A stretch of 52,884 nucleotides of DNA, from contig JAFGQS010000120.1 of the NCBI GenBank assembly GCA_016935565.1, positions 1-52,884 of the forward strand. The letters are read 5' to 3'. Below are positions 1-52,884 of this stretch, one piece after another. The notes below the pieces were generated by a model. That model was not told the origin of the DNA and made no database searches. It worked only from the letters and a program-made list of their open reading frames with translations. Source of the DNA: Deltaproteobacteria bacterium (GTDB taxonomy: Bacteria; Desulfobacterota; Syntrophia; Syntrophales; UBA6807). Made by a program: the position numbers and the translations under genes. The first letter of the stretch is position 1; each line of letters starts with the position of its first letter.

Positions 1-1
1 G

Positions 2-217
2 CAGCGAGAACGGGAGGAACTGCCGGGCATCATCGAAGATCTGGAGGCGCAAAGGCGGGACATTTTCACCACTATGGCCGATCCCGAACTTTACAAGACA
101 GCCGGAGCGGAAGTCGCGCGACTGCAGGCACGGCTGGATGAACTGGAACGGGAAATGGAGACGGCCTATGCCCGGTGGGTACTGCTGGAAGAGCTGGCGC
201 TCAAAGCCGACGGGTAA
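2..217 (+). CDS. ABC-F family ATPase, C-terminal end only (Uup-like)
   Basis: Frame 2 is open from the window edge to a TAA at 215-217 and encodes 71 residues. They are charged and coiled-coil-like: an EELPGIIEDLEAQ stretch, then DPELYKTAGAEVARLQARL, then a short amphipathic tail. This matches the C-terminal coiled-coil domain of Uup-type ABC-F proteins, which act on the ribosome or on DNA branch structures. The ATPase domains lie outside the window, so the subfamily is inferred from the tail alone. It is convergent with the minus-strand acyl-CoA synthetase genes. Confidence 0.75.
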   Translation, partial: QREREELPGIIEDLEAQRRDIFTTMADPELYKTAGAEVARLQARLDELEREMETAYARWVLLEELALKADG

Positions 218-350
218 TTCTTGCCCCGACATTTCCGCTTCAATATCATCCGGTGACATCCCCAACGCAATCGCAACGTTCCGAACCATTGCGGGTGATT
301 ACCCGGGCGTCCCTGTCCTCCGCGAGTTATCTGTTACATGATCTGTCTTT

Positions 351-1025
351 TTACCCTTTATCGAGGACGACCAGTGCGTCGACGGCTATGGGTTTTCCGT
401 CCAGAATCTTGAGCGGGTTGATGTCTATCTCTTTCACCCTGTCGTAGGTCAAACCGATCTCGCCGATAGCGATGAGCATGTCTGCCAGCACCTCCCGGTC
501 CACCGGGGGCTTTCTGCGAACCGCATCGAGTATTTTTTTGCCACGGATACTATCCATCATATCCATTGCGTCTTCCCTGGTCAGCGGGGCGACACGGAAG
601 GCAACATCCTCCAGTATTTCCGTAAAGATCCCACCCAAACCGAACATCACACAGGGCCCGAATTGGGCATCTCGTGTCAGTCCGACGACCAGTTCGCGTT
701 CTCCCTTGATCATCTGCTGGACCAGGACTTCCTTTACGGGAACGTCTTTATGGGATGTTATTTTAGCGTAGGCGGCGCGGACATCTTTTTCATCACGCAA
801 ATCCAGGGCGATGATGCCAAGCTCCGTCTTATGACTGAGTTCATCGCCCGAACCTTTCAGGACCACCGGATAGCCGATCTCTTCAGCCACCGCCACCGCG
901 TCGTTTTCGGCGGTCACTATTTTTTCCCTGGTAACGGGGATGCCGAACCCCGCCAGGAATAATTTCGATTCGTATTCAGAAAGCGTTGCTGCTCCCCGTT
1001 TCAGTGCGTCTTCAATAATATTCAT
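351..1025 (-). CDS. ADP-forming acetate/acyl-CoA ligase, beta subunit (ATP-grasp)
   Basis: A 224-residue ATP-grasp protein of the NDP-forming acyl-CoA synthetase family, which converts acyl-CoA, ADP and phosphate to acid, CoA and ATP. The conserved SHKTELG motif places the probable phospho-relay His at residue 65, and GPCVMFGLGGIFTE is the typical glycine-rich core. I chose the ATG at 1025 because GAGGAG lies about 10 bases upstream and the product starts like other beta subunits; the open frame continues 23 codons further into the upstream gene. It follows the alpha gene by 19 bases, so the two should form one operon and one alpha-beta enzyme. The acyl substrate cannot be told from sequence. 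Confidence 0.9.
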   Translation of the reverse strand: MNIIEDALKRGAATLSEYESKLFLAGFGIPVTREKIVTAENDAVAVAEEIGYPVVLKGSGDELSHKTELGIIALDLRDEKDVRAAYAKITSHKDVPVKEVLVQQMIKGERELVVGLTRDAQFGPCVMFGLGGIFTEILEDVAFRVAPLTREDAMDMMDSIRGKKILDAVRRKPPVDREVLADMLIAIGEIGLTYDRVKEIDINPLKILDGKPIAVDALVVLDKG

Positions 1026-1044
1026 AGTCAATCCCGACTCCTCT

Positions 1045-2520
1045 TCATCGTTTTTTGTAATAGCTCGCAACGTGACTGATCGCCCTGAGAGCATCGTTCA
1101 GGCTGTCCAATACGGGAATCCCTCTTTCCACAAAGAGAGCCCGGGTTTCGCGTGTCACTTCCTCGATTTCCATGGATTCGAGTTCCTGTTTGAGGTTCGG
1201 GAGAACGATAATGACCGGTTTATCGGTGATATCCACCGCCTCCTTGACAGCGTCTGCCATTTTTTTATAGGGAATGACATGCCGCAGAGACGGTGCCCCC
1301 GAAAGTGTGGCAATTGATTTGAAGTGATAGAGGAGCTGGGTCAGTATCTGAAGTTCCACACGAGGGTCCCTGGCCGCGCTGATAAGGGTGGACTTGATGG
1401 CCCCGGGAGCGACAAACGGATTTGCCGAATCGATCGGATTTGTCGCACTCGAGCCCGGCCTTGGAAGAACCGACAGAATTTCTTCGACGATATCGTCTTT
1501 CAGGGTGGGAATTTCCAGGTTGAACGATTCGGCAGCATCACAGGCGCTCACCCCCAGCGCTCCGCCTCCTCCCACAACGGTAATGCCTTTATACTCTCTC
1601 GGGGGAAGCAGTGAAAAAGCCAGACTGGCCTGCGCCATTTCCTGCAGGCCGTGAACCTGGATCGCATTGCACTGCCGGAGGAGAGAATTCCATATTATTC
1701 TGCTGCCCCCCATGGATGCCGTATGGCTGGTCACCGCCCGGTTTCCAGCCTCGGAAAGCCCGCCTTTGTAAACGATCACCGGTTTCCTGGCTGCAACATC
1801 CTTGAGTGTGGTGAAAAACTTCCTCCCGTTGTCTATGCCCTCTATGTACAGAGCGATGACCTCCGTTTCGGGATCGTTGCCGAGATACTCGAGCAGTTCC
1901 GTTTCGCGTAAGTCGGCCCCGTTTCCGAAGCTGATTATCTTGCTGAACCGGATGCCCATCCATTTGCCCATCTGGGCAAAGTCCACCGACATGCCGCCGC
2001 TCTGAGCCAAAAAGGCTACAGGACCGCTCTCCCGCGAGAAATCGGGCCCCGGTGCCATGGTGAGCCCGCTTTCGGGGCAGTAGATGCCGAAACAGTTCGG
2101 GCCGATAACCCGTATCCCCTTCCGGGCTATTTTCTTAATTTCCTCTTCGAGGGCAATCCCTTCGGGTTCACCCGTTTCTTTAAAACCAGCGGAAATGATC
2201 TCCACCCCTGCCGCACCTTTCAACCGGCATGCCTCAATCGTTTCCGGTACCAGCGGTGCCGCCACGGAGACGATGGCAAAGTCTATCTCATCCGGAATTT
2301 CCTCAACACTTTTATAGACGTCAAAGTCGCCGAATGTTCCCCCTTTGGGATTGACGGGATACAGTCGGCTCTCACATTGCATCGATACAAGCGCTTTAAA
2401 AATCAGACTCCCGAAACTGACGGGATTGTCGGCTGATACACCCACGACGGCAATGCTTTCAGGGTAAAAAATTCTATTAAAATCAGTCGATACGGCGCTG
2501 GTCTCTTTCGCCCATGCCAT
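1045..2520 (-). CDS. ADP-forming acetate/acyl-CoA ligase, alpha subunit
   Basis: A 491-residue protein with an N-terminal CoA-binding Rossmann domain (residues about 15-110), a succinyl-CoA-synthetase-like domain containing VIGPNCFG near 138-145, and a ligase domain with the SHTAS motif. His266 in that motif corresponds to the phosphorylated histidine of the family. Start: ATG at 2520 with GGGAGG seven bases upstream. The beta gene follows directly. Such enzymes make ATP by substrate-level phosphorylation in anaerobes. A fused version of the same enzyme lies at 7655-9682. Confidence 0.92.
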   Translation of the reverse strand: MAWAKETSAVSTDFNRIFYPESIAVVGVSADNPVSFGSLIFKALVSMQCESRLYPVNPKGGTFGDFDVYKSVEEIPDEIDFAIVSVAAPLVPETIEACRLKGAAGVEIISAGFKETGEPEGIALEEEIKKIARKGIRVIGPNCFGIYCPESGLTMAPGPDFSRESGPVAFLAQSGGMSVDFAQMGKWMGIRFSKIISFGNGADLRETELLEYLGNDPETEVIALYIEGIDNGRKFFTTLKDVAARKPVIVYKGGLSEAGNRAVTSHTASMGGSRIIWNSLLRQCNAIQVHGLQEMAQASLAFSLLPPREYKGITVVGGGGALGVSACDAAESFNLEIPTLKDDIVEEILSVLPRPGSSATNPIDSANPFVAPGAIKSTLISAARDPRVELQILTQLLYHFKSIATLSGAPSLRHVIPYKKMADAVKEAVDITDKPVIIVLPNLKQELESMEIEEVTRETRALFVERGIPVLDSLNDALRAISHVASYYKKR

Positions 2521-2990
2521 ACGCGAACCTCCCTATAATGTTTTTATGGCCATTCGAGTTCCATTACTCAAAAACCGTGTCATTTATGCTCATTACATGA
2601 TGTTTGTCAAGAATGAATTTATTTCTCTGAGTTAGCGGCTTGTGTTTTGCCTCTTGCGGAAGGAGATCGGGGAATTGAATTCGCATTTCGTTTTTGCAAG
2701 ACAAGTTGACTTCTATCCCATTCCTTATTAAAGTTCACTTAACATTATATTTCATTCGAAGGGGAGATTAATCATGCAGACAGCAGATCTGAAGCAGTAT
2801 TGCAAAAAAGCCCTCGAAGGGGAGCAGTCCCTTCCGGAAACGATTTGCTTTTGTTTGAATATTCTTATATTGCAAAAAATTGCAGGCAACAGATGAAATG
2901 CACTTGGGACCGGGGATGGGTCCGTAAAGGACCGGAGAAGTATGGTAACGGCGGCACAACGGTACCGGACACAACGGATGGTGTGAACAT
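2521..2990. other. Intergenic stretch between divergent acyl-CoA ligase and M50 protease genes
   Basis: About 470 bases with no recognised gene. It must hold the promoter of the minus-strand synthetase operon and that of the plus-strand protease. A TTGACT box at 2705-2710 is the best plus-strand -35 candidate, but no good -10 follows at normal spacing. A 40-codon open frame at 2774-2896 is listed separately. The sequence attgcaaaaaa occurs twice about 75 bases apart (near 2800 and 2872), which could be chance in this A-rich stretch. Confidence 0.5.
2774..2896 (+). CDS. Possible small protein, unknown (40 residues)
   Basis: ATG at 2774 is preceded by AAGGGGAG at ideal spacing, and the frame runs 40 codons to TGA at 2894. 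The product starts MQTADLKQYCKKALEGEQ and contains a short hydrophobic stretch. I recognise no family. The good ribosome binding site is the main support; the short length and lack of homology argue for caution. It could be a decayed gene start or a leader peptide for the protease gene 95 bases downstream. Confidence 0.3.
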   Translation: MQTADLKQYCKKALEGEQSLPETICFCLNILILQKIAGNR

Positions 2991-3620
2991 ATGGGATTGA
3001 TCAATCTTTTAATAAAAAACCCGGTGGCTTTCATTCTGATAGCCATACCGCTCTTATATTCGGTAATCCTCCACGAGGTGGCCCACGGGTGGGTCGCCAA
3101 CAGAATGGGAGATCCCACGGCAAAACTGATGGGCAGGCTCAGCCTTAATCCGCTGAAACATCTCGACCCGGTGGGGACACTCATGCTCTTTATATTCGGC
3201 TTCGGGTGGGCACGTCCGGTTCCCGTCAATTTCTCCTATATTGGTAGAAGCAGGTTTGCACAGATACTGGTTTCGGCGGCAGGCATTATCGTCAACACGG
3301 TACTCGCCTTTATTGCCCTCTTTCTGCTTCAATCCCTGCCGCTGGCCCCACACGGTATCGCCGCAACACTGCTGTACTATATGGCTCAGATCAATATCAT
3401 ACTGGCGGCATTCAATTTGATTCCGATTCCGCCCCTTGACGGTTCCAAGATTCTCATGGGCTTTCTGTCCGAACGTCTTCAATATTCACTTTCACGACTT
3501 GAGCCGTACGGCCTTTTTATCATTATCGGATTGCTTTATTTCCACCTTCTGGACCCTGTCATACATTTTTTCCGATGGATCATACTGACGATTATCGGTA
3601 TGCTCCTCTTCATGCGTTGA
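2991..3620 (+). CDS. Site-2 protease family membrane metalloprotease (peptidase M50)
   Basis: A 209-residue integral membrane protein with the zinc protease motif HEVAH at residues 28-32 (His28, Glu29, His32) in an early membrane helix, and the second motif NLIPIPPLDG at 142-151, where Asp150 is the third zinc ligand. Four or more hydrophobic helices are visible. This is the small, PDZ-free S2P group. Members cleave within membranes, but the substrate is not predictable. Start at ATG 2991; the ribosome site is weak (GGTGTG). The next gene starts 113 bases downstream on the same strand. Confidence 0.88.
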   Translation: MGLINLLIKNPVAFILIAIPLLYSVILHEVAHGWVANRMGDPTAKLMGRLSLNPLKHLDPVGTLMLFIFGFGWARPVPVNFSYIGRSRFAQILVSAAGIIVNTVLAFIALFLLQSLPLAPHGIAATLLYYMAQINIILAAFNLIPIPPLDGSKILMGFLSERLQYSLSRLEPYGLFIIIGLLYFHLLDPVIHFFRWIILTIIGMLLFMR

Positions 3621-3733
3621 GTGCAGCAGATGTTCTTGTAGCCCGATTATTCAATCGTAGATGCGCCGGAGGAGTTACTGATGGAACAACTATCGTCCCA
3701 TCGAAAAGGACATATAAAGAGGACGATTTTAGT

Positions 3734-4357
3734 ATGAATCCGGAGATGTGGGCCGCCTTTGTAATCGCTTCAACGATCCTTCTCGTGATTCCGGGTCCGA
3801 CAATAATCCTGGTGATAAGTCAAGCTATTGCACATGGACGCAAGGCGGCAATACCGATTGCTGCCGGTGTGACCCTTGGCGATTTTACCGCAATCACCTG
3901 TTCGCTTCTGGGACTCGGCACAATTCTGGCTGCCTCCGCCGCGCTTTTTTCCCTCCTGAAATGGATTGGTGCGGTTTACCTTATCTATCTCGGCATCAAA
4001 TTGTGGCGAACACGTTCGGAAGCTGATGAAATTCCCTTTACGATTGGTAACGAAAACCGTTCGTTATTCAAAAGCGCGTTTGTGGTAACCGCTTTGAATC
4101 CCAAGAGCATAGCATTCTTCGTCGCTTTTCTCCCGCAGTTTGTTGATTCCCGGGGGCAAGCAGTGCCTCAGCTTCTTCTTCTGGGGGCTACGTTTCTTTT
4201 CCTCGCAGCGGTCAACGCAATGCTGTATGCTTTTTTCGCAGGTCAGCTTCGAGATATGATGCAGAATTCAAGGGTGCGTCGCTGGTTCAATCGCCTCGGG
4301 GGAAGTGCACTCATCGGGGCGGGGATTGTGACGGCGACGATCAAACGCTCTTCGTAA
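3734..4357 (+). CDS. LysE/RhtB-family amino-acid exporter
   Basis: A 207-residue membrane protein of the LysE translocator family. The N-terminal helix carries the conserved PGP motif (residues 20-22) followed by ISQAIAHGRK, and the rest alternates hydrophobic helices with short loops, six in total by eye. The frame is open further upstream into the previous gene, but ATG 3734 has AGAGG about 11 bases upstream and gives the usual family length near 205. It probably exports an amino acid or similar metabolite; the substrate is unknown. Confidence 0.88.
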   Translation: MNPEMWAAFVIASTILLVIPGPTIILVISQAIAHGRKAAIPIAAGVTLGDFTAITCSLLGLGTILAASAALFSLLKWIGAVYLIYLGIKLWRTRSEADEIPFTIGNENRSLFKSAFVVTALNPKSIAFFVAFLPQFVDSRGQAVPQLLLLGATFLFLAAVNAMLYAFFAGQLRDMMQNSRVRRWFNRLGGSALIGAGIVTATIKRSS

Positions 4358-4418
4358 CCGCAAGCCTGCCTTTCACGATAATGGCCGGTTTTCGCCATCG
4401 GGATTTTTCGCTGAGCAA

Positions 4419-5168
4419 ATGAAAACAGTTCGAATCATCTATTCAGTCATCATAATCTGCTTTATTCTCCCGGGGCACAGTCTCTGTGCCGGACAAATTT
4501 CCAACGGGGAGTGTGTCGTTTTGCTCCACGGCCTGGCGCGAACGAAACATTCGATGAATACAATGGAAAAGCAACTTAAAACGGAAGGCTTTGAGGTTGT
4601 TAACTGGGGCTATCCTTCAAGGCATCACACGATTGAAAAACTTGCAGAGGATGCCATACCGGCGGCTGTTGAGGCCTGCCGTAACAAAGGCGCGACCACG
4701 ATTCATTTCGTCACACATTCTATGGGAAGCATTCTCGTCCGATATTATCTAAAGCACCATGAGATAAAAGGATTAGGCAGAGTAATCATGCTGAGTCCCC
4801 CGAACGGCGGAAGCGAGGTGGTGGATACGTTCAAGGACACGTTCCCCTTTCGATTCATACACGGCCCCGCGGGAAAAGAGCTGGGAACAGATGCTTTCAG
4901 CCTCCCGAGGAGACTTGGTAAGGTCGAGTTCGATTCAGGTGTGATTACCGGTGACAGATCCATCAATCTCATTAATTCGCTTCTCATTCCCGGAACAGAT
5001 GACGGCAAGGTTTCCGTAACGAACGCACAGGTAGAAGGAATGAGTGATTTTCTTGTTGTTCATGTATCCCATCCATTCATTATGAAGAATCGCGAGGTAA
5101 TAACCCAGACAATTTATTTTTTGAAAAACGGAAAGTTTAACAGGAATGAGGGACACCGGAAGGAATGA
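4419..5168 (+). CDS. Secreted lipase-like alpha/beta hydrolase
   Basis: A 249-residue protein with a signal peptide (MKTVRIIYSV followed by a hydrophobic stretch, likely cleaved near residues 22-25). The oxyanion HG is at 37-38, and the nucleophile elbow is THSMG with Ser101; the residue two before the serine is Thr rather than the usual Gly. Acid and base candidates are Asp194 or Asp195 in GTDDG and His218 in SHPFIM. The fold resembles triacylglycerol lipase/EstA-type hydrolases. It follows the LysE gene by 61 bases. The true substrate is unknown. Confidence 0.8.
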   Translation: MKTVRIIYSVIIICFILPGHSLCAGQISNGECVVLLHGLARTKHSMNTMEKQLKTEGFEVVNWGYPSRHHTIEKLAEDAIPAAVEACRNKGATTIHFVTHSMGSILVRYYLKHHEIKGLGRVIMLSPPNGGSEVVDTFKDTFPFRFIHGPAGKELGTDAFSLPRRLGKVEFDSGVITGDRSINLINSLLIPGTDDGKVSVTNAQVEGMSDFLVVHVSHPFIMKNREVITQTIYFLKNGKFNRNEGHRKE

Positions 5169-5227
5169 GAGGCTCAAAGGTCAGCACTCAGACCTTGAGG
5201 CGTTGATGCACAACCATAGAAAGGGGC

Positions 5228-5257
5228 AAGGGGATCAAGCGATAACTCGATCCCCTT
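5228..5257 (+). terminator. Hairpin after the hydrolase gene
   Basis: AAGGGGATC (5228-5236) pairs perfectly with GATCCCCTT (5249-5257) across a 12-base loop, 60 bases after the stop codon. Only three T residues follow on the plus strand, so it is a weak intrinsic terminator or simply a 3' stabilising hairpin. It could equally serve the minus-strand small gene ending at 5340. Confidence 0.4.
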
Positions 5258-5339
5258 TAATACAACCGGCATTCTGTCTCATGCTGCATCAAACGAAAGC
5301 GGCAAGCCTTTTATACACATAGTAACAGGAGATACGTCA

Positions 5340-5468
5340 TCAGAGCATACAGACATCGCCGGCGCATACACCACTTCCAAGTGACAATTGAGTAGGTTTA
5401 TGTTTTCTTGTCCTTTTTCTGATATTGGGCTCAACGGGATATTCTTTTCTTGTAATAGTTCTTGTCAT
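5340..5468 (-). CDS. Small basic peptide with C-terminal Cys pair, unknown; possible modified-peptide precursor
   Basis: ATG at 5468 follows GGGAGGAG at 6 bases, one of the strongest ribosome binding sites in the window. The 42-residue product is very basic over its first 25 residues (MTRTITRKEYPVEPN, then several RK pairs). It ends in a small, Gly/Ser/Cys-rich tail, SLGSGVCAGDVCML, with two cysteines spaced CX4C. A charged leader plus a short Cys/Gly/Ser core resembles precursors of ribosomally made modified peptides, but no maturation enzyme is visible next to it. Equally possible are a small regulatory or membrane-associated peptide or a chance frame. Confidence 0.4.
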   Translation of the reverse strand: MTRTITRKEYPVEPNIRKRTRKHKPTQLSLGSGVCAGDVCML

Positions 5469-5554
5469 GATTCACTCCTCCCTTCTTTTCTCATCAGGAT
5501 TACAGCGTTTCTTTATTTTCCTTCATATCGTCACAAGAACTGTACAGCGGAAAA

Positions 5555-5836
5555 GTGATCGACACAATCGGCGGGTGGCTGAATTCAGGGTCGGATGACA
5601 TACATTTTATTTATAAGCCAAGAAGAAGGTTCGACTGGGACAAGAGCTCTTTCATACATGGGGTCCCGGCGTATGAAACCATCGGAATTTGTCCGATGCA
5701 ACACGAATACTGCCAATTACAGAAATGGTGTGAGGAAGCGGCCACGTTCAGATTGAAGCCTGATTTGTTGCTCACGCAAAAGAACGGAGTTGCATCTTTC
5801 CCCGTGCATCGAAAACAAATGCTGTTACTATTATGA
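5555..5836 (+). CDS. Doubtful open frame, unknown
   Basis: A GTG-started frame of 93 codons; the frame stays open back to 5471 but has no ATG or good ribosome site. Some of the product looks protein-like (KVIDTIGGWLNSGSDD, then ICPMQHEYCQLQKWC with three Cys), but I recognise no family and the end reads as non-coding (MLLLL). It could be the remnant of a broken gene. The antisense frame at 5611-5928 is equally open and equally unconvincing. Confidence 0.15.
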   Translation: MIDTIGGWLNSGSDDIHFIYKPRRRFDWDKSSFIHGVPAYETIGICPMQHEYCQLQKWCEEAATFRLKPDLLLTQKNGVASFPVHRKQMLLLL

Positions 5837-5939
5837 ACATGAGACGGCAGCGGCGGGCCCCGGTTCAGGCATTCATGGACAGCAATGAACCGACCACACC
5901 TGTAACAGCACCGAAAAAAGGAAGGCATTCTTTCAGATT

Positions 5940-6965
5940 ATGACACGCAAGATTTTACTCGGAAAAACAGGGCTTGAAAGTACACGACTCGGCTTCGGGG
6001 GCATTCCGATTCAGCGTGTCGATGAACGGCAGGCCGTAGAAACGGTCATTCATGCAATCGAAAAAGGAGTCGACTTTATCGATACGGCCCGCGCCTATAC
6101 CACAAGCGAAACAAGAATCGGCATCGCACTCCGTGAAACAGCAGAGAACAGGCTGGTTCTGGCAACAAAGTCCCAGCAGCGAACGGCCGATGGTATCAGA
6201 AAGGATGTCGAGAAGAGTCTGAAAGAGCTTAAGAGAGAGACCATCGATCTCTACCAGTGCCATTTCGTCAGGGATTTCGACACCTATGGCACAATCATAT
6301 CCACAGGAGGAGCCCTGGAAGGGCTGCTCATGGCCCGTGACGAGGGACTGATCGGACACATCGGGATAACCAGCCACAGCCTTGACGTCCTGAACCATGC
6401 TATCGACGACGGGCTCTTCGAGACAATCATGGTCTGTTACAGCTTCCTTGAACCGTTGGCGGAAGAAACCGTCATCCCCAAAGCACTGGCAAAGAATATG
6501 GGAGTGATTATCATGAAGTCCTTTTCCGGCGGCGTTATCGATAATCCCCGGCTGGCCCTCAAATACGCCCTCGCCATCGATGGGACCGTCGTCATCCCCG
6601 GCGTGGAAAGCAAAGAGTTGTTCGACCGGAACTGGGACGTTTTTCTCAGCGACCTGGCCCTCGATCACGACGAATTCCAGGAGATTGCCGCCATCAGGCA
6701 ACAGTTCGACAAGCACTTCTGCCGGCGTTGCGACTACTGTCAGCCCTGTCCCGAAGGAATTTCGATCCAGGCAATCTTAGGAATCAAATCGATGGTCAAA
6801 CGGATGGGTAAGGCCGTCATTGAGAAGGGGTGGCCCAAAGAGGTCGTCGAAAAAGCCCGGAACTGTAACGGATGCGGCGAGTGCATGGAACGGTGTCCCT
6901 ATGATCTTCCCATACCGGAACTGATCAGGGAAAATGTGGAATGGTTCGATGAACAGTTGCTCTAG
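5940..6965 (+). CDS. Aldo/keto reductase with C-terminal two-cluster ferredoxin domain
   Basis: A 341-residue protein. Residues 1-250 form an aldo/keto reductase barrel with the full catalytic tetrad: Asp48, Tyr53, Lys77 and His108. The tail binds two iron-sulfur clusters: Cys261, 264, 267, 270 and then Cys309, 312, 315, 319 followed by Pro. This AKR-ferredoxin arrangement is common in anaerobes and suggests that it reduces or oxidises a carbonyl using ferredoxin electrons. Start at ATG 5940; GGAAGG is upstream but somewhat far. The substrate is unknown. Confidence 0.88.
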   Translation: MTRKILLGKTGLESTRLGFGGIPIQRVDERQAVETVIHAIEKGVDFIDTARAYTTSETRIGIALRETAENRLVLATKSQQRTADGIRKDVEKSLKELKRETIDLYQCHFVRDFDTYGTIISTGGALEGLLMARDEGLIGHIGITSHSLDVLNHAIDDGLFETIMVCYSFLEPLAEETVIPKALAKNMGVIIMKSFSGGVIDNPRLALKYALAIDGTVVIPGVESKELFDRNWDVFLSDLALDHDEFQEIAAIRQQFDKHFCRRCDYCQPCPEGISIQAILGIKSMVKRMGKAVIEKGWPKEVVEKARNCNGCGECMERCPYDLPIPELIRENVEWFDEQLL

Positions 6966-7072
6966 CAAAAAACGGGGACGGGTTCACATTTCCGTTTAAC
7001 GGGCCATGGTCAGACTCTCAGGATGGAAAACGGCTTCGGAATCGACGGCGGATTAGCTCCATCACCATTTCC

Positions 7073-7537
7073 TCAACTCAGCAGCATGAAAATCCGCATT
7101 ACGGCGGTCGTTATCACCGATATCAACAACATGATAAAAAATTCTTTTCTGATTCCATACTTTTTTAGAAAATGAAACAGGATGGTCCCCGAGAGAAAAA
7201 CCAAAGGCAAGATGAAGCAGGCTCGCGGGGAGAAAGACCAGGTGGCACTGACGGCGACAATTGCCGCAAAAAGACACCCCGTATAGAGGTTCATGGCTAT
7301 TGTTTTTCGACCTGCTGTAAAAGCGACAGTACCTCCCACAAAACATATTCCGAGAACAGAACCGACCACTATAAGCATGATTTTACCGACGGATTGGATG
7401 TGCTGTGCAGTGACCTCATAATCAGTTGCCGATGCGGGCGTATACAACCGCAGGAAGAGATTCACCGCTACAATGAGAACAAGTAACGCGGAGGCGATGG
7501 AAATTCCACAAAGATGATTGTTGCTGATGGTCTTCAG
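7073..7537 (-). CDS. Hypothetical membrane protein, probable CTG start
   Basis: A polytopic membrane protein of unknown family. From the GTG at 7465 it would have 130 residues and four hydrophobic helices. However, the frame is open upstream: a CTG at 7537 sits seven bases after a perfect AGGAG, and adds a leading LKTISNNHLCG plus a further clean hydrophobic helix. I therefore prefer 7537 (154 residues, five helices: about residues 10-30, 50-70, 80-100, 105-124, 133-152). No good Shine-Dalgarno precedes GTG 7465. It lies 117 bases downstream of the fused acyl-CoA synthetase on the same strand and may be co-transcribed. Confidence 0.55.
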   Translation of the reverse strand: MKTISNNHLCGISIASALLVLIVAVNLFLRLYTPASATDYEVTAQHIQSVGKIMLIVVGSVLGICFVGGTVAFTAGRKTIAMNLYTGCLFAAIVAVSATWSFSPRACFILPLVFLSGTILFHFLKKYGIRKEFFIMLLISVITTAVMRIFMLLS

Positions 7538-7591
7538 TCGATAATCTCCTGAGGTAGTGTGTAGTGAACAGATCGTAAGGCTCCGTCAAGG

Positions 7592-7628
7592 AGAGAGGGG
7601 TCACCCATCTATCGGCCAACCCCTCTCT
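7592..7628 (-). terminator. Hairpin downstream of fused acyl-CoA synthetase
   Basis: AGAGAGGGGT (7592-7601) pairs perfectly with ACCCCTCTCT (7619-7628) across a 17-base loop, 27 bases beyond the stop of the minus-strand synthetase gene. No T-run follows on either strand, so it is more likely a 3' stabilising or Rho-associated hairpin than a classical intrinsic terminator. Confidence 0.4.
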
Positions 7629-7654
7629 TCAGCACGTAATGTTGACAGTCGTAT

Positions 7655-9682
7655 CTATCGGGTGTAAATTCTGTAGTCAACCACGGCGATACCCTGCTCG
7701 TAAACAAGCACCGGATTAAGATCGATCTGGTCGATTTCCGGATGATCCGTTACCAGCCTGGATACGGCCGCCATGAGATCGACGAGAGCTTTCTTATCTT
7801 TCGGATTCTGGCCTCGTACGCCTGCCAGCAGTGGATACCCTTTGATACCCCTCATCATCTGTAAAAATTCTTTTTCCGCTGCCGGTAAGAGGCAGAACTG
7901 CACATCCTTGTAGATTTCCGTAAAGATCCCTCCCAGGCCAAACATGAGGGACGGACCGTACTGGGGATCGGTGGTCACTCCTAAGATTACCTCCAGACCA
8001 CCCGAATCGGCCATGAGTGACACGGTCACGCCGTCTATTGCGGCCCCGGGAGCCTGAGCCGTGACGGCCGACACGATTTTTTCATAGGCGCTGCGCACTT
8101 CATCGTCTGTAGTGAGGTTGAGCTGTACACCACCAACATCGGTCTTATGGGATACATCAGCGGAGGCTATTTTGAGAACGACGGGCATTCCGAGATCATT
8201 TGCCAGCGCAACGGCCTCATCCGACGACGCTGCCAACGGGGCATCAAATGCCGGAATACCGTAATCCTTCAGCATAGCGACAGCATCGGACGCCGACATC
8301 AGTTGTAGGGCGGCAGCCTCTGCTGTGTGCGGTTCCTCCTTGATGTCCGCATCAGGCTCGTCGAAACGGAAGAACTGGTACAGGGCTCTTATGCCGCGCT
8401 CCGGCGTGGGAAAAGCCGGAATGCCCTTTTGGTGCATGAGGGCCGTTTCTTCACGTTCAACATCGGCACCACCACAGAAAATGACCAGTTCCGATTCTCC
8501 CTGAGTGACCATATCGGATGCCCCATGAATCGGATCACCGAAAAGGACCACCATTGCATCGAATTCGGATCGGGCTTCCTGAATCACCCGGGCGTACAGA
8601 CTCGGGTCGGTTATGGCATCGCCGGTGAGATCAACGGGATTGCTGACACCGCAGTGGTCGGACAGGAAAGCCCTCAAACGTCGCTGCAGTGATTCGCTCG
8701 GAATCGGTACCTGAAATCCAAGTTTCTCCGCCTCGTCGATCGCCAGAATGGCAATGCCGCCGGAACTGGAGATCGTCAGCAAGCGCCTTCCGGGAGGTTT
8801 TTTCATATAGGCGAGAGCCTTGGCAAAATCGTAGAGTTCTTCCAGGTTTTCCGCCCGATATACTTTGTACTTTTTAAATATGGCCTCGTATATTGCGTCA
8901 CTACCCGCCATTGATTTGGTATGGCTCTCAGCCGCTTTCCGGCCCCAGGCTGTCCGTCCCGCTTTCAAAATCACCACCGGTTTTGTGGCCGTGGACAGGG
9001 CCTTGAGGAAAACATCGGGTCTCTTGACACCCTCCATGTACAGGGCGATGACTTTTGTGTTCGGATCGTCATTGAAATATTGGATACAGTCTGACTCGTC
9101 CACATCGGCCCGATTGCCCAGGCTGACGAAAACACTCACTCCCAGATGGTCCTCACTGGCCCAATCCATAAGAGCCGCCCCGACAGTGCCGCTCTGTGCA
9201 ATAAATGCCATTCCCCCTTCGTTGGTGAGCAACGGCCAGGAAGCACAAAGATTATGGTGTGGACTATTTACCCCCTGACAGTTGGGACCGATGACCCTGA
9301 TTCCATACTGTTCCGCGATACGGGCCAGCTCTTCCTGCAGTTTTTCTCCGTCTTCTCCCGCTTCGGCAAAGCCCCCCGTGACGACAATTGCAGCTTTTAC
9401 CCCCGCTTCGCCGCATTGCTGGATAGCCCCCGGAACCATTCGGGCGGGAATTAATACAACAGCCAGATCCGCCGGAGTCGGCGTTGAACCGATATCTTTA
9501 TACACCTTCAGCCCCAGAAGCTCGTCGGCCTTGGGATTGATCGGATAGATCGGCCCCTCAAACCCGGCATGAATCAGGTTGTACAAGACATCATAGCCAA
9601 GTTTTCCCGGTGTACCTGAGGCTCCAATTAATGCTACGCTCTTCGGGTTAAAGATGGCGTCCAAATTACTTAGCGACTTCAT
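7655..9682 (-). CDS. ADP-forming acetate/acyl-CoA ligase, fused alpha-beta
   Basis: A 675-residue single-chain NDP-forming acyl-CoA synthetase. The alpha half has a CoA-binding domain starting near FNPKSVALIGASG (11-23), VIGPNCQG (130-137) and the phospho-histidine motif SHTKS with His254. The beta half is an ATP-grasp domain with SHKTDVGG, giving His512, and FGLGGIFTE. Start at ATG 9682 behind GGAGG. It is a paralogue of the split enzyme at 351-2520; both are expected to make ATP from acyl-CoA thioesters, perhaps with different substrates. Confidence 0.93.
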   Translation of the reverse strand: MKSLSNLDAIFNPKSVALIGASGTPGKLGYDVLYNLIHAGFEGPIYPINPKADELLGLKVYKDIGSTPTPADLAVVLIPARMVPGAIQQCGEAGVKAAIVVTGGFAEAGEDGEKLQEELARIAEQYGIRVIGPNCQGVNSPHHNLCASWPLLTNEGGMAFIAQSGTVGAALMDWASEDHLGVSVFVSLGNRADVDESDCIQYFNDDPNTKVIALYMEGVKRPDVFLKALSTATKPVVILKAGRTAWGRKAAESHTKSMAGSDAIYEAIFKKYKVYRAENLEELYDFAKALAYMKKPPGRRLLTISSSGGIAILAIDEAEKLGFQVPIPSESLQRRLRAFLSDHCGVSNPVDLTGDAITDPSLYARVIQEARSEFDAMVVLFGDPIHGASDMVTQGESELVIFCGGADVEREETALMHQKGIPAFPTPERGIRALYQFFRFDEPDADIKEEPHTAEAAALQLMSASDAVAMLKDYGIPAFDAPLAASSDEAVALANDLGMPVVLKIASADVSHKTDVGGVQLNLTTDDEVRSAYEKIVSAVTAQAPGAAIDGVTVSLMADSGGLEVILGVTTDPQYGPSLMFGLGGIFTEIYKDVQFCLLPAAEKEFLQMMRGIKGYPLLAGVRGQNPKDKKALVDLMAAVSRLVTDHPEIDQIDLNPVLVYEQGIAVVDYRIYTR

Positions 9683-9776
9683 ATTCCCTCCTTATTTTGT
9701 GGTTTTTACAAGACAAAAGAAATTGAATGGGCGCCCTGATAGGATGCCCTACACTATCACAGGTGACGTGCATTTT

Positions 9777-9838
9777 CCACGGTTAAGTTGAGCATGTTCA
9801 ACATGTTGTTCACTACCGTGGTCATCCATCGTGATGGA
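9777..9838. promoter_or_regulatory. Cluster of inverted repeats, candidate operator or RNA structure
   Basis: CCACGGT (9777-9783) is repeated inverted as ACCGTGG (9815-9821). Inside lies the imperfect palindrome GTTGAGCATGTTCAAC (9787-9802), which overlaps a perfect CAACATGTTG. Just outside is TCCATCGTGATGGA (9825-9838), a second palindrome. So many inverted repeats within 62 bases suggest regulator binding or a folded leader for one of the divergent genes. No regulator gene is nearby. Confidence 0.45.
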
Positions 9839-9945
9839 GGAACAGTGTTAAATGGGCTTTCGGTAATTGTCGGTCGTTGTTTTTACCAAAGCTCGGTGCC
9901 GATCACCGGATGGAAGCTGTTTTCTGCTTGATATTATATATTGTA

Positions 9946-9974
9946 TTGACTATATATGAGGGCACACAGATAAT
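9946..9974 (+). promoter_or_regulatory. Promoter of the MBL-fold hydrolase gene
   Basis: TTGACT (9946-9951), a spacer of exactly 17 bases, and GATAAT (9969-9974), about 40 bases before the ATG at 10013. Close to the sigma-70 consensus. Confidence 0.65.
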
Positions 9975-10012
9975 ATCCGACCCGGGGAGGTCGGACAGGG
10001 GAGGAAATATCC

Positions 10013-10906
10013 ATGAGAATTCGAGAGGCGGGAAAGATCACCGATAATCTCTGGTACCTCGGCCGCATGGAGTCAGGGGTTTATGTACTTGAAGGACAGG
10101 ACAGTTCGATCATTATCAACGGGGGAATCAGCTTTATTCTGCCCGATGTGCTTACACAGATGAAGGATTTCGGGATTGATGTGGACAAGATCAGGAAGCT
10201 CCTCATCCTTCATTCCCATTTCGACCATGTGGGAATCGTCCCATACTTTAAACGGAACTATCCTGAAATCGAAGTGTACGCCTCGGCACCGGCGTGGAAG
10301 ATTCTCACGATGCCCAAGGCAATCGAGACCGTTAATATGTTCAGTAAGATCGTGACCAACCAGATGGGCCTCGGGGATAGCCTCGACTCCTTTGACAGTG
10401 AATGGCGCGATGATGTTTCGGGTACGACCGTCTCTGAAGGTGACCATATCGATCTTGGCGGTGTGACACTGTCCATTATGGAAACACCCGGTCATTCCTC
10501 CTGTTCCATCACGGCCTACGAACCGAACCTGAAAGCCCTTTTTGCCTCCGATGCTGTCGGTATACCATACAGGGAAACTGCCTTTCCATCGGGTAATTCC
10601 AACTACACCCAGTTTCAGGAAAGCCTGGAAAGATTGAACACCCTCCAGGTCGATTACCTCTGTGCTGACCATTACGGCTATGTCACTGGAGACGAAGCAC
10701 GCACATATGTCGATCTTTCTATTGAGGCGGCCCGCAAAATGAGGGCTGATATGGAGGATGTGTATCGTAAAGAGGCTGATATCGATACTGCCGCAAAGAC
10801 TATCACAAATTCTTTTTACAAGGAGAGCCCCGATTATTTTATTTCAGCAGATATCCTCGAGGGGGTCTTTAAACAGATGGTGAAGCATATTGCCCAAACC
10901 CTGTAA
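10013..10906 (+). CDS. MBL-fold metallo-hydrolase
   Basis: A 297-residue metallo-beta-lactamase-fold hydrolase. The metal-binding motif HSHFDH is at residues 67-72 (His67, His69, Asp71, His72), with His161 in ETPGHSS, Asp180 in FASDAVG and His220 in CADHYG as the remaining ligands. The C-terminal 65 residues look helical. Start ATG 10013 has GGGGAGG upstream. The fold covers thioesterases, lactonases and hydrolases of small molecules; the neighbouring acyl-CoA synthetase makes an acyl-thioester or acid substrate plausible, but this is inference. Confidence 0.85.
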   Translation: MRIREAGKITDNLWYLGRMESGVYVLEGQDSSIIINGGISFILPDVLTQMKDFGIDVDKIRKLLILHSHFDHVGIVPYFKRNYPEIEVYASAPAWKILTMPKAIETVNMFSKIVTNQMGLGDSLDSFDSEWRDDVSGTTVSEGDHIDLGGVTLSIMETPGHSSCSITAYEPNLKALFASDAVGIPYRETAFPSGNSNYTQFQESLERLNTLQVDYLCADHYGYVTGDEARTYVDLSIEAARKMRADMEDVYRKEADIDTAAKTITNSFYKESPDYFISADILEGVFKQMVKHIAQTL

Positions 10907-11102
10907 GCGGGATACTGACGAGACAGGATAGATTAGATATTCGATAATGTTTCCATCCTGAAACAGGAAATGGTGCCAGCGGTTTTCCGGATAATCGGAA
11001 TCATGTACGGAAAGTGATTTTTATATTGTCGCATCGAGATTCTCGGGTGATAGATAAAAGTTGTATCATGATTAAATTTCACATAGGAAAGGAGACAATA
11101 CT

Positions 11103-11483
11103 GTGAAACAATTACATTGTGCCGTTATTGTTCTCATCATCATATCACTGTGCAGCGGTTGTGCTTTGTTCGGAAAGAATAAGGAATTTCAGCCGTTTGA
11201 TGTATCCGCACTCAACAATATTGCCTCGGGCAAATCAACAGCAACAGACATTACGGCACTCTTCGGTGCACCGACCGAGGTTGTCAAGATGTCCAACGGC
11301 AATGCCTATATCTACAAACGTTCGATCTCAAAGGGTACGGGGATCTGGCTGGTTCTCATCAGTTTCGGCAACTTCGAGCGTCAGCATGACCAGATCGTCT
11401 TTTTCTTTAATGACAGAGATATCTTAACGCACTACGGCAAGAGCTTAAATGCCGAGAAAGCATCATATGGATTTCCGTTTTAA
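11103..11483 (+). CDS. Lipoprotein, SmpA/BamE-like fold
   Basis: A 126-residue lipoprotein with a GTG start behind AAAGGAG. The signal peptide ends in the lipobox LCSGC, with Cys20 as the lipidated residue. The mature part contains GKSTATDITALFGAPTEV and a later FFFNDRDIL, the helix-turn-strand pattern of small outer-membrane BamE/OmlA-like proteins. It overlaps the next gene by 17 bases and resembles it in sequence, so the pair looks like a tandem duplication. Confidence 0.75.
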   Translation: MKQLHCAVIVLIIISLCSGCALFGKNKEFQPFDVSALNNIASGKSTATDITALFGAPTEVVKMSNGNAYIYKRSISKGTGIWLVLISFGNFERQHDQIVFFFNDRDILTHYGKSLNAEKASYGFPF

Positions 11484-11913
11484 GATTATCCGCATTCTCA
11501 TATCGCTCTTGATTTCAGGAATCTTCATATCCGGCTGTATTTCTTTCGAAATGGTAAAGAGAATCGAGGGGTCACCGGTTACCCCTCCCGGTGATACCAT
11601 ACAGGTCGGGAAAACTACCCTGGAAACGGCTCTTTTGCTCCTTGGGGCACCGGACCAACTGGCCGAAATGGAAGGAAAGGATCTTCTGATTTACGAACAG
11701 GCTCTGTACCGCGACAACAGAATCTCCGTGGGAATTCCTCTGGGCGATATTACGGGACCAAATATTGATCTTTCTGCCTACGGAACGCTGGTACGCTACA
11801 ATACGCTTGCCCTTTTTTTCTCTCCTGACGGTATTCTCAGGGATATTGTTTTTGAAAACGGCTCAGACCATCCGTACCTGAAAACCTTATTTCCCGAAGA
11901 GGACAAAAAATAA
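11467..11913 (+). CDS. Lipoprotein, paralogue of the preceding gene
   Basis: A 148-residue lipoprotein with a signal peptide ending in ISGC (Cys24 from the ATG at 11467). An in-frame ATG at 11449 would add six residues (MPRKHH); neither start has a strong ribosome site, and translation is probably coupled to the overlapping upstream gene. The mature part repeats the pattern seen there: GKTTLETALLLLGAP, then a tyrosine-containing strand, then LFFSPDGIL. Likely faces the periplasm from a membrane anchor; exact role unknown. Confidence 0.72.
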   Translation: MDFRFKIIRILISLLISGIFISGCISFEMVKRIEGSPVTPPGDTIQVGKTTLETALLLLGAPDQLAEMEGKDLLIYEQALYRDNRISVGIPLGDITGPNIDLSAYGTLVRYNTLALFFSPDGILRDIVFENGSDHPYLKTLFPEEDKK

Positions 11914-11931
11914 GAATATTTCCCCACAGGA

Positions 11932-12081
11932 TCAGTAAAAAATATTCATGTACCGTTCCGATAAACGTATGAGTAATACATTGTCACATTGATCTTTTGA
12001 GACCTGGAAGACTATCATTTTTTCTTGACGGAGGTAATGCCTTCCGCTTAAATGCCTTTCAGGGGTAGGGTATTCTTTCAT
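11932..12081 (-). CDS. Possible small protein, unknown (49 residues)
   Basis: ATG at 12081 has CAGGAG six bases upstream on the minus strand. The product MKEYPTPERHLSGRHYLRQ and onward is charged with a short hydrophobic patch (VLLIRLSERY). No family recognised. It lies antisense between two plus-strand genes, where a chance frame is also possible. The frame extends upstream to a GTG at 12126 without a better start. Confidence 0.3.
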   Translation of the reverse strand: MKEYPTPERHLSGRHYLRQEKMIVFQVSKDQCDNVLLIRLSERYMNIFY

Positions 12082-12179
12082 AAACCGCTCCTGTCTATCT
12101 TTTCTTTGACTGTGTACGTAAGACACTTGACCTGTCGTACAACGCGGGTTGTTTCTTTTATCGAATAAGGAGGGATTGT

Positions 12180-12965
12180 ATGTTCATCATTAAAAAAATA
12201 GTGTCACCATTTTTATCACCTGTAACACTCAGTCTTCTCATCTCCTTTATCGGTCTCTTTTTCCTGCTGGCTACAAAAAAAACGCGGACAGGAAAATTAT
12301 TGGTATCGGCTGGTCTGCTGCTGATGCTGTTTCTGAGTTATGGTTTCGTATCTGATCGTGTGATCGAACCCCTCGAATACAGATATAAGCCCTATGACAT
12401 GCAATTGACAAACGAACTCCTCAAATCGCAAAACCAGTTTCCGCTGAAGTATGTCGTTGTCCTCGGCGCAGGTCATATCTCAGACCCCTCACTGCCCGTA
12501 ACCAGCCAAATCAGTGATGATTCACTCATCCGCCTTACCGAAGGCATAATTATCCACAGAAAAAATATGGCAAGCAAACTGGTCTTATCCGGCGGCATTG
12601 TATTCGATTCTATTTCTGACTCGGAAATGATGGCTCGTGTTGCCGAAGAACTGGGGATAGACCGGAATGATATCATCATGGAAGCAGAATCAAAAGATAC
12701 CGAGGACGAAGTCCGCTTTATTAAGCGTATCGTGAAGGATAACCCCTTTGTTCTTGTTACATCGGCAAACCATATGCCCCGGGCGATGGCCATGTTCCAA
12801 AAACTCGGCCTCGATCCCATCCCAGCTCCCACACGGCATTATGTAAAACGCGGCACAGGGGAGCCCCATGACTATTTCCCATGGGCCATGAACCTTGCTA
12901 AGGCGGAAGCGGCCTTTCATGAATATTTCGGCATGATCTGGGCGAAACTCAGCGGACAAATATAA
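12180..12965 (+). CDS. YdcF/ElyC-family envelope protein (DUF218)
   Basis: A 261-residue protein with two N-terminal membrane helices (about 13-30 and 38-55) followed by a DUF218 domain. The domain shows VVLGAG, VLSGG, TEDEVRF and SANHMPRAM, the usual motifs of this family. The topology matches ElyC, which supports peptidoglycan and envelope integrity. Start ATG 12180 has AAGGAGG upstream. A terminator follows 13 bases after the stop. Confidence 0.85.
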   Translation: MFIIKKIVSPFLSPVTLSLLISFIGLFFLLATKKTRTGKLLVSAGLLLMLFLSYGFVSDRVIEPLEYRYKPYDMQLTNELLKSQNQFPLKYVVVLGAGHISDPSLPVTSQISDDSLIRLTEGIIIHRKNMASKLVLSGGIVFDSISDSEMMARVAEELGIDRNDIIMEAESKDTEDEVRFIKRIVKDNPFVLVTSANHMPRAMAMFQKLGLDPIPAPTRHYVKRGTGEPHDYFPWAMNLAKAEAAFHEYFGMIWAKLSGQI

Positions 12966-12978
12966 CCGGAGGATAAAA

Positions 12979-13005
12979 AAAGGAAAGTGAGGATCACTTT
13001 CCTTT
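12979..13005 (-). terminator. Strong intrinsic terminator between convergent genes
   Basis: AAAGGAAAGTGA (12979-12990) pairs with TCACTTTCCTTT (12994-13005) across a three-base loop. On the minus strand a T-run follows immediately (12975-12981), so it terminates the cysS transcript. It can probably also stop the plus-strand gene, though the T-run there is poorer. Confidence 0.8.
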
Positions 13006-13075
13006 CGTTAGACTTTATGGATATATTCCGTTGAGATTAGACAGGCTTTCTATCCGTATATGAGCGGGGTTGCGC

Positions 13076-14557
13076 TTATCCGATCTTCCAGGTTGTCCCG
13101 CCGGCACTGTCTTTTAAAACCACTTTTTTAGCAGCAAGGATATCCCGTATCTCGTCAGCCCGATTCCAGTTCTTTGCCGTCCTTGCTTCTCGCCTTTCTT
13201 CTATTAAACGGTCGATTTCATCAGTGTCGAGACCCATTTTTTGAGCTTCTCGCTTTTTATCCTGTTCAAAATATTCATCGGGATCTTCGAGAAATAACCC
13301 CAGAACCTTGCCGACACGTCTCATGTTTTTTTTGGCCTCGTCGAGAACGAAAAGCGATTCGGCAGTGGGGGCAAATTCCTTGTCCGCCATATATCCGTTG
13401 ACCAACCGAACGGTATCAAAAATGTATCCGATTGCCCGTGCCGTATTAAAATCGTCGTCCATGGCTTCGACAAACCGCTCGGGAAGCGCTTGCACCCGTT
13501 CGAACACTTCTTTATCTTTTCCCGACAGGTCCTTTGCCGACATATCCGAAGAATCAACGGCCGCCGAGAGGGCATCTTTCATCTTCTTCAATGTCTCATA
13601 AAACCGCTCCATCCCCATCCGGGCATCGGTAAGGGATTCATCGGAGAAATCAACGGGACTCCGATAGTGACTCTGGAGCATGAAGAGTCTCAAAACCTCG
13701 GGATGATACATATTCATTGCTTCCCGCATATTAAAAATATTTCCGAGGGATTTTGACATCTTTTCCTGATTCACTCTGATAAAACCGTTATGAATCCAGT
13801 AGTTGGCAAAGGTCTGACCTGTAGCACCTTCAGACTGGGCTATTTCGTTTTCGTGATGAGGGAAAATGAGATCCCGTCCGCCACCATGGATATCAAAGGT
13901 CTCTCCCAGGAATCGCTGGCTCATGACCGAGCACTCAATGTGCCACCCCGGCCTGCCCCGACCCCAGGGACTGTCCCACCATGGTTCACCTTCCTTGGCA
14001 GACTTCCACAGGATAAAATCAAGGGGGTTTTTCTTTTTTTCGTCTATGTCGATGCGGGCTCCCGCCATCATATCATCAAGATTTCGACCGGACAGCTTTC
14101 CATACCCTTTAAATTTGTCTACCGAGTAGTAAACATCACCATCAACGACATAGGCCAGACCTCTTTCAAGGAGAGCATTGATGAGCCTGATCATTCCCTG
14201 TATGTTTTCCGTGGCCTTGGGAGCTATGGTCGGTCTGGCCACACCCATTCTATCCATGTCTTCATTATGTTCTTTAATATATCGCTCGGTAATGCTCGTA
14301 ATATCAGTCCCTTCAGAATTGGCTTTCGCTATAATTTTGTCATCGACATCGGTAAAATTCTTGACGTACGTTACGTTATATCCCCTGTATTTAAAATATT
14401 TGAAGATCACATCAAAAACAACTGCCGAACGGGCATGACCGATATGGCACATGTCGTAGGCGGTAATACCGCAGACATACATGCCGAGCTTGCCATCTTC
14501 GATGGGTCGAAAATCTTCTTTTCTATTTGTCAGAGTGTTGTAGAATCGTAAACCCAT
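13076..14557 (-). CDS. cysS: Cysteinyl-tRNA synthetase
   Basis: A 493-residue class I aminoacyl-tRNA synthetase that charges tRNA-Cys. HIGH is at 38-41 and KMSKS at 266-270. The zinc site that selects cysteine is complete: Cys29, Cys209, His234, Glu238. A helical anticodon-side domain follows. Start ATG 14557 has GGGAGG upstream. It lies 57 bases downstream of argC and ends at a strong terminator. Confidence 0.97.
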   Translation of the reverse strand: MGLRFYNTLTNRKEDFRPIEDGKLGMYVCGITAYDMCHIGHARSAVVFDVIFKYFKYRGYNVTYVKNFTDVDDKIIAKANSEGTDITSITERYIKEHNEDMDRMGVARPTIAPKATENIQGMIRLINALLERGLAYVVDGDVYYSVDKFKGYGKLSGRNLDDMMAGARIDIDEKKKNPLDFILWKSAKEGEPWWDSPWGRGRPGWHIECSVMSQRFLGETFDIHGGGRDLIFPHHENEIAQSEGATGQTFANYWIHNGFIRVNQEKMSKSLGNIFNMREAMNMYHPEVLRLFMLQSHYRSPVDFSDESLTDARMGMERFYETLKKMKDALSAAVDSSDMSAKDLSGKDKEVFERVQALPERFVEAMDDDFNTARAIGYIFDTVRLVNGYMADKEFAPTAESLFVLDEAKKNMRRVGKVLGLFLEDPDEYFEQDKKREAQKMGLDTDEIDRLIEERREARTAKNWNRADEIRDILAAKKVVLKDSAGGTTWKIG

Positions 14558-14614
14558 ATCAACCTCCCAATAATTTCACTTGGTCAACACGTATCGTGCA
14601 CTTGATTAACATGT

Positions 14615-15652
14615 TTATGGGAATAAGGAGACGAATTTCAACCCCATTTCTTCGGGTAAACCAAACATGAGGTTCATGTTCTGCACTGCCTGACCTGCGG
14701 CCCCCTTCATAAGGTTATCAATTGCAGTTATAATTACCACCCTTCCCGTCCTATCGTCAAGTGTAAGTCCGATATCGCAGTAATTTGAACCCTTGACGGA
14801 AGAGATATTCGGGTAGGTACCCTCTTCATAAACCCGCACGAATATCTCATCTTTATAAAATGTCTTATAGAAAGCGATAAGGTCGGATGCCGTCATATTT
14901 TTCCGGAGTGTCCCGTATATGGTGCTGAGGATCCCCCTGTTGACCGGAATAAGGTGAGGAACGAACGACACGTTTATCTCACTTCCGGCAAGCAGACTCA
15001 GTTCCTGTTCTATCTCGGGGGTATGGCGGTGAGTGCAGATTTTGTAAGCCTTGAAACCCTCATTGACCTCGCAAAACAGCGATCCGATTGATAATTCTCT
15101 TCCCGCCCCACTGACACCCGACTTGGCATCAACAATGATTGAAGAGCTGTCAATACAATTCTCCTTTACAACCGGAGCCAGGCCAAGGATCGCCCCGGTC
15201 GGATAGCACCCCGGGTTGGCAACGAGCCGGGCATTTTCAATATCGTCTCTGTATAACTCGGGAAGTCCGTAAACTGCTTCGCTGATGAGTTCCGCCGATG
15301 TGTGCTCTTTATACCACTCCTCGTAAATGTCCACATTCCGCAGACGGTAATCGGCACTGAGATCGATAACTTTTTTCCCCGCCTTTAAAAAAAAGGGTGC
15401 TACTTCCATTGCCTCACCGTGAGGTACCGCCAAAAAAACAGCATCGCACAGACCGGCAACGTCTTCCGGCGAGGCATCGATGAACGTATCATCCGTCAGA
15501 CCTTTAAATATTGGATAGATATCAGCAATAGGAATTCCTTTATATTTTCTCGATGTCAGTGCAACAACTTTCGTTTCCGGATGTCGAACAAGGACCTTGA
15601 GCAACTCCTGTCCCGTGTAGCCGCTTGCCCCGTAAATACCGACGGTTATCAT
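14615..15652 (-). CDS. argC: N-acetyl-gamma-glutamyl-phosphate reductase
   Basis: A 345-residue NADPH-dependent enzyme of arginine biosynthesis that reduces N-acetylglutamyl phosphate to the semialdehyde. GASGYTG at 8-14 is the nucleotide-binding loop, and NPGCYPTG places the catalytic Cys at 149. I chose ATG 15652 because GGGAG precedes it; the frame extends six codons to an ATG at 15670 that falls inside the T-run of a terminator. The rpsI terminator ends about 18 bases before the start, leaving no room for a promoter between them. Confidence 0.95.
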   Translation of the reverse strand: MITVGIYGASGYTGQELLKVLVRHPETKVVALTSRKYKGIPIADIYPIFKGLTDDTFIDASPEDVAGLCDAVFLAVPHGEAMEVAPFFLKAGKKVIDLSADYRLRNVDIYEEWYKEHTSAELISEAVYGLPELYRDDIENARLVANPGCYPTGAILGLAPVVKENCIDSSSIIVDAKSGVSGAGRELSIGSLFCEVNEGFKAYKICTHRHTPEIEQELSLLAGSEINVSFVPHLIPVNRGILSTIYGTLRKNMTASDLIAFYKTFYKDEIFVRVYEEGTYPNISSVKGSNYCDIGLTLDDRTGRVVIITAIDNLMKGAAGQAVQNMNLMFGLPEEMGLKFVSLFP

Positions 15653-15670
15653 ACGCTTTCTCCCGCACAT

Positions 15671-15696
15671 AAAAAAAGGAGGCGAAAGCCCCCTTT
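15671..15696 (-). terminator. Intrinsic terminator after rpsI, abutting argC
   Basis: On the minus strand AAAGGGGGC (15696-15688) pairs with GCCTCCTTT (15683-15675), with one G-U pair and a TTTC loop, followed by a run of seven T. It lies 11 bases after the rpsI stop and ends about 19 bases before the argC start. Confidence 0.8.
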
Positions 15697-15706
15697 GTGA
15701 TCGTTG

Positions 15707-16099
15707 TTATCTCTTGGAATACTGGAATCTTTTCCGTGCCTTGGGTTGTCCGTATTTCTTCCTCTCTTTGATCCGGGCATCTCTCGTCAAAAATCCGGCC
15801 TTCCTCAAAACGGGTTTCAAGTCAACATCGTACTCCGTCAGGGCTTTGGATATACCATGTTTAATAGCACCCGCCTGTCCTGAAGTTCCCCCACCGTTAA
15901 CGTTAATATAAAAATCGAATGCATCCCTTTTTCCGACGAGGTCAAGCGGCTGTTGTATAATTCTTTTCGTACTCTCTCCCCGAAAATAATCAACGAGGTT
16001 TCGATTATTAACGACCCAGTTACCGCTCCCCTCTTTCATCCATACTCGTGCTATCGCGGTCTTTCTTTTACCTGTTGCATAATATCTTTTTTCTGCCAT
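15707..16099 (-). CDS. rpsI: Ribosomal protein S9
   Basis: 130 residues, the usual S9 length, starting MAEKRYYATGKRKTA and ending in the conserved QYSKR tail whose last residues reach the P-site tRNA. Start ATG 16099 has GGAG upstream; four extra in-frame codons upstream were excluded. Follows rplM by 33 bases in the standard L13-S9 pair. Confidence 0.97.
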   Translation of the reverse strand: MAEKRYYATGKRKTAIARVWMKEGSGNWVVNNRNLVDYFRGESTKRIIQQPLDLVGKRDAFDFYINVNGGGTSGQAGAIKHGISKALTEYDVDLKPVLRKAGFLTRDARIKERKKYGQPKARKRFQYSKR

Positions 16100-16132
16100 T
16101 CTTGACTCCAAAACGTGACGTTTACAACCGGA

Positions 16133-16561
16133 TTATAATTCCAGTATGTGCGGATTTTGTGACGAATGGGGATGTTCTTCTCCCCTGTATACCTTCAATT
16201 TTTTCAACATTCTTCTTCCCAGACTATTCTTCGGAAGCATTCCCCTGACGGCAAGATGGATAAGCCTTTCGGGCTTTTCCTTGAGGATTTTTCCTGCCGC
16301 AATTGACTTTATTCCACCGGGGTAACCCGAGTGACGATAATAGATCTTATCGGTGAGCTTCTTACCGGTAAGCCTGATCTTGTCGGCATTAATGACAACT
16401 ACAAAATCACCGGTATCAACATGGGGGGTATAGATCGGTTTATGTTTACCCCTCAACCGTCTTGCGATTTCACTGGCAAGTCTTCCGAGAATCTTACCTT
16501 TCGCATCAACGAGATACCAATCTTTCTTGACATCACCTTCTCTTGCACTGTATGTCTTCAT
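16133..16561 (-). CDS. rplM: Ribosomal protein L13
   Basis: 142 residues, the normal length, with the family start [20 protein letters not shown] and the [12 protein letters not shown] motif near residue 110. GGAG precedes the ATG at 16561. Co-transcribed with rpsI. Confidence 0.97.
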
Positions 16562-16633
16562 ATAATCACTCAGCTCCGTAAAAACTTAAGACGCTAACCT
16601 ATGAAATTTAGATATATTTGTCAAGGAAAAAAC

Positions 16634-18838
16634 CTAAAAATTTCTCGTTATGCTTGACGTTTCTCCTCCCACACGTCCTACTTTCCCCAAACCATAGAGA
16701 GAAAATATGATCATATATGACCTGTCGTCGGATGTGTCTGAATACGACACTCCCACACTCCAGCACTGTTTATGATAATCAATGGCATACGTTGACTCGA
16801 GATACTTCTTATCAAGTACATTTCTTCTGATAACGTATTTGAAATCGAGAGTTTTTGTAACCGTCGCATCGAGGGACAGGTTTATTTCTTCCAGCTGGTC
16901 CTGAGTATATCGGTATTCGACACTCACAGAATCTCCTCGCCCGTCACTCACCGCAAAATTGCAGTTCGTTTTTTTCCATTCACCGTCATTCACATCATAG
17001 CTCGCATCCGAATCAAGTGATAAATATTGAAACGGATTAAAATCGAATTCAATGGCCACATTGCCGAAAGGCCTTCTCGTATCGTTTGGTTCGGAAAGAT
17101 TTCTCTGTGCTTCTTTGATATTATAGGGTTGACTTACTTTTAAATTAAAAAACTCCCGATAACTGATGCCCCCGGCACTATCCTTCACCCGCGCGGTCAA
17201 CGTGTTGGTGAGCGAATAGGTTACACTGTTTTGCTCGGGTATGGTTCCAACAAAATCGGCCAGATCAGCCTGATAAACATACGGAATATACGTGTAGGAT
17301 ACCTCAGGTTTCACGCCGTGCCTGACTTTTTCAACGGTCTGCCCATTAACGGAAAAGATTCGATGTACTTCTGTCGAGAGAGTCGCTCCAATATCATATA
17401 ATTCTCGACTTCCCCTTTTCCCCGGAACGCCATCCTCGGTATTCATGCCGTCCCATTTCGTTTCATGGAATCCTATTTCCGGCGTAAACTGGAAATAATC
17501 ACTATAAGTGAGAGGCAACGAAAAGATGGGATGAGCATCAAAAAGATGCCCTTTGTATCCTCTCGTTCTGTAATAGTAATCGTATGTGGACTCGAGTTCA
17601 AAATAAACGGGAGAATCGAAGAGCGGCTGGGTAATACCGGTAAAGGTTACCTCCGGATATTTCTGGAGTGTGGTGTCATTGGAATAGCTCTGAAAATTGT
17701 CTGTGTACTGGGCCAAGGCGGTCAGATTAAATAAATCCCATTCCTTCACTACACGAGCCGTCGATTCCAGGGATGCCAGAGATTTATCACCGACAAAGGA
17801 AACCTTGTCAAATCGTTTGTTCCGGCCTTCCCCATAGTGTTCAAGGTAGTAATTATTCAAATCGAAGTCTTTAAAATACCAGTTATCAGAAACTTTTTTG
17901 ATATCCGTCCTTATATAGAAACCGGGGCTGAAAGTCGTCTCATGATTCAGGTAGTATGACCATCTTTTCTGATTCTCGCTCCAGTTTCGCAATAACCCAT
18001 CCCCTTCAGTCTCAGAGACTGCCTTTGCATCATTCAGATAATCACCGTAAAAAGTGCCGTAAGAATTCTCGCTGATACAATATCTGAATTCCAGTCCCTC
18101 TTGTAACCCCCGCTTATCCATGTAACGCTGATACAGCGTCGCATCCGTACTTTCTGAAATAGCCCAGAAGAAGGGCACTTCAATATCCCAGCCGTGTTTA
18201 TCCCGTGAATAGGCAATGCGCGGAAAGAGGAGCCCCGACTGCCGTGTCGTTTTTGCAGGAAAGACCATCCAGGGTACATAAATAACGGGGATGTTCGATA
18301 CTTCAAACGTACCATGTTTCATCGTTCCGTATCCGTCGACAGTCACGTCGATCTCCTGACCGGTAAATCTCCAGTCCGGCCGATCTCCGTCACAGGTCGT
18401 AGCCGTAACGTCTTTCAGCGAATAGGTGTCCTCTCCTTTCTTTTCAATCTCCTTACCGCTCAGATAAAAATGGTTTCTGTCAAAAAAAATCGTTCCGTTG
18501 TGCAATGTACCCGTTTTTGTCTCCACATTAAATTGAGCACTGTCACACCGTAAGAGATCTTCTTCACTCCTGATTTCAACATGTCCCTCAGTTGCTGCAT
18601 CTTTTGTTGTCTTGTTCATGGTAACTGAATCGGCCTTGAGGTAACCCCCGGTAAATGTAACAATCACATTCCCGTGCGCCCTGTAGGTATCCAGATTGCT
18701 GTCATAGGTTATACTGTCCGCTTCTATATTGACGGGTCCCTTCTGAACCTTCCTTTCAAAAGCACGGAGACTATCCAACCATGGAAAAACTATGAGCAGG
18801 AATAATAATAGAAAAAGTATTGTATTACGTTTTTTCAC
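16634..18838 (-). CDS. lptD: LPS-assembly outer-membrane protein LptD
   Basis: A 734-residue protein with a signal peptide, an N-terminal OstA/LptA-like domain (KGPVNIEADSITYDSNLDTY, then GNVIVTFTGG) and a long beta-rich barrel domain with alternating aromatic strands. It inserts lipopolysaccharide in the outer membrane. I prefer the GTG at 18838, which has AAGGA eight bases upstream and gives a clean signal peptide starting KKRNTILF; the frame extends 29 codons further to 18925 but that part has no signal character. It lies directly after folC. Confidence 0.9.
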   Translation of the reverse strand: MKKRNTILFLLLFLLIVFPWLDSLRAFERKVQKGPVNIEADSITYDSNLDTYRAHGNVIVTFTGGYLKADSVTMNKTTKDAATEGHVEIRSEEDLLRCDSAQFNVETKTGTLHNGTIFFDRNHFYLSGKEIEKKGEDTYSLKDVTATTCDGDRPDWRFTGQEIDVTVDGYGTMKHGTFEVSNIPVIYVPWMVFPAKTTRQSGLLFPRIAYSRDKHGWDIEVPFFWAISESTDATLYQRYMDKRGLQEGLEFRYCISENSYGTFYGDYLNDAKAVSETEGDGLLRNWSENQKRWSYYLNHETTFSPGFYIRTDIKKVSDNWYFKDFDLNNYYLEHYGEGRNKRFDKVSFVGDKSLASLESTARVVKEWDLFNLTALAQYTDNFQSYSNDTTLQKYPEVTFTGITQPLFDSPVYFELESTYDYYYRTRGYKGHLFDAHPIFSLPLTYSDYFQFTPEIGFHETKWDGMNTEDGVPGKRGSRELYDIGATLSTEVHRIFSVNGQTVEKVRHGVKPEVSYTYIPYVYQADLADFVGTIPEQNSVTYSLTNTLTARVKDSAGGISYREFFNLKVSQPYNIKEAQRNLSEPNDTRRPFGNVAIEFDFNPFQYLSLDSDASYDVNDGEWKKTNCNFAVSDGRGDSVSVEYRYTQDQLEEINLSLDATVTKTLDFKYVIRRNVLDKKYLESTYAIDYHKQCWSVGVSYSDTSDDRSYMIIFSLYGLGKVGRVGGETSSITRNF

Positions 18839-18924
18839 CCGAATATTCCTTGTTTCATTGTTTACTACTGTTGCAGCATATGCCCGATCGAGTTCCATCA
18901 CTAACACAATCAAATGCTTTTTCA

Positions 18925-20187
18925 CTACGATAAAACGTCAAGTGCTTGTTTTATTTCTCCTACGAGGTAGAGTGAACCGGTAACACATATCAAATCATGT
19001 GTCCGGGCCCGACGGACAGCTGTCAAGAGAGCCTTCCGGGAATCATCGATAACCTCAACGTTCCTGTTGTAGTAATGCGCCACCGGACGCAAGGCATCCG
19101 GCTGAAGTGCCCGTTCCTCTCTCGGTCCGGTTACAATGATCTCATCGGCAAGGGGGGCCAGTCTTCGCAACATTGCTCTATAATTTTTGTCCTTGAGAAC
19201 ACCAAAGATAAGGATCAACCTGTCATAGGTAAAATCGTCTTTCAAGGTACGATAAAGAACAGAAATAGCAGCCGGATTATGGGCTCCGTCAACAACAAGT
19301 CTGGGATTGTCATTGAGCACCTCCAATCGCCCTTCCCACCGCACCTCTCGCAGCCCGTGTACGATGGTCTCTTCCGCAATACTATACCCTGTATCCTCTA
19401 AAAGCTCCAGGGCGGCCAAGGCGAGAGCAGCATTGTCAATCTGATGCCTGCCCATCAGCGGAACGGAGAGATTCTTGTACGTCTTTGAAATTCCATCATA
19501 TGAAAAAGTTTCGCCTTTCGATCTTCTGATCCGGATTTCTTTTCCCAACCGATAGAGACGTGATTGCCTTGTACTGCAAATGTGCTCCAGCATCTTGATA
19601 ACGGTAGTCTGCTTTGCAGCCGTCAGGCAGATACCATTCCTTTTGATGATCCCCCCCTTTTCCCGGGCAATGGAGTTCAGATTCCTCCCAAGATACCGCT
19701 GGTGCTCCAGAGATACATTGGTAATGACAGATACTTCGGGATCAACCACGTTTGTCGCATCAAGCCTTCCCCCCATACCGACCTCCAGGATCGCGAGATC
19801 CACCCGGCATCGATAAAAATGGACAAAGGCAATGGCAGTTGCAAATTCAAAATAGGTAACATCTTCCGTGACAACATTCCGCACCTGATCGATGAGTTGC
19901 AACAGATCTTCCTGTTCAATCAGTCGATTATTTATGCGTATCCGTTCTCTAAAATCAACGAGGTGAGGAGACGTATAGAGACCAACCGTGAACCCTCCCC
20001 TGGTCAGGATAGAAGAAATTATGGCAGCGACAGACCCCTTACCGTTTGATCCGCCAATAAGCACTGTCCGATAGTTTTTGTGAGGATTGCCCAGACTTCG
20101 GAGAAGTCGGGTTACAGGGCCGAGATCAAGGTTTATGCCTTTGCTCTTAAGATGAGTGAGGTATTCGAGAGGATCATAGTGTACCAT
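18925..20187 (-). CDS. folC: Folylpolyglutamate synthase / dihydrofolate synthase
   Basis: A 420-residue Mur-ligase-family enzyme that adds glutamate to folates. GSNGKGS at residues 46-52 is the ATP-binding P-loop, and the VDGAHNPAA motif, typical of FolC, lies in the C-terminal half. Start ATG 20187 lacks a good ribosome site but fits the family start. Followed by lptD with an 86-base gap. Confidence 0.94.
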   Translation of the reverse strand: MVHYDPLEYLTHLKSKGINLDLGPVTRLLRSLGNPHKNYRTVLIGGSNGKGSVAAIISSILTRGGFTVGLYTSPHLVDFRERIRINNRLIEQEDLLQLIDQVRNVVTEDVTYFEFATAIAFVHFYRCRVDLAILEVGMGGRLDATNVVDPEVSVITNVSLEHQRYLGRNLNSIAREKGGIIKRNGICLTAAKQTTVIKMLEHICSTRQSRLYRLGKEIRIRRSKGETFSYDGISKTYKNLSVPLMGRHQIDNAALALAALELLEDTGYSIAEETIVHGLREVRWEGRLEVLNDNPRLVVDGAHNPAAISVLYRTLKDDFTYDRLILIFGVLKDKNYRAMLRRLAPLADEIIVTGPREERALQPDALRPVAHYYNRNVEVIDDSRKALLTAVRRARTHDLICVTGSLYLVGEIKQALDVLS

Positions 20188-20210
20188 AAATGCTTAATAA
20201 TTCAGAAATC

Positions 20211-20289
20211 GGAAGTCAGGATATTCAAGGTTCTACGACAATACCGTATTTGTTTAGATTCTGACTACCTGATGCTGTCTTCTGACTTC
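20211..20289. repeat. Degenerate GAAGTCAG inverted repeat
   Basis: GAAGTCAG (20212-20219) recurs inverted as CTGACTTC (20282-20289), and related CTGTCTTCTGAC and TCTGAC words lie between. Degenerate GTCAGAAG-type repeats like this are a known style of intergenic filler in some bacterial genomes. It sits upstream of folC, within its presumed leader. Confidence 0.35.
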
Positions 20290-20355
20290 TCTTGAAACAT
20301 TCTCTATAATACGGCATGGCACTCGGTAAATCGCAAGAACCGGTTATGGATCCCA

Positions 20356-21120
20356 TCAGATGTGAATAAATTCCCCCTCGTTGAGAATCCTGATATTATT
20401 TCGCTTAATCAAGCCAACTTCTCTTTTAATCACGTCATAATATTGGGGTTTGAGGTGATAAAGATAGATATCGGGAGACTCGAGAGATAGTTTTGTTAAT
20501 TCTTCGTTCAAACTTGCCGGGGTAAAATGGCCCGCTGCTTCAGCGACATCTATCATGTCATTGGGAAAGGATGTTTCAATGAATATAGCTTTGACATCGT
20601 TACGGGCATTGGCAATCTTCCATATATCCTCTGTTGGACCCGTATCTCCGATAAAAATAACGGAACCGGTACCAAAGTCCACCACATACCCAACCGTTTC
20701 AACAACATGGTTAACCATGACGGCGGTAATAATGATACCGTTCAAAGCATACTGCCTTCCCGGTTCAATGGGACGGAACCGGATAACAGGATTGTGCTCA
20801 TCCGGAATCACTGAAAAATCGGGCCACACAACGCTGTTAAAGAGATTGGAGCGGAGAATATCAATTATTCCCTGTGTTGAAATGATGTCCACGGGAGATT
20901 GCTTCTGGCGAAGGAGATTATCAGCCAAAAACGCGATATCTTTAACATGGTCAAGATGAGAATGGGTCACGAGAATGTTATCTATCTCGATCTGTTCTTC
21001 TATGGTAAGTATCGAGGTTACCGTACCTGCATCAATCAATATCTTGTCATCTAAGAGGAAACTCGTCGTATTGTATCCGGGAAGCTGCGCTCCATGACAA
21101 CCCAAGACCCTTATTTCCAT
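20356..21120 (-). CDS. MBL-fold phosphodiesterase-like protein
   Basis: A 254-residue metallo-beta-lactamase-fold protein close to the RNase Z / class II cyclic-nucleotide phosphodiesterase group. HSHLDH at 53-58 gives the first metal ligands, and GDTGPTED and HLKPQYYD supply later ones. It starts MEIRVLGCHGAQLPGYNTTS, typical of this group. Start ATG 21120 has GAGTGAGAA upstream. Substrate (cyclic nucleotide, RNA or other) not decided by sequence. Confidence 0.8.
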   Translation of the reverse strand: MEIRVLGCHGAQLPGYNTTSFLLDDKILIDAGTVTSILTIEEQIEIDNILVTHSHLDHVKDIAFLADNLLRQKQSPVDIISTQGIIDILRSNLFNSVVWPDFSVIPDEHNPVIRFRPIEPGRQYALNGIIITAVMVNHVVETVGYVVDFGTGSVIFIGDTGPTEDIWKIANARNDVKAIFIETSFPNDMIDVAEAAGHFTPASLNEELTKLSLESPDIYLYHLKPQYYDVIKREVGLIKRNNIRILNEGEFIHI

Positions 21121-21254
21121 CTCTAGTTCTCACTCTCTTGTTTCATCGATACGATTACGTTGGTAAACTAACACAGCTGATTTATTGAGGCAACAAAATT
21201 ATCTAGTAAATTAACGGGTTTTGAATTTTGAACAGCAGACGAGATTACAAAAAA

Positions 21255-21285
21255 GCCATGGGAGGATTACTTCATCACCCATGGC
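21255..21285 (-). terminator. Intrinsic terminator after the EF-Tu-domain protein
   Basis: GCCATGGG (21255-21262) pairs perfectly with CCCATGGC (21278-21285) across a 15-base loop; on the minus strand a T-run follows (21249-21254). Confidence 0.75.
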
Positions 21286-21346
21286 CTTTGCCAAACTGTA
21301 ATCGAAACCAGGATTCCTCCTACTGTATGAATCTATTGCACTATCA

Positions 21347-21607
21347 TTAATCCGGTTTTACAACAAAGACCTCATCACCGGGACGAACACGGTCAGAAAC
21401 CTTAATTCCGATATAATCGCCTTCCACGGCCTTTTCAATCTTTTCGTTGTTAATCTCCATTGAATCGATATTTTCTTCCAAATCTGTCGTATGTCCCGTG
21501 ATCTTAATGGTATCACCGACATTCAATTCTCCCGCCGTGATCTTGACTGCTGCCACACTGGGTTTCGCAAAGAATTTTACCACTTCACCAATTTTTTCTT
21601 CTGCCAT
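21347..21607 (-). CDS. Stand-alone EF-Tu domain 2-like protein
   Basis: An 86-residue protein that is only the beta-barrel domain 2 of translational GTPases (GELNVGDTIKITGHTTD, then VEGDYIGIKVSDRVRPGDEV). It has no GTPase domain. Small proteins of this type (translation elongation factor-like) occur in various anaerobes and archaea; their function is unknown. Start ATG 21607 has AAGGAGG upstream. It is separated from rplQ by the terminator at 21772-21798 and has its own terminator, so it is a one-gene unit. Confidence 0.8.
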   Translation of the reverse strand: MAEEKIGEVVKFFAKPSVAAVKITAGELNVGDTIKITGHTTDLEENIDSMEINNEKIEKAVEGDYIGIKVSDRVRPGDEVFVVKPD

Positions 21608-21771
21608 AGCTTATCCTCCTTCTCTGATCCTATAACTATTAATTCTGGTCTTAAAATAAAATGGAAGAACAAACCTGATCAATTTAAAGAAGCATGGATC
21701 ATTTCTACAATGATTTGGGAATAACATAACAGAAGCATTGTCGTTTTTCCAACAAAAAAAGCAAGAATAAA

Positions 21772-21798
21772 AAAAGCAAGGCCAAATGCCTTGCTTTT
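21772..21798 (-). terminator. Terminator at the end of the ribosomal superoperon
   Basis: AAAAGCAAGGC (21772-21782) pairs with GCCTTGCTTTT (21788-21798) across a five-base loop, 60 bases after the rplQ stop, with further T residues beyond on the minus strand. Confidence 0.85.
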
Positions 21799-21857
21799 AT
21801 GCTATAACTTCTTGCAGTAAGAATGAATTCTCACTGCATACATTCTCTGTTTCAACG

Positions 21858-22208
21858 CTATACTAATTCAATTTGCGAAAGCGGCGCGTTATCACCGATT
21901 CGATGACCTACCTTGATGATACGGGTATATCCACCCGCCCTGTCACTATAACGGGATGACAAGTCATCGAATACTTTACCGGTAACTTCGCGATCTCTGA
22001 TGTATGAGAGAGCCTGACGTCTTGCATGCAGTGTCCCTTTTTTACCCAGAGTAATCATCTTATCGGCAACGCTTCGTAACACCTTAGCCTTTGCATCGGT
22101 CGTAACAATCTTTTCATGTTTTAACAGGGAAGTTACCATATTTCTCATCATTGCCTTCCGGTGGCTTGAGGTTTTTCCAAGTTTTTTCACAACCTTCCTG
22201 TGACGCAT
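21858..22208 (-). CDS. rplQ: Ribosomal protein L17
   Basis: 116 residues, start [20 protein letters not shown], the hallmark of L17. AAAGGA precedes the ATG at 22208. Last gene of the alpha operon, followed by a strong terminator. Confidence 0.97.
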
Positions 22209-22239
22209 TGATTTTCATTCCTTTCCGAAACGCTAATAT

Positions 22240-23259
22240 CTATTCTTCATCGTCTTCTTCAGCGATTGATTCTTTGCCTTCACCGGTATACGGAGGAAAG
22301 TCAATTTTAATACCAAGGTGGAGTCCCATCTCCTGGAGTATTTCCTTGATTTCATTTAAAGACTTTCTCCCGAAGTTCTTAGTCTTAAGCATTTCCGCTT
22401 CCGTCCGCTGTACGAGTTCCCCGATAAGATGAATACCGGCATTTTTGAGACAATTAGCCGATCGTACCGAAAGCTCAAGCTCATCGACACTCTTGAACAG
22501 ATTTTCATTTACATGTTCTGTTTCTTCTTCCTCTTCCTCTACAACAGCTTCTTCAATCTCTTCAAAGTTGATAAAAACATCCAGTTGTTCTTTTAATATT
22601 TTCGCCGCATAGGCTGTTGCATCTTCCGGCAAGAGACTCCCGTCTGTCCAGACCTCGAGAACCAGTCTGTCATAATCCGTAATTTGTCCGACTCTCGCAT
22701 AGGACACGGTGTAAGCAACCTTCTTGATCGGTGAAAAAATAGCGTCGATATTAATGGTACCTTCGGGCTGATTGGGATCTTTTTCCTTTTTTGCCGGCAT
22801 ATACCCTTTCCCTATCTCAATGAACATCTCGGCCTTAAAAGAGTGCCCATTTGAAAGTGTCGCAATATGATGATCCGGATTGAGTACTTCAACCGTCCCG
22901 TCCGTAATAATATCTCCTGCCGCAATAACACCTTCTTTCGAAGAATCGATATGCACAACCCGCGGCCCATCTTCATGGAGTTTAAAACGAACTCCTTTCA
23001 GATTAAGGATGATGTCGGTAACATCTTCCTTGACACCGGGAATCGTTGAAAACTCATGAAGAATTCCATCGAACATGACCGAAACAATGGCTGCACCATA
23101 AATAGACGAAAGAAGTACCCTTCTGATTGCGTTACCCAGGGTATTACCAAATCCTTTTTCCAAAGGCTGGATTACAAACTCGCCATAGAATGGTGAATGG
23201 GTCTTTTCATCTACTTCGATCCGTTTCGGTCTTATTAAACTTCGCCAGTTTCTTTGCAT
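22240..23259 (-). CDS. rpoA: RNA polymerase alpha subunit
   Basis: 339 residues: N-terminal assembly domain (about 1-235) with [20 protein letters not shown], an unusually acidic linker ([11 protein letters not shown]) near 240, and the C-terminal DNA- and factor-binding domain with [15 protein letters not shown] and [18 protein letters not shown] precedes the ATG at 23259. Confidence 0.98.
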
Positions 23260-23292
23260 AATTCCACTTCCCCATTTACATGGTTTATTCTG

Positions 23293-23919
23293 TTACTTGG
23301 AGTAAAGTTCAACTACCAGCTGTTCCTGTATAGGCATTGTCATCTCTTCCCGTGAAGGAAATCTCTTGACAGTACCGGTAAAATTATCTTTATCCAGTTC
23401 CAACCATTGTGGAATACCCCGCCTGGCAACTGTATCCACGGCTTCAAGAATTCGACTCACTTTTCTGCTTTTTTCTCTCACCTGAATCTGGTCTCCTACG
23501 GTCACCAGATACGATGGAATATTCACTTTCTTCCCGTTGATCATGAAATGATCATGTTTTATCAATTGTCTCGCTTCATTTCTCGAATTGGACAATCCTA
23601 AGCGATAAACCATGTTATCTAATCTTCTCTCCAGAAAAATAAGCAGGTTTGTACCAGTTACACCCTGTTTTTTGTCCGCCTTTTCGAAATATCCCCTGAA
23701 TTGTCTCTCCAGAAGACCATACATTCTTTTCAGTTTTTGTTTTTCCCGTAACTGAACGCCATAATCCGTTCTTTTACGTCGAGATTGTCCGTGCTCTCCG
23801 GGTGCATATCCTCGTCTTTCAAAGGCACATTTATCACTGTAACATCTGTCTCCTTTTAGAAACAGTTTTAATCCCTCACTTCGACACAACCTGCATAAGG
23901 ATCCTCTATATCTTGCCAA
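23293..23919 (-). CDS. rpsD: Ribosomal protein S4, zinc-binding form
   Basis: 208 residues. The N-terminus carries Cys9, Cys12, Cys26 and Cys31, a zinc-binding set, followed by the S4 RNA-binding domain ([10 protein letters not shown]). Starts at TTG 23919 seven bases after GGAGGAG. Confidence 0.97.
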
Positions 23920-23964
23920 AGGTACTCCTCCATTTCTTTCTTATATTTTATATAGTTAAAAATC

Positions 23965-24357
23965 TCACACTCTTCGTTTTTTGGGGGGGCGACAGCCATT
24001 ATGAGGGATCGGGGTCACATCTCGTATAAGCGTTATATTGAGGCCAGCGGCCTGTATGGCTCTCAAGGCTGACTCACGACCGGATCCGGGTCCCTTCACA
24101 TACACCTGTACATTTCTGACACCATGTTCTTTCGCTTTTTTCACGGCATCCTCCCCCGCTTGTTGTGCCGCAAAGGGAGTTCCTTTTCTTGACCCTTTAA
24201 ATCCCTGCACTCCGCACGATGACCATGAAATCACGTTTCCACTGAGATCGGTAATCGTTACAATGGTGTTGTTAAACGTAGATTGAATATGCGCAATTCC
24301 TTCTGATATATTCTTTTTTTCCTTTTTCTTTCCGCTTCTCCGCTTTGGTCTTGCCAT
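23965..24357 (-). CDS. rpsK: Ribosomal protein S11
   Basis: 130 residues with [18 protein letters not shown] and the conserved C-terminal [16 protein letters not shown] 24357 behind GGAGGAAAG. Confidence 0.97.
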
Positions 24358-24375
24358 CTTTCCTCCGGATCTTAA

Positions 24376-24744
24376 TTATTTCCGCTTACCGCCTATTGCT
24401 CTACGGGGGCCTTTTCTCGTCCGCGCGTTCGTACATGTCCTCTGACCTCTCACAGGAAGTCCCCGTCTGTGTCTCAAACCTCTGTATGCCCCTATATCCA
24501 TGAGACGTTTTATCGACAGACTTATGTCTCTTCGCAAATCACCTTCAACCTTGTGCTCCTTATCGATAATATCTCTTATAGCGGTTACTTGTTCATCAGC
24601 GAGATCATCCGTTTTCGTATCAAAGTCGATACCTGACTCTTGAAGTATCTGCCGAGCCTTCGACCTGCCGATACCATAGATGTAGGTTAGAGCAATCTCC
24701 ATCCTCTTGTTTTTGGGTAAATCTACTCCCGCTATTCGTGCCAC
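24376..24744 (-). CDS. rpsM: Ribosomal protein S13
   Basis: 122 residues, start [20 protein letters not shown], end in the basic ARTRKGPRR tail that contacts tRNA. GTG start at 24744 behind CAGGAGG. Begins the usual S13-S11-S4-alpha-L17 set. Confidence 0.97.
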
Positions 24745-24763
24745 TATAAAACCTCCTGATCGG

Positions 24764-24877
24764 TTAACCCTGTCTCTGTTTATGCTTCGGGTTTTCGCAT
24801 ATTACTCTCAACACGCCACGCCGTTTGATAATCTTACACTTATCACATATCTTTTTCACAGAAGACCGTACTTTCAT
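24764..24877 (-). CDS. rpmJ: Ribosomal protein L36
   Basis: Read directly from sequence: a 37-residue protein, [17 protein letters not shown] and onward, ending KHKQRQG. Zinc ligands Cys11, Cys14, Cys27 and His32 are all present. Lies 19 bases upstream of rpsM, its usual place. Confidence 0.96.
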
Positions 24878-24925
24878 ACTATTCACTCTCCCTCATGGAA
24901 CAACAATAAAACTGTGTGGACAGTC

Positions 24926-25144
24926 TTATTTTGTCCTATAAATAATCCTTCCCCGCGTCAGGTCATAAGGAGACAATTCAACGGTTACTTTGTCTCCCGG
25001 CAGTATCTTAATGAAATGCATCCTCATTTTACCGGAGATATGAGCAAGGACACGATGACCATTCTCAAGCTCGACGCGAAACATGGCGTTGGGAAGTGGT
25101 TCAACAACCCTACCTTCGACGACAATGGCTTCCTCTTTTGCCAT
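24926..25144 (-). CDS. infA: Translation initiation factor IF-1
   Basis: 72 residues, the standard IF-1 length: an S1-type beta barrel with [16 protein letters not shown] and [18 protein letters not shown] 25144 has GGAG upstream; the five extra upstream codons are not used. Confidence 0.96.
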
Positions 25145-25200
25145 AAATATCTTCTCCAAATTGTCACAATAGCAAATGTTTTCTACCGATTTTCATAATT

Positions 25201-25950
25201 CTACATTACCTTGCTGAGTATCACAGGACCGTTTTCGGTAATGGCTATGGTATGTTCGAAATGGGCTGACAATTTGCCATCCAATGTAACCACCGTCCAA
25301 CCATCTCTCAGCACTTTCACCTTGTAGGTACCTTCATTCACCATCGGTTCTATGGCAAATACCATCCCGCTCTTTAATTCAATTCCCCTTCCCTGCACAC
25401 CGAAATTAGGAATCTGCGGTTCTTCATGAAGTTTACTTCCGATTCCATGACCAACAAAATCTCTGACGACGGAAAAGCCGGCATTTTCAACATGGGTCTG
25501 TACCGCAGCAGATATGTCACCAAGTCTGTTCCCGACTTTTGCTTCATTTATTCCCTTATAAAGAGCTTCATGTGTTGCTTCCATCAGTCGTTCGGCAACA
25601 GGCGTTACCTCTCCAACAGCCACGGTGATTGCAGCATCTCCGTAATATCCGTTATACAATGTGCCGAAGTCCATACTGATTATATCGCCTTCCTCCAAAA
25701 CTCTTTCTGAAGGAATACCATGGACGACTTCAGAGTTCACCGATGTACATAAGGAAGAAGGATATCCCATATACCCTTTAAAAGCAGGGTCTGCGCCTTT
25801 CTTTTTTGTCATCCTTTCGGCATATATATCAAGTTCTTCCGTTGTAACACCCGGCTTTACTAATTCTTTTAATCCTTCCAATACCTCAGCAACGATATGA
25901 TTGCTTGCTCTTATTTTCTCGATTTCTTCGGGAGATCTCAGTATGACCAT
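25201..25950 (-). CDS. map: Methionine aminopeptidase, type I
   Basis: 249 residues. Removes the initiator methionine from nascent proteins. The metal ligands are all present: Asp94, Asp105, His168, Glu201, Glu232, with catalytic-site His77. It follows secY by 30 bases, with no adk between them. Confidence 0.96.
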   Translation of the reverse strand: MVILRSPEEIEKIRASNHIVAEVLEGLKELVKPGVTTEELDIYAERMTKKKGADPAFKGYMGYPSSLCTSVNSEVVHGIPSERVLEEGDIISMDFGTLYNGYYGDAAITVAVGEVTPVAERLMEATHEALYKGINEAKVGNRLGDISAAVQTHVENAGFSVVRDFVGHGIGSKLHEEPQIPNFGVQGRGIELKSGMVFAIEPMVNEGTYKVKVLRDGWTVVTLDGKLSAHFEHTIAITENGPVILSKVM

Positions 25951-25980
25951 CGTTTTACCATCCCGGTCTCAGCGAAGCCG

Positions 25981-27288
25981 TTAGCGCCTCCTCGCCACAC
26001 GTCCTTTCTTCATGAATCCTTCGTACTGCCGTGTCAGCATATGCGTTTCGATTTGGCCTGCCGTATCAAGGGCAACTCCAACAACAATAAGAAGGGCCGT
26101 TCCCCCAAAATAAAACGGTACGTTAAACTGCGCCATAAGGACACCTGGCATAACACATACAGCGGAAACATACAGGGCTCCACTGAAGGTAAGTCTTGTG
26201 AGAACCTTATCGATATATGCGGCGGTCCTCTTGCCCGGTCTTATGCCGGGAACGTATCCGCCATGTTTCTTCATATTGTCTGCTACATCTTCAGGATTGA
26301 AGGTAACAGCCGTATAAAAATAACAGAAAAAAATTATAAATGCGACATAGAGTGCATCGTGGACCAGTGTCCCCGGCATCAGGTATCCGGCGAATGCCTT
26401 CATCCATGGATGAGGAATAAAATTTGCGATTGTCGCCGGAAACATGATTATAGACGACGCGAAAATCGGTGGTATAACTCCCGCGGTATTGACCTTCAAG
26501 GGCAAGTGGGTCGTTTGCCCCCCGTACATTTTTCGTCCTATCACTCGCTTGGCATATTGAACGGGTATTCTTCTCTGGCCGCTTTCTACAAATACGATGA
26601 CGCCGACAACGGCGATCATTACAACGAACAGCAGGATAACAAAAAATATGCCCATCTCACCGGTGGAAATAAGCCGAAATGTGTTTACCACTGCCTCCGG
26701 TCCACGGGCTATAATACCGGCAAAAATGATAAGTGATATACCATTCCCGATACCCTTCTCAGTAATACTTTCACCTAACCACATGATAAACGACGTACCC
26801 GCCGTGAGGGTAATCACCGTCATGAGGCGAAAGGCCCAACCGGGATGAATAACAATCGATACACCTGACGGTCCGGCCATATTTTCCAAACCAATGGCAA
26901 TACCGAATCCCTGAATCATACTCAAAAGGACCGTACCGTACCGCGTATACTGGGTTATCTTCCTCCTGCCGGCATCCCCTTCTTTTGATAGTTTTTCCAG
27001 ATGGGGAATGACCACGGTAAGCAGTTGCAGGATAATGGACGCACTGATATAGGGCATAATCCCTAATGCAAATACGGACAGCCTGCTGAGTGCCCCCCCT
27101 GCAAACATGTCAAAGAGCCCTAACAAAGAACCTCTTGCTTGATCAAAAAAAGCAGCTAAGGCCGCCGTGTCTATCCCCGGTGTGGGAACATGAGCACCAA
27201 TTCTATAAACGGCAAGAAGAAGGAAGGTATAGAGTATCCTCTTCTGCAGTTCCGGTATCTTAGATATATTTCGAAAACCACCCAGCAA
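25981..27288 (-). CDS. secY: Preprotein translocase subunit SecY
   Basis: 435 residues and about ten membrane helices; forms the protein-conducting channel with SecE. The N-terminal IPELQKRILYTFLLLAVYRIG and the plug/helix-2 region ALGIMPYISASIILQLL are typical. Starts one base after the rplO stop codon. Confidence 0.97.
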   Translation of the reverse strand: MLGGFRNISKIPELQKRILYTFLLLAVYRIGAHVPTPGIDTAALAAFFDQARGSLLGLFDMFAGGALSRLSVFALGIMPYISASIILQLLTVVIPHLEKLSKEGDAGRRKITQYTRYGTVLLSMIQGFGIAIGLENMAGPSGVSIVIHPGWAFRLMTVITLTAGTSFIMWLGESITEKGIGNGISLIIFAGIIARGPEAVVNTFRLISTGEMGIFFVILLFVVMIAVVGVIVFVESGQRRIPVQYAKRVIGRKMYGGQTTHLPLKVNTAGVIPPIFASSIIMFPATIANFIPHPWMKAFAGYLMPGTLVHDALYVAFIIFFCYFYTAVTFNPEDVADNMKKHGGYVPGIRPGKRTAAYIDKVLTRLTFSGALYVSAVCVMPGVLMAQFNVPFYFGGTALLIVVGVALDTAGQIETHMLTRQYEGFMKKGRVARRR

Positions 27289-27289
27289 A

Positions 27290-27730
27290 TCAGATAACCT
27301 CTACGGAACCGCCTGATGCTTCAATTTTTTCTTTTGCACCACGGCTTATATTGTTTACCTTAAGTGTCAGCGGATATGTGATATCCCCTTTCCCCAGTAT
27401 TTTGACGCCATCACCTTTTCTTTTGATAATTCCCTGGTGGAAGAGCGTATCAGAATCCACGACAGAACCTTCCTCAAACTTCTTTAATTGTTCAAGGTTC
27501 ACGGCAATAATATCTTTTCTGAATTTATTACGAAATCCTCGTTTGGGCAACCGTCTTGACAACGGCATCTGCCCACCCTCAAAACCAGGCTTCACTCCGC
27601 CACCTGAACGGGCATTCTGCCCTTTGGATCCTTTGCAGGATGTACCACCGTGACCCGAACCGTTCCCACGGCCTACACGTTTTTTCTTTTTTCTTGAACC
27701 TTCAGGCGGTTTCAATCTGCTTAATTTCAT
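27290..27730 (-). CDS. rplO: Ribosomal protein L15
   Basis: 146 residues; glycine/arginine-rich N-terminus ([20 protein letters not shown]) and the [17 protein letters not shown] motif. In the usual place between rpmD and secY. Confidence 0.97.
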
Positions 27731-27735
27731 ACCTG

Positions 27736-27924
27736 CTACACCTCACCTTCTTCGACGGAAACCAAGTGAGCAACCTTCGTAATCATACCGCGGATCTCAG
27801 CAGTATCTTGTAAGTAAACGGTTTTATTTAATTTTCTCAGTCCCATGCCGGTGAGCACTTTTCTTTGCTTATCGGGTCTTCCGATAGGACTTTTTACCAA
27901 TGTAATCTTTAGTGTATTTCCCAC
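27736..27924 (-). CDS. rpmD: Ribosomal protein L30
   Basis: 62 residues from a GTG at 27924, seven bases after GAGGTG; gives the family start [14 protein letters not shown]. An ATG two codons earlier (27930) lies too close to the ribosome site, and the TTG at 27939 overlaps it. Length fits L30. Confidence 0.92.
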
Positions 27925-27949
27925 AACCATCCACCTCAAATTAGAATCT

Positions 27950-28444
27950 CTATTGCTCGACTACATTTTTGCCCAAACGAGCAGCAACGTCTTGTTCGTT
28001 TTTTAATCGCATAAGACCATCCATAGTAGCCTTAACAAGGTTGTGTGGATTGTGTGAACCAAGACATTTCGTTAATATATTATGAACCCCCACCACTTCC
28101 AAAACCGCTCTTACCGCACCTCCTGCGATGAGGCCTGTTCCTTCGGATGCGGGCTTCAACAGAACCTTACCGGCTCCATAATTACCGATAATCTCATGGG
28201 GAATAGTCCTATTGGTTATGGCAACGCTCACCATATTTTTTTTGGCCTTTTCCATTCCTTTTCTGATTGCCACCGGTACTTCATGTGCTTTCCCCAATCC
28301 GATACCGACAGAACCATTCCCATCACCGACGACAACAACGGCGCTGAATCTGAATCTCCTTCCACCTTTGACAACTTTAGCTGTCCTCTTAATCGCGATA
28401 ACCTTATCAAGAAGTTCTATTTCTTCCATATATTCCTTATCCAT
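27950..28444 (-). CDS. rpsE: Ribosomal protein S5
   Basis: 164 residues with [19 protein letters not shown] and GYGKA-like region ([11 protein letters not shown]); double-stranded RNA-binding fold followed by the C-terminal domain. ATG 28444 behind AAAGG. Confidence 0.97.
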
Positions 28445-28483
28445 ATAGCTTACCTTTACAATAAATCCGTAACCATCCGACCA

Positions 28484-28852
28484 TTAAAACTTTAAGCCCT
28501 CTTCTCTGGCACCTTCTGCAAGGGCTTTGACCCTTCCATGGTAAAGAAATTTACCTCTATCAAAGACAGCTTCCGATACATTTTTTGAAGTCAATTCTTT
28601 TGCCAATAATTTGCCTACCTCCCGGGCTGCCTCGGTTTTCTTTAATCCGTTGACATTACCTCTCAATTCCTTACTGAGGGTTGATGCATATGCCAGGGTT
28701 CGACCTATGTCATCAGCAACAGCCTGTACATATATGTGTTTGGAACTTCGAAATACAGCAAGACGTGGTCTCGCTTCCGTTCCAAAAATTTTGCTTTTTA
28801 CTCTCTTTTTCCGCTTCTCACGTATTTTTTCTAACTTTTTTGTCGTTCCCAA
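28484..28852 (-). CDS. rplR: Ribosomal protein L18
   Basis: 122 residues from a TTG at 28852, seven bases after AGAGAGG; the product starts GTTKKLEKIREKRKKRVK and carries RPRLAVFRSSKHIYVQ, which binds 5S rRNA. An ATG six codons upstream (28870) has no ribosome site, so the TTG is preferred. Confidence 0.93.
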   Translation of the reverse strand: MGTTKKLEKIREKRKKRVKSKIFGTEARPRLAVFRSSKHIYVQAVADDIGRTLAYASTLSKELRGNVNGLKKTEAAREVGKLLAKELTSKNVSEAVFDRGKFLYHGRVKALAEGAREEGLKF

Positions 28853-28880
28853 TATCAAACCTCTCTGCATAGATTACTTA

Positions 28881-29420
28881 TTATGCCCCGGCTGACTTGC
28901 CCACCTTTCTCCGTATCTTTTCACCTGCATACTTGATTCCTTTTCCCTTATATGGTTCAGGTTTCCTGACACTTCTGATTTCCGCTGCAACCCGTCCGAC
29001 AAACTCCTTGTCAATACCGGAGACAACCATATTAACTTGCCTATCCACTTTTATTGAAACACCTTCGGGGATCTTGTATTCAACCGGTTTCGAAAATCCG
29101 ACAAACAACCTCAGTATATCATCCTGTATCTCCGCACGATAGCCAACACCGCTTATCTCAAGGGCTTTCTCAAACCCTTGGCTCACACCGGTCACCATAT
29201 TGGCAATTAATGTCCTTACGAGACCGTGAAAAGACCTCCCCCGTTTGTTTTCAGAGAGTCTGTTGACAACAATCGTACTGTTATCGACCATGACACTTAC
29301 TTCCGTAGGAATTTCCCTTGAAAGAGTTCCCTTTGGACCATCAACTACTATTCCAGATCCATCCAGTGCAATCTTTACACCTTCAGGTATTTGTATCGGT
29401 TTTTTACCAATCCTTGACAT
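28881..29420 (-). CDS. rplF: Ribosomal protein L6
   Basis: 179 residues, start MSRIGKKPIQIPEGV, end with PEPYKGKGIKYAGEKIRRK, the L6 signature. Lies 28 bases before the rplR start. Confidence 0.97.
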   Translation of the reverse strand: MSRIGKKPIQIPEGVKIALDGSGIVVDGPKGTLSREIPTEVSVMVDNSTIVVNRLSENKRGRSFHGLVRTLIANMVTGVSQGFEKALEISGVGYRAEIQDDILRLFVGFSKPVEYKIPEGVSIKVDRQVNMVVSGIDKEFVGRVAAEIRSVRKPEPYKGKGIKYAGEKIRRKVGKSAGA

Positions 29421-29462
29421 GAGTGAATCTCCCGCACTCTCCGTGAGTATTATTTCTGGACA

Positions 29463-29867
29463 CTACCATATATTACAGAGGATCTCGCCGCCCACGTTCA
29501 TTTCTCTTGCTTCGTTGTCAGTTATGATACCTTTGGATGTTGAGACGATGGACACACCATAACCGTTAAGGACCTTTGGAATTTCTTTGCTTCCAGAGTA
29601 GAATCTTCTTCCCGGTTTGCTGATTCTCTGTATGTCGGTTATTACTCTCTCTTTCGACACAGTATACTTGAGATAAATTCGTAATACTCCCTTTCGCCTG
29701 GTGCTGTCTCTTTTTATTTCAAACCCACTGATATAACCTGTTTTTTTCAATACTTTGGCAATACTCAAATTCACCTTTGAAAAAAACACATCCGTACTTT
29801 TAAATTTTCTGTGATTTGCATTTCTTATTCTTGTTAGCATATCAGCAATAGGATCGGACATCCCCAT
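29463..29867 (-). CDS. rpsH: Ribosomal protein S8
   Basis: 134 residues with SDPIADMLTRIRNA and the C-terminal STSKGIITDNEARE motif. ATG 29867 is eight bases from GGAG; the second ATG two codons later is further away. Confidence 0.97.
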   Translation of the reverse strand: MGMSDPIADMLTRIRNANHRKFKSTDVFFSKVNLSIAKVLKKTGYISGFEIKRDSTRRKGVLRIYLKYTVSKERVITDIQRISKPGRRFYSGSKEIPKVLNGYGVSIVSTSKGIITDNEAREMNVGGEILCNIW

Positions 29868-29880
29868 ATAATCTTCTCCT

Positions 29881-30066
29881 TTACCAGCTCGACTTAATTA
29901 CGCCAGGAAGTTCTCCTTGCGATGCCAGTTTCCTCAAACAGAGCCGGCACATGTTAAATTTTCGGTAATAGGCACGAGGCCTCCCGCAGAGGGGACATCG
30001 ATTGTATTCTCTCACAGGAAACTTCTTCTTTGTCTTTGCTTTCGCAATTAAGGATTTCTTCGCCAC
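29881..30066 (-). CDS. rpsN: Ribosomal protein S14, zinc-binding type Z
   Basis: 61 residues, the short form. Zinc ligands Cys24, Cys27, Cys40 and Cys43; ends GVIKSSW. Confidence 0.97.
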
Positions 30067-30090
30067 ATTTACTCCTCCGGCTCTTTCTCA

Positions 30091-30630
30091 CTAATTTCTG
30101 AAGGGAATTCCCATCAGTCTTAAAAGTACCCGTGCTTCATCATCCGTCTCAGCAGACGTAACAATAGTAATATTCATACCCCTGACTTTATCGATCTTGT
30201 CATACTCAACTTCAGGAAAGATAAATTGTTCCTTAATGCCCAGCGAAAAATTACCCCTTCCATCAAATGATCGCGGTGAAATACCCCTAAAGTCTCTGAT
30301 TCGTGGGATGGCTACACTGATGAGTCGATCAAAAAATTCGTACATTCTCTCTCTTCGCAACGTTACCATGCAGCCTATTGACATCCCTTTACGAACCTTA
30401 AAGGTAGCAATCGACTTTTTCGCCTTGGTAACCACCGGTTTCTGCCCTACGATCATGGCAAGTTCTTCAGTTGCATTATCGAGTATCTTGATATTTTGAA
30501 TCGCCTCACCCAGACCCATATTCACGACAATCTTCTCGATCTTGGGTACTTCCATTACATTTTTATATTTTAATTCCTTTATCAAGGCAGGAACTACTTC
30601 TTTAAGATAATATTCTTTTAACCTTGCCAT
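30091..30630 (-). CDS. rplE: Ribosomal protein L5
   Basis: 179 residues with the L5 motifs [15 protein letters not shown] and GKKP-like [18 protein letters not shown], and [16 protein letters not shown]. Binds 5S rRNA with L18. Confidence 0.97.
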
Positions 30631-30645
30631 GAATCCTTCCTCGAT

Positions 30646-30966
30646 CTATTCATCTAGTATCTCGTTACATTTTCTACAGACACGCACCTTTTTCCCGTCT
30701 TCCAATGCCTTGTATCCGATACGAACACCTGTATTGCACTTGTTACACAACAGCCGAACATTGGAAATATGAATGGATCCTTCTTTTTCAACAATACCAC
30801 CCTTACCATGCATGTCCGGTCTCTGATGCTTCTTGAGCATATTCAATTTTTCAACAATAACCCGATTCTTATCACGTATTATGGTAAGAACTTTACCGGT
30901 CTTTCCTTTTTCCTTACCAGTAATAACTTGTATTATATCACCTTTTTTTATATGAACTCCCAGCAT
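30646..30966 (-). CDS. rplX: Ribosomal protein L24 with C-terminal zinc ribbon
   Basis: 106 residues. KOW motif in the N-terminal half (KKGDIIQVITGKEKGKTGKV), which starts 50S assembly. The C-terminus has a cysteine set Cys74, Cys77, Cys97, Cys100 that can bind zinc, present in only part of the family. Confidence 0.96.
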   Translation of the reverse strand: MLGVHIKKGDIIQVITGKEKGKTGKVLTIIRDKNRVIVEKLNMLKKHQRPDMHGKGGIVEKEGSIHISNVRLLCNKCNTGVRIGYKALEDGKKVRVCRKCNEILDE

Positions 30967-31006
30967 TTCTTAATCCTTATCGCACTCTGTTAAAACAAAC
31001 GTAACG

Positions 31007-31375
31007 CTATAAAACCTCCGGCGCAAGAGAAACGATCTTCATAAATCGCTTGGCCCGTAATTCGCGAGCCACCGGTCCAAAGATACGTGTTCCGATCGGT
31101 TCCATTTGCTCGTTAATCAAAACAGCCGCATTTTCATCAAACCTCAGGCTTGAACCGTCATTCCGCCCGATCTCTTTTTTCGTTCTCACAACGACTGCTT
31201 TCATGACGTCCCCTTTTTTAACCTTGGAATTGGGAATCGCTTCTTTCACCGATACGATAATAATATCACCTACCGAGGCATATCTTCTTCTGGTTCCACC
31301 GAGCACTTTTATGCAATATACCTTTTTGGCGCCTGAATTATCTGCTACATTTAATTTTGTCTGCATCTGTATCAT
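31007..31375 (-). CDS. rplN: Ribosomal protein L14
   Basis: 122 residues, the exact family length: [17 protein letters not shown] at the start and [13 protein letters not shown] near the end. Confidence 0.97.
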
Positions 31376-31423
31376 AATTAACTCCGAACCATATCCATTA
31401 TAACCGTCAGACCGATATTTTCA

Positions 31424-31681
31424 TTATTTTGCCCGTTGCAGAATCTCGCGCACCCGCCATCTCTTTTGTCGACTGAGTGGACGTGACTCGACGATTAACA
31501 CCGTATCACCGACATTACAGTCATTCTGTTCGTCATGAGCTTTGTATCTCACATGTTTCCTGATATACTTTTGAAATTTCTGATGCTTCACCAGTCTTTC
31601 CGTTAAAACAACGACTGTTTTATCCATTTTATCTTTGATGACAACGCCCTGCATGGTTCTTCTGTTACCCCTTTTATCCAT
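31424..31681 (-). CDS. rpsQ: Ribosomal protein S17
   Basis: 85 residues; MQGVVIKDKMDKTVVV, then VGDTVLIVESRPLS, typical of S17. Starts three bases after the rpmC stop. Confidence 0.96.
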   Translation of the reverse strand: MDKRGNRRTMQGVVIKDKMDKTVVVLTERLVKHQKFQKYIRKHVRYKAHDEQNDCNVGDTVLIVESRPLSRQKRWRVREILQRAK

Positions 31682-31684
31682 GAC

Positions 31685-31879
31685 CTATTTTTCAGCCTCC
31701 TTTTCCCCAAGAACCGTCTTTACACGAGCGATATCTTTTTTTACTTGTTTCATTGCAGAAGGAGAATCCAACTGCCCAGTCCCATGCCTGAAACGGAGTT
31801 TGAAGAGTTCCCCAACAAGGTCTTTCTCTTTTTCCTTCAATTCCTCACGACTGAGGTCTCTCAATTCCTTAATCTTCAT
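31685..31879 (-). CDS. rpmC: Ribosomal protein L29
   Basis: 64 residues, [19 protein letters not shown] and onward with the L29 motif [16 protein letters not shown] 31879 has GGGAG seven bases upstream and overlaps the rplP end by 11 bases. Confidence 0.96.
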
Positions 31880-32291
31880 CAAATATCTCCCTCGTCAGAA
31901 ACCTCGTCTTGACAGGAAGCTTGTGAGCTGCCAATCGACACGCTTCCCGTGCCATATCTTTTGAAACCCCTTCTATCTCATACAGAACTCTTCCAGGTTT
32001 CACGATTGCAACCCACTCTTCAGGAGATCCTTTTCCCTTTCCCATGCGGGTCTCTGCCGGTTTTTTCGTAACGGACTTATGGGGGAATATCCTTATCCAA
32101 ATCTTTCCACCACGCTTTACATGACGTGTCATTGCGATACGAGCAGCTTCAATTTGTCGTGAAGTTATCCGTCCACACTCAAGCGCTTGAATGCCATAAA
32201 GGCCAAAATCAATCCTGTCTCCACCCTTTGATTTGCCCCCCATTCGGCCCTTTTGAAGTTTTCTATATTTTATTCTTTTCGGAGCTAACAT
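31869..32291 (-). CDS. rplP: Ribosomal protein L16
   Basis: 140 residues, start [19 protein letters not shown], with [20 protein letters not shown], the usual L16 core. Overlaps the rpmC start. Confidence 0.97.
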
Positions 32292-32339
32292 AATTCAAAA
32301 CCTTATTATATCGTTCTCTATTACCAGATGGTGTTTCTC

Positions 32340-32987
32340 TCAATCAGCAGCTTCTTTCCTGTCAGGTAAAACCTCTCCATGAAATATTAATACTTTAACG
32401 CCGATAACACCGTATGTCGTTCTCGCTTCAGCAAAGCCATAGCCGATATCGGCTCTCAAGGTGTGAAGAGGGACTCTTCCTTCTCTATACCATTCTCTCC
32501 TTGCCATTTCCGCTCCGCCAAGTCTTCCTGCACAGGCGACTCGTATTCCCTGGGCACCGAACTTGAGGGCTGAAGTAACGCTTCTCTTCATTGCTCTCCT
32601 GAAGGCAACTCTTCTCTCAAGCTGTAAGGCAATATTTTCGGCAACGAGCTGTGCATCCACCTCGGGCTTTCGTACTTCAAGAATATTGATAATGACTTCG
32701 CCCGTCATCATCTTCTCAAGATCTTTTTTTAGCTTCTCAATTTCGGCCCCTTTGCGACCGATAATGATTCCCGGACGAGCAACACGCATATTAATTTTGG
32801 CCTTATCGGCTGCTCTTTCAATTTCTACCTTCGATATACCGGCGTGATAAAATTTTGCCTTTAAATATCGCTTGATCCTGAGATCTTCGTGAAGTAACTG
32901 ATGATAATTTTTTTCAGAAAACCACTGGGAATCCCATGTTTTATTTATACCTAATCTGAACCCGATAGGATTTACCTTCTGCCCCAA
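32340..32987 (-). CDS. rpsC: Ribosomal protein S3
   Basis: 215 residues: [14 protein letters not shown] at the start, a KH domain ([20 protein letters not shown]) and the C-terminal [22 protein letters not shown] start at 32987 behind GGGAGGTGA. Confidence 0.97.
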
Positions 32988-33004
32988 GCTTCACCTCCCG
33001 TGTT

Positions 33005-33337
33005 TTAATATTCATCTAAAACAACTGTTATATGACTCATTCTCTTTTTAATCGGTGCCACCCTTCCTTGTGCTCTTGCTCTCCACCTCTTCAGTGAAGG
33101 ACCCTGATCGACAAATATCTTTTTTACGTATAGTATATTCTCATCGACATTCGGATTCTGGGTAGCATTCGCGACGGCTGACTTCACCACTTTTTTGATG
33201 ATTCGTGCCGCTTTTTTCTGCGCAAAGGTTAGAATCCGATCTGCTTCTTCAACCTTTTTGCCCCTGACCATATCCACGACTAATCTTGCCTTCTGCGGCG
33301 AGATTCGAACATATTTTAAGACAGCTTTTGATTCCAT
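33005..33337 (-). CDS. rplV: Ribosomal protein L22
   Basis: 110 residues; YVRISPQKARLVVDMVRGK at the start and the tunnel-lining beta-hairpin region RWRARAQGRVAPIKKR near the end. Confidence 0.97.
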   Translation of the reverse strand: MESKAVLKYVRISPQKARLVVDMVRGKKVEEADRILTFAQKKAARIIKKVVKSAVANATQNPNVDENILYVKKIFVDQGPSLKRWRARAQGRVAPIKKRMSHITVVLDEY

Positions 33338-33373
33338 TTTGTAAAAAACCTCGAGAGTAATTTTTGCGCCTTT

Positions 33374-33658
33374 TTATCGTCTCTTCATCCTCGATTTTCT
33401 GTCTCCTGCATGGCTGTAAAACGTTCTTGTCGGTGCAAATTCGCCAAGTTTATGTCCAACCATGTTTTCCGTAACAAAAATGGGAATAAATTTCTTCCCG
33501 TTATGTACTGCGAATGTATGGCCAAGAAATTCGGGAGTAACCGTAGAACGGCGGGACCATGTCTTTATTACCGTTCTGCTTCCCGTTTCTTCTGCTTTCT
33601 GTACCTTCTTAAGCAGCTTCTCATCAACAAACGGACCCTTTTTAACTGAACGTGCCAC
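33374..33658 (-). CDS. rpsS: Ribosomal protein S19
   Basis: 94 residues, [19 protein letters not shown] at the start and [18 protein letters not shown]-like end. GTG start at 33658, four bases after the rplB stop. Confidence 0.97.
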
Positions 33659-33661
33659 CCT

Positions 33662-34483
33662 TTAACTCCTTTTCTTTACAATGTATTTATCGGAGTATTT
33701 GCTCTTCCTCGTTTTATAACCTTTCGTCGGAACACCCCACGGCGTACAGGGATGTCTTCCTCCGGAAGATCTTCCTTCTCCTCCACCCATCGGATGATCA
33801 ACAGGATTCATGACAACGCCACGCACCTTCGGTCGCTTTCCTAACCATCGAGTCCTTCCGGCTTTACCGACGCTTACATTCTCGTGATCGATATTCCCTA
33901 CCTGTCCGATTGTGGCCTTACACTCCTGGTGAACCTTTCTCACTTCACCGGAGGGAAGTCTGACCTGTGCATATGCTCCTTCCTTCGCCATCAGCTGAGC
34001 ATACGAGCCGGCACTTCGTATCATCTGGCCTCCCTTTCCGATCTTCAGCTCAATATTGTGAATGTGAGAACCCAGGGGTATATTCTTGAGCGGTATGGTA
34101 TTCCCCGGCTTTATATCGGCCCGCTCGCCGCTGATAACGGTATCTCCCACGTTGAGTCCAACAGGCCAGAGAATATATCTCTTTTCACCATCGGGATAAT
34201 GAAGCAAGGCTATTCTTGCAGATCGATTCGGGTCATATTCAATGGATGCAACTTTCGCGGGGATATCCCTTTTATCACGCTTGAAGTCGATCAATCGATA
34301 TTTCTTTTTGTGACCTCCCCCTATATGCCTGCTTGTTATTCTTCCCCTGTTATTCCGTCCGCCCGTTTTTTTCTGGGGCCTGAGAAGACTCTTCTCCGGC
34401 TCAGTTGACGTAATCTCATCGAAGGTCAAACAGGTTTGAGATCTTCGGCTCGGCGATGTCGGTTTGTACAGTTTGATTGCCAT
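33662..34483 (-). CDS. rplB: Ribosomal protein L2
   Basis: 273 residues with the peptidyl-transferase-centre motif [16 protein letters not shown], including the conserved His, near residue 225. [14 protein letters not shown] start. Confidence 0.98.
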
Positions 34484-34510
34484 GAATTCGCGTCCTTCTC
34501 TTTATGCCTC

Positions 34511-34798
34511 TTACACTTTTTCAAATACTTCTATATTATTGCCGGGAGCGAGGGTAACGACAGCTTTCTTCCAGTCTTTCCTTTTACCCATCATTCGTCC
34601 CAATCGTTTTTGTTTGCCTCTCATGTTTATCGTATGAACGCCCGTCACTTTAACCTTAAAAATCTTTTCAACGGCGTTGTGTATGTCGATCTTTGTTGCC
34701 CTGCGGTCAACTTCGAAGAAATATTTATTCCTCTCATCTCTCGCAATCGTGGTTTTTTCAGTTACCAGCGGTCTCTTTATGACAGAATATATATCCAT
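34511..34798 (-). CDS. rplW: Ribosomal protein L23
   Basis: 95 residues: [12 protein letters not shown] at the start and [18 protein letters not shown]. Sits at the exit tunnel. Its ATG overlaps the rplD stop. Confidence 0.97.
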
Positions 34799-35421
34799 TA
34801 TGACAATAAAGCCCTTTCTATCATCTTTACAGAAGATTCCAACAAAACGAGATTATCATACTTTAGCAGATCATACACATTGATACCTTCCGAACGCATC
34901 ATCTTTACTTCCTTGATATTTCTTGAGGATTTCTCAAGAACAGCATCAGATCTATCCAGAACAAAAAGAACGCTCTTTAATTCGAATCTGGTAAGAACTT
35001 CTTTAAACTTTTTTGTCTTGATTTCATCCATTGGAAAATCCCGAAGAATCAACATTTTGTTTTCCGTGACTTTTAAGCTGAGGGCGGACTTAAGAGCAGC
35101 CTTCTTGACCTTCTTCGGAATTCTGAATGAATAATCTCTTGGCCTGGGCCCGAATACAATACCGCCGCCTCTCCAGAGAGGAGATCGTATCGTACCGACT
35201 CGTGCCCTTCCCGTTCCTTTCTGACGCCACGGCTTCCTGCCTCCTCCGCGTACTTCGCCGCGACGCTTTGTCGATGCAGTTCCTTGCCTTTTGGAAGCCA
35301 ATTGCATTTTAATAACGTCAGAAATTAAATGCTCCTTGACTGGCACTCCAAACACAGAATCGCTGATCTCTATTTCAGATACCTTATTTTTTTCAATATC
35401 ATATACACTTAAAACCGACAT
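34798..35421 (-). CDS. rplD: Ribosomal protein L4
   Basis: 207 residues from ATG 35421, the usual length: [24 protein letters not shown] five codons upstream overlaps the rplC stop and is possible. [19 protein letters not shown] is the conserved loop that enters the ribosome tunnel. In some bacteria L4 represses this operon. Confidence 0.95.
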
Positions 35422-35432
35422 GTTTTTATCAC

Positions 35433-36080
35433 TCAATTTTCTCTCGTTAGCATACTCTTTACAGCATTCTTAATTAAGACAATACCGTTTCTCGCACCGG
35501 GGACAGCCCCCTTGACCAGTATGAGATTTCTATCCGCCCTGACTCCCACAATCGTCAGATTCTGAACTGTTTTTCTCTGGTTTCCCATATGTCCTGGCAG
35601 CTTCGTTCCTTTAAACACTCTTGAGGGATACGCACTTGCTCCGATCGAACCGGGCGCCCGGTGAAACATTGAACCATGGGTCGCCCTGCCGCCGTGAAAG
35701 CCATGCCTCTTAATCACTCCGGCAAAACCTTTTCCCTTCGTTGTTCCGATCACATCGACACGGTCACCGACGCCAAAAATATCTGCCTTTAATTCCTGAC
35801 CGACCTCATAGTCATCGGGTGTATCTGTTCGGAATTCCCTTATAAATTGGAAATATCCCTTATCCGCTTTTTTAAAATGCCCTTTCAAAGGCTTTGTTGC
35901 TTTCTTTTCCTTTCTCCTACCGAACCCCAACTGGACAGCATCGTAACCATCCGTTTTTTTCGTCTTCTTCTGTATAACAAAACAGGGGCCCGTCTCAATA
36001 ACCGTAACCGGAATAGCGGCACCATCTTCCCAGAATATTTGGGTCATTCCCAATTTTTTACCTATGAGTCCCATTTCCAT
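35433..36080 (-). CDS. rplC: Ribosomal protein L3
   Basis: 215 residues from ATG 36080; [13 protein letters not shown] at the start and [18 protein letters not shown] around 145-165. The precise start among 36104 (TTG), 36080 and 36074 is uncertain since none has a clear ribosome site. Confidence 0.95.
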
Positions 36081-36122
36081 TTTAATTATAATCTCTTCTA
36101 CCAATAGATTGCGTTTTTTGAT

Positions 36123-36159
36123 AAAAAAGAGGAGATGGATTTTTTAAAACCATCCCCCC
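36123..36159 (-). terminator. Terminator-like hairpin between rpsJ and rplC
   Basis: On the minus strand GGGGATGG (36157-36150) pairs with CCATCTCC (36138-36131), with one G-U pair, extendable to about 10 pairs, and a six-T run follows (36128-36123). It lies between the S10 stop and the L3 start, inside the S10 operon, so it may act as an attenuator lowering expression of downstream genes or as a processing signal. Confidence 0.6.
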
Positions 36160-36173
36160 GCTCCTTATTGAAA

Positions 36174-36482
36174 CTACAGCTTTATTTCGACGTCCACACC
36201 TGCTGAGAGATCTAACTTCATGAGCGTATCGACTGTTGCCTGCGTCGGCTCAATTATATCGATCAATCGTTTATGTGTTCTGATCTCAAACTGTTCTCGT
36301 GATTTTTTATCAACATGGGGCGATCTGTTGACGCAGTACTTGTTTATTTTTGTCGGCAGCGGTATCGGCCCCGCGACACGAGCTCCCGTTCTCTTCGCCG
36401 TATCGACGATATCCTGCGCAGACCGATCCAACAGTTTGTGGTCGTATGCTTTGAGACGTATTCTGATCTTTTGATTTTCCAT
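36174..36482 (-). CDS. rpsJ: Ribosomal protein S10
   Basis: 102 residues: [19 protein letters not shown] and the [19 protein letters not shown] loop. Follows tuf by 20 bases. Confidence 0.97.
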
Positions 36483-36502
36483 GTGTCCCTTTTACTCAAT
36501 AA

Positions 36503-37696
36503 CTACTCTAAAATTTCACTCACAACACCGGCACCAACGGTTCTGCCACCTTCACGAATAGCGAACCTCAGCTGTTCTTCCATTGCAATCGGTGTTATCA
36601 ACTGGACTTCCATCTCGACATTATCACCGGGCATGACCATCTCAATGCCTGCGGGCAGCGTGGCAACACCGGTCACGTCTGTGGTTCTGAAGTAGAACTG
36701 GGGACGGTAACCGGAGAAGAACGGCGTATGTCTTCCACCTTCTTCCTTGGTCAGAACGTAAACCTGTGCCTTAAACTTCGTATGAGGTGTAATGGATCCG
36801 GGCTTTGCTACCACCTGACCTCGTTCGACTTCGTCTCGCTTTGTACCCCTCAGGAGAACACCGATATCATCACCGGCTCTTCCTTCATCAAGGGTCTTAC
36901 GGAACATTTCCACACCGGTGCAGACGGTCTTGAATGTTGGCCTGATACCGACGACTTCCACATCTTCGCCGGTCTTGATGATTCCCCGGTCAACTCTACC
37001 GGTCACAACGGTACCACGACCGGATATACTGAACACATCACCGACAGGCATCAGGAACGGTTTGTCAAGATCACGTTCGGGTTGGGGAATGTAATTGTCA
37101 ACGGCATCCAGTAATTCCCAGATGCTCTTCACGTCATCGGAATTACCATCATCGCTCTCCAATGCTTTCAACGCCGATCCTCGAATAATCGGGATATCAT
37201 CACCAGGGAAATTATATTCCGTTAAGAGTTCTCGAACCTCAAGCTCGACAAGATCAAGTAACTCAGGATCATCAACCAAATCAACCTTGTTCAGATAAAC
37301 CACAATATAAGGAACCTGAACCTGCCTTGCAAGGAGGATGTGCTCCCGTGTCTGAGGCATCGGACCATCAGAAGCAGCCACAACCAGAACCGTACCGTCC
37401 ATATGGGCGGCTCCCGAAATCATATTCTTGATATAGTCAGCGTGCCCCGGGCAATCGACATGAGCATAATGTCTCTTCTCGGTCTGATACTCAACGTGTG
37501 CAATATTAATTGTTACTCCCCGTTCCTTTTCTTCCGGAGCATTATCAATTGCATCGAAGGCCATATAATCGGCTAATCCCTTTGTAGCCAGATGTTTCGT
37601 TATAGCAGAGGTCAACGTTGTCTTACCATGATCCACATGTCCAATAGTTCCGATATTCAGATGCGGCTTTGTCCTTTCAAATTTTTTCTTAGCCAT
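36503..37696 (-). CDS. tuf: Elongation factor Tu
   Basis: 397 residues. GHVDHGKTT at 19-27 is the P-loop, DCPGHADY and NKVDLVDD follow, and domains 2 and 3 complete the protein. ATG 37696 behind GGAGG. Delivers aminoacyl-tRNA to the ribosome. Confidence 0.98.
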
Positions 37697-37748
37697 TTTT
37701 CAATTACCTCCTTTACGTTAAAAAATGGTTGCTTGGTTTGTTTAATTC

Positions 37749-39851
37749 CTAGTTTTTATCATTATCTTGTCTTATTTTCTTTTTGTCTACAATATCCCTT
37801 GCCAAATCCTCTGATACAGCATTGTAATTCAAAAAATTCATCGTGAATGTCGCACGTCCCTGTGTTTTTGATCTGAGATCAGTTGCATAACCAAACATTT
37901 CTGCCAACGGAACTTCAGCATTGATCGATTCCGACTCTGTTCTCGATTCAATGCTTACAATTCTCCCCCTTCTGGAATTCAGACTCCCGATCACATCTCC
38001 CATGTACTCTTTCGGTACCACCACTTCAACGGACATAATCGGTTCCAGGAGTACCGGATGTGCTCGCCGTGCAGCATTCTTAAATGCTATTGAAGCTGCT
38101 ATTTTAAAAGCGACTTCCGAAGAATCAACCTGGTGATACGACCCGTCTAAGAGACTGACCGTTACATCAACCACGGGATAACCCGCCAAAACTCCGTTTT
38201 CCATGGCCTCGCGGACACCCTTTTCGACAGCAGGAACATATTCTCTCGGAATAACTCCCCCTACTATCTTGCTTTTGAATGCAAATCCTCCACCCGGTTC
38301 GTTCGGTCCGACTTCAATCCATACATGTCCGTATTGACCTCTCCCTCCCGATTGCCTGACAAACTTACCTTCCGATTTGAACCTTTTTCTGATCGTTTCA
38401 CGATATGCAACCTGAGGATTTCCGATATTCGCACCCAGACCAAATTCCCTGGAAAGCCGCTCAACGATAATTTCAAGATGTAATTCGCCCATACCGGAAA
38501 TTAATGTCTGACCCGTTTCCTTATCCACTTTTACCGTAAAAGACGGATCCTCACGGGCAATCTTACCGAGAGCAACATCGAGCTTTTCTTCATCCGCCTT
38601 TGTTTTCGGTTCTATCGCTATCGCTATGACGGGATCAGGAAACTCAACGGTTTCCAGGAGTAACGGATGTTTCTCATCACATAACGTATCCCCCGTAGCC
38701 GTCTCGCGCAAACCGGCAATAGCAGCAATATCTCCGGTTCGAATCTCCTGCAGTTCTTCTCGTTTATCCGCATGCATTTTATATATACGCCCCACTCTCT
38801 CTTTTTTCTGCTTTGAGGCATTGTATATATACGATCCTGCCTGGAGAGCACCCGAATAAACCCTCACATACGTCAGCTGACCAACGAAGGGATCGGTCAT
38901 AATCTTGAAGGCAAGCGAAGAAAAAGGCTCTTCATCTTGTGCTTCGACCGTCACGCTTTCTCCATTCAAGTCTTCTCCGACGACCGGCGGCATATCCACG
39001 GGAGAGGGAAGAAAATCAACAACGGCATCAAGGAGAGGCTGAACCCCTTTGTTCTTGAAAGCGGCACCGCATAAAACCGGTGTTGCCTTTAAAGCAAGGG
39101 TGGTCTTTCGTATTGCCTGTATTATATCTTCTTGTGAAAGAGCTTCTTCTTTTAAATATTTATTCAACAATTCCTCTTCATTATCAGCGAGGATTTCGAT
39201 CATTCTTTCTCTGTGCTCATAAGCTTCATCGATCATATTGGAAGGAATGTCGTTGATGGTAAATTCAGTACCCAGGACACTTTCGGTGTCATCATAGGTG
39301 ACAGCCTTCATCCGTATGAGATCAATGACGCCGGCAAAATGCTCTTCCGAACCGATAGGAATCTGAACAGGCATGGGATTTGCGCCCAACCTGTCTTTCA
39401 TTGCCGAAACAACTCTCGCAAAGTCTGCTCCTGTCCTATCCATTTTATTGACGAACGCAATACGGGGCACCCGGTATCGATCAGCCTGCCGCCATACTGC
39501 TTCGGACTGAGGTTCCACACCTCCCACGGCACAGAAGAGAGCAACAGCTCCATCCAGAATCCTTAACGACCGTTCAACTTCTGCGGTAAAATCAACGTGA
39601 CCCGGCGTGTCGATAATATTGACACGATTGTATCGCCACATACATGCCGTTGCGGCTGATGTTATGGTAATTCCGCGTTCCTGTTCCTGCTCCATCCAGT
39701 CCATGACAGCCGTTCCGTCATGAACCTCTCCCATTTTATATGATACATTCGTGTAATACAGGATTCTTTCTGTCGTTGTTGTCTTACCTGCATCTATATG
39801 GGCCATAATTCCAATATTACGGATATTTTGTAAAAGAACATCTCGCGCCAA
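37749..39851 (-). CDS. fusA: Elongation factor G
   Basis: 700 residues in the usual five domains. [13 protein letters not shown] at 17-29 is the P-loop, followed by DTPGHVDFT and [13 protein letters not shown] start at 39851 behind GGTGA. Drives ribosomal translocation. Lies between rpsG and tuf as in most bacteria. Confidence 0.98.
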
Positions 39852-39903
39852 TGTAAATCACCGAACAACCTGTTTATTGCAACGGGCGAGAGTTTCCATC
39901 ATG

Positions 39904-40374
39904 TTAAAACCGATAATGGGCAAAGGCTTTGTTTGCCTCGGCCATTTTGTGCGTATCTTCCCTCTTTTTAACGGCAGTCCCTCTATTGTTGGCAGCATCT
40001 ATGAACTCTGCCGCTAATTTCTCATGCATTGTCTTTTCAGAACGATTTTTCGCGCTGTTTATCAACCACCTGATTGCCAGCGCTATCCTTCGTGTCTGCG
40101 AAACCTCTGTCGGTACCTGATACGTCGATCCACCAACGCGCCGTGATTTAACCTCTACGACCGGCTTCACATTATCAACGGCCCGCTCGAAAACAACAAC
40201 AGGTGATTCCTTCATCTTTCCTTCTATAATATCGAAGGCCCCGTAAAGGATAGAATCAGCGACACTTTTCTTGCCTTTTTTTAACAGATTATTGATAAAC
40301 TTAGCCACAAGCACGTTGTTATACTTTGGGTCCGGTATTATTTCTCTTTTTGCTATTTCCCTTCTTCTCGGCAT
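39904..40374 (-). CDS. rpsG: Ribosomal protein S7
   Basis: 156 residues; [18 protein letters not shown] start and [16 protein letters not shown] motif. 14 bases after rpsL. Confidence 0.97.
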
Positions 40375-40388
40375 ACAATAATCCTTAT

Positions 40389-40760
40389 CTATGTCGGCTT
40401 CTTGGTTCCGTACTTTGATCTACTCTGTTTTCTATCCTGAACGCCCATCGTATCGAGGGAACCCCTTACGATGTGATACCTCACTCCGGGAAGATCCTTA
40501 ACCCTGCCTCCCCTTACAAGAACAACAGAGTGTTCCTGAAGATTATGTCCGATCCCGGGGATATATGACGTTACCTCATAGCCACTGGTGAGGCGAACCC
40601 TTGCGACTTTTCTTAAAGCTGAATTCGGTTTTTTTGGTGTTGTTGTATACACCCTCACACACACTCCTCGTCGCTGCGGACAACTCACGAGAGCAGGGGT
40701 TGTTGTCTTTTTATGAATCTTTTGTCTCCCCTTCCGAACTAACTGATTTATCGTGGGCAT
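40389..40760 (-). CDS. rpsL: Ribosomal protein S12
   Basis: 123 residues, [19 protein letters not shown] start. Residues 43-44 (KK in [11 protein letters not shown]) and Lys88 are wild-type for streptomycin sensitivity. ATG 40760 behind GGGAGGG. Confidence 0.97.
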
Positions 40761-40812
40761 TATCCCTCCCGGTATAGTTAAAATTGATATTAGAAAAAAC
40801 TCAAGCTATCTA

Positions 40813-43800
40813 TCAATTCACGGCCCGCCTGTCAAGACTTTTCTCGTCCATTGCTTCTTTTTCATGCTCTGTATCTTTATCGCCGAGCACTTTGATGCCC
40901 AGTTTCTTATACATGGGAAGACCCGTTCCCGCCGGTATTAGTCTTCCCATTATAACATTCTCCTTAAGACCCCTCAGGGAATCAACTTTTCCCGACATAG
41001 CCGCCTCTGTCAAAACCCGTGTCGTTTCCTGGAATGAAGCCGCAGAAACGAAGCTTGGCGTACTTAGCGATGCCTTTGTAATTCCGAGCAGCACCGGTTC
41101 ACCGATGGCGGGTCGTCCTCCCTTGGCCATTATCGCTTCATTCTCTTCCTGGAAGGTTACTTTCTCCACCTGTTCATCTGCAAGTAATGACGTGTCTCCG
41201 GGATCTGCTACCTTTACTTTTTTCAGCATCTGACGCACAATGATTTCTATATGCTTGTCATTAATCTTGACTCCCTGTAATCTGTAGACTTCCTGCACTT
41301 CGTCGACAAGGTATCGCGCCAGCTCTTTTTCTCCCTTGATGGTAAGAATATCGTGAGGATTACTTGCCCCATCCATCAGGGGCTGACCGGCGGTAACTCT
41401 ATCACCTTCCTGGACAGTCACATGCTTACCTTTGGGAAGGAGATATTCTTTCGGTTCACCGATTTCAGGAATTAAGATTAATCTTCGTTTTCCCTTGAGA
41501 TCCTTACCGTAAGAAACAGTTCCGTCAATTTCGGCAATAATGGCATATTCCTTGGGTTTTCTCGCTTCGAAAAGCTCGGCCACACGGGGAAGACCACCGG
41601 TAATATCCTTGGTTTTTGTCGTCTCACGGGGGATCTTGGCAATAATATCGCCTGCTTTCACAATGTCTCCCTCTGTAACAACGATATTGGCGCCCACCGA
41701 TAACAGATGCCGTGCATCAGCGGTTGAACCGGGTACTTTGGCCGTCTTTCCCTGGCTGTCTTTTACCGACACACGGGGGCGTAAATCCAAATCCCGGTAT
41801 TCAAAAATAACCTTTCGGGAAAGACCGGTCACTTCATCAACCTGCTCGTGCATCGTCTTTCCTTCTATAATATCTCCGAATTTTACCGTTCCGTCGACTT
41901 CTGCAAGGATCGGTATGGAGAAGGGATCCCATTCGGCAATTCTTTCTCCCTTTTTGACCTCCTTACCTTCCTCCAATTTGAGATGTGCTCCGTAGGGAAC
42001 GGGATATTTACCGCGGCTTCTACCTTCTTCATCAAGAACATGAACTTCTCCGTTTCTACTCATTACGACGAGATCATGTTCCGATCGTCTTGCCAGATTG
42101 AGATTCACAAATTGTAATATTCCCTCATGCCGTGCTTCCAGTGTCGAGTGCTCTTCAAACTTTGCGGTACCGCCGATATGGAACGTCCTCATTGTCAACT
42201 GGGTTCCCGGCTCACCGATGGACTGCGCTGCAATGATTCCGACGGCTTCACCAATATTTACCAGGTGACCGTGGGCCAGATCCCGCCCGTAACACTTGGC
42301 ACAGACACCATACTTTGATTTGCAGGTCAGAGCGGACCGTATCAGAACCCTTTCCAATCCTGCCCCGTCAATTTTTTCTGCTAGAGCTTCATCAATTTCC
42401 TGATTCGACCGTACCAGTATCTCACCGGTAAAGGGATCCTTGATATCTTCAAGGGCAACCCTTCCGAGGACACGTTCGCCGGCGGCCTCTATAATCTCGC
42501 CACCTTCGACAAGGGCGGACACAAAGATTCCATCGATAGTACCGCAATCATCCTCTGTAATGATACAATCCTGAGACACATCAACGAGCCTCCTGGTAAG
42601 ATAACCGGAATTCGCCGTTTTCAGTGCCGTATCAGCAAGACCTTTCCGGGCACCGTGTGTGGAAATGAAGTACTGAAGAACCGTCAGTCCTTCTCTAAAG
42701 TTCGCCGTAATCGGTGTTTCGATGATTTCACCTGATGGTTTTGCCATCAAGCCTCGCATACCGGCAAGCTGTCGGATCTGCGCCGCACTGCCTCTCGCCC
42801 CCGAATCGGCCATCATATAAATCGGGTTAAAACTCTCTCCTTCGACTTTTCTATCAGCAGTTTCAGCTTGTTCGGTACCGATATCCCGGAGCATCTCATC
42901 GGCAACTTTTTCCGTTGCCTGAGCCCAGATATCGATGACTTTATTGTATCGCTCACCATCGGTAATCAATCCATCCATGTACTGTTTCTGGATCTCTAAT
43001 ACATCGAGGTTCGCCTTGGCGACAATGTCTTCTTTCCCGGCAGGGATTACCATATCGTCAATGCCAATGGAAAGACCGGATTTGGTTGCGTATTTAAAGC
43101 CGAGATCTTTCAGTCTGTCCGCCAGGATAACGGTCGTTTTAGCACCGCATGATCGGTACGCATAATCGATGAGATTTGCCATCTCCTTTTTGTTAAAGAC
43201 TCTATTGACAAAACTGAAAGGGATTTCATCAGGAACAATTTCATACAGCAATATCCTGCCAACTGTCGTATCGACTAATTCACCATTCATACGGACCTTT
43301 ATAGTTGCGTGAATTTCAACTTCTTCGGCATCGTAGGCATTGCGGACCTCTTCGGGATCGGCAAAGAGCATTCCCTCACCCTTCACTCCGGATTTCGAAC
43401 GCGTAATGTAATAGATGCCGAGAACAATATCCTGACTCGGCACAATAATCGGTTTGCCGTTTGCCGGAGAAAGAATGTTATTTGTCGACATCATGAGGAC
43501 CCTTGCTTCTATCTGAGCCTCGAGGGACAGCGGCACATGTACAGCCATCTGGTCACCGTCAAAATCGGCATTAAATGCCGCACAGACGAGAGGATGGAGC
43601 TGAATAGCCTTTCCTTCGATGAGAACCGGTTCGAATGCCTGAATACCAAGCCTATGCAAGGTCGGCGCCCTGTTAAGCAAAACAGGATACTCGCGGACAA
43701 CTTCGTCCAAGGCATCCCAGACCTCGGGAGATTCTTTTTCCACCATTTTTTTAGCACTTTTGACGGTGGTAACATATCCTTTTTCTTCAAGCCGATTATA

Positions 43801-44946
43801 GATAAACGGCTTAAAGAGTTCCAGTGCCATTTTCTTGGGAAGACCGCACTGATGCAACCTGAGATCAGGCCCTACGGTAATGACAGATCTACCTGAGTAA
43901 TCTACTCTCTTGCCGAGAAGATTCTGTCGAAACCGCCCCTGCTTTCCCTTCAGCATATCAGAAAGGGACCGAAGAGGTCTTTTATTCGAACCGGTAATTG
44001 CCTTTCCGCGACGTCCGTTATCAAAGAGAACATCAACCGCTTCTTGAAGCATTCGTTTCTCATTTCTAATAATGATTTCGGGTGCACTTAGCTCCTGTAA
44101 GCGCTTCAAACGATTGTTCCTGTTGATGACTCTTCTGTACAGATCATTCAGATCTGAGGTTGCAAAACGACCACCATCAAGAGGGACCAACGGCCGTAAG
44201 TCGGGGGGGATAACCGGTAAAACAGTCAGGACCATCCATTCAGGCTTGTTTCCCGATTTTCTCAGTGATTCTACAACTTTCAGTCTTTTCGCCAGCTTCT
44301 TTTTCTTCGTTTCGGACGTTGCCTCTTTCAGTTCATCCCTGAGTTCTTGATCCAACTGTTCAAGTTCAATTTCTTCTAAAAGCGTCCTGATCGCCGATGC
44401 CCCGATATCCGCTTCGAAGTTCTCTTCACCGTATGTTTCGATTGCTTCCCAGTATTGCTCCTCAGCAAGTACTTCCTTTTTCTTCAGTGGTGTATTTTTC
44501 GGATCTGTAACGATCCATGATTCAAAATACAAAACCTTTTCCAATTCCTTCAGCGTCAAATCCAGCACATTTCCGATTCGACTGGGCAAACTTTTAAGAA
44601 ACCAGATATGAGCAACCGGCGATGCGAGGGTTATATGACCCATTCTGTCCCTGCGGACTTTCGATTGAATAACCTCAACGCCACACTTCTCACAGACCAC
44701 TCCTCTGTGTTTCATTCTTTTGTATCGTCCGCACAGACATTCATAATCCTTAACAGGTCCGAAAATCTTAGCACAAAAAAGACCGTCTCTTTCCGGCTTG
44801 AAGGTCCTGTAATTAATTGTCTCTGGTTTTTTCACCTCACCATGGGACCATGAAAGAATCTTTTCTGGCGAAGCGATCGACACCTTGATCGCATTAAATC
44901 GTATCGGATCTTTTGGTTTTTCAAAAAAACTAAATATATCTTCCAC
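40813..44946 (-). CDS. rpoC: RNA polymerase beta-prime subunit
   Basis: 1377 residues. N-terminal zinc ligands Cys70, Cys72, Cys85, Cys88; catalytic [12 protein letters not shown] near residue 460; second zinc site in the [11 protein letters not shown] region. GTG start at 44946 eight bases after GGGGAG. Follows rpoB by 52 bases. Confidence 0.98.
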
Positions 44947-44998
44947 TTGATCAACTCCCCATTGTATCTAATATTGTTAGGACAATGATCACTATTGG

Positions 44999-47900
44999 TT
45001 ATGTTTCAGCATCTTCCATTAAATCCACATCAATAGAAAGACCCTGTAATTCCTTCACAAGAACATTAAAGGATTCGGGCAATCCCGGCTCCAATGTATG
45101 TTCGCCTTTGACAATCGCCTCATATATCCTCGTTCTTCCGGCAACATCATCGGATTTAACGGTGAGAAATTCCTGCAGTGAATATGCGGCGCCATACGCT
45201 TCAATTGCCCACACTTCCATCTCACCGAGTCTCTGACCGCCGAACTGAGCTTTACCACCGAGAGGTTGCTGGGTGACGAGAGAATAGGGACCAATTGATC
45301 GCGCATGAATTTTATCATCAACAAGGTGATGAAGTTTAAGCATATAGATCATTCCAACCGTTACTTCCTGATCAAAGGGCTCTCCCGTCCTGCCATCGAA
45401 GAGCAAAACACGTCCACTTTCCGGCAGTTCGGCTATTTTGAGCATTTTTTTGATTTCATCTTCCTTTGCACCGTCAAAGACAGGAGAGGCCATAGGAATA
45501 CCCCGTTTCAGTCTCTCGACAAATTTTGATAATTCCTCCTCGGTAGCCCCGTCAATACGGCTACTGAATTCGGGGTTAGCATAAATATTTTTCAATTCCT
45601 TCTTTATCGCATTGAAATCTTTCTGTCTTTCAAAGAGAGTTTGAATTTTTTCTCCCAGACCTTTTGCCGCCCATCCGAGATGAGTTTCCAATATTTGTCC
45701 CACATTCATACGTGAAGGTACTCCCAGTGGATTTAACACGATATCAACAGGGGTGCCATCACTGAAGAACGGCATATCTTCCTCCGGCAATATCCTCGAC
45801 AACACGCCTTTATTACCATGCCTTCCCGCCATCTTGTCACCAACCGAGAGTTTTCTCTTAATGGCAATGTATACCTTTACTAATTTGATGACACCGGGCG
45901 GAAGTTCATCTCCGACTCTCAATTTATCTATTTTTTCTTCAAAAAAGTCTTTAATTCCATCTATCTTTGTTGCGAGGTTTGTGAATATGGCCTGAATCTT
46001 TTCCTCAACTTCCTCTTCGACTAATGAGATATCCTTCCAGAGGTAAAACGGAATATCATTCAGCGCATCTTCCGATATAGTTTCGTTCTTCTTTAACAGG
46101 ATTTTTCTCTTGTAAGGATCGGACAATTTCGCAGCAGTGGTTTGCTCGATTAAGAGATTGAGGACTTTCTTCTTTACGTTATCCGTTATAATCCTCATCT
46201 CATCATCTCGATCCTTGGTCAACCGCTGTACCTCTTCTTCTTCAATCTGCAATGACCTGCTATCTTTTTCGGTACCTCTACGGTTAAATATCTTTGCATC
46301 GATAACAATCCCCTCCACACCCGGTGGTACGCGGAGAGATGTATCCCTCACATCCCCGGCCTTTTCACCAAATATGGCACGCAACAGTTTTTCTTCAGGC
46401 GATAACTGCGTCTCACCCTTCGGCGTGATTTTTCCAACCAGAATATCGCCGGCTTTTACGAAAACACCCATCCGGACGATTCCGCTTTCATCCAGATTTC
46501 TTAGTGCTTCCTCTCCCACATTCGGAATATCACGGGTAATCTCTTCCTTACCAAGCTTGGTGTCTCTGGCCACCGTCTCGAATTCTTCAATATGTATGGA
46601 GGTGTAAATGTCCTCTTTGACAACTCGTTCGCTGATCAATATGGAATCTTCATAATTGTATCCACCCCAGGACATAAACGCGACCATGACATTCCTGCCG
46701 AGAGCCAATTCTCCGTTTGATGTAGCGGGGCCGTCTGCGATAATGTCACCCTGATTTACTCTATCGCCTTTCTGGACCGTGGGTTTATGATTGAAGCATG
46801 TATCCTGATTTGACCGTTGATACTTGGTAAGATTATAGATATCGACGCCGGTATCATTGGTTGTTTCTTCTTCATCACACTTAATCACGATTCGGGATGC
46901 ATCGATATCTTCAACAATACCGGACCTTTTCGCTACAACAACGGCACCGGAATCCCGGGCAACAACTGCTTCCATTCCCGTTCCGACAAACGGAGCATCC
47001 GGTTTCAGCAGGGGAACAGCCTGCCGCTGCATATTTGAACCCATGAGGGCACGGTTCGCATCATCATGTTCCAAGAACGGAATGAGCCCTGCGGCAACAC
47101 TGACCAGCTGACTCGGAGAAACATCCATTAAATTGACTTCATTCGCTGAAGCAGTAACGTAGTCTCCACCTTTTCGTGCTATGACCATATCAGTGGTTAT
47201 ATTTCCATCTGTATCAACGGGGGTATTTGCCTGAGCGATAATGTAATTTTCTTCTTCTGTTGCAGACAGGTACCGTATCTCATGCAGCATTTTTCCCTTT
47301 TTTACGACCCGGTAAGGCGTCTCTATAAATCCAAAATTATTGACCCGTGCATACGCACTTAGGGAGACAATCAAACCGATGTTGGGTCCTTCGGGGGTTT
47401 CTACCGGACATATACGCCCGTAGTGGGTATTGTGCACGTCCCGCACTTCAAATCCCGCTCTCTCACGGGTGAGACCACCGGGACCGAGAGCCGATAATCG
47501 TCGTTTGTGTGTAATCTCCGAAAGAGGATTGGTCTGATCCATAAATTGGGATAGCTGGCTGCTTCCGAAAAATTCATTTATCACTGCCGATACGGGTTTA
47601 GCATTCACCAGATCATGGGGCATCATCGTTTCCACATCAAGAAGGCTCATTTTTTCCTTGATGGCGCGCTCCATTCGTACTAAACCAATCCTGTATTGAT
47701 TTTCTATCAACTCGCCAACAGATCGTATTCTTCTGTTACCTAGGTGGTCAATATCATCGAGATTATAATTGCTGACTCCATTTTTGAGATTGATGAGGTA
47801 CTTAACGGCTTCTAATATGTCTTCCTTACGTAAAACAGTCAAATCCGAAGGAACATCCAATCGGAGCTTATAGTTTATTTTAACCCTTCCCACATCGGAA

Positions 47901-49090
47901 AGATCATACGTATCAGGATCGAAAAAGAGGCTATTGCAAAACTTTTTAGCCGTTTCAAGTGTTGGCGGATTGCTCGGTCTGAGCCTTCGGTATATTTCTA
48001 TGATCGCCTCATCTTCCGTTTCAATTTTGTCCAGCAACAACGTATCTCTTATGTAGGAATTTGTTCCGTCATCATCAAGATGTACGAACTTGAGTTCCTT
48101 AATCCCTTTTTGATGAATCAATTGAATTCCTTCAATCGTCAGTTCATCGTTACATTTGAACAGAGCTTCACCCGTCTCGGGATCAATGACGGTCTGGGCA
48201 AAAACTCTCCCGGGAAGTTCTTCCTCATTGACCTTCATTTGTTCTATTCCCAAATCAGCCAATTTCTTCAAGGCTGTCTTGGATACCTTTCTGCCCTTCT
48301 TGACAATAATCTCATCGGTTTTGGGGTCCTGAATATCATCGGGCACCCTCTCTCCCACCAGTGATTTATCTATGGAAAGATGAAATTCACCATTAACGAC
48401 AGATACCGATTCTATACTGCAAAAATATGAGAGAAGCTCTTCAGATGAATACCCCATAGCCTTGAGAAGAATGGTCACGGGCATCTTTCTTCGTCTATCA
48501 ATCCTGGCATAGAGGATGTCCTTAGGATCAAACTCAATATCGAGCCACGAACCCCGAATGGGCATAATTCTTGCCGAATATATCAATTTTCCGCTCGCGT
48601 GTGTTTTTCCTTTGTCATGATCGAAAAATATACCGGGCGAACGGTGTAACTGACTTACAATAACCCTTTCCGTACCGTTAATGATAAAGGTGCCCTTTTC
48701 GGTCATGACGGGAATCTCTCCGAAGTAGATCTCCTGTTCTTTGATATCCCTGATACTTCTCTGTCCGCTGTTTCGATCACTGTCGAATACGACCAGTCTC
48801 ACAACGATTTTCAAGGGAGCCGCATATGTCATCCCTTTCTGGACACACTCTTGCTCATCGTACCGACTGGTACCGATGTTGTAACTAACAAACTCGAGTG
48901 AACATTTTCCACCGAAGTCCACAATCGGCATGACACTTTTAAAAGTCCCTTGAAGACCGAAGTCACCCCTTTCGAAGGGGTCAACATGGCGTTGAAGAAA
49001 CTTTGAATAGGACCTTTTCTGAATTTCAATGAGATTGGGTATCTCTACAATCTCCTTGATACGACCGAAATTTTTTCTATAGCCACCCAT
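44999..49090 (-). CDS. rpoB: RNA polymerase beta subunit
   Basis: 1363 residues, the catalytic beta chain. The rifampicin region reads [21 protein letters not shown], and [12 protein letters not shown] marks the active-centre basic loop. ATG 49090 has GAGG upstream. The hairpin between rplL and rpoB is described separately. Confidence 0.98.
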
Positions 49091-49109
49091 AAAGCCTCTT
49101 TATTTTTTT

Positions 49110-49138
49110 ACCCCTCACGAGGGTACCTCATGAGGGGT
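49110..49138 (-). promoter_or_regulatory. Long hairpin between rplL and rpoB
   Basis: ACCCCTCACGAGG (49110-49122) pairs with CCTCATGAGGGGT (49126-49138), 13 pairs with one G-U, across a three-base loop. No T-run follows on the minus strand (A residues follow instead), so it is not a classical terminator. In other bacteria this interval holds an RNase III cleavage site and a partial attenuator that lower rpoB relative to L7/L12; this hairpin is in the right place and of the right size. Confidence 0.6.
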
Positions 49139-49148
49139 GATTATTCGT

Positions 49149-49535
49149 TTATTTAATTTCTACGGTTGCACCAACTTCTTCTAATTTTCCCTTTACTTCC
49201 TCAGCCTCACCTTTCGACACCGCCTCCTTCACAGACTTCGGTACACCTTCGACAAGGTCTTTTGCTTCTTTCAGTCCCAAACCCGTCAAGGCTCTCACCA
49301 CTTTAATCACCTGTATCTTCTGTTCACCAAATCCGGTGAGGACAACATCAAATTCTGTCTTCTCTTCATCCGCCGCCGCCTGAGCGGGTCCGGCTGCTGC
49401 TGCCACGGCTACGGGAGCGGCAGCGGAAACACCGAGTTTCTCTTCTAATTCCTTTACCAGTTCCGACAGTTCAAGGACTGTCATTCCTTCGATAAATGTT
49501 ACGACGTCTTCCTTTGTAATCTTCTTTTCTGCCAT
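49149..49535 (-). CDS. rplL: Ribosomal protein L7/L12
   Basis: 128 residues; N-terminal dimerisation part, alanine-rich hinge ([15 protein letters not shown]) around 45-57, and the C-terminal factor-binding domain with [17 protein letters not shown]. Stalk protein that recruits GTPases. Confidence 0.97.
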
Positions 49536-49558
49536 TTTTACTATCCTTCCTGTATTCT

Positions 49559-50083
49559 TTAATTTTCTTTTTCTTTCTGTTCACGGTATGCTTCAAGAAG
49601 CCGAACGAATTGTCTGGGTACTCCGCTCAAAACGCTGACGAGGGAAGTCTGAGCCCCCACCATAACGGACAGGAGTTTTCCTAAAAGAACTTCCCGACTC
49701 GGTAATTCGGAGAGGGCCTGGATTTGTTCTTTTGTTAAAAACGTACCATTCATGACGCCAACCTTAAGCTCCAGGTCTGCATTTTTCTTTGCAAAATCAA
49801 CCAGTGCCTTTGTTGGCTCGACCACATCGCCGAAATTCATGATCAGCGCCAAGGGACCCTTTAAATGATCGTCAAAGAGATTAAACTCCGAATCCTTCGA
49901 TGCAAGTTTAAAGAGAGTATTTTTAATGACCCTGATTTCGGCATCCGATTTCCGTAATTCATTCCTTAATTCCGTAATTTTTGTGACGTTCAGGCCGCTG
50001 TAATCGACAAGAATCGCCAACTGTACATCCTTAAGTTTCTCTTGAAGCTCGGCAACAACCTGTTCCTTTCTGCTTCGATCCAA
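49559..50083 (-). CDS. rplJ: Ribosomal protein L10
   Basis: 174 residues; anchors the L7/L12 stalk and represses its own operon by binding its leader. TTG start at 50083, eight bases after AAAGGAGG. Core motif [15 protein letters not shown] and the C-terminal L12-binding helix are present. Confidence 0.96.
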
Positions 50084-50167
50084 ATTAATGGCCTCCTTTC
50101 AACTTATAAATTAACAACCATTCGCTATCAGATCTTGAAAGTCAGACTGCCATACAGGAAGAAATAG

Positions 50168-50246
50168 TGAGCGACTATCTCGTCTGGGCAGGCCGAGTAT
50201 ACTCGATTAAACTCCCTGTACCTGCTATCTTCGACTTCTGATGCTC
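50168..50246 (-). ncRNA. L10 (rplJ) mRNA leader, autoregulatory structure
   Basis: Between rplA and rplJ the minus strand has the layout of the ribosomal L10 leader: a GAAGATAGCAGGTAC segment, a TTTAAT connector, a self-pairing CGAGTATACTCG stem and a GGCCTGCCCAGACGAG segment whose CCTGC pairs with the earlier GCAGG. A second hairpin, ATAGTCGCTCACTAT, follows. L10 (or L10-L12) binds this element to repress translation. Identification is from pattern memory, not a model search. Confidence 0.7.
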
Positions 50247-50256
50247 GTATGTTTTT

Positions 50257-50961
50257 TTACCGCAATAAATTCCGTACATCCAGAGGATCAATCTTAACAC
50301 CGGGACCCATGGTTGTGGAAAGAGAAATGGATCTTAAATAGGTACCTTTACTGGATGCAGGTTTAATCTTGATAATGGTTTCTAATAATGCCAGGACATT
50401 CTCATACAGTTTATCTACCCCAAAAGAAACCTTTCCGACCGGACTGTGAACGATGCCTGCTCTTTCCACTCTAAATTCAACCTTACCGGCTTTCATTTCA
50501 TTGACGGCACTGCCGACATTAAACGTTACGGTACCAACCTTGGGATTAGGCATTAATCCCCGTGGACCTAAAATCTTACCAAGTTTTCCAACGCTCCCCA
50601 TCATATCAGGAGTGGCAACAACTCTATCAAACTCGAGCCACCCACCCTTAATCTTTTCTATCAAATCATCGGAACCGGTATAATCTGCTCCGGCATCAAG
50701 GGCTTCTTTTTCCTTATCACCTTTGGCAAAAACCAATACTCTCACATCCTTGCCAAGGCCGTTCGGGAGGACAACACTACCTCTTACCATTTGGTCGGCA
50801 TGTCTTGGATTAACGCCTAGTCGAATGGCTGCGTCAACTGTTTCATCGAATTTTACCCGTGCCGTCGACAACACAAGTTCCACAGCTTCTTTCAATGCAT
50901 ATCGTTTCCCCGGTTCAACTTTGTTCTTTTGATCTAGAAATGTTTTTCCCTTCTTGGACAT
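50257..50961 (-). CDS. rplA: Ribosomal protein L1
   Basis: 234 residues with the L1 motif [14 protein letters not shown] near 130 and [19 protein letters not shown]-like end (residues about 200-220). Follows rplK by 23 bases; in many bacteria it represses rplK-rplA. Confidence 0.97.
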
Positions 50962-50984
50962 TATGACAATCTCCGTCTTACAAT

Positions 50985-51410
50985 TTATTTAACTACTTCG
51001 ATTCCCATGGATCTTGCCGTTCCCTCAACAATTCTTATGGCTCCGTCCATAGTGACAGCATTAAGATCCTGATATTTCAGATCAGCGATCTCTTTCACCT
51101 GTGCAGCGGTCACCTCTCCCACCTTTTCCCGTTTTGGATCCTGTGCACCTTTTGCCACCTTTGCAGCCTGTTTCAGGAGAACGGATGTCGGTGGGGTCTT
51201 GGTGACAAAGGTAAAAGACCTGTCAGCATATACGGTAATCACAACGGGAATGATCATTCCCTCTTGATTTTGCGTCAGGGCATTGTATGCCTTGCAAAAT
51301 TCCATAATGTTAACACCGTGCTGACCTAAGGCCGGACCGATAGGAGGTGACGGCGTTGCTTTTCCTGCCTGTATTTGAAGTTTAATACTTGCTATAACCT
51401 TCTTTGCCAT
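50985..51410 (-). CDS. rplK: Ribosomal protein L11
   Basis: 141 residues from ATG 51410, the standard length, behind AGGGTG; a GTG three codons earlier is not needed. [20 protein letters not shown] is the proline-rich thiostrepton-region helix. Confidence 0.96.
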
Positions 51411-51485
51411 TACGATCACCCTAACTTCTTTTTTTCCTGAGAATACAATTCAAAAACCACTCTGTCGATCTTCGAAGGCATAACT

Positions 51486-52016
51486 CTACTGCTGAACAAC
51501 CTGTATGTAATCCAGTTCAACCGGTGTCGACCTGCCGAAGATACTTACAATAACCCGTAATTTCCCTTTTTCCGGTTTTACCTCGTCCACCACGCCGTCA
51601 AAATTTGTAAAGGGGCCGTCTATAATTTTAACGTGATCCCCTTCTTCAAATTTGTATTTCGGTTTTGGCTTCAGTGTTCCTTCATCAATCCGTGTCTTTA
51701 ACGAAAGAACATCGTCATCTGATATTGGAGAAGGTTTATCTCTACTTCCTATAAACCCCGTCACTTTCGGGGTATTTTTCACGATATGCCATGTATTATC
51801 ATTCAGTTCCATTCGAATGAGTACATAACCGGGAAAGAATTTCCTTTTTGATGTCTTTTTTTCACCCTTCACCAGCTCAACGATATCTTCTTCCGGTATC
51901 AGAATGTCGTCGAAATAGTCCTCCATACCGGCTGCCGCTATGGCTTCCTTGAGAGAAAGCTTTACCCTGTTTTCAAAACCTGAATAGGTATGGATAACAT
52001 ACCACCTGAAAGCCAT
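51486..52016 (-). CDS. nusG: Transcription antitermination factor NusG
   Basis: 176 residues: NGN domain starting RWYVIHTYSGFENRV and the C-terminal KOW domain (EGDHVKIIDGPFTNFDG). Ends 76 bases before the rplK start. Couples transcription and translation. Confidence 0.97.
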   Translation of the reverse strand: MAFRWYVIHTYSGFENRVKLSLKEAIAAAGMEDYFDDILIPEEDIVELVKGEKKTSKRKFFPGYVLIRMELNDNTWHIVKNTPKVTGFIGSRDKPSPISDDDVLSLKTRIDEGTLKPKPKYKFEEGDHVKIIDGPFTNFDGVVDEVKPEKGKLRVIVSIFGRSTPVELDYIQVVQQ

Positions 52017-52020
52017 TTTT

Positions 52021-52224
52021 CTAACCTAAAACCAACTTAATTATTTTAGTTAAACCGAAATCAACTACCCCTAAAAAGAGTGACACAATGATAACGACGA
52101 CGATAACAACCGATGTCGACGAGAGGGCTTCCTTCGGCGTCGGCCACGTAACTTTCCTCAGTTCAATCCTCGATTCCCTCAAAAATTGACCAATTTTTGA
52201 CATGGTTGTCTTTATCTTATCCAT
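52021..52224 (-). CDS. secE: Preprotein translocase subunit SecE
   Basis: 67 residues from ATG 52224: ESRIELRKVTWPTPKEA is the SecE signature, followed by one membrane helix (VVIVVVIIVSLFLGVV). The open frame runs upstream into the tRNA-Trp gene and is not a valid extension. Five bases before nusG. Confidence 0.94.
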   Translation of the reverse strand: MDKIKTTMSKIGQFLRESRIELRKVTWPTPKEALSSTSVVIVVVIIVSLFLGVVDFGLTKIIKLVLG

Positions 52225-52263
52225 CGAACGATTCCAATTCGCAATACCGGGGGAAGAATAAAA

Positions 52264-52341
52264 TGGCAGGCCAGGAGGGACTCGAACCCCCAGCATCCGG
52301 ATTTGGAGTCCGGCGCTCTATCCAATTAGAGCTACTGGCCT
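52264..52341 (-). tRNA. tRNA-Trp (anticodon CCA)
   Basis: Complete cloverleaf on the minus strand: acceptor AGGCCAG pairs with CTGGCCT, anticodon loop CTCCAAA, T-loop TTCGAGT, encoded CCA. It sits directly upstream of secE, the usual place in many bacteria. Confidence 0.95.
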
Positions 52342-52374
52342 GTACCAAGCTAACTATTACCCTGTAAGAAAAGA

Positions 52375-52524
52375 TTATTTTGTTTCCTTATGAAGCGTAT
52401 GCGCCCGGCAAAATCGACAGTACTTTTTCATTTCAAGACGATTTTGCATGGTTCTTTTATTCTTTGTTGTTGTGTAGTTCCTTCTTTTACAGTCGCTACA
52501 TGCAAGGGTAATTATATTTCTCAT
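52375..52524 (-). CDS. rpmG: Ribosomal protein L33, zinc-binding form
   Basis: Read from sequence: 49 residues starting [20 protein letters not shown], with zinc ligands Cys9, Cys12, Cys36 and Cys39 and the end HTLHKETK. Lies between tRNA-Thr and tRNA-Trp. Confidence 0.95.
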
Positions 52525-52546
52525 TCTAAGTCCACTCTCATTAAAA

Positions 52547-52622
52547 TGGAGCCCACGACCAGGATTGAACTGGTGACCTCATCCTTACCAAGGATGTGCT
52601 CTACCGACTGAGCTACGTGGGC
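52547..52622 (-). tRNA. tRNA-Thr (anticodon GGT)
   Basis: 76-base cloverleaf: acceptor GCCCACG pairs with CGTGGGC, anticodon loop TTGGTAA, T-loop TTCAATC, encoded CCA. Confidence 0.95.
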
Positions 52623-52703
52623 CGATCACGTACGAAATCCCGATTTAGCCGCCTTTCACTCAAGCGCTGCTCCAGGCTCCGACTGCATTATTTATTAAAA
52701 ATA

Positions 52704-52779
52704 TGGAGCGGGAAACGGGATTCGAACCCGCGACCCTCAGCTTGGAAGGCTGATGCTCTAGCCACTGAGCTACTCCCGC
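52704..52779 (-). tRNA. tRNA-Gly (anticodon TCC)
   Basis: 76-base cloverleaf: acceptor GCGGGAG pairs with the 3' strand TTCCCGC allowing one wobble, anticodon loop CTTCCAA, T-loop TTCGAAT, encoded CCA. Confidence 0.95.
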
Positions 52780-52798
52780 TTCTCATAAAAAATCTACA

Positions 52799-52883
52799 TG
52801 GTGGAGGGGGGAGGATTTGAACCTCCGTAGGCTCCGCCGGCAGATTTACAGTCTGCTCCCTTTGACCACTCGGGAACCCCTCC
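52799..52883 (-). tRNA. tRNA-Tyr (anticodon GTA), long variable arm
   Basis: 85-base gene with the class II long variable arm; acceptor GGAGGGG pairs with CCCCTCC, anticodon loop CTGTAAA, encoded CCA. It is complete although it ends one base from the window edge. Confidence 0.94.
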
Positions 52884-52884
52884 A

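Follow-up and report, generated by a model that had tools for sequence, protein, structure and literature searches.

The question raised by this locus is whether a 42-codon open reading frame, lying in a window of 52,884 nucleotides (the window being the whole stretch of DNA that was analysed), is a gene and, if so, what its product might do. A sequence-only reading of the window had described the frame as preceded by a ribosome site six bases before its ATG and as encoding a basic peptide with a CX4C tail, and had named three possible explanations: a precursor of a ribosomally made, modified natural product (RiPP), a stand-alone small regulatory peptide, and a chance frame. No curated family in Pfam, NCBIfam or PADLOC matches the peptide or its orthologues.

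The 42-codon frame and its orthologues

The frame runs on the minus strand, which the sequence-only reading had not given, from the ATG at 5468–5466 to the stop codon at 5342–5340, and encodes MTRTITRKEYPVEPNIRKRTRKHKPTQLSLGSGVCAGDVCML (Table 1). The described layout is otherwise confirmed: six bases, TGAATC, separate the Shine–Dalgarno sequence GGGAGGAG (5482–5475) from the ATG, the peptide carries nine K/R against three D/E (pI 10.2), and the tail CAGDVCML has the spacing C-X4-C. By eye, no hydrophobic segment is evident. The length of the frame is no evidence for a gene, since 97 frames of at least 40 amino acids overlap the first 12 kb of the window. AlphaFold2 produced no confident fold for the peptide (mean pLDDT 54, pTM 0.14), and its comparison with the PDB gave only matches with E values of 4.1 and 7.8; plasmids and phages yielded a single match each (E 7 and 6), and viral contigs none. 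Rfam placed no family near the gene, its matches being four tRNAs at the far right end of the window, and the promoter/terminator scan of the gene region reported no intrinsic terminator.

Table 1. Positions of the gene, its upstream elements and neighbours in the window, and of related promoters at other loci
Feature	Position	Strand	Basis
Alpha/beta-hydrolase-like gene, convergent with the peptide gene	4419–5168	+	Matches below Pfam cut-offs
42-aa small protein gene (type B), C-terminus CAGDVCML	5340–5468	−	Orthologues; conserved start, Shine–Dalgarno and stop; dN < dS
Shine–Dalgarno sequence GGGAGGAG	5475–5482	−	Read from sequence; GGAGG eight bases from ATG in 3/3 orthologues
Conserved non-coding promoter block (model R1)	5525–5701	−	Sequence model of blocks
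−10-like hexamer TACAGT, 17 bases from −35	5539–5544	−	Aligned blocks; missed by generic scanner
−35-like hexamer TTGTGT, overlapping the proximal site	5562–5567	−	Aligned blocks
Proximal operator-like site TCAGCCACCCGCCGATTG	5565–5582	−	Exact TCRGMCN5CCGATKG match
Distal operator-like site TCGGACAAATTCCGATGG, core an inverted repeat	5679–5696	−	Exact match, 114 bp upstream of proximal site
Aldo/keto reductase with ferredoxin tail, divergent from the peptide gene	5940–6965	+	Pfam
Double-site promoters before a conserved 118–128-aa Cys-rich protein	L129:1960–2480; L143; L149; L154		
Double-site promoter, sites 115 bp apart, before a 243-aa GNAT acetyltransferase	G003:C26 (L124) 6587–6604, 6702–6719	−	

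A search of 60 genomes (the window's own and 59 relatives) with the protein as query found two orthologues, at G005:C213:6567–6692 on the plus strand (E 2.3e-8) and at G003:C150:2240–2362 on the minus strand (E 3.3e-8). The carriers of this peptide, here called type B, are two of the five other genomes of the window's GTDB family, both in one other genus. All three genes have in common the ATG, a GGAGG eight bases upstream of it and the position of the stop codon. In the alignment of the three sequences 19 of the 42 columns are invariant, 13 of them belonging to the stretch TRKH.PT and to the last eight residues (CAG.VCML), and the tail reads CAG[DE]VCML throughout; the start and both tail cysteines, for which the sequence-only reading had suggested a check in relatives, are kept in both orthologues. 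Between G003 and G005 dN is 0.058 and dS 0.61. Between the window and G005/G003, pS is 0.70/0.68, which is near saturation, and pN is 0.31/0.33 (about 0.32).

Conservation and coding constraint, on which the sequence-only reading had staked its candidate, are therefore both present in the orthologues and in the excess of dS over dN. On account of the conserved start, Shine–Dalgarno sequence and stop and of the purifying selection seen in the orthologues, the comparison of sequences makes it almost certain that the 42-codon frame is a genuine protein-coding gene under purifying selection. The many frames of similar size in the window could speak for a chance open frame, but with orthologues, conserved start, stop and ribosome site, and a dN much lower than dS, that option is hardly credible and we reject it.

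As far as searched, the type B gene is lineage-restricted. A profile built from the three sequences detected no further convincing member in 6 family, 155 order and 395 phylum genomes (the class-level search covered the same 155 genomes as that of the order, with the same matches), and a pattern-based scan, run on 84,980 species genomes, gave the two relatives already found and one chance match. Several candidates were discarded: this chance match, in Clostridiales (L023, E 3e-5), lies antisense within a 922-aa frame; three matches in the order (L024–L026, E 0.004–0.007) each overlap a longer open frame and, by eye, are without the peptide tail; and the remaining weak matches of the protein query, with E values from 0.009 upwards, scored too low to be kept.

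The promoter block upstream of the gene

In G005 and G003 the type B gene is flanked by a histidine kinase/response regulator pair and by a molybdopterin oxidoreductase (domains of the G005 neighbour proteins were assigned by scanning against families). The coding neighbours thus differ between the window and these two genomes, whereas the upstream non-coding block is conserved, with 62–64% identity to G005 and G003 over window positions 5455–5702. CoA-ligase-like gene sets flank the wider region in the window, at 351–2520 and at 7655–9682 (minus strand), with an ATP-grasp_5 domain in 351–1094 and ATP-grasp_5, Succ_CoA_lig and CoA-binding domains in 7655–9682.

A fourth block is found on contig 25 of the window's own genome (G000:C25). 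The block contains a distal inverted repeat, followed by TTGTnn-N17-TACAGT (TAGATT in G000:C25); the distance from this repeat to TTGTnn is 131 bp in the window, in G005 and in G003, and 132 bp in G000:C25. Read together, the four blocks reveal that the distal repeat and the sequence across the −35 hexamer are two copies of one 18-bp pattern, TCRGMC-N5-CCGATKG. Exact matches to this pattern occur only twice in the 52,884 bases of the window, 114 bp apart, compared with about 0.01 expected (an estimate for uniform bases); with up to two mismatches, the whole window contains 12 matches against 7.5 expected, a count reached in 5 of 100 shuffles and not clearly an enrichment. The −35 and −10 hexamers are far from consensus. 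A generic sigma-70 scan did not report the double-site promoter and gave a different weak match within the frame, at 5468–5441. The four aligned blocks indicate that a shared promoter type with two copies of the site very probably lies upstream of the window peptide.

Coding readings of the same region were set aside. The frame of an apparently conserved opposite-strand protein (IDTIGGWLN) is broken in G005, the conserved letters being those of the promoter block. A 93-aa frame with a GTG start (5555–5836, plus strand) overlaps the block and is probably not a gene, since its G005 counterpart contains stops.

Spread of the double-site promoter and a linked two-component system

A sequence model (R1) made from the four blocks was searched over 155 genomes of the order. 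Strong matches number five, of which one is new, that in G003:C26 (E 4.7e-7; sites 115 bp apart). The remaining matches have E values of 0.003–1 and many are probably noise; eleven of the promoters with the shorter spacings given below came from matches in this range. Site pairs with −35 and −10 hexamers in the collected loci (423,357 bases) represent 17 distinct promoters (19 rows, with two duplicate loci), and the reversed sequence of the same loci contains none. When the promoter was not required, 16 distinct pairs with up to three mismatches were found in 817,174 bases and none in the reversed sequence. TTGn3-N16-18-TAn3T follows 15 of these 16 pairs, and the sixteenth (G033:C24) carries TAGATT where it would be expected, with TGG for TTG. 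An earlier scan of all loci then collected, with up to three mismatches and the promoter required, also gave zero in the reversed control, and unselected sequence amounting to 400 kb, with 200 kb from each of G072 and G008, contained no promoter-bearing pair. The pair scans left out overlapping or short-DNA-match loci (L001–L013, L016–L023, L052–L090 and L094–L096), and the scan without the promoter requirement also L110 and L121; L102 and L109 pass only at four mismatches.

The union of the scans amounts to 18 double-site promoters, distributed over 13 genomes from six families, counts that are not an unbiased census because most loci were collected by likeness to the promoter model. The two sites are 114–115 bp apart in five promoters, 68–70 bp in twelve and 46 bp in one. 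The model was trained only on the 114–115-bp spacing, so the 68–70-bp class was not imposed by it. Each spacing class lies close to a multiple of 23 bp (twofold for 46, threefold for 68–70 and fivefold for 114–115).

At 12 of the 18 promoters the first gene encodes an unannotated peptide of 35–57 amino acids with a net charge of +2 to +7 (the window, G005:C213, G003:C150, G000:C25, G001:C39, G037:C271, G152:C102, G033:C7, G154:C6, the second promoter of G064:C38, G027:C6 and G033:C24). At four (the first of G064:C38, G065, G093 and G048) it is a Cys-rich protein, which in G093 (L149) is zinc-finger-like with scores below the Pfam cut-offs. The G003:C26 promoter precedes an acetyltransferase gene, so the set is not one of peptides only, and the promoter at G005:C161 has no clear target gene. 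By eye, the Cys-rich gene at L129 precedes genes resembling 3-hydroxyacyl-CoA dehydrogenase and CoA transferases.

The peptides differ among loci. In G005 and G003 the block is followed first by a peptide of 45 amino acids, type A, ending in YYS[RK]KIVQFH, and then by type B; G003 encodes a third peptide, of 39 amino acids, ending in FWCDPSNYPFF. In G000:C25 the block is followed by a type A peptide ending in VSRPYYSRKVVQFH and then by a 34-aa peptide ending in LLKNRVP. Type A is itself constrained (dN 0.10 and dS 0.50 between G003 and G005), and an SRK.V-type tail closes the type A-like peptides in all but the last of six aligned rows. A further tail, W..P...P, is invariant in six peptides, two of which (G037 and G027) have the full W.DPMC.P, which we take to recall the DPVCGM motif of YHS domains; short basic peptides with the W..P...P tail are found at L102, L109, L129 and L150 and as ORF-C of G003. 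The sibling peptides that were scanned have no match in Pfam or NCBIfam or only matches below cut-off. The L128 peptide, with GGAGG two bases from its ATG, was missed by the ORF filter and read by eye. Also by eye, further short basic frames (MKKEAKKKKVKAVGKPDKIEVIWSEG and MKLKTNKKTEETSADFYDWWDALEFEMKIRDEKSTPVNKSK) can be read from the opposite strand downstream of the minus-strand promoter at L127 (G033:C7).

The kinase at G000:C25 consists of four PAS stretches, HisKA_3 and HATPase_c, and the regulator is of the Response_reg-GerE (LuxR) type. Since this pair (regulator 80% identical) is on contig 25 and not on the contig of the window, the window is linked to it by promoter similarity only. 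Orthologues of the pair are present at 5 of the 17 promoter loci tested (G005:C213, G003:C150, G000:C25, G001:C39 and the second promoter of G064:C38), with regulators 76–100% identical to the C25 protein. The test comprised 17 loci with promoters or with the pair, 16 of which hold 17 promoters (L156 was left out), and several had only about 1.5 kb of flank, where absence of the pair says little. G000:C25 and G001:C39 had been collected via the regulator and the other three via the peptide or the promoter, so that either starting point led to the link. Genes sharing the window's promoter site are in this way linked to one response regulator, by linkage only.

A different transcription factor might control the promoter, the neighbourhood of the kinase and regulator being coincidental or merely ancestral. 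In favour of this, the pair is seen at only 5 of 17 loci in the available flanks, and one copy (G003:C21, L092) has neither promoter nor peptides beside it. Against this, the linkage recurs in four lineages (G000; G003/G005; G001; and G064, of another family). In addition, the regulator (74% identity or more) agrees with the promoter in its occurrence in six of six family genomes: G000, G001, G003 and G005 carry both, and the searches gave neither in G002 and G004 (no regulator match at E 1e-30). The absence of the promoter from these last two is soft, the search over the order having used stricter filters. We consider a different factor somewhat unlikely and, from this pattern of linkage, conclude that the histidine kinase/response regulator pair probably controls the double-site promoter.

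Interpretation and comparison with known systems

The RiPP explanation would have a basic leader followed by a core, GVCAGDVCML, whose cysteines would be modified by an enzyme from another locus. The peptide is indeed short, with a basic N-terminal half and a conserved, Cys-containing C-terminus, and SPASM-domain proteins are present in its own genome. SPASM matches, however, are found in each of the six family genomes, three of which lack the peptide, so that the radical SAM enzyme for which a search elsewhere in the genome had been suggested does not single out the carriers. PqqD was found in G001 and G005 only and is absent from G000 and G003 (E 0.01); neither partner tracks type B across the family. 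Two SPASM loci on contig 113 resemble, by eye, what we take to be housekeeping haem-synthesis enzymes, one being beside an ALAD-like gene. Around the three orthologues, none of the listed ORFs was recognised as a maturase (ten window ORFs were scanned with Pfam and the rest judged by eye; the contigs are short in G003, 7 kb, and in G005, 11 kb), in agreement with the sequence-only reading, which had seen none beside the frame. The sibling peptides have no obvious common leader, and 7 of the 12 first peptides under this promoter type contain no Cys. In RiPP precursors the leader is usually better conserved than the core; the conserved half of the window peptide is its C-terminus. The RiPP-like interpretation gains no support from these comparisons; we regard it as quite unlikely, and as less likely than a small regulatory protein of a two-component regulon.

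A ribosome-arrest or attenuation leader peptide, acting on a downstream gene, could account for conserved residues directly before the stop codon and for the molybdopterin oxidoreductase that lies downstream on the same strand in G005 and G003. The downstream genes differ among the orthologue loci, however, and in the window the next one is the convergent hydrolase-like gene (Table 1), so that there is no co-directional gene to attenuate, which makes this alternative very unlikely.

The shared promoter, the paired sites and the linkage to the kinase and regulator lead us to favour, as reasonably likely, a small regulatory protein belonging to an undescribed two-component regulon. In the terms of the sequence-only reading it is the stand-alone small peptide that fits best, because the gene has its own promoter block, common to other small-peptide genes; the chance frame falls away and the RiPP goes unsupported. 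The phosphorylated regulator would bind both 18-bp sites, activating transcription by RNA polymerase from the site that overlaps the −35 hexamer, while the distal site would recruit a second regulator dimer; the peptide would then be made from its strong Shine–Dalgarno sequence. The least firm steps concern the peptide itself, which may be a cytosolic adaptor or inhibitor whose C-terminus, GxCAG[DE]VCML, docks on a partner protein, and whose two cysteines could serve in metal binding or redox control. The docking function is a tentative and rather doubtful proposal.

It is possible that the regulon extends over the whole order, with short basic proteins that change from genome to genome as its main output and with a regulator acting on paired sites at discrete spacings; we judge the case for this wider reading to be evenly balanced. 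Its protein set would include the tails CAG[DE]VCML, W.DPMC.P, SRKxVxFH and L[LI].N.VP. The discrete spacings (46, 68–70 and 114–115 bp) would then point to a regulator that assembles on DNA in an ordered way, and to a layer of control made up of peptides. Topical searches of the open-licence literature brought up no published report of such a regulon, and the strings CAGDVCML and DPMCGP retrieved no paper there. The unannotated 42-codon frame becomes a testable entry point to a regulator, a duplicate 18-bp site and small-protein genes that have no Pfam or NCBIfam model. If the regulator controls these genes, a set of small basic proteins is one of the main outputs of a two-component system in these little-studied bacteria, and the spacings, if they hold, would offer a clean system for the action of a LuxR-type regulator at two sites.

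Among known systems, the mycofactocin precursor MftA and PqqA-type precursors are short peptides with a conserved C-terminus, as is the window peptide. Unlike them, the latter has no maturase or PqqD recognised beside it, PqqD being absent from G000 and G003, and no NCBIfam match. MgrB of the PhoQ/PhoP regulon is a protein of 47 amino acids that is produced under a two-component system (PMC8404706), and the window peptide is likewise a short protein putatively under such a system. MgrB is a membrane protein, and the window peptide, basic and with no evident hydrophobic segment by eye, is set apart from it by this description.

GacA-regulated promoters have an inverted-repeat site far upstream, and so does the window promoter. 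The GacA box is TGTAAG-N6-CTTACA, from which the site described here, TCRGMC-N5-CCGATKG, differs. The best match of the G005 regulator is the NCBIfam model for UvrY/SirA/GacA, below its cut-off. A close parallel in design is GacS/GacA of Pseudomonas with its small-RNA promoters rsmY and rsmZ (PMC2375449): like the proposed regulon with its Response_reg-GerE regulator, it combines a LuxR-type response regulator with small-gene outputs. In contrast to GacS/GacA, the promoters considered here carry two copies of the site, one of them on the −35 hexamer, and their outputs are predicted to be translated small proteins.
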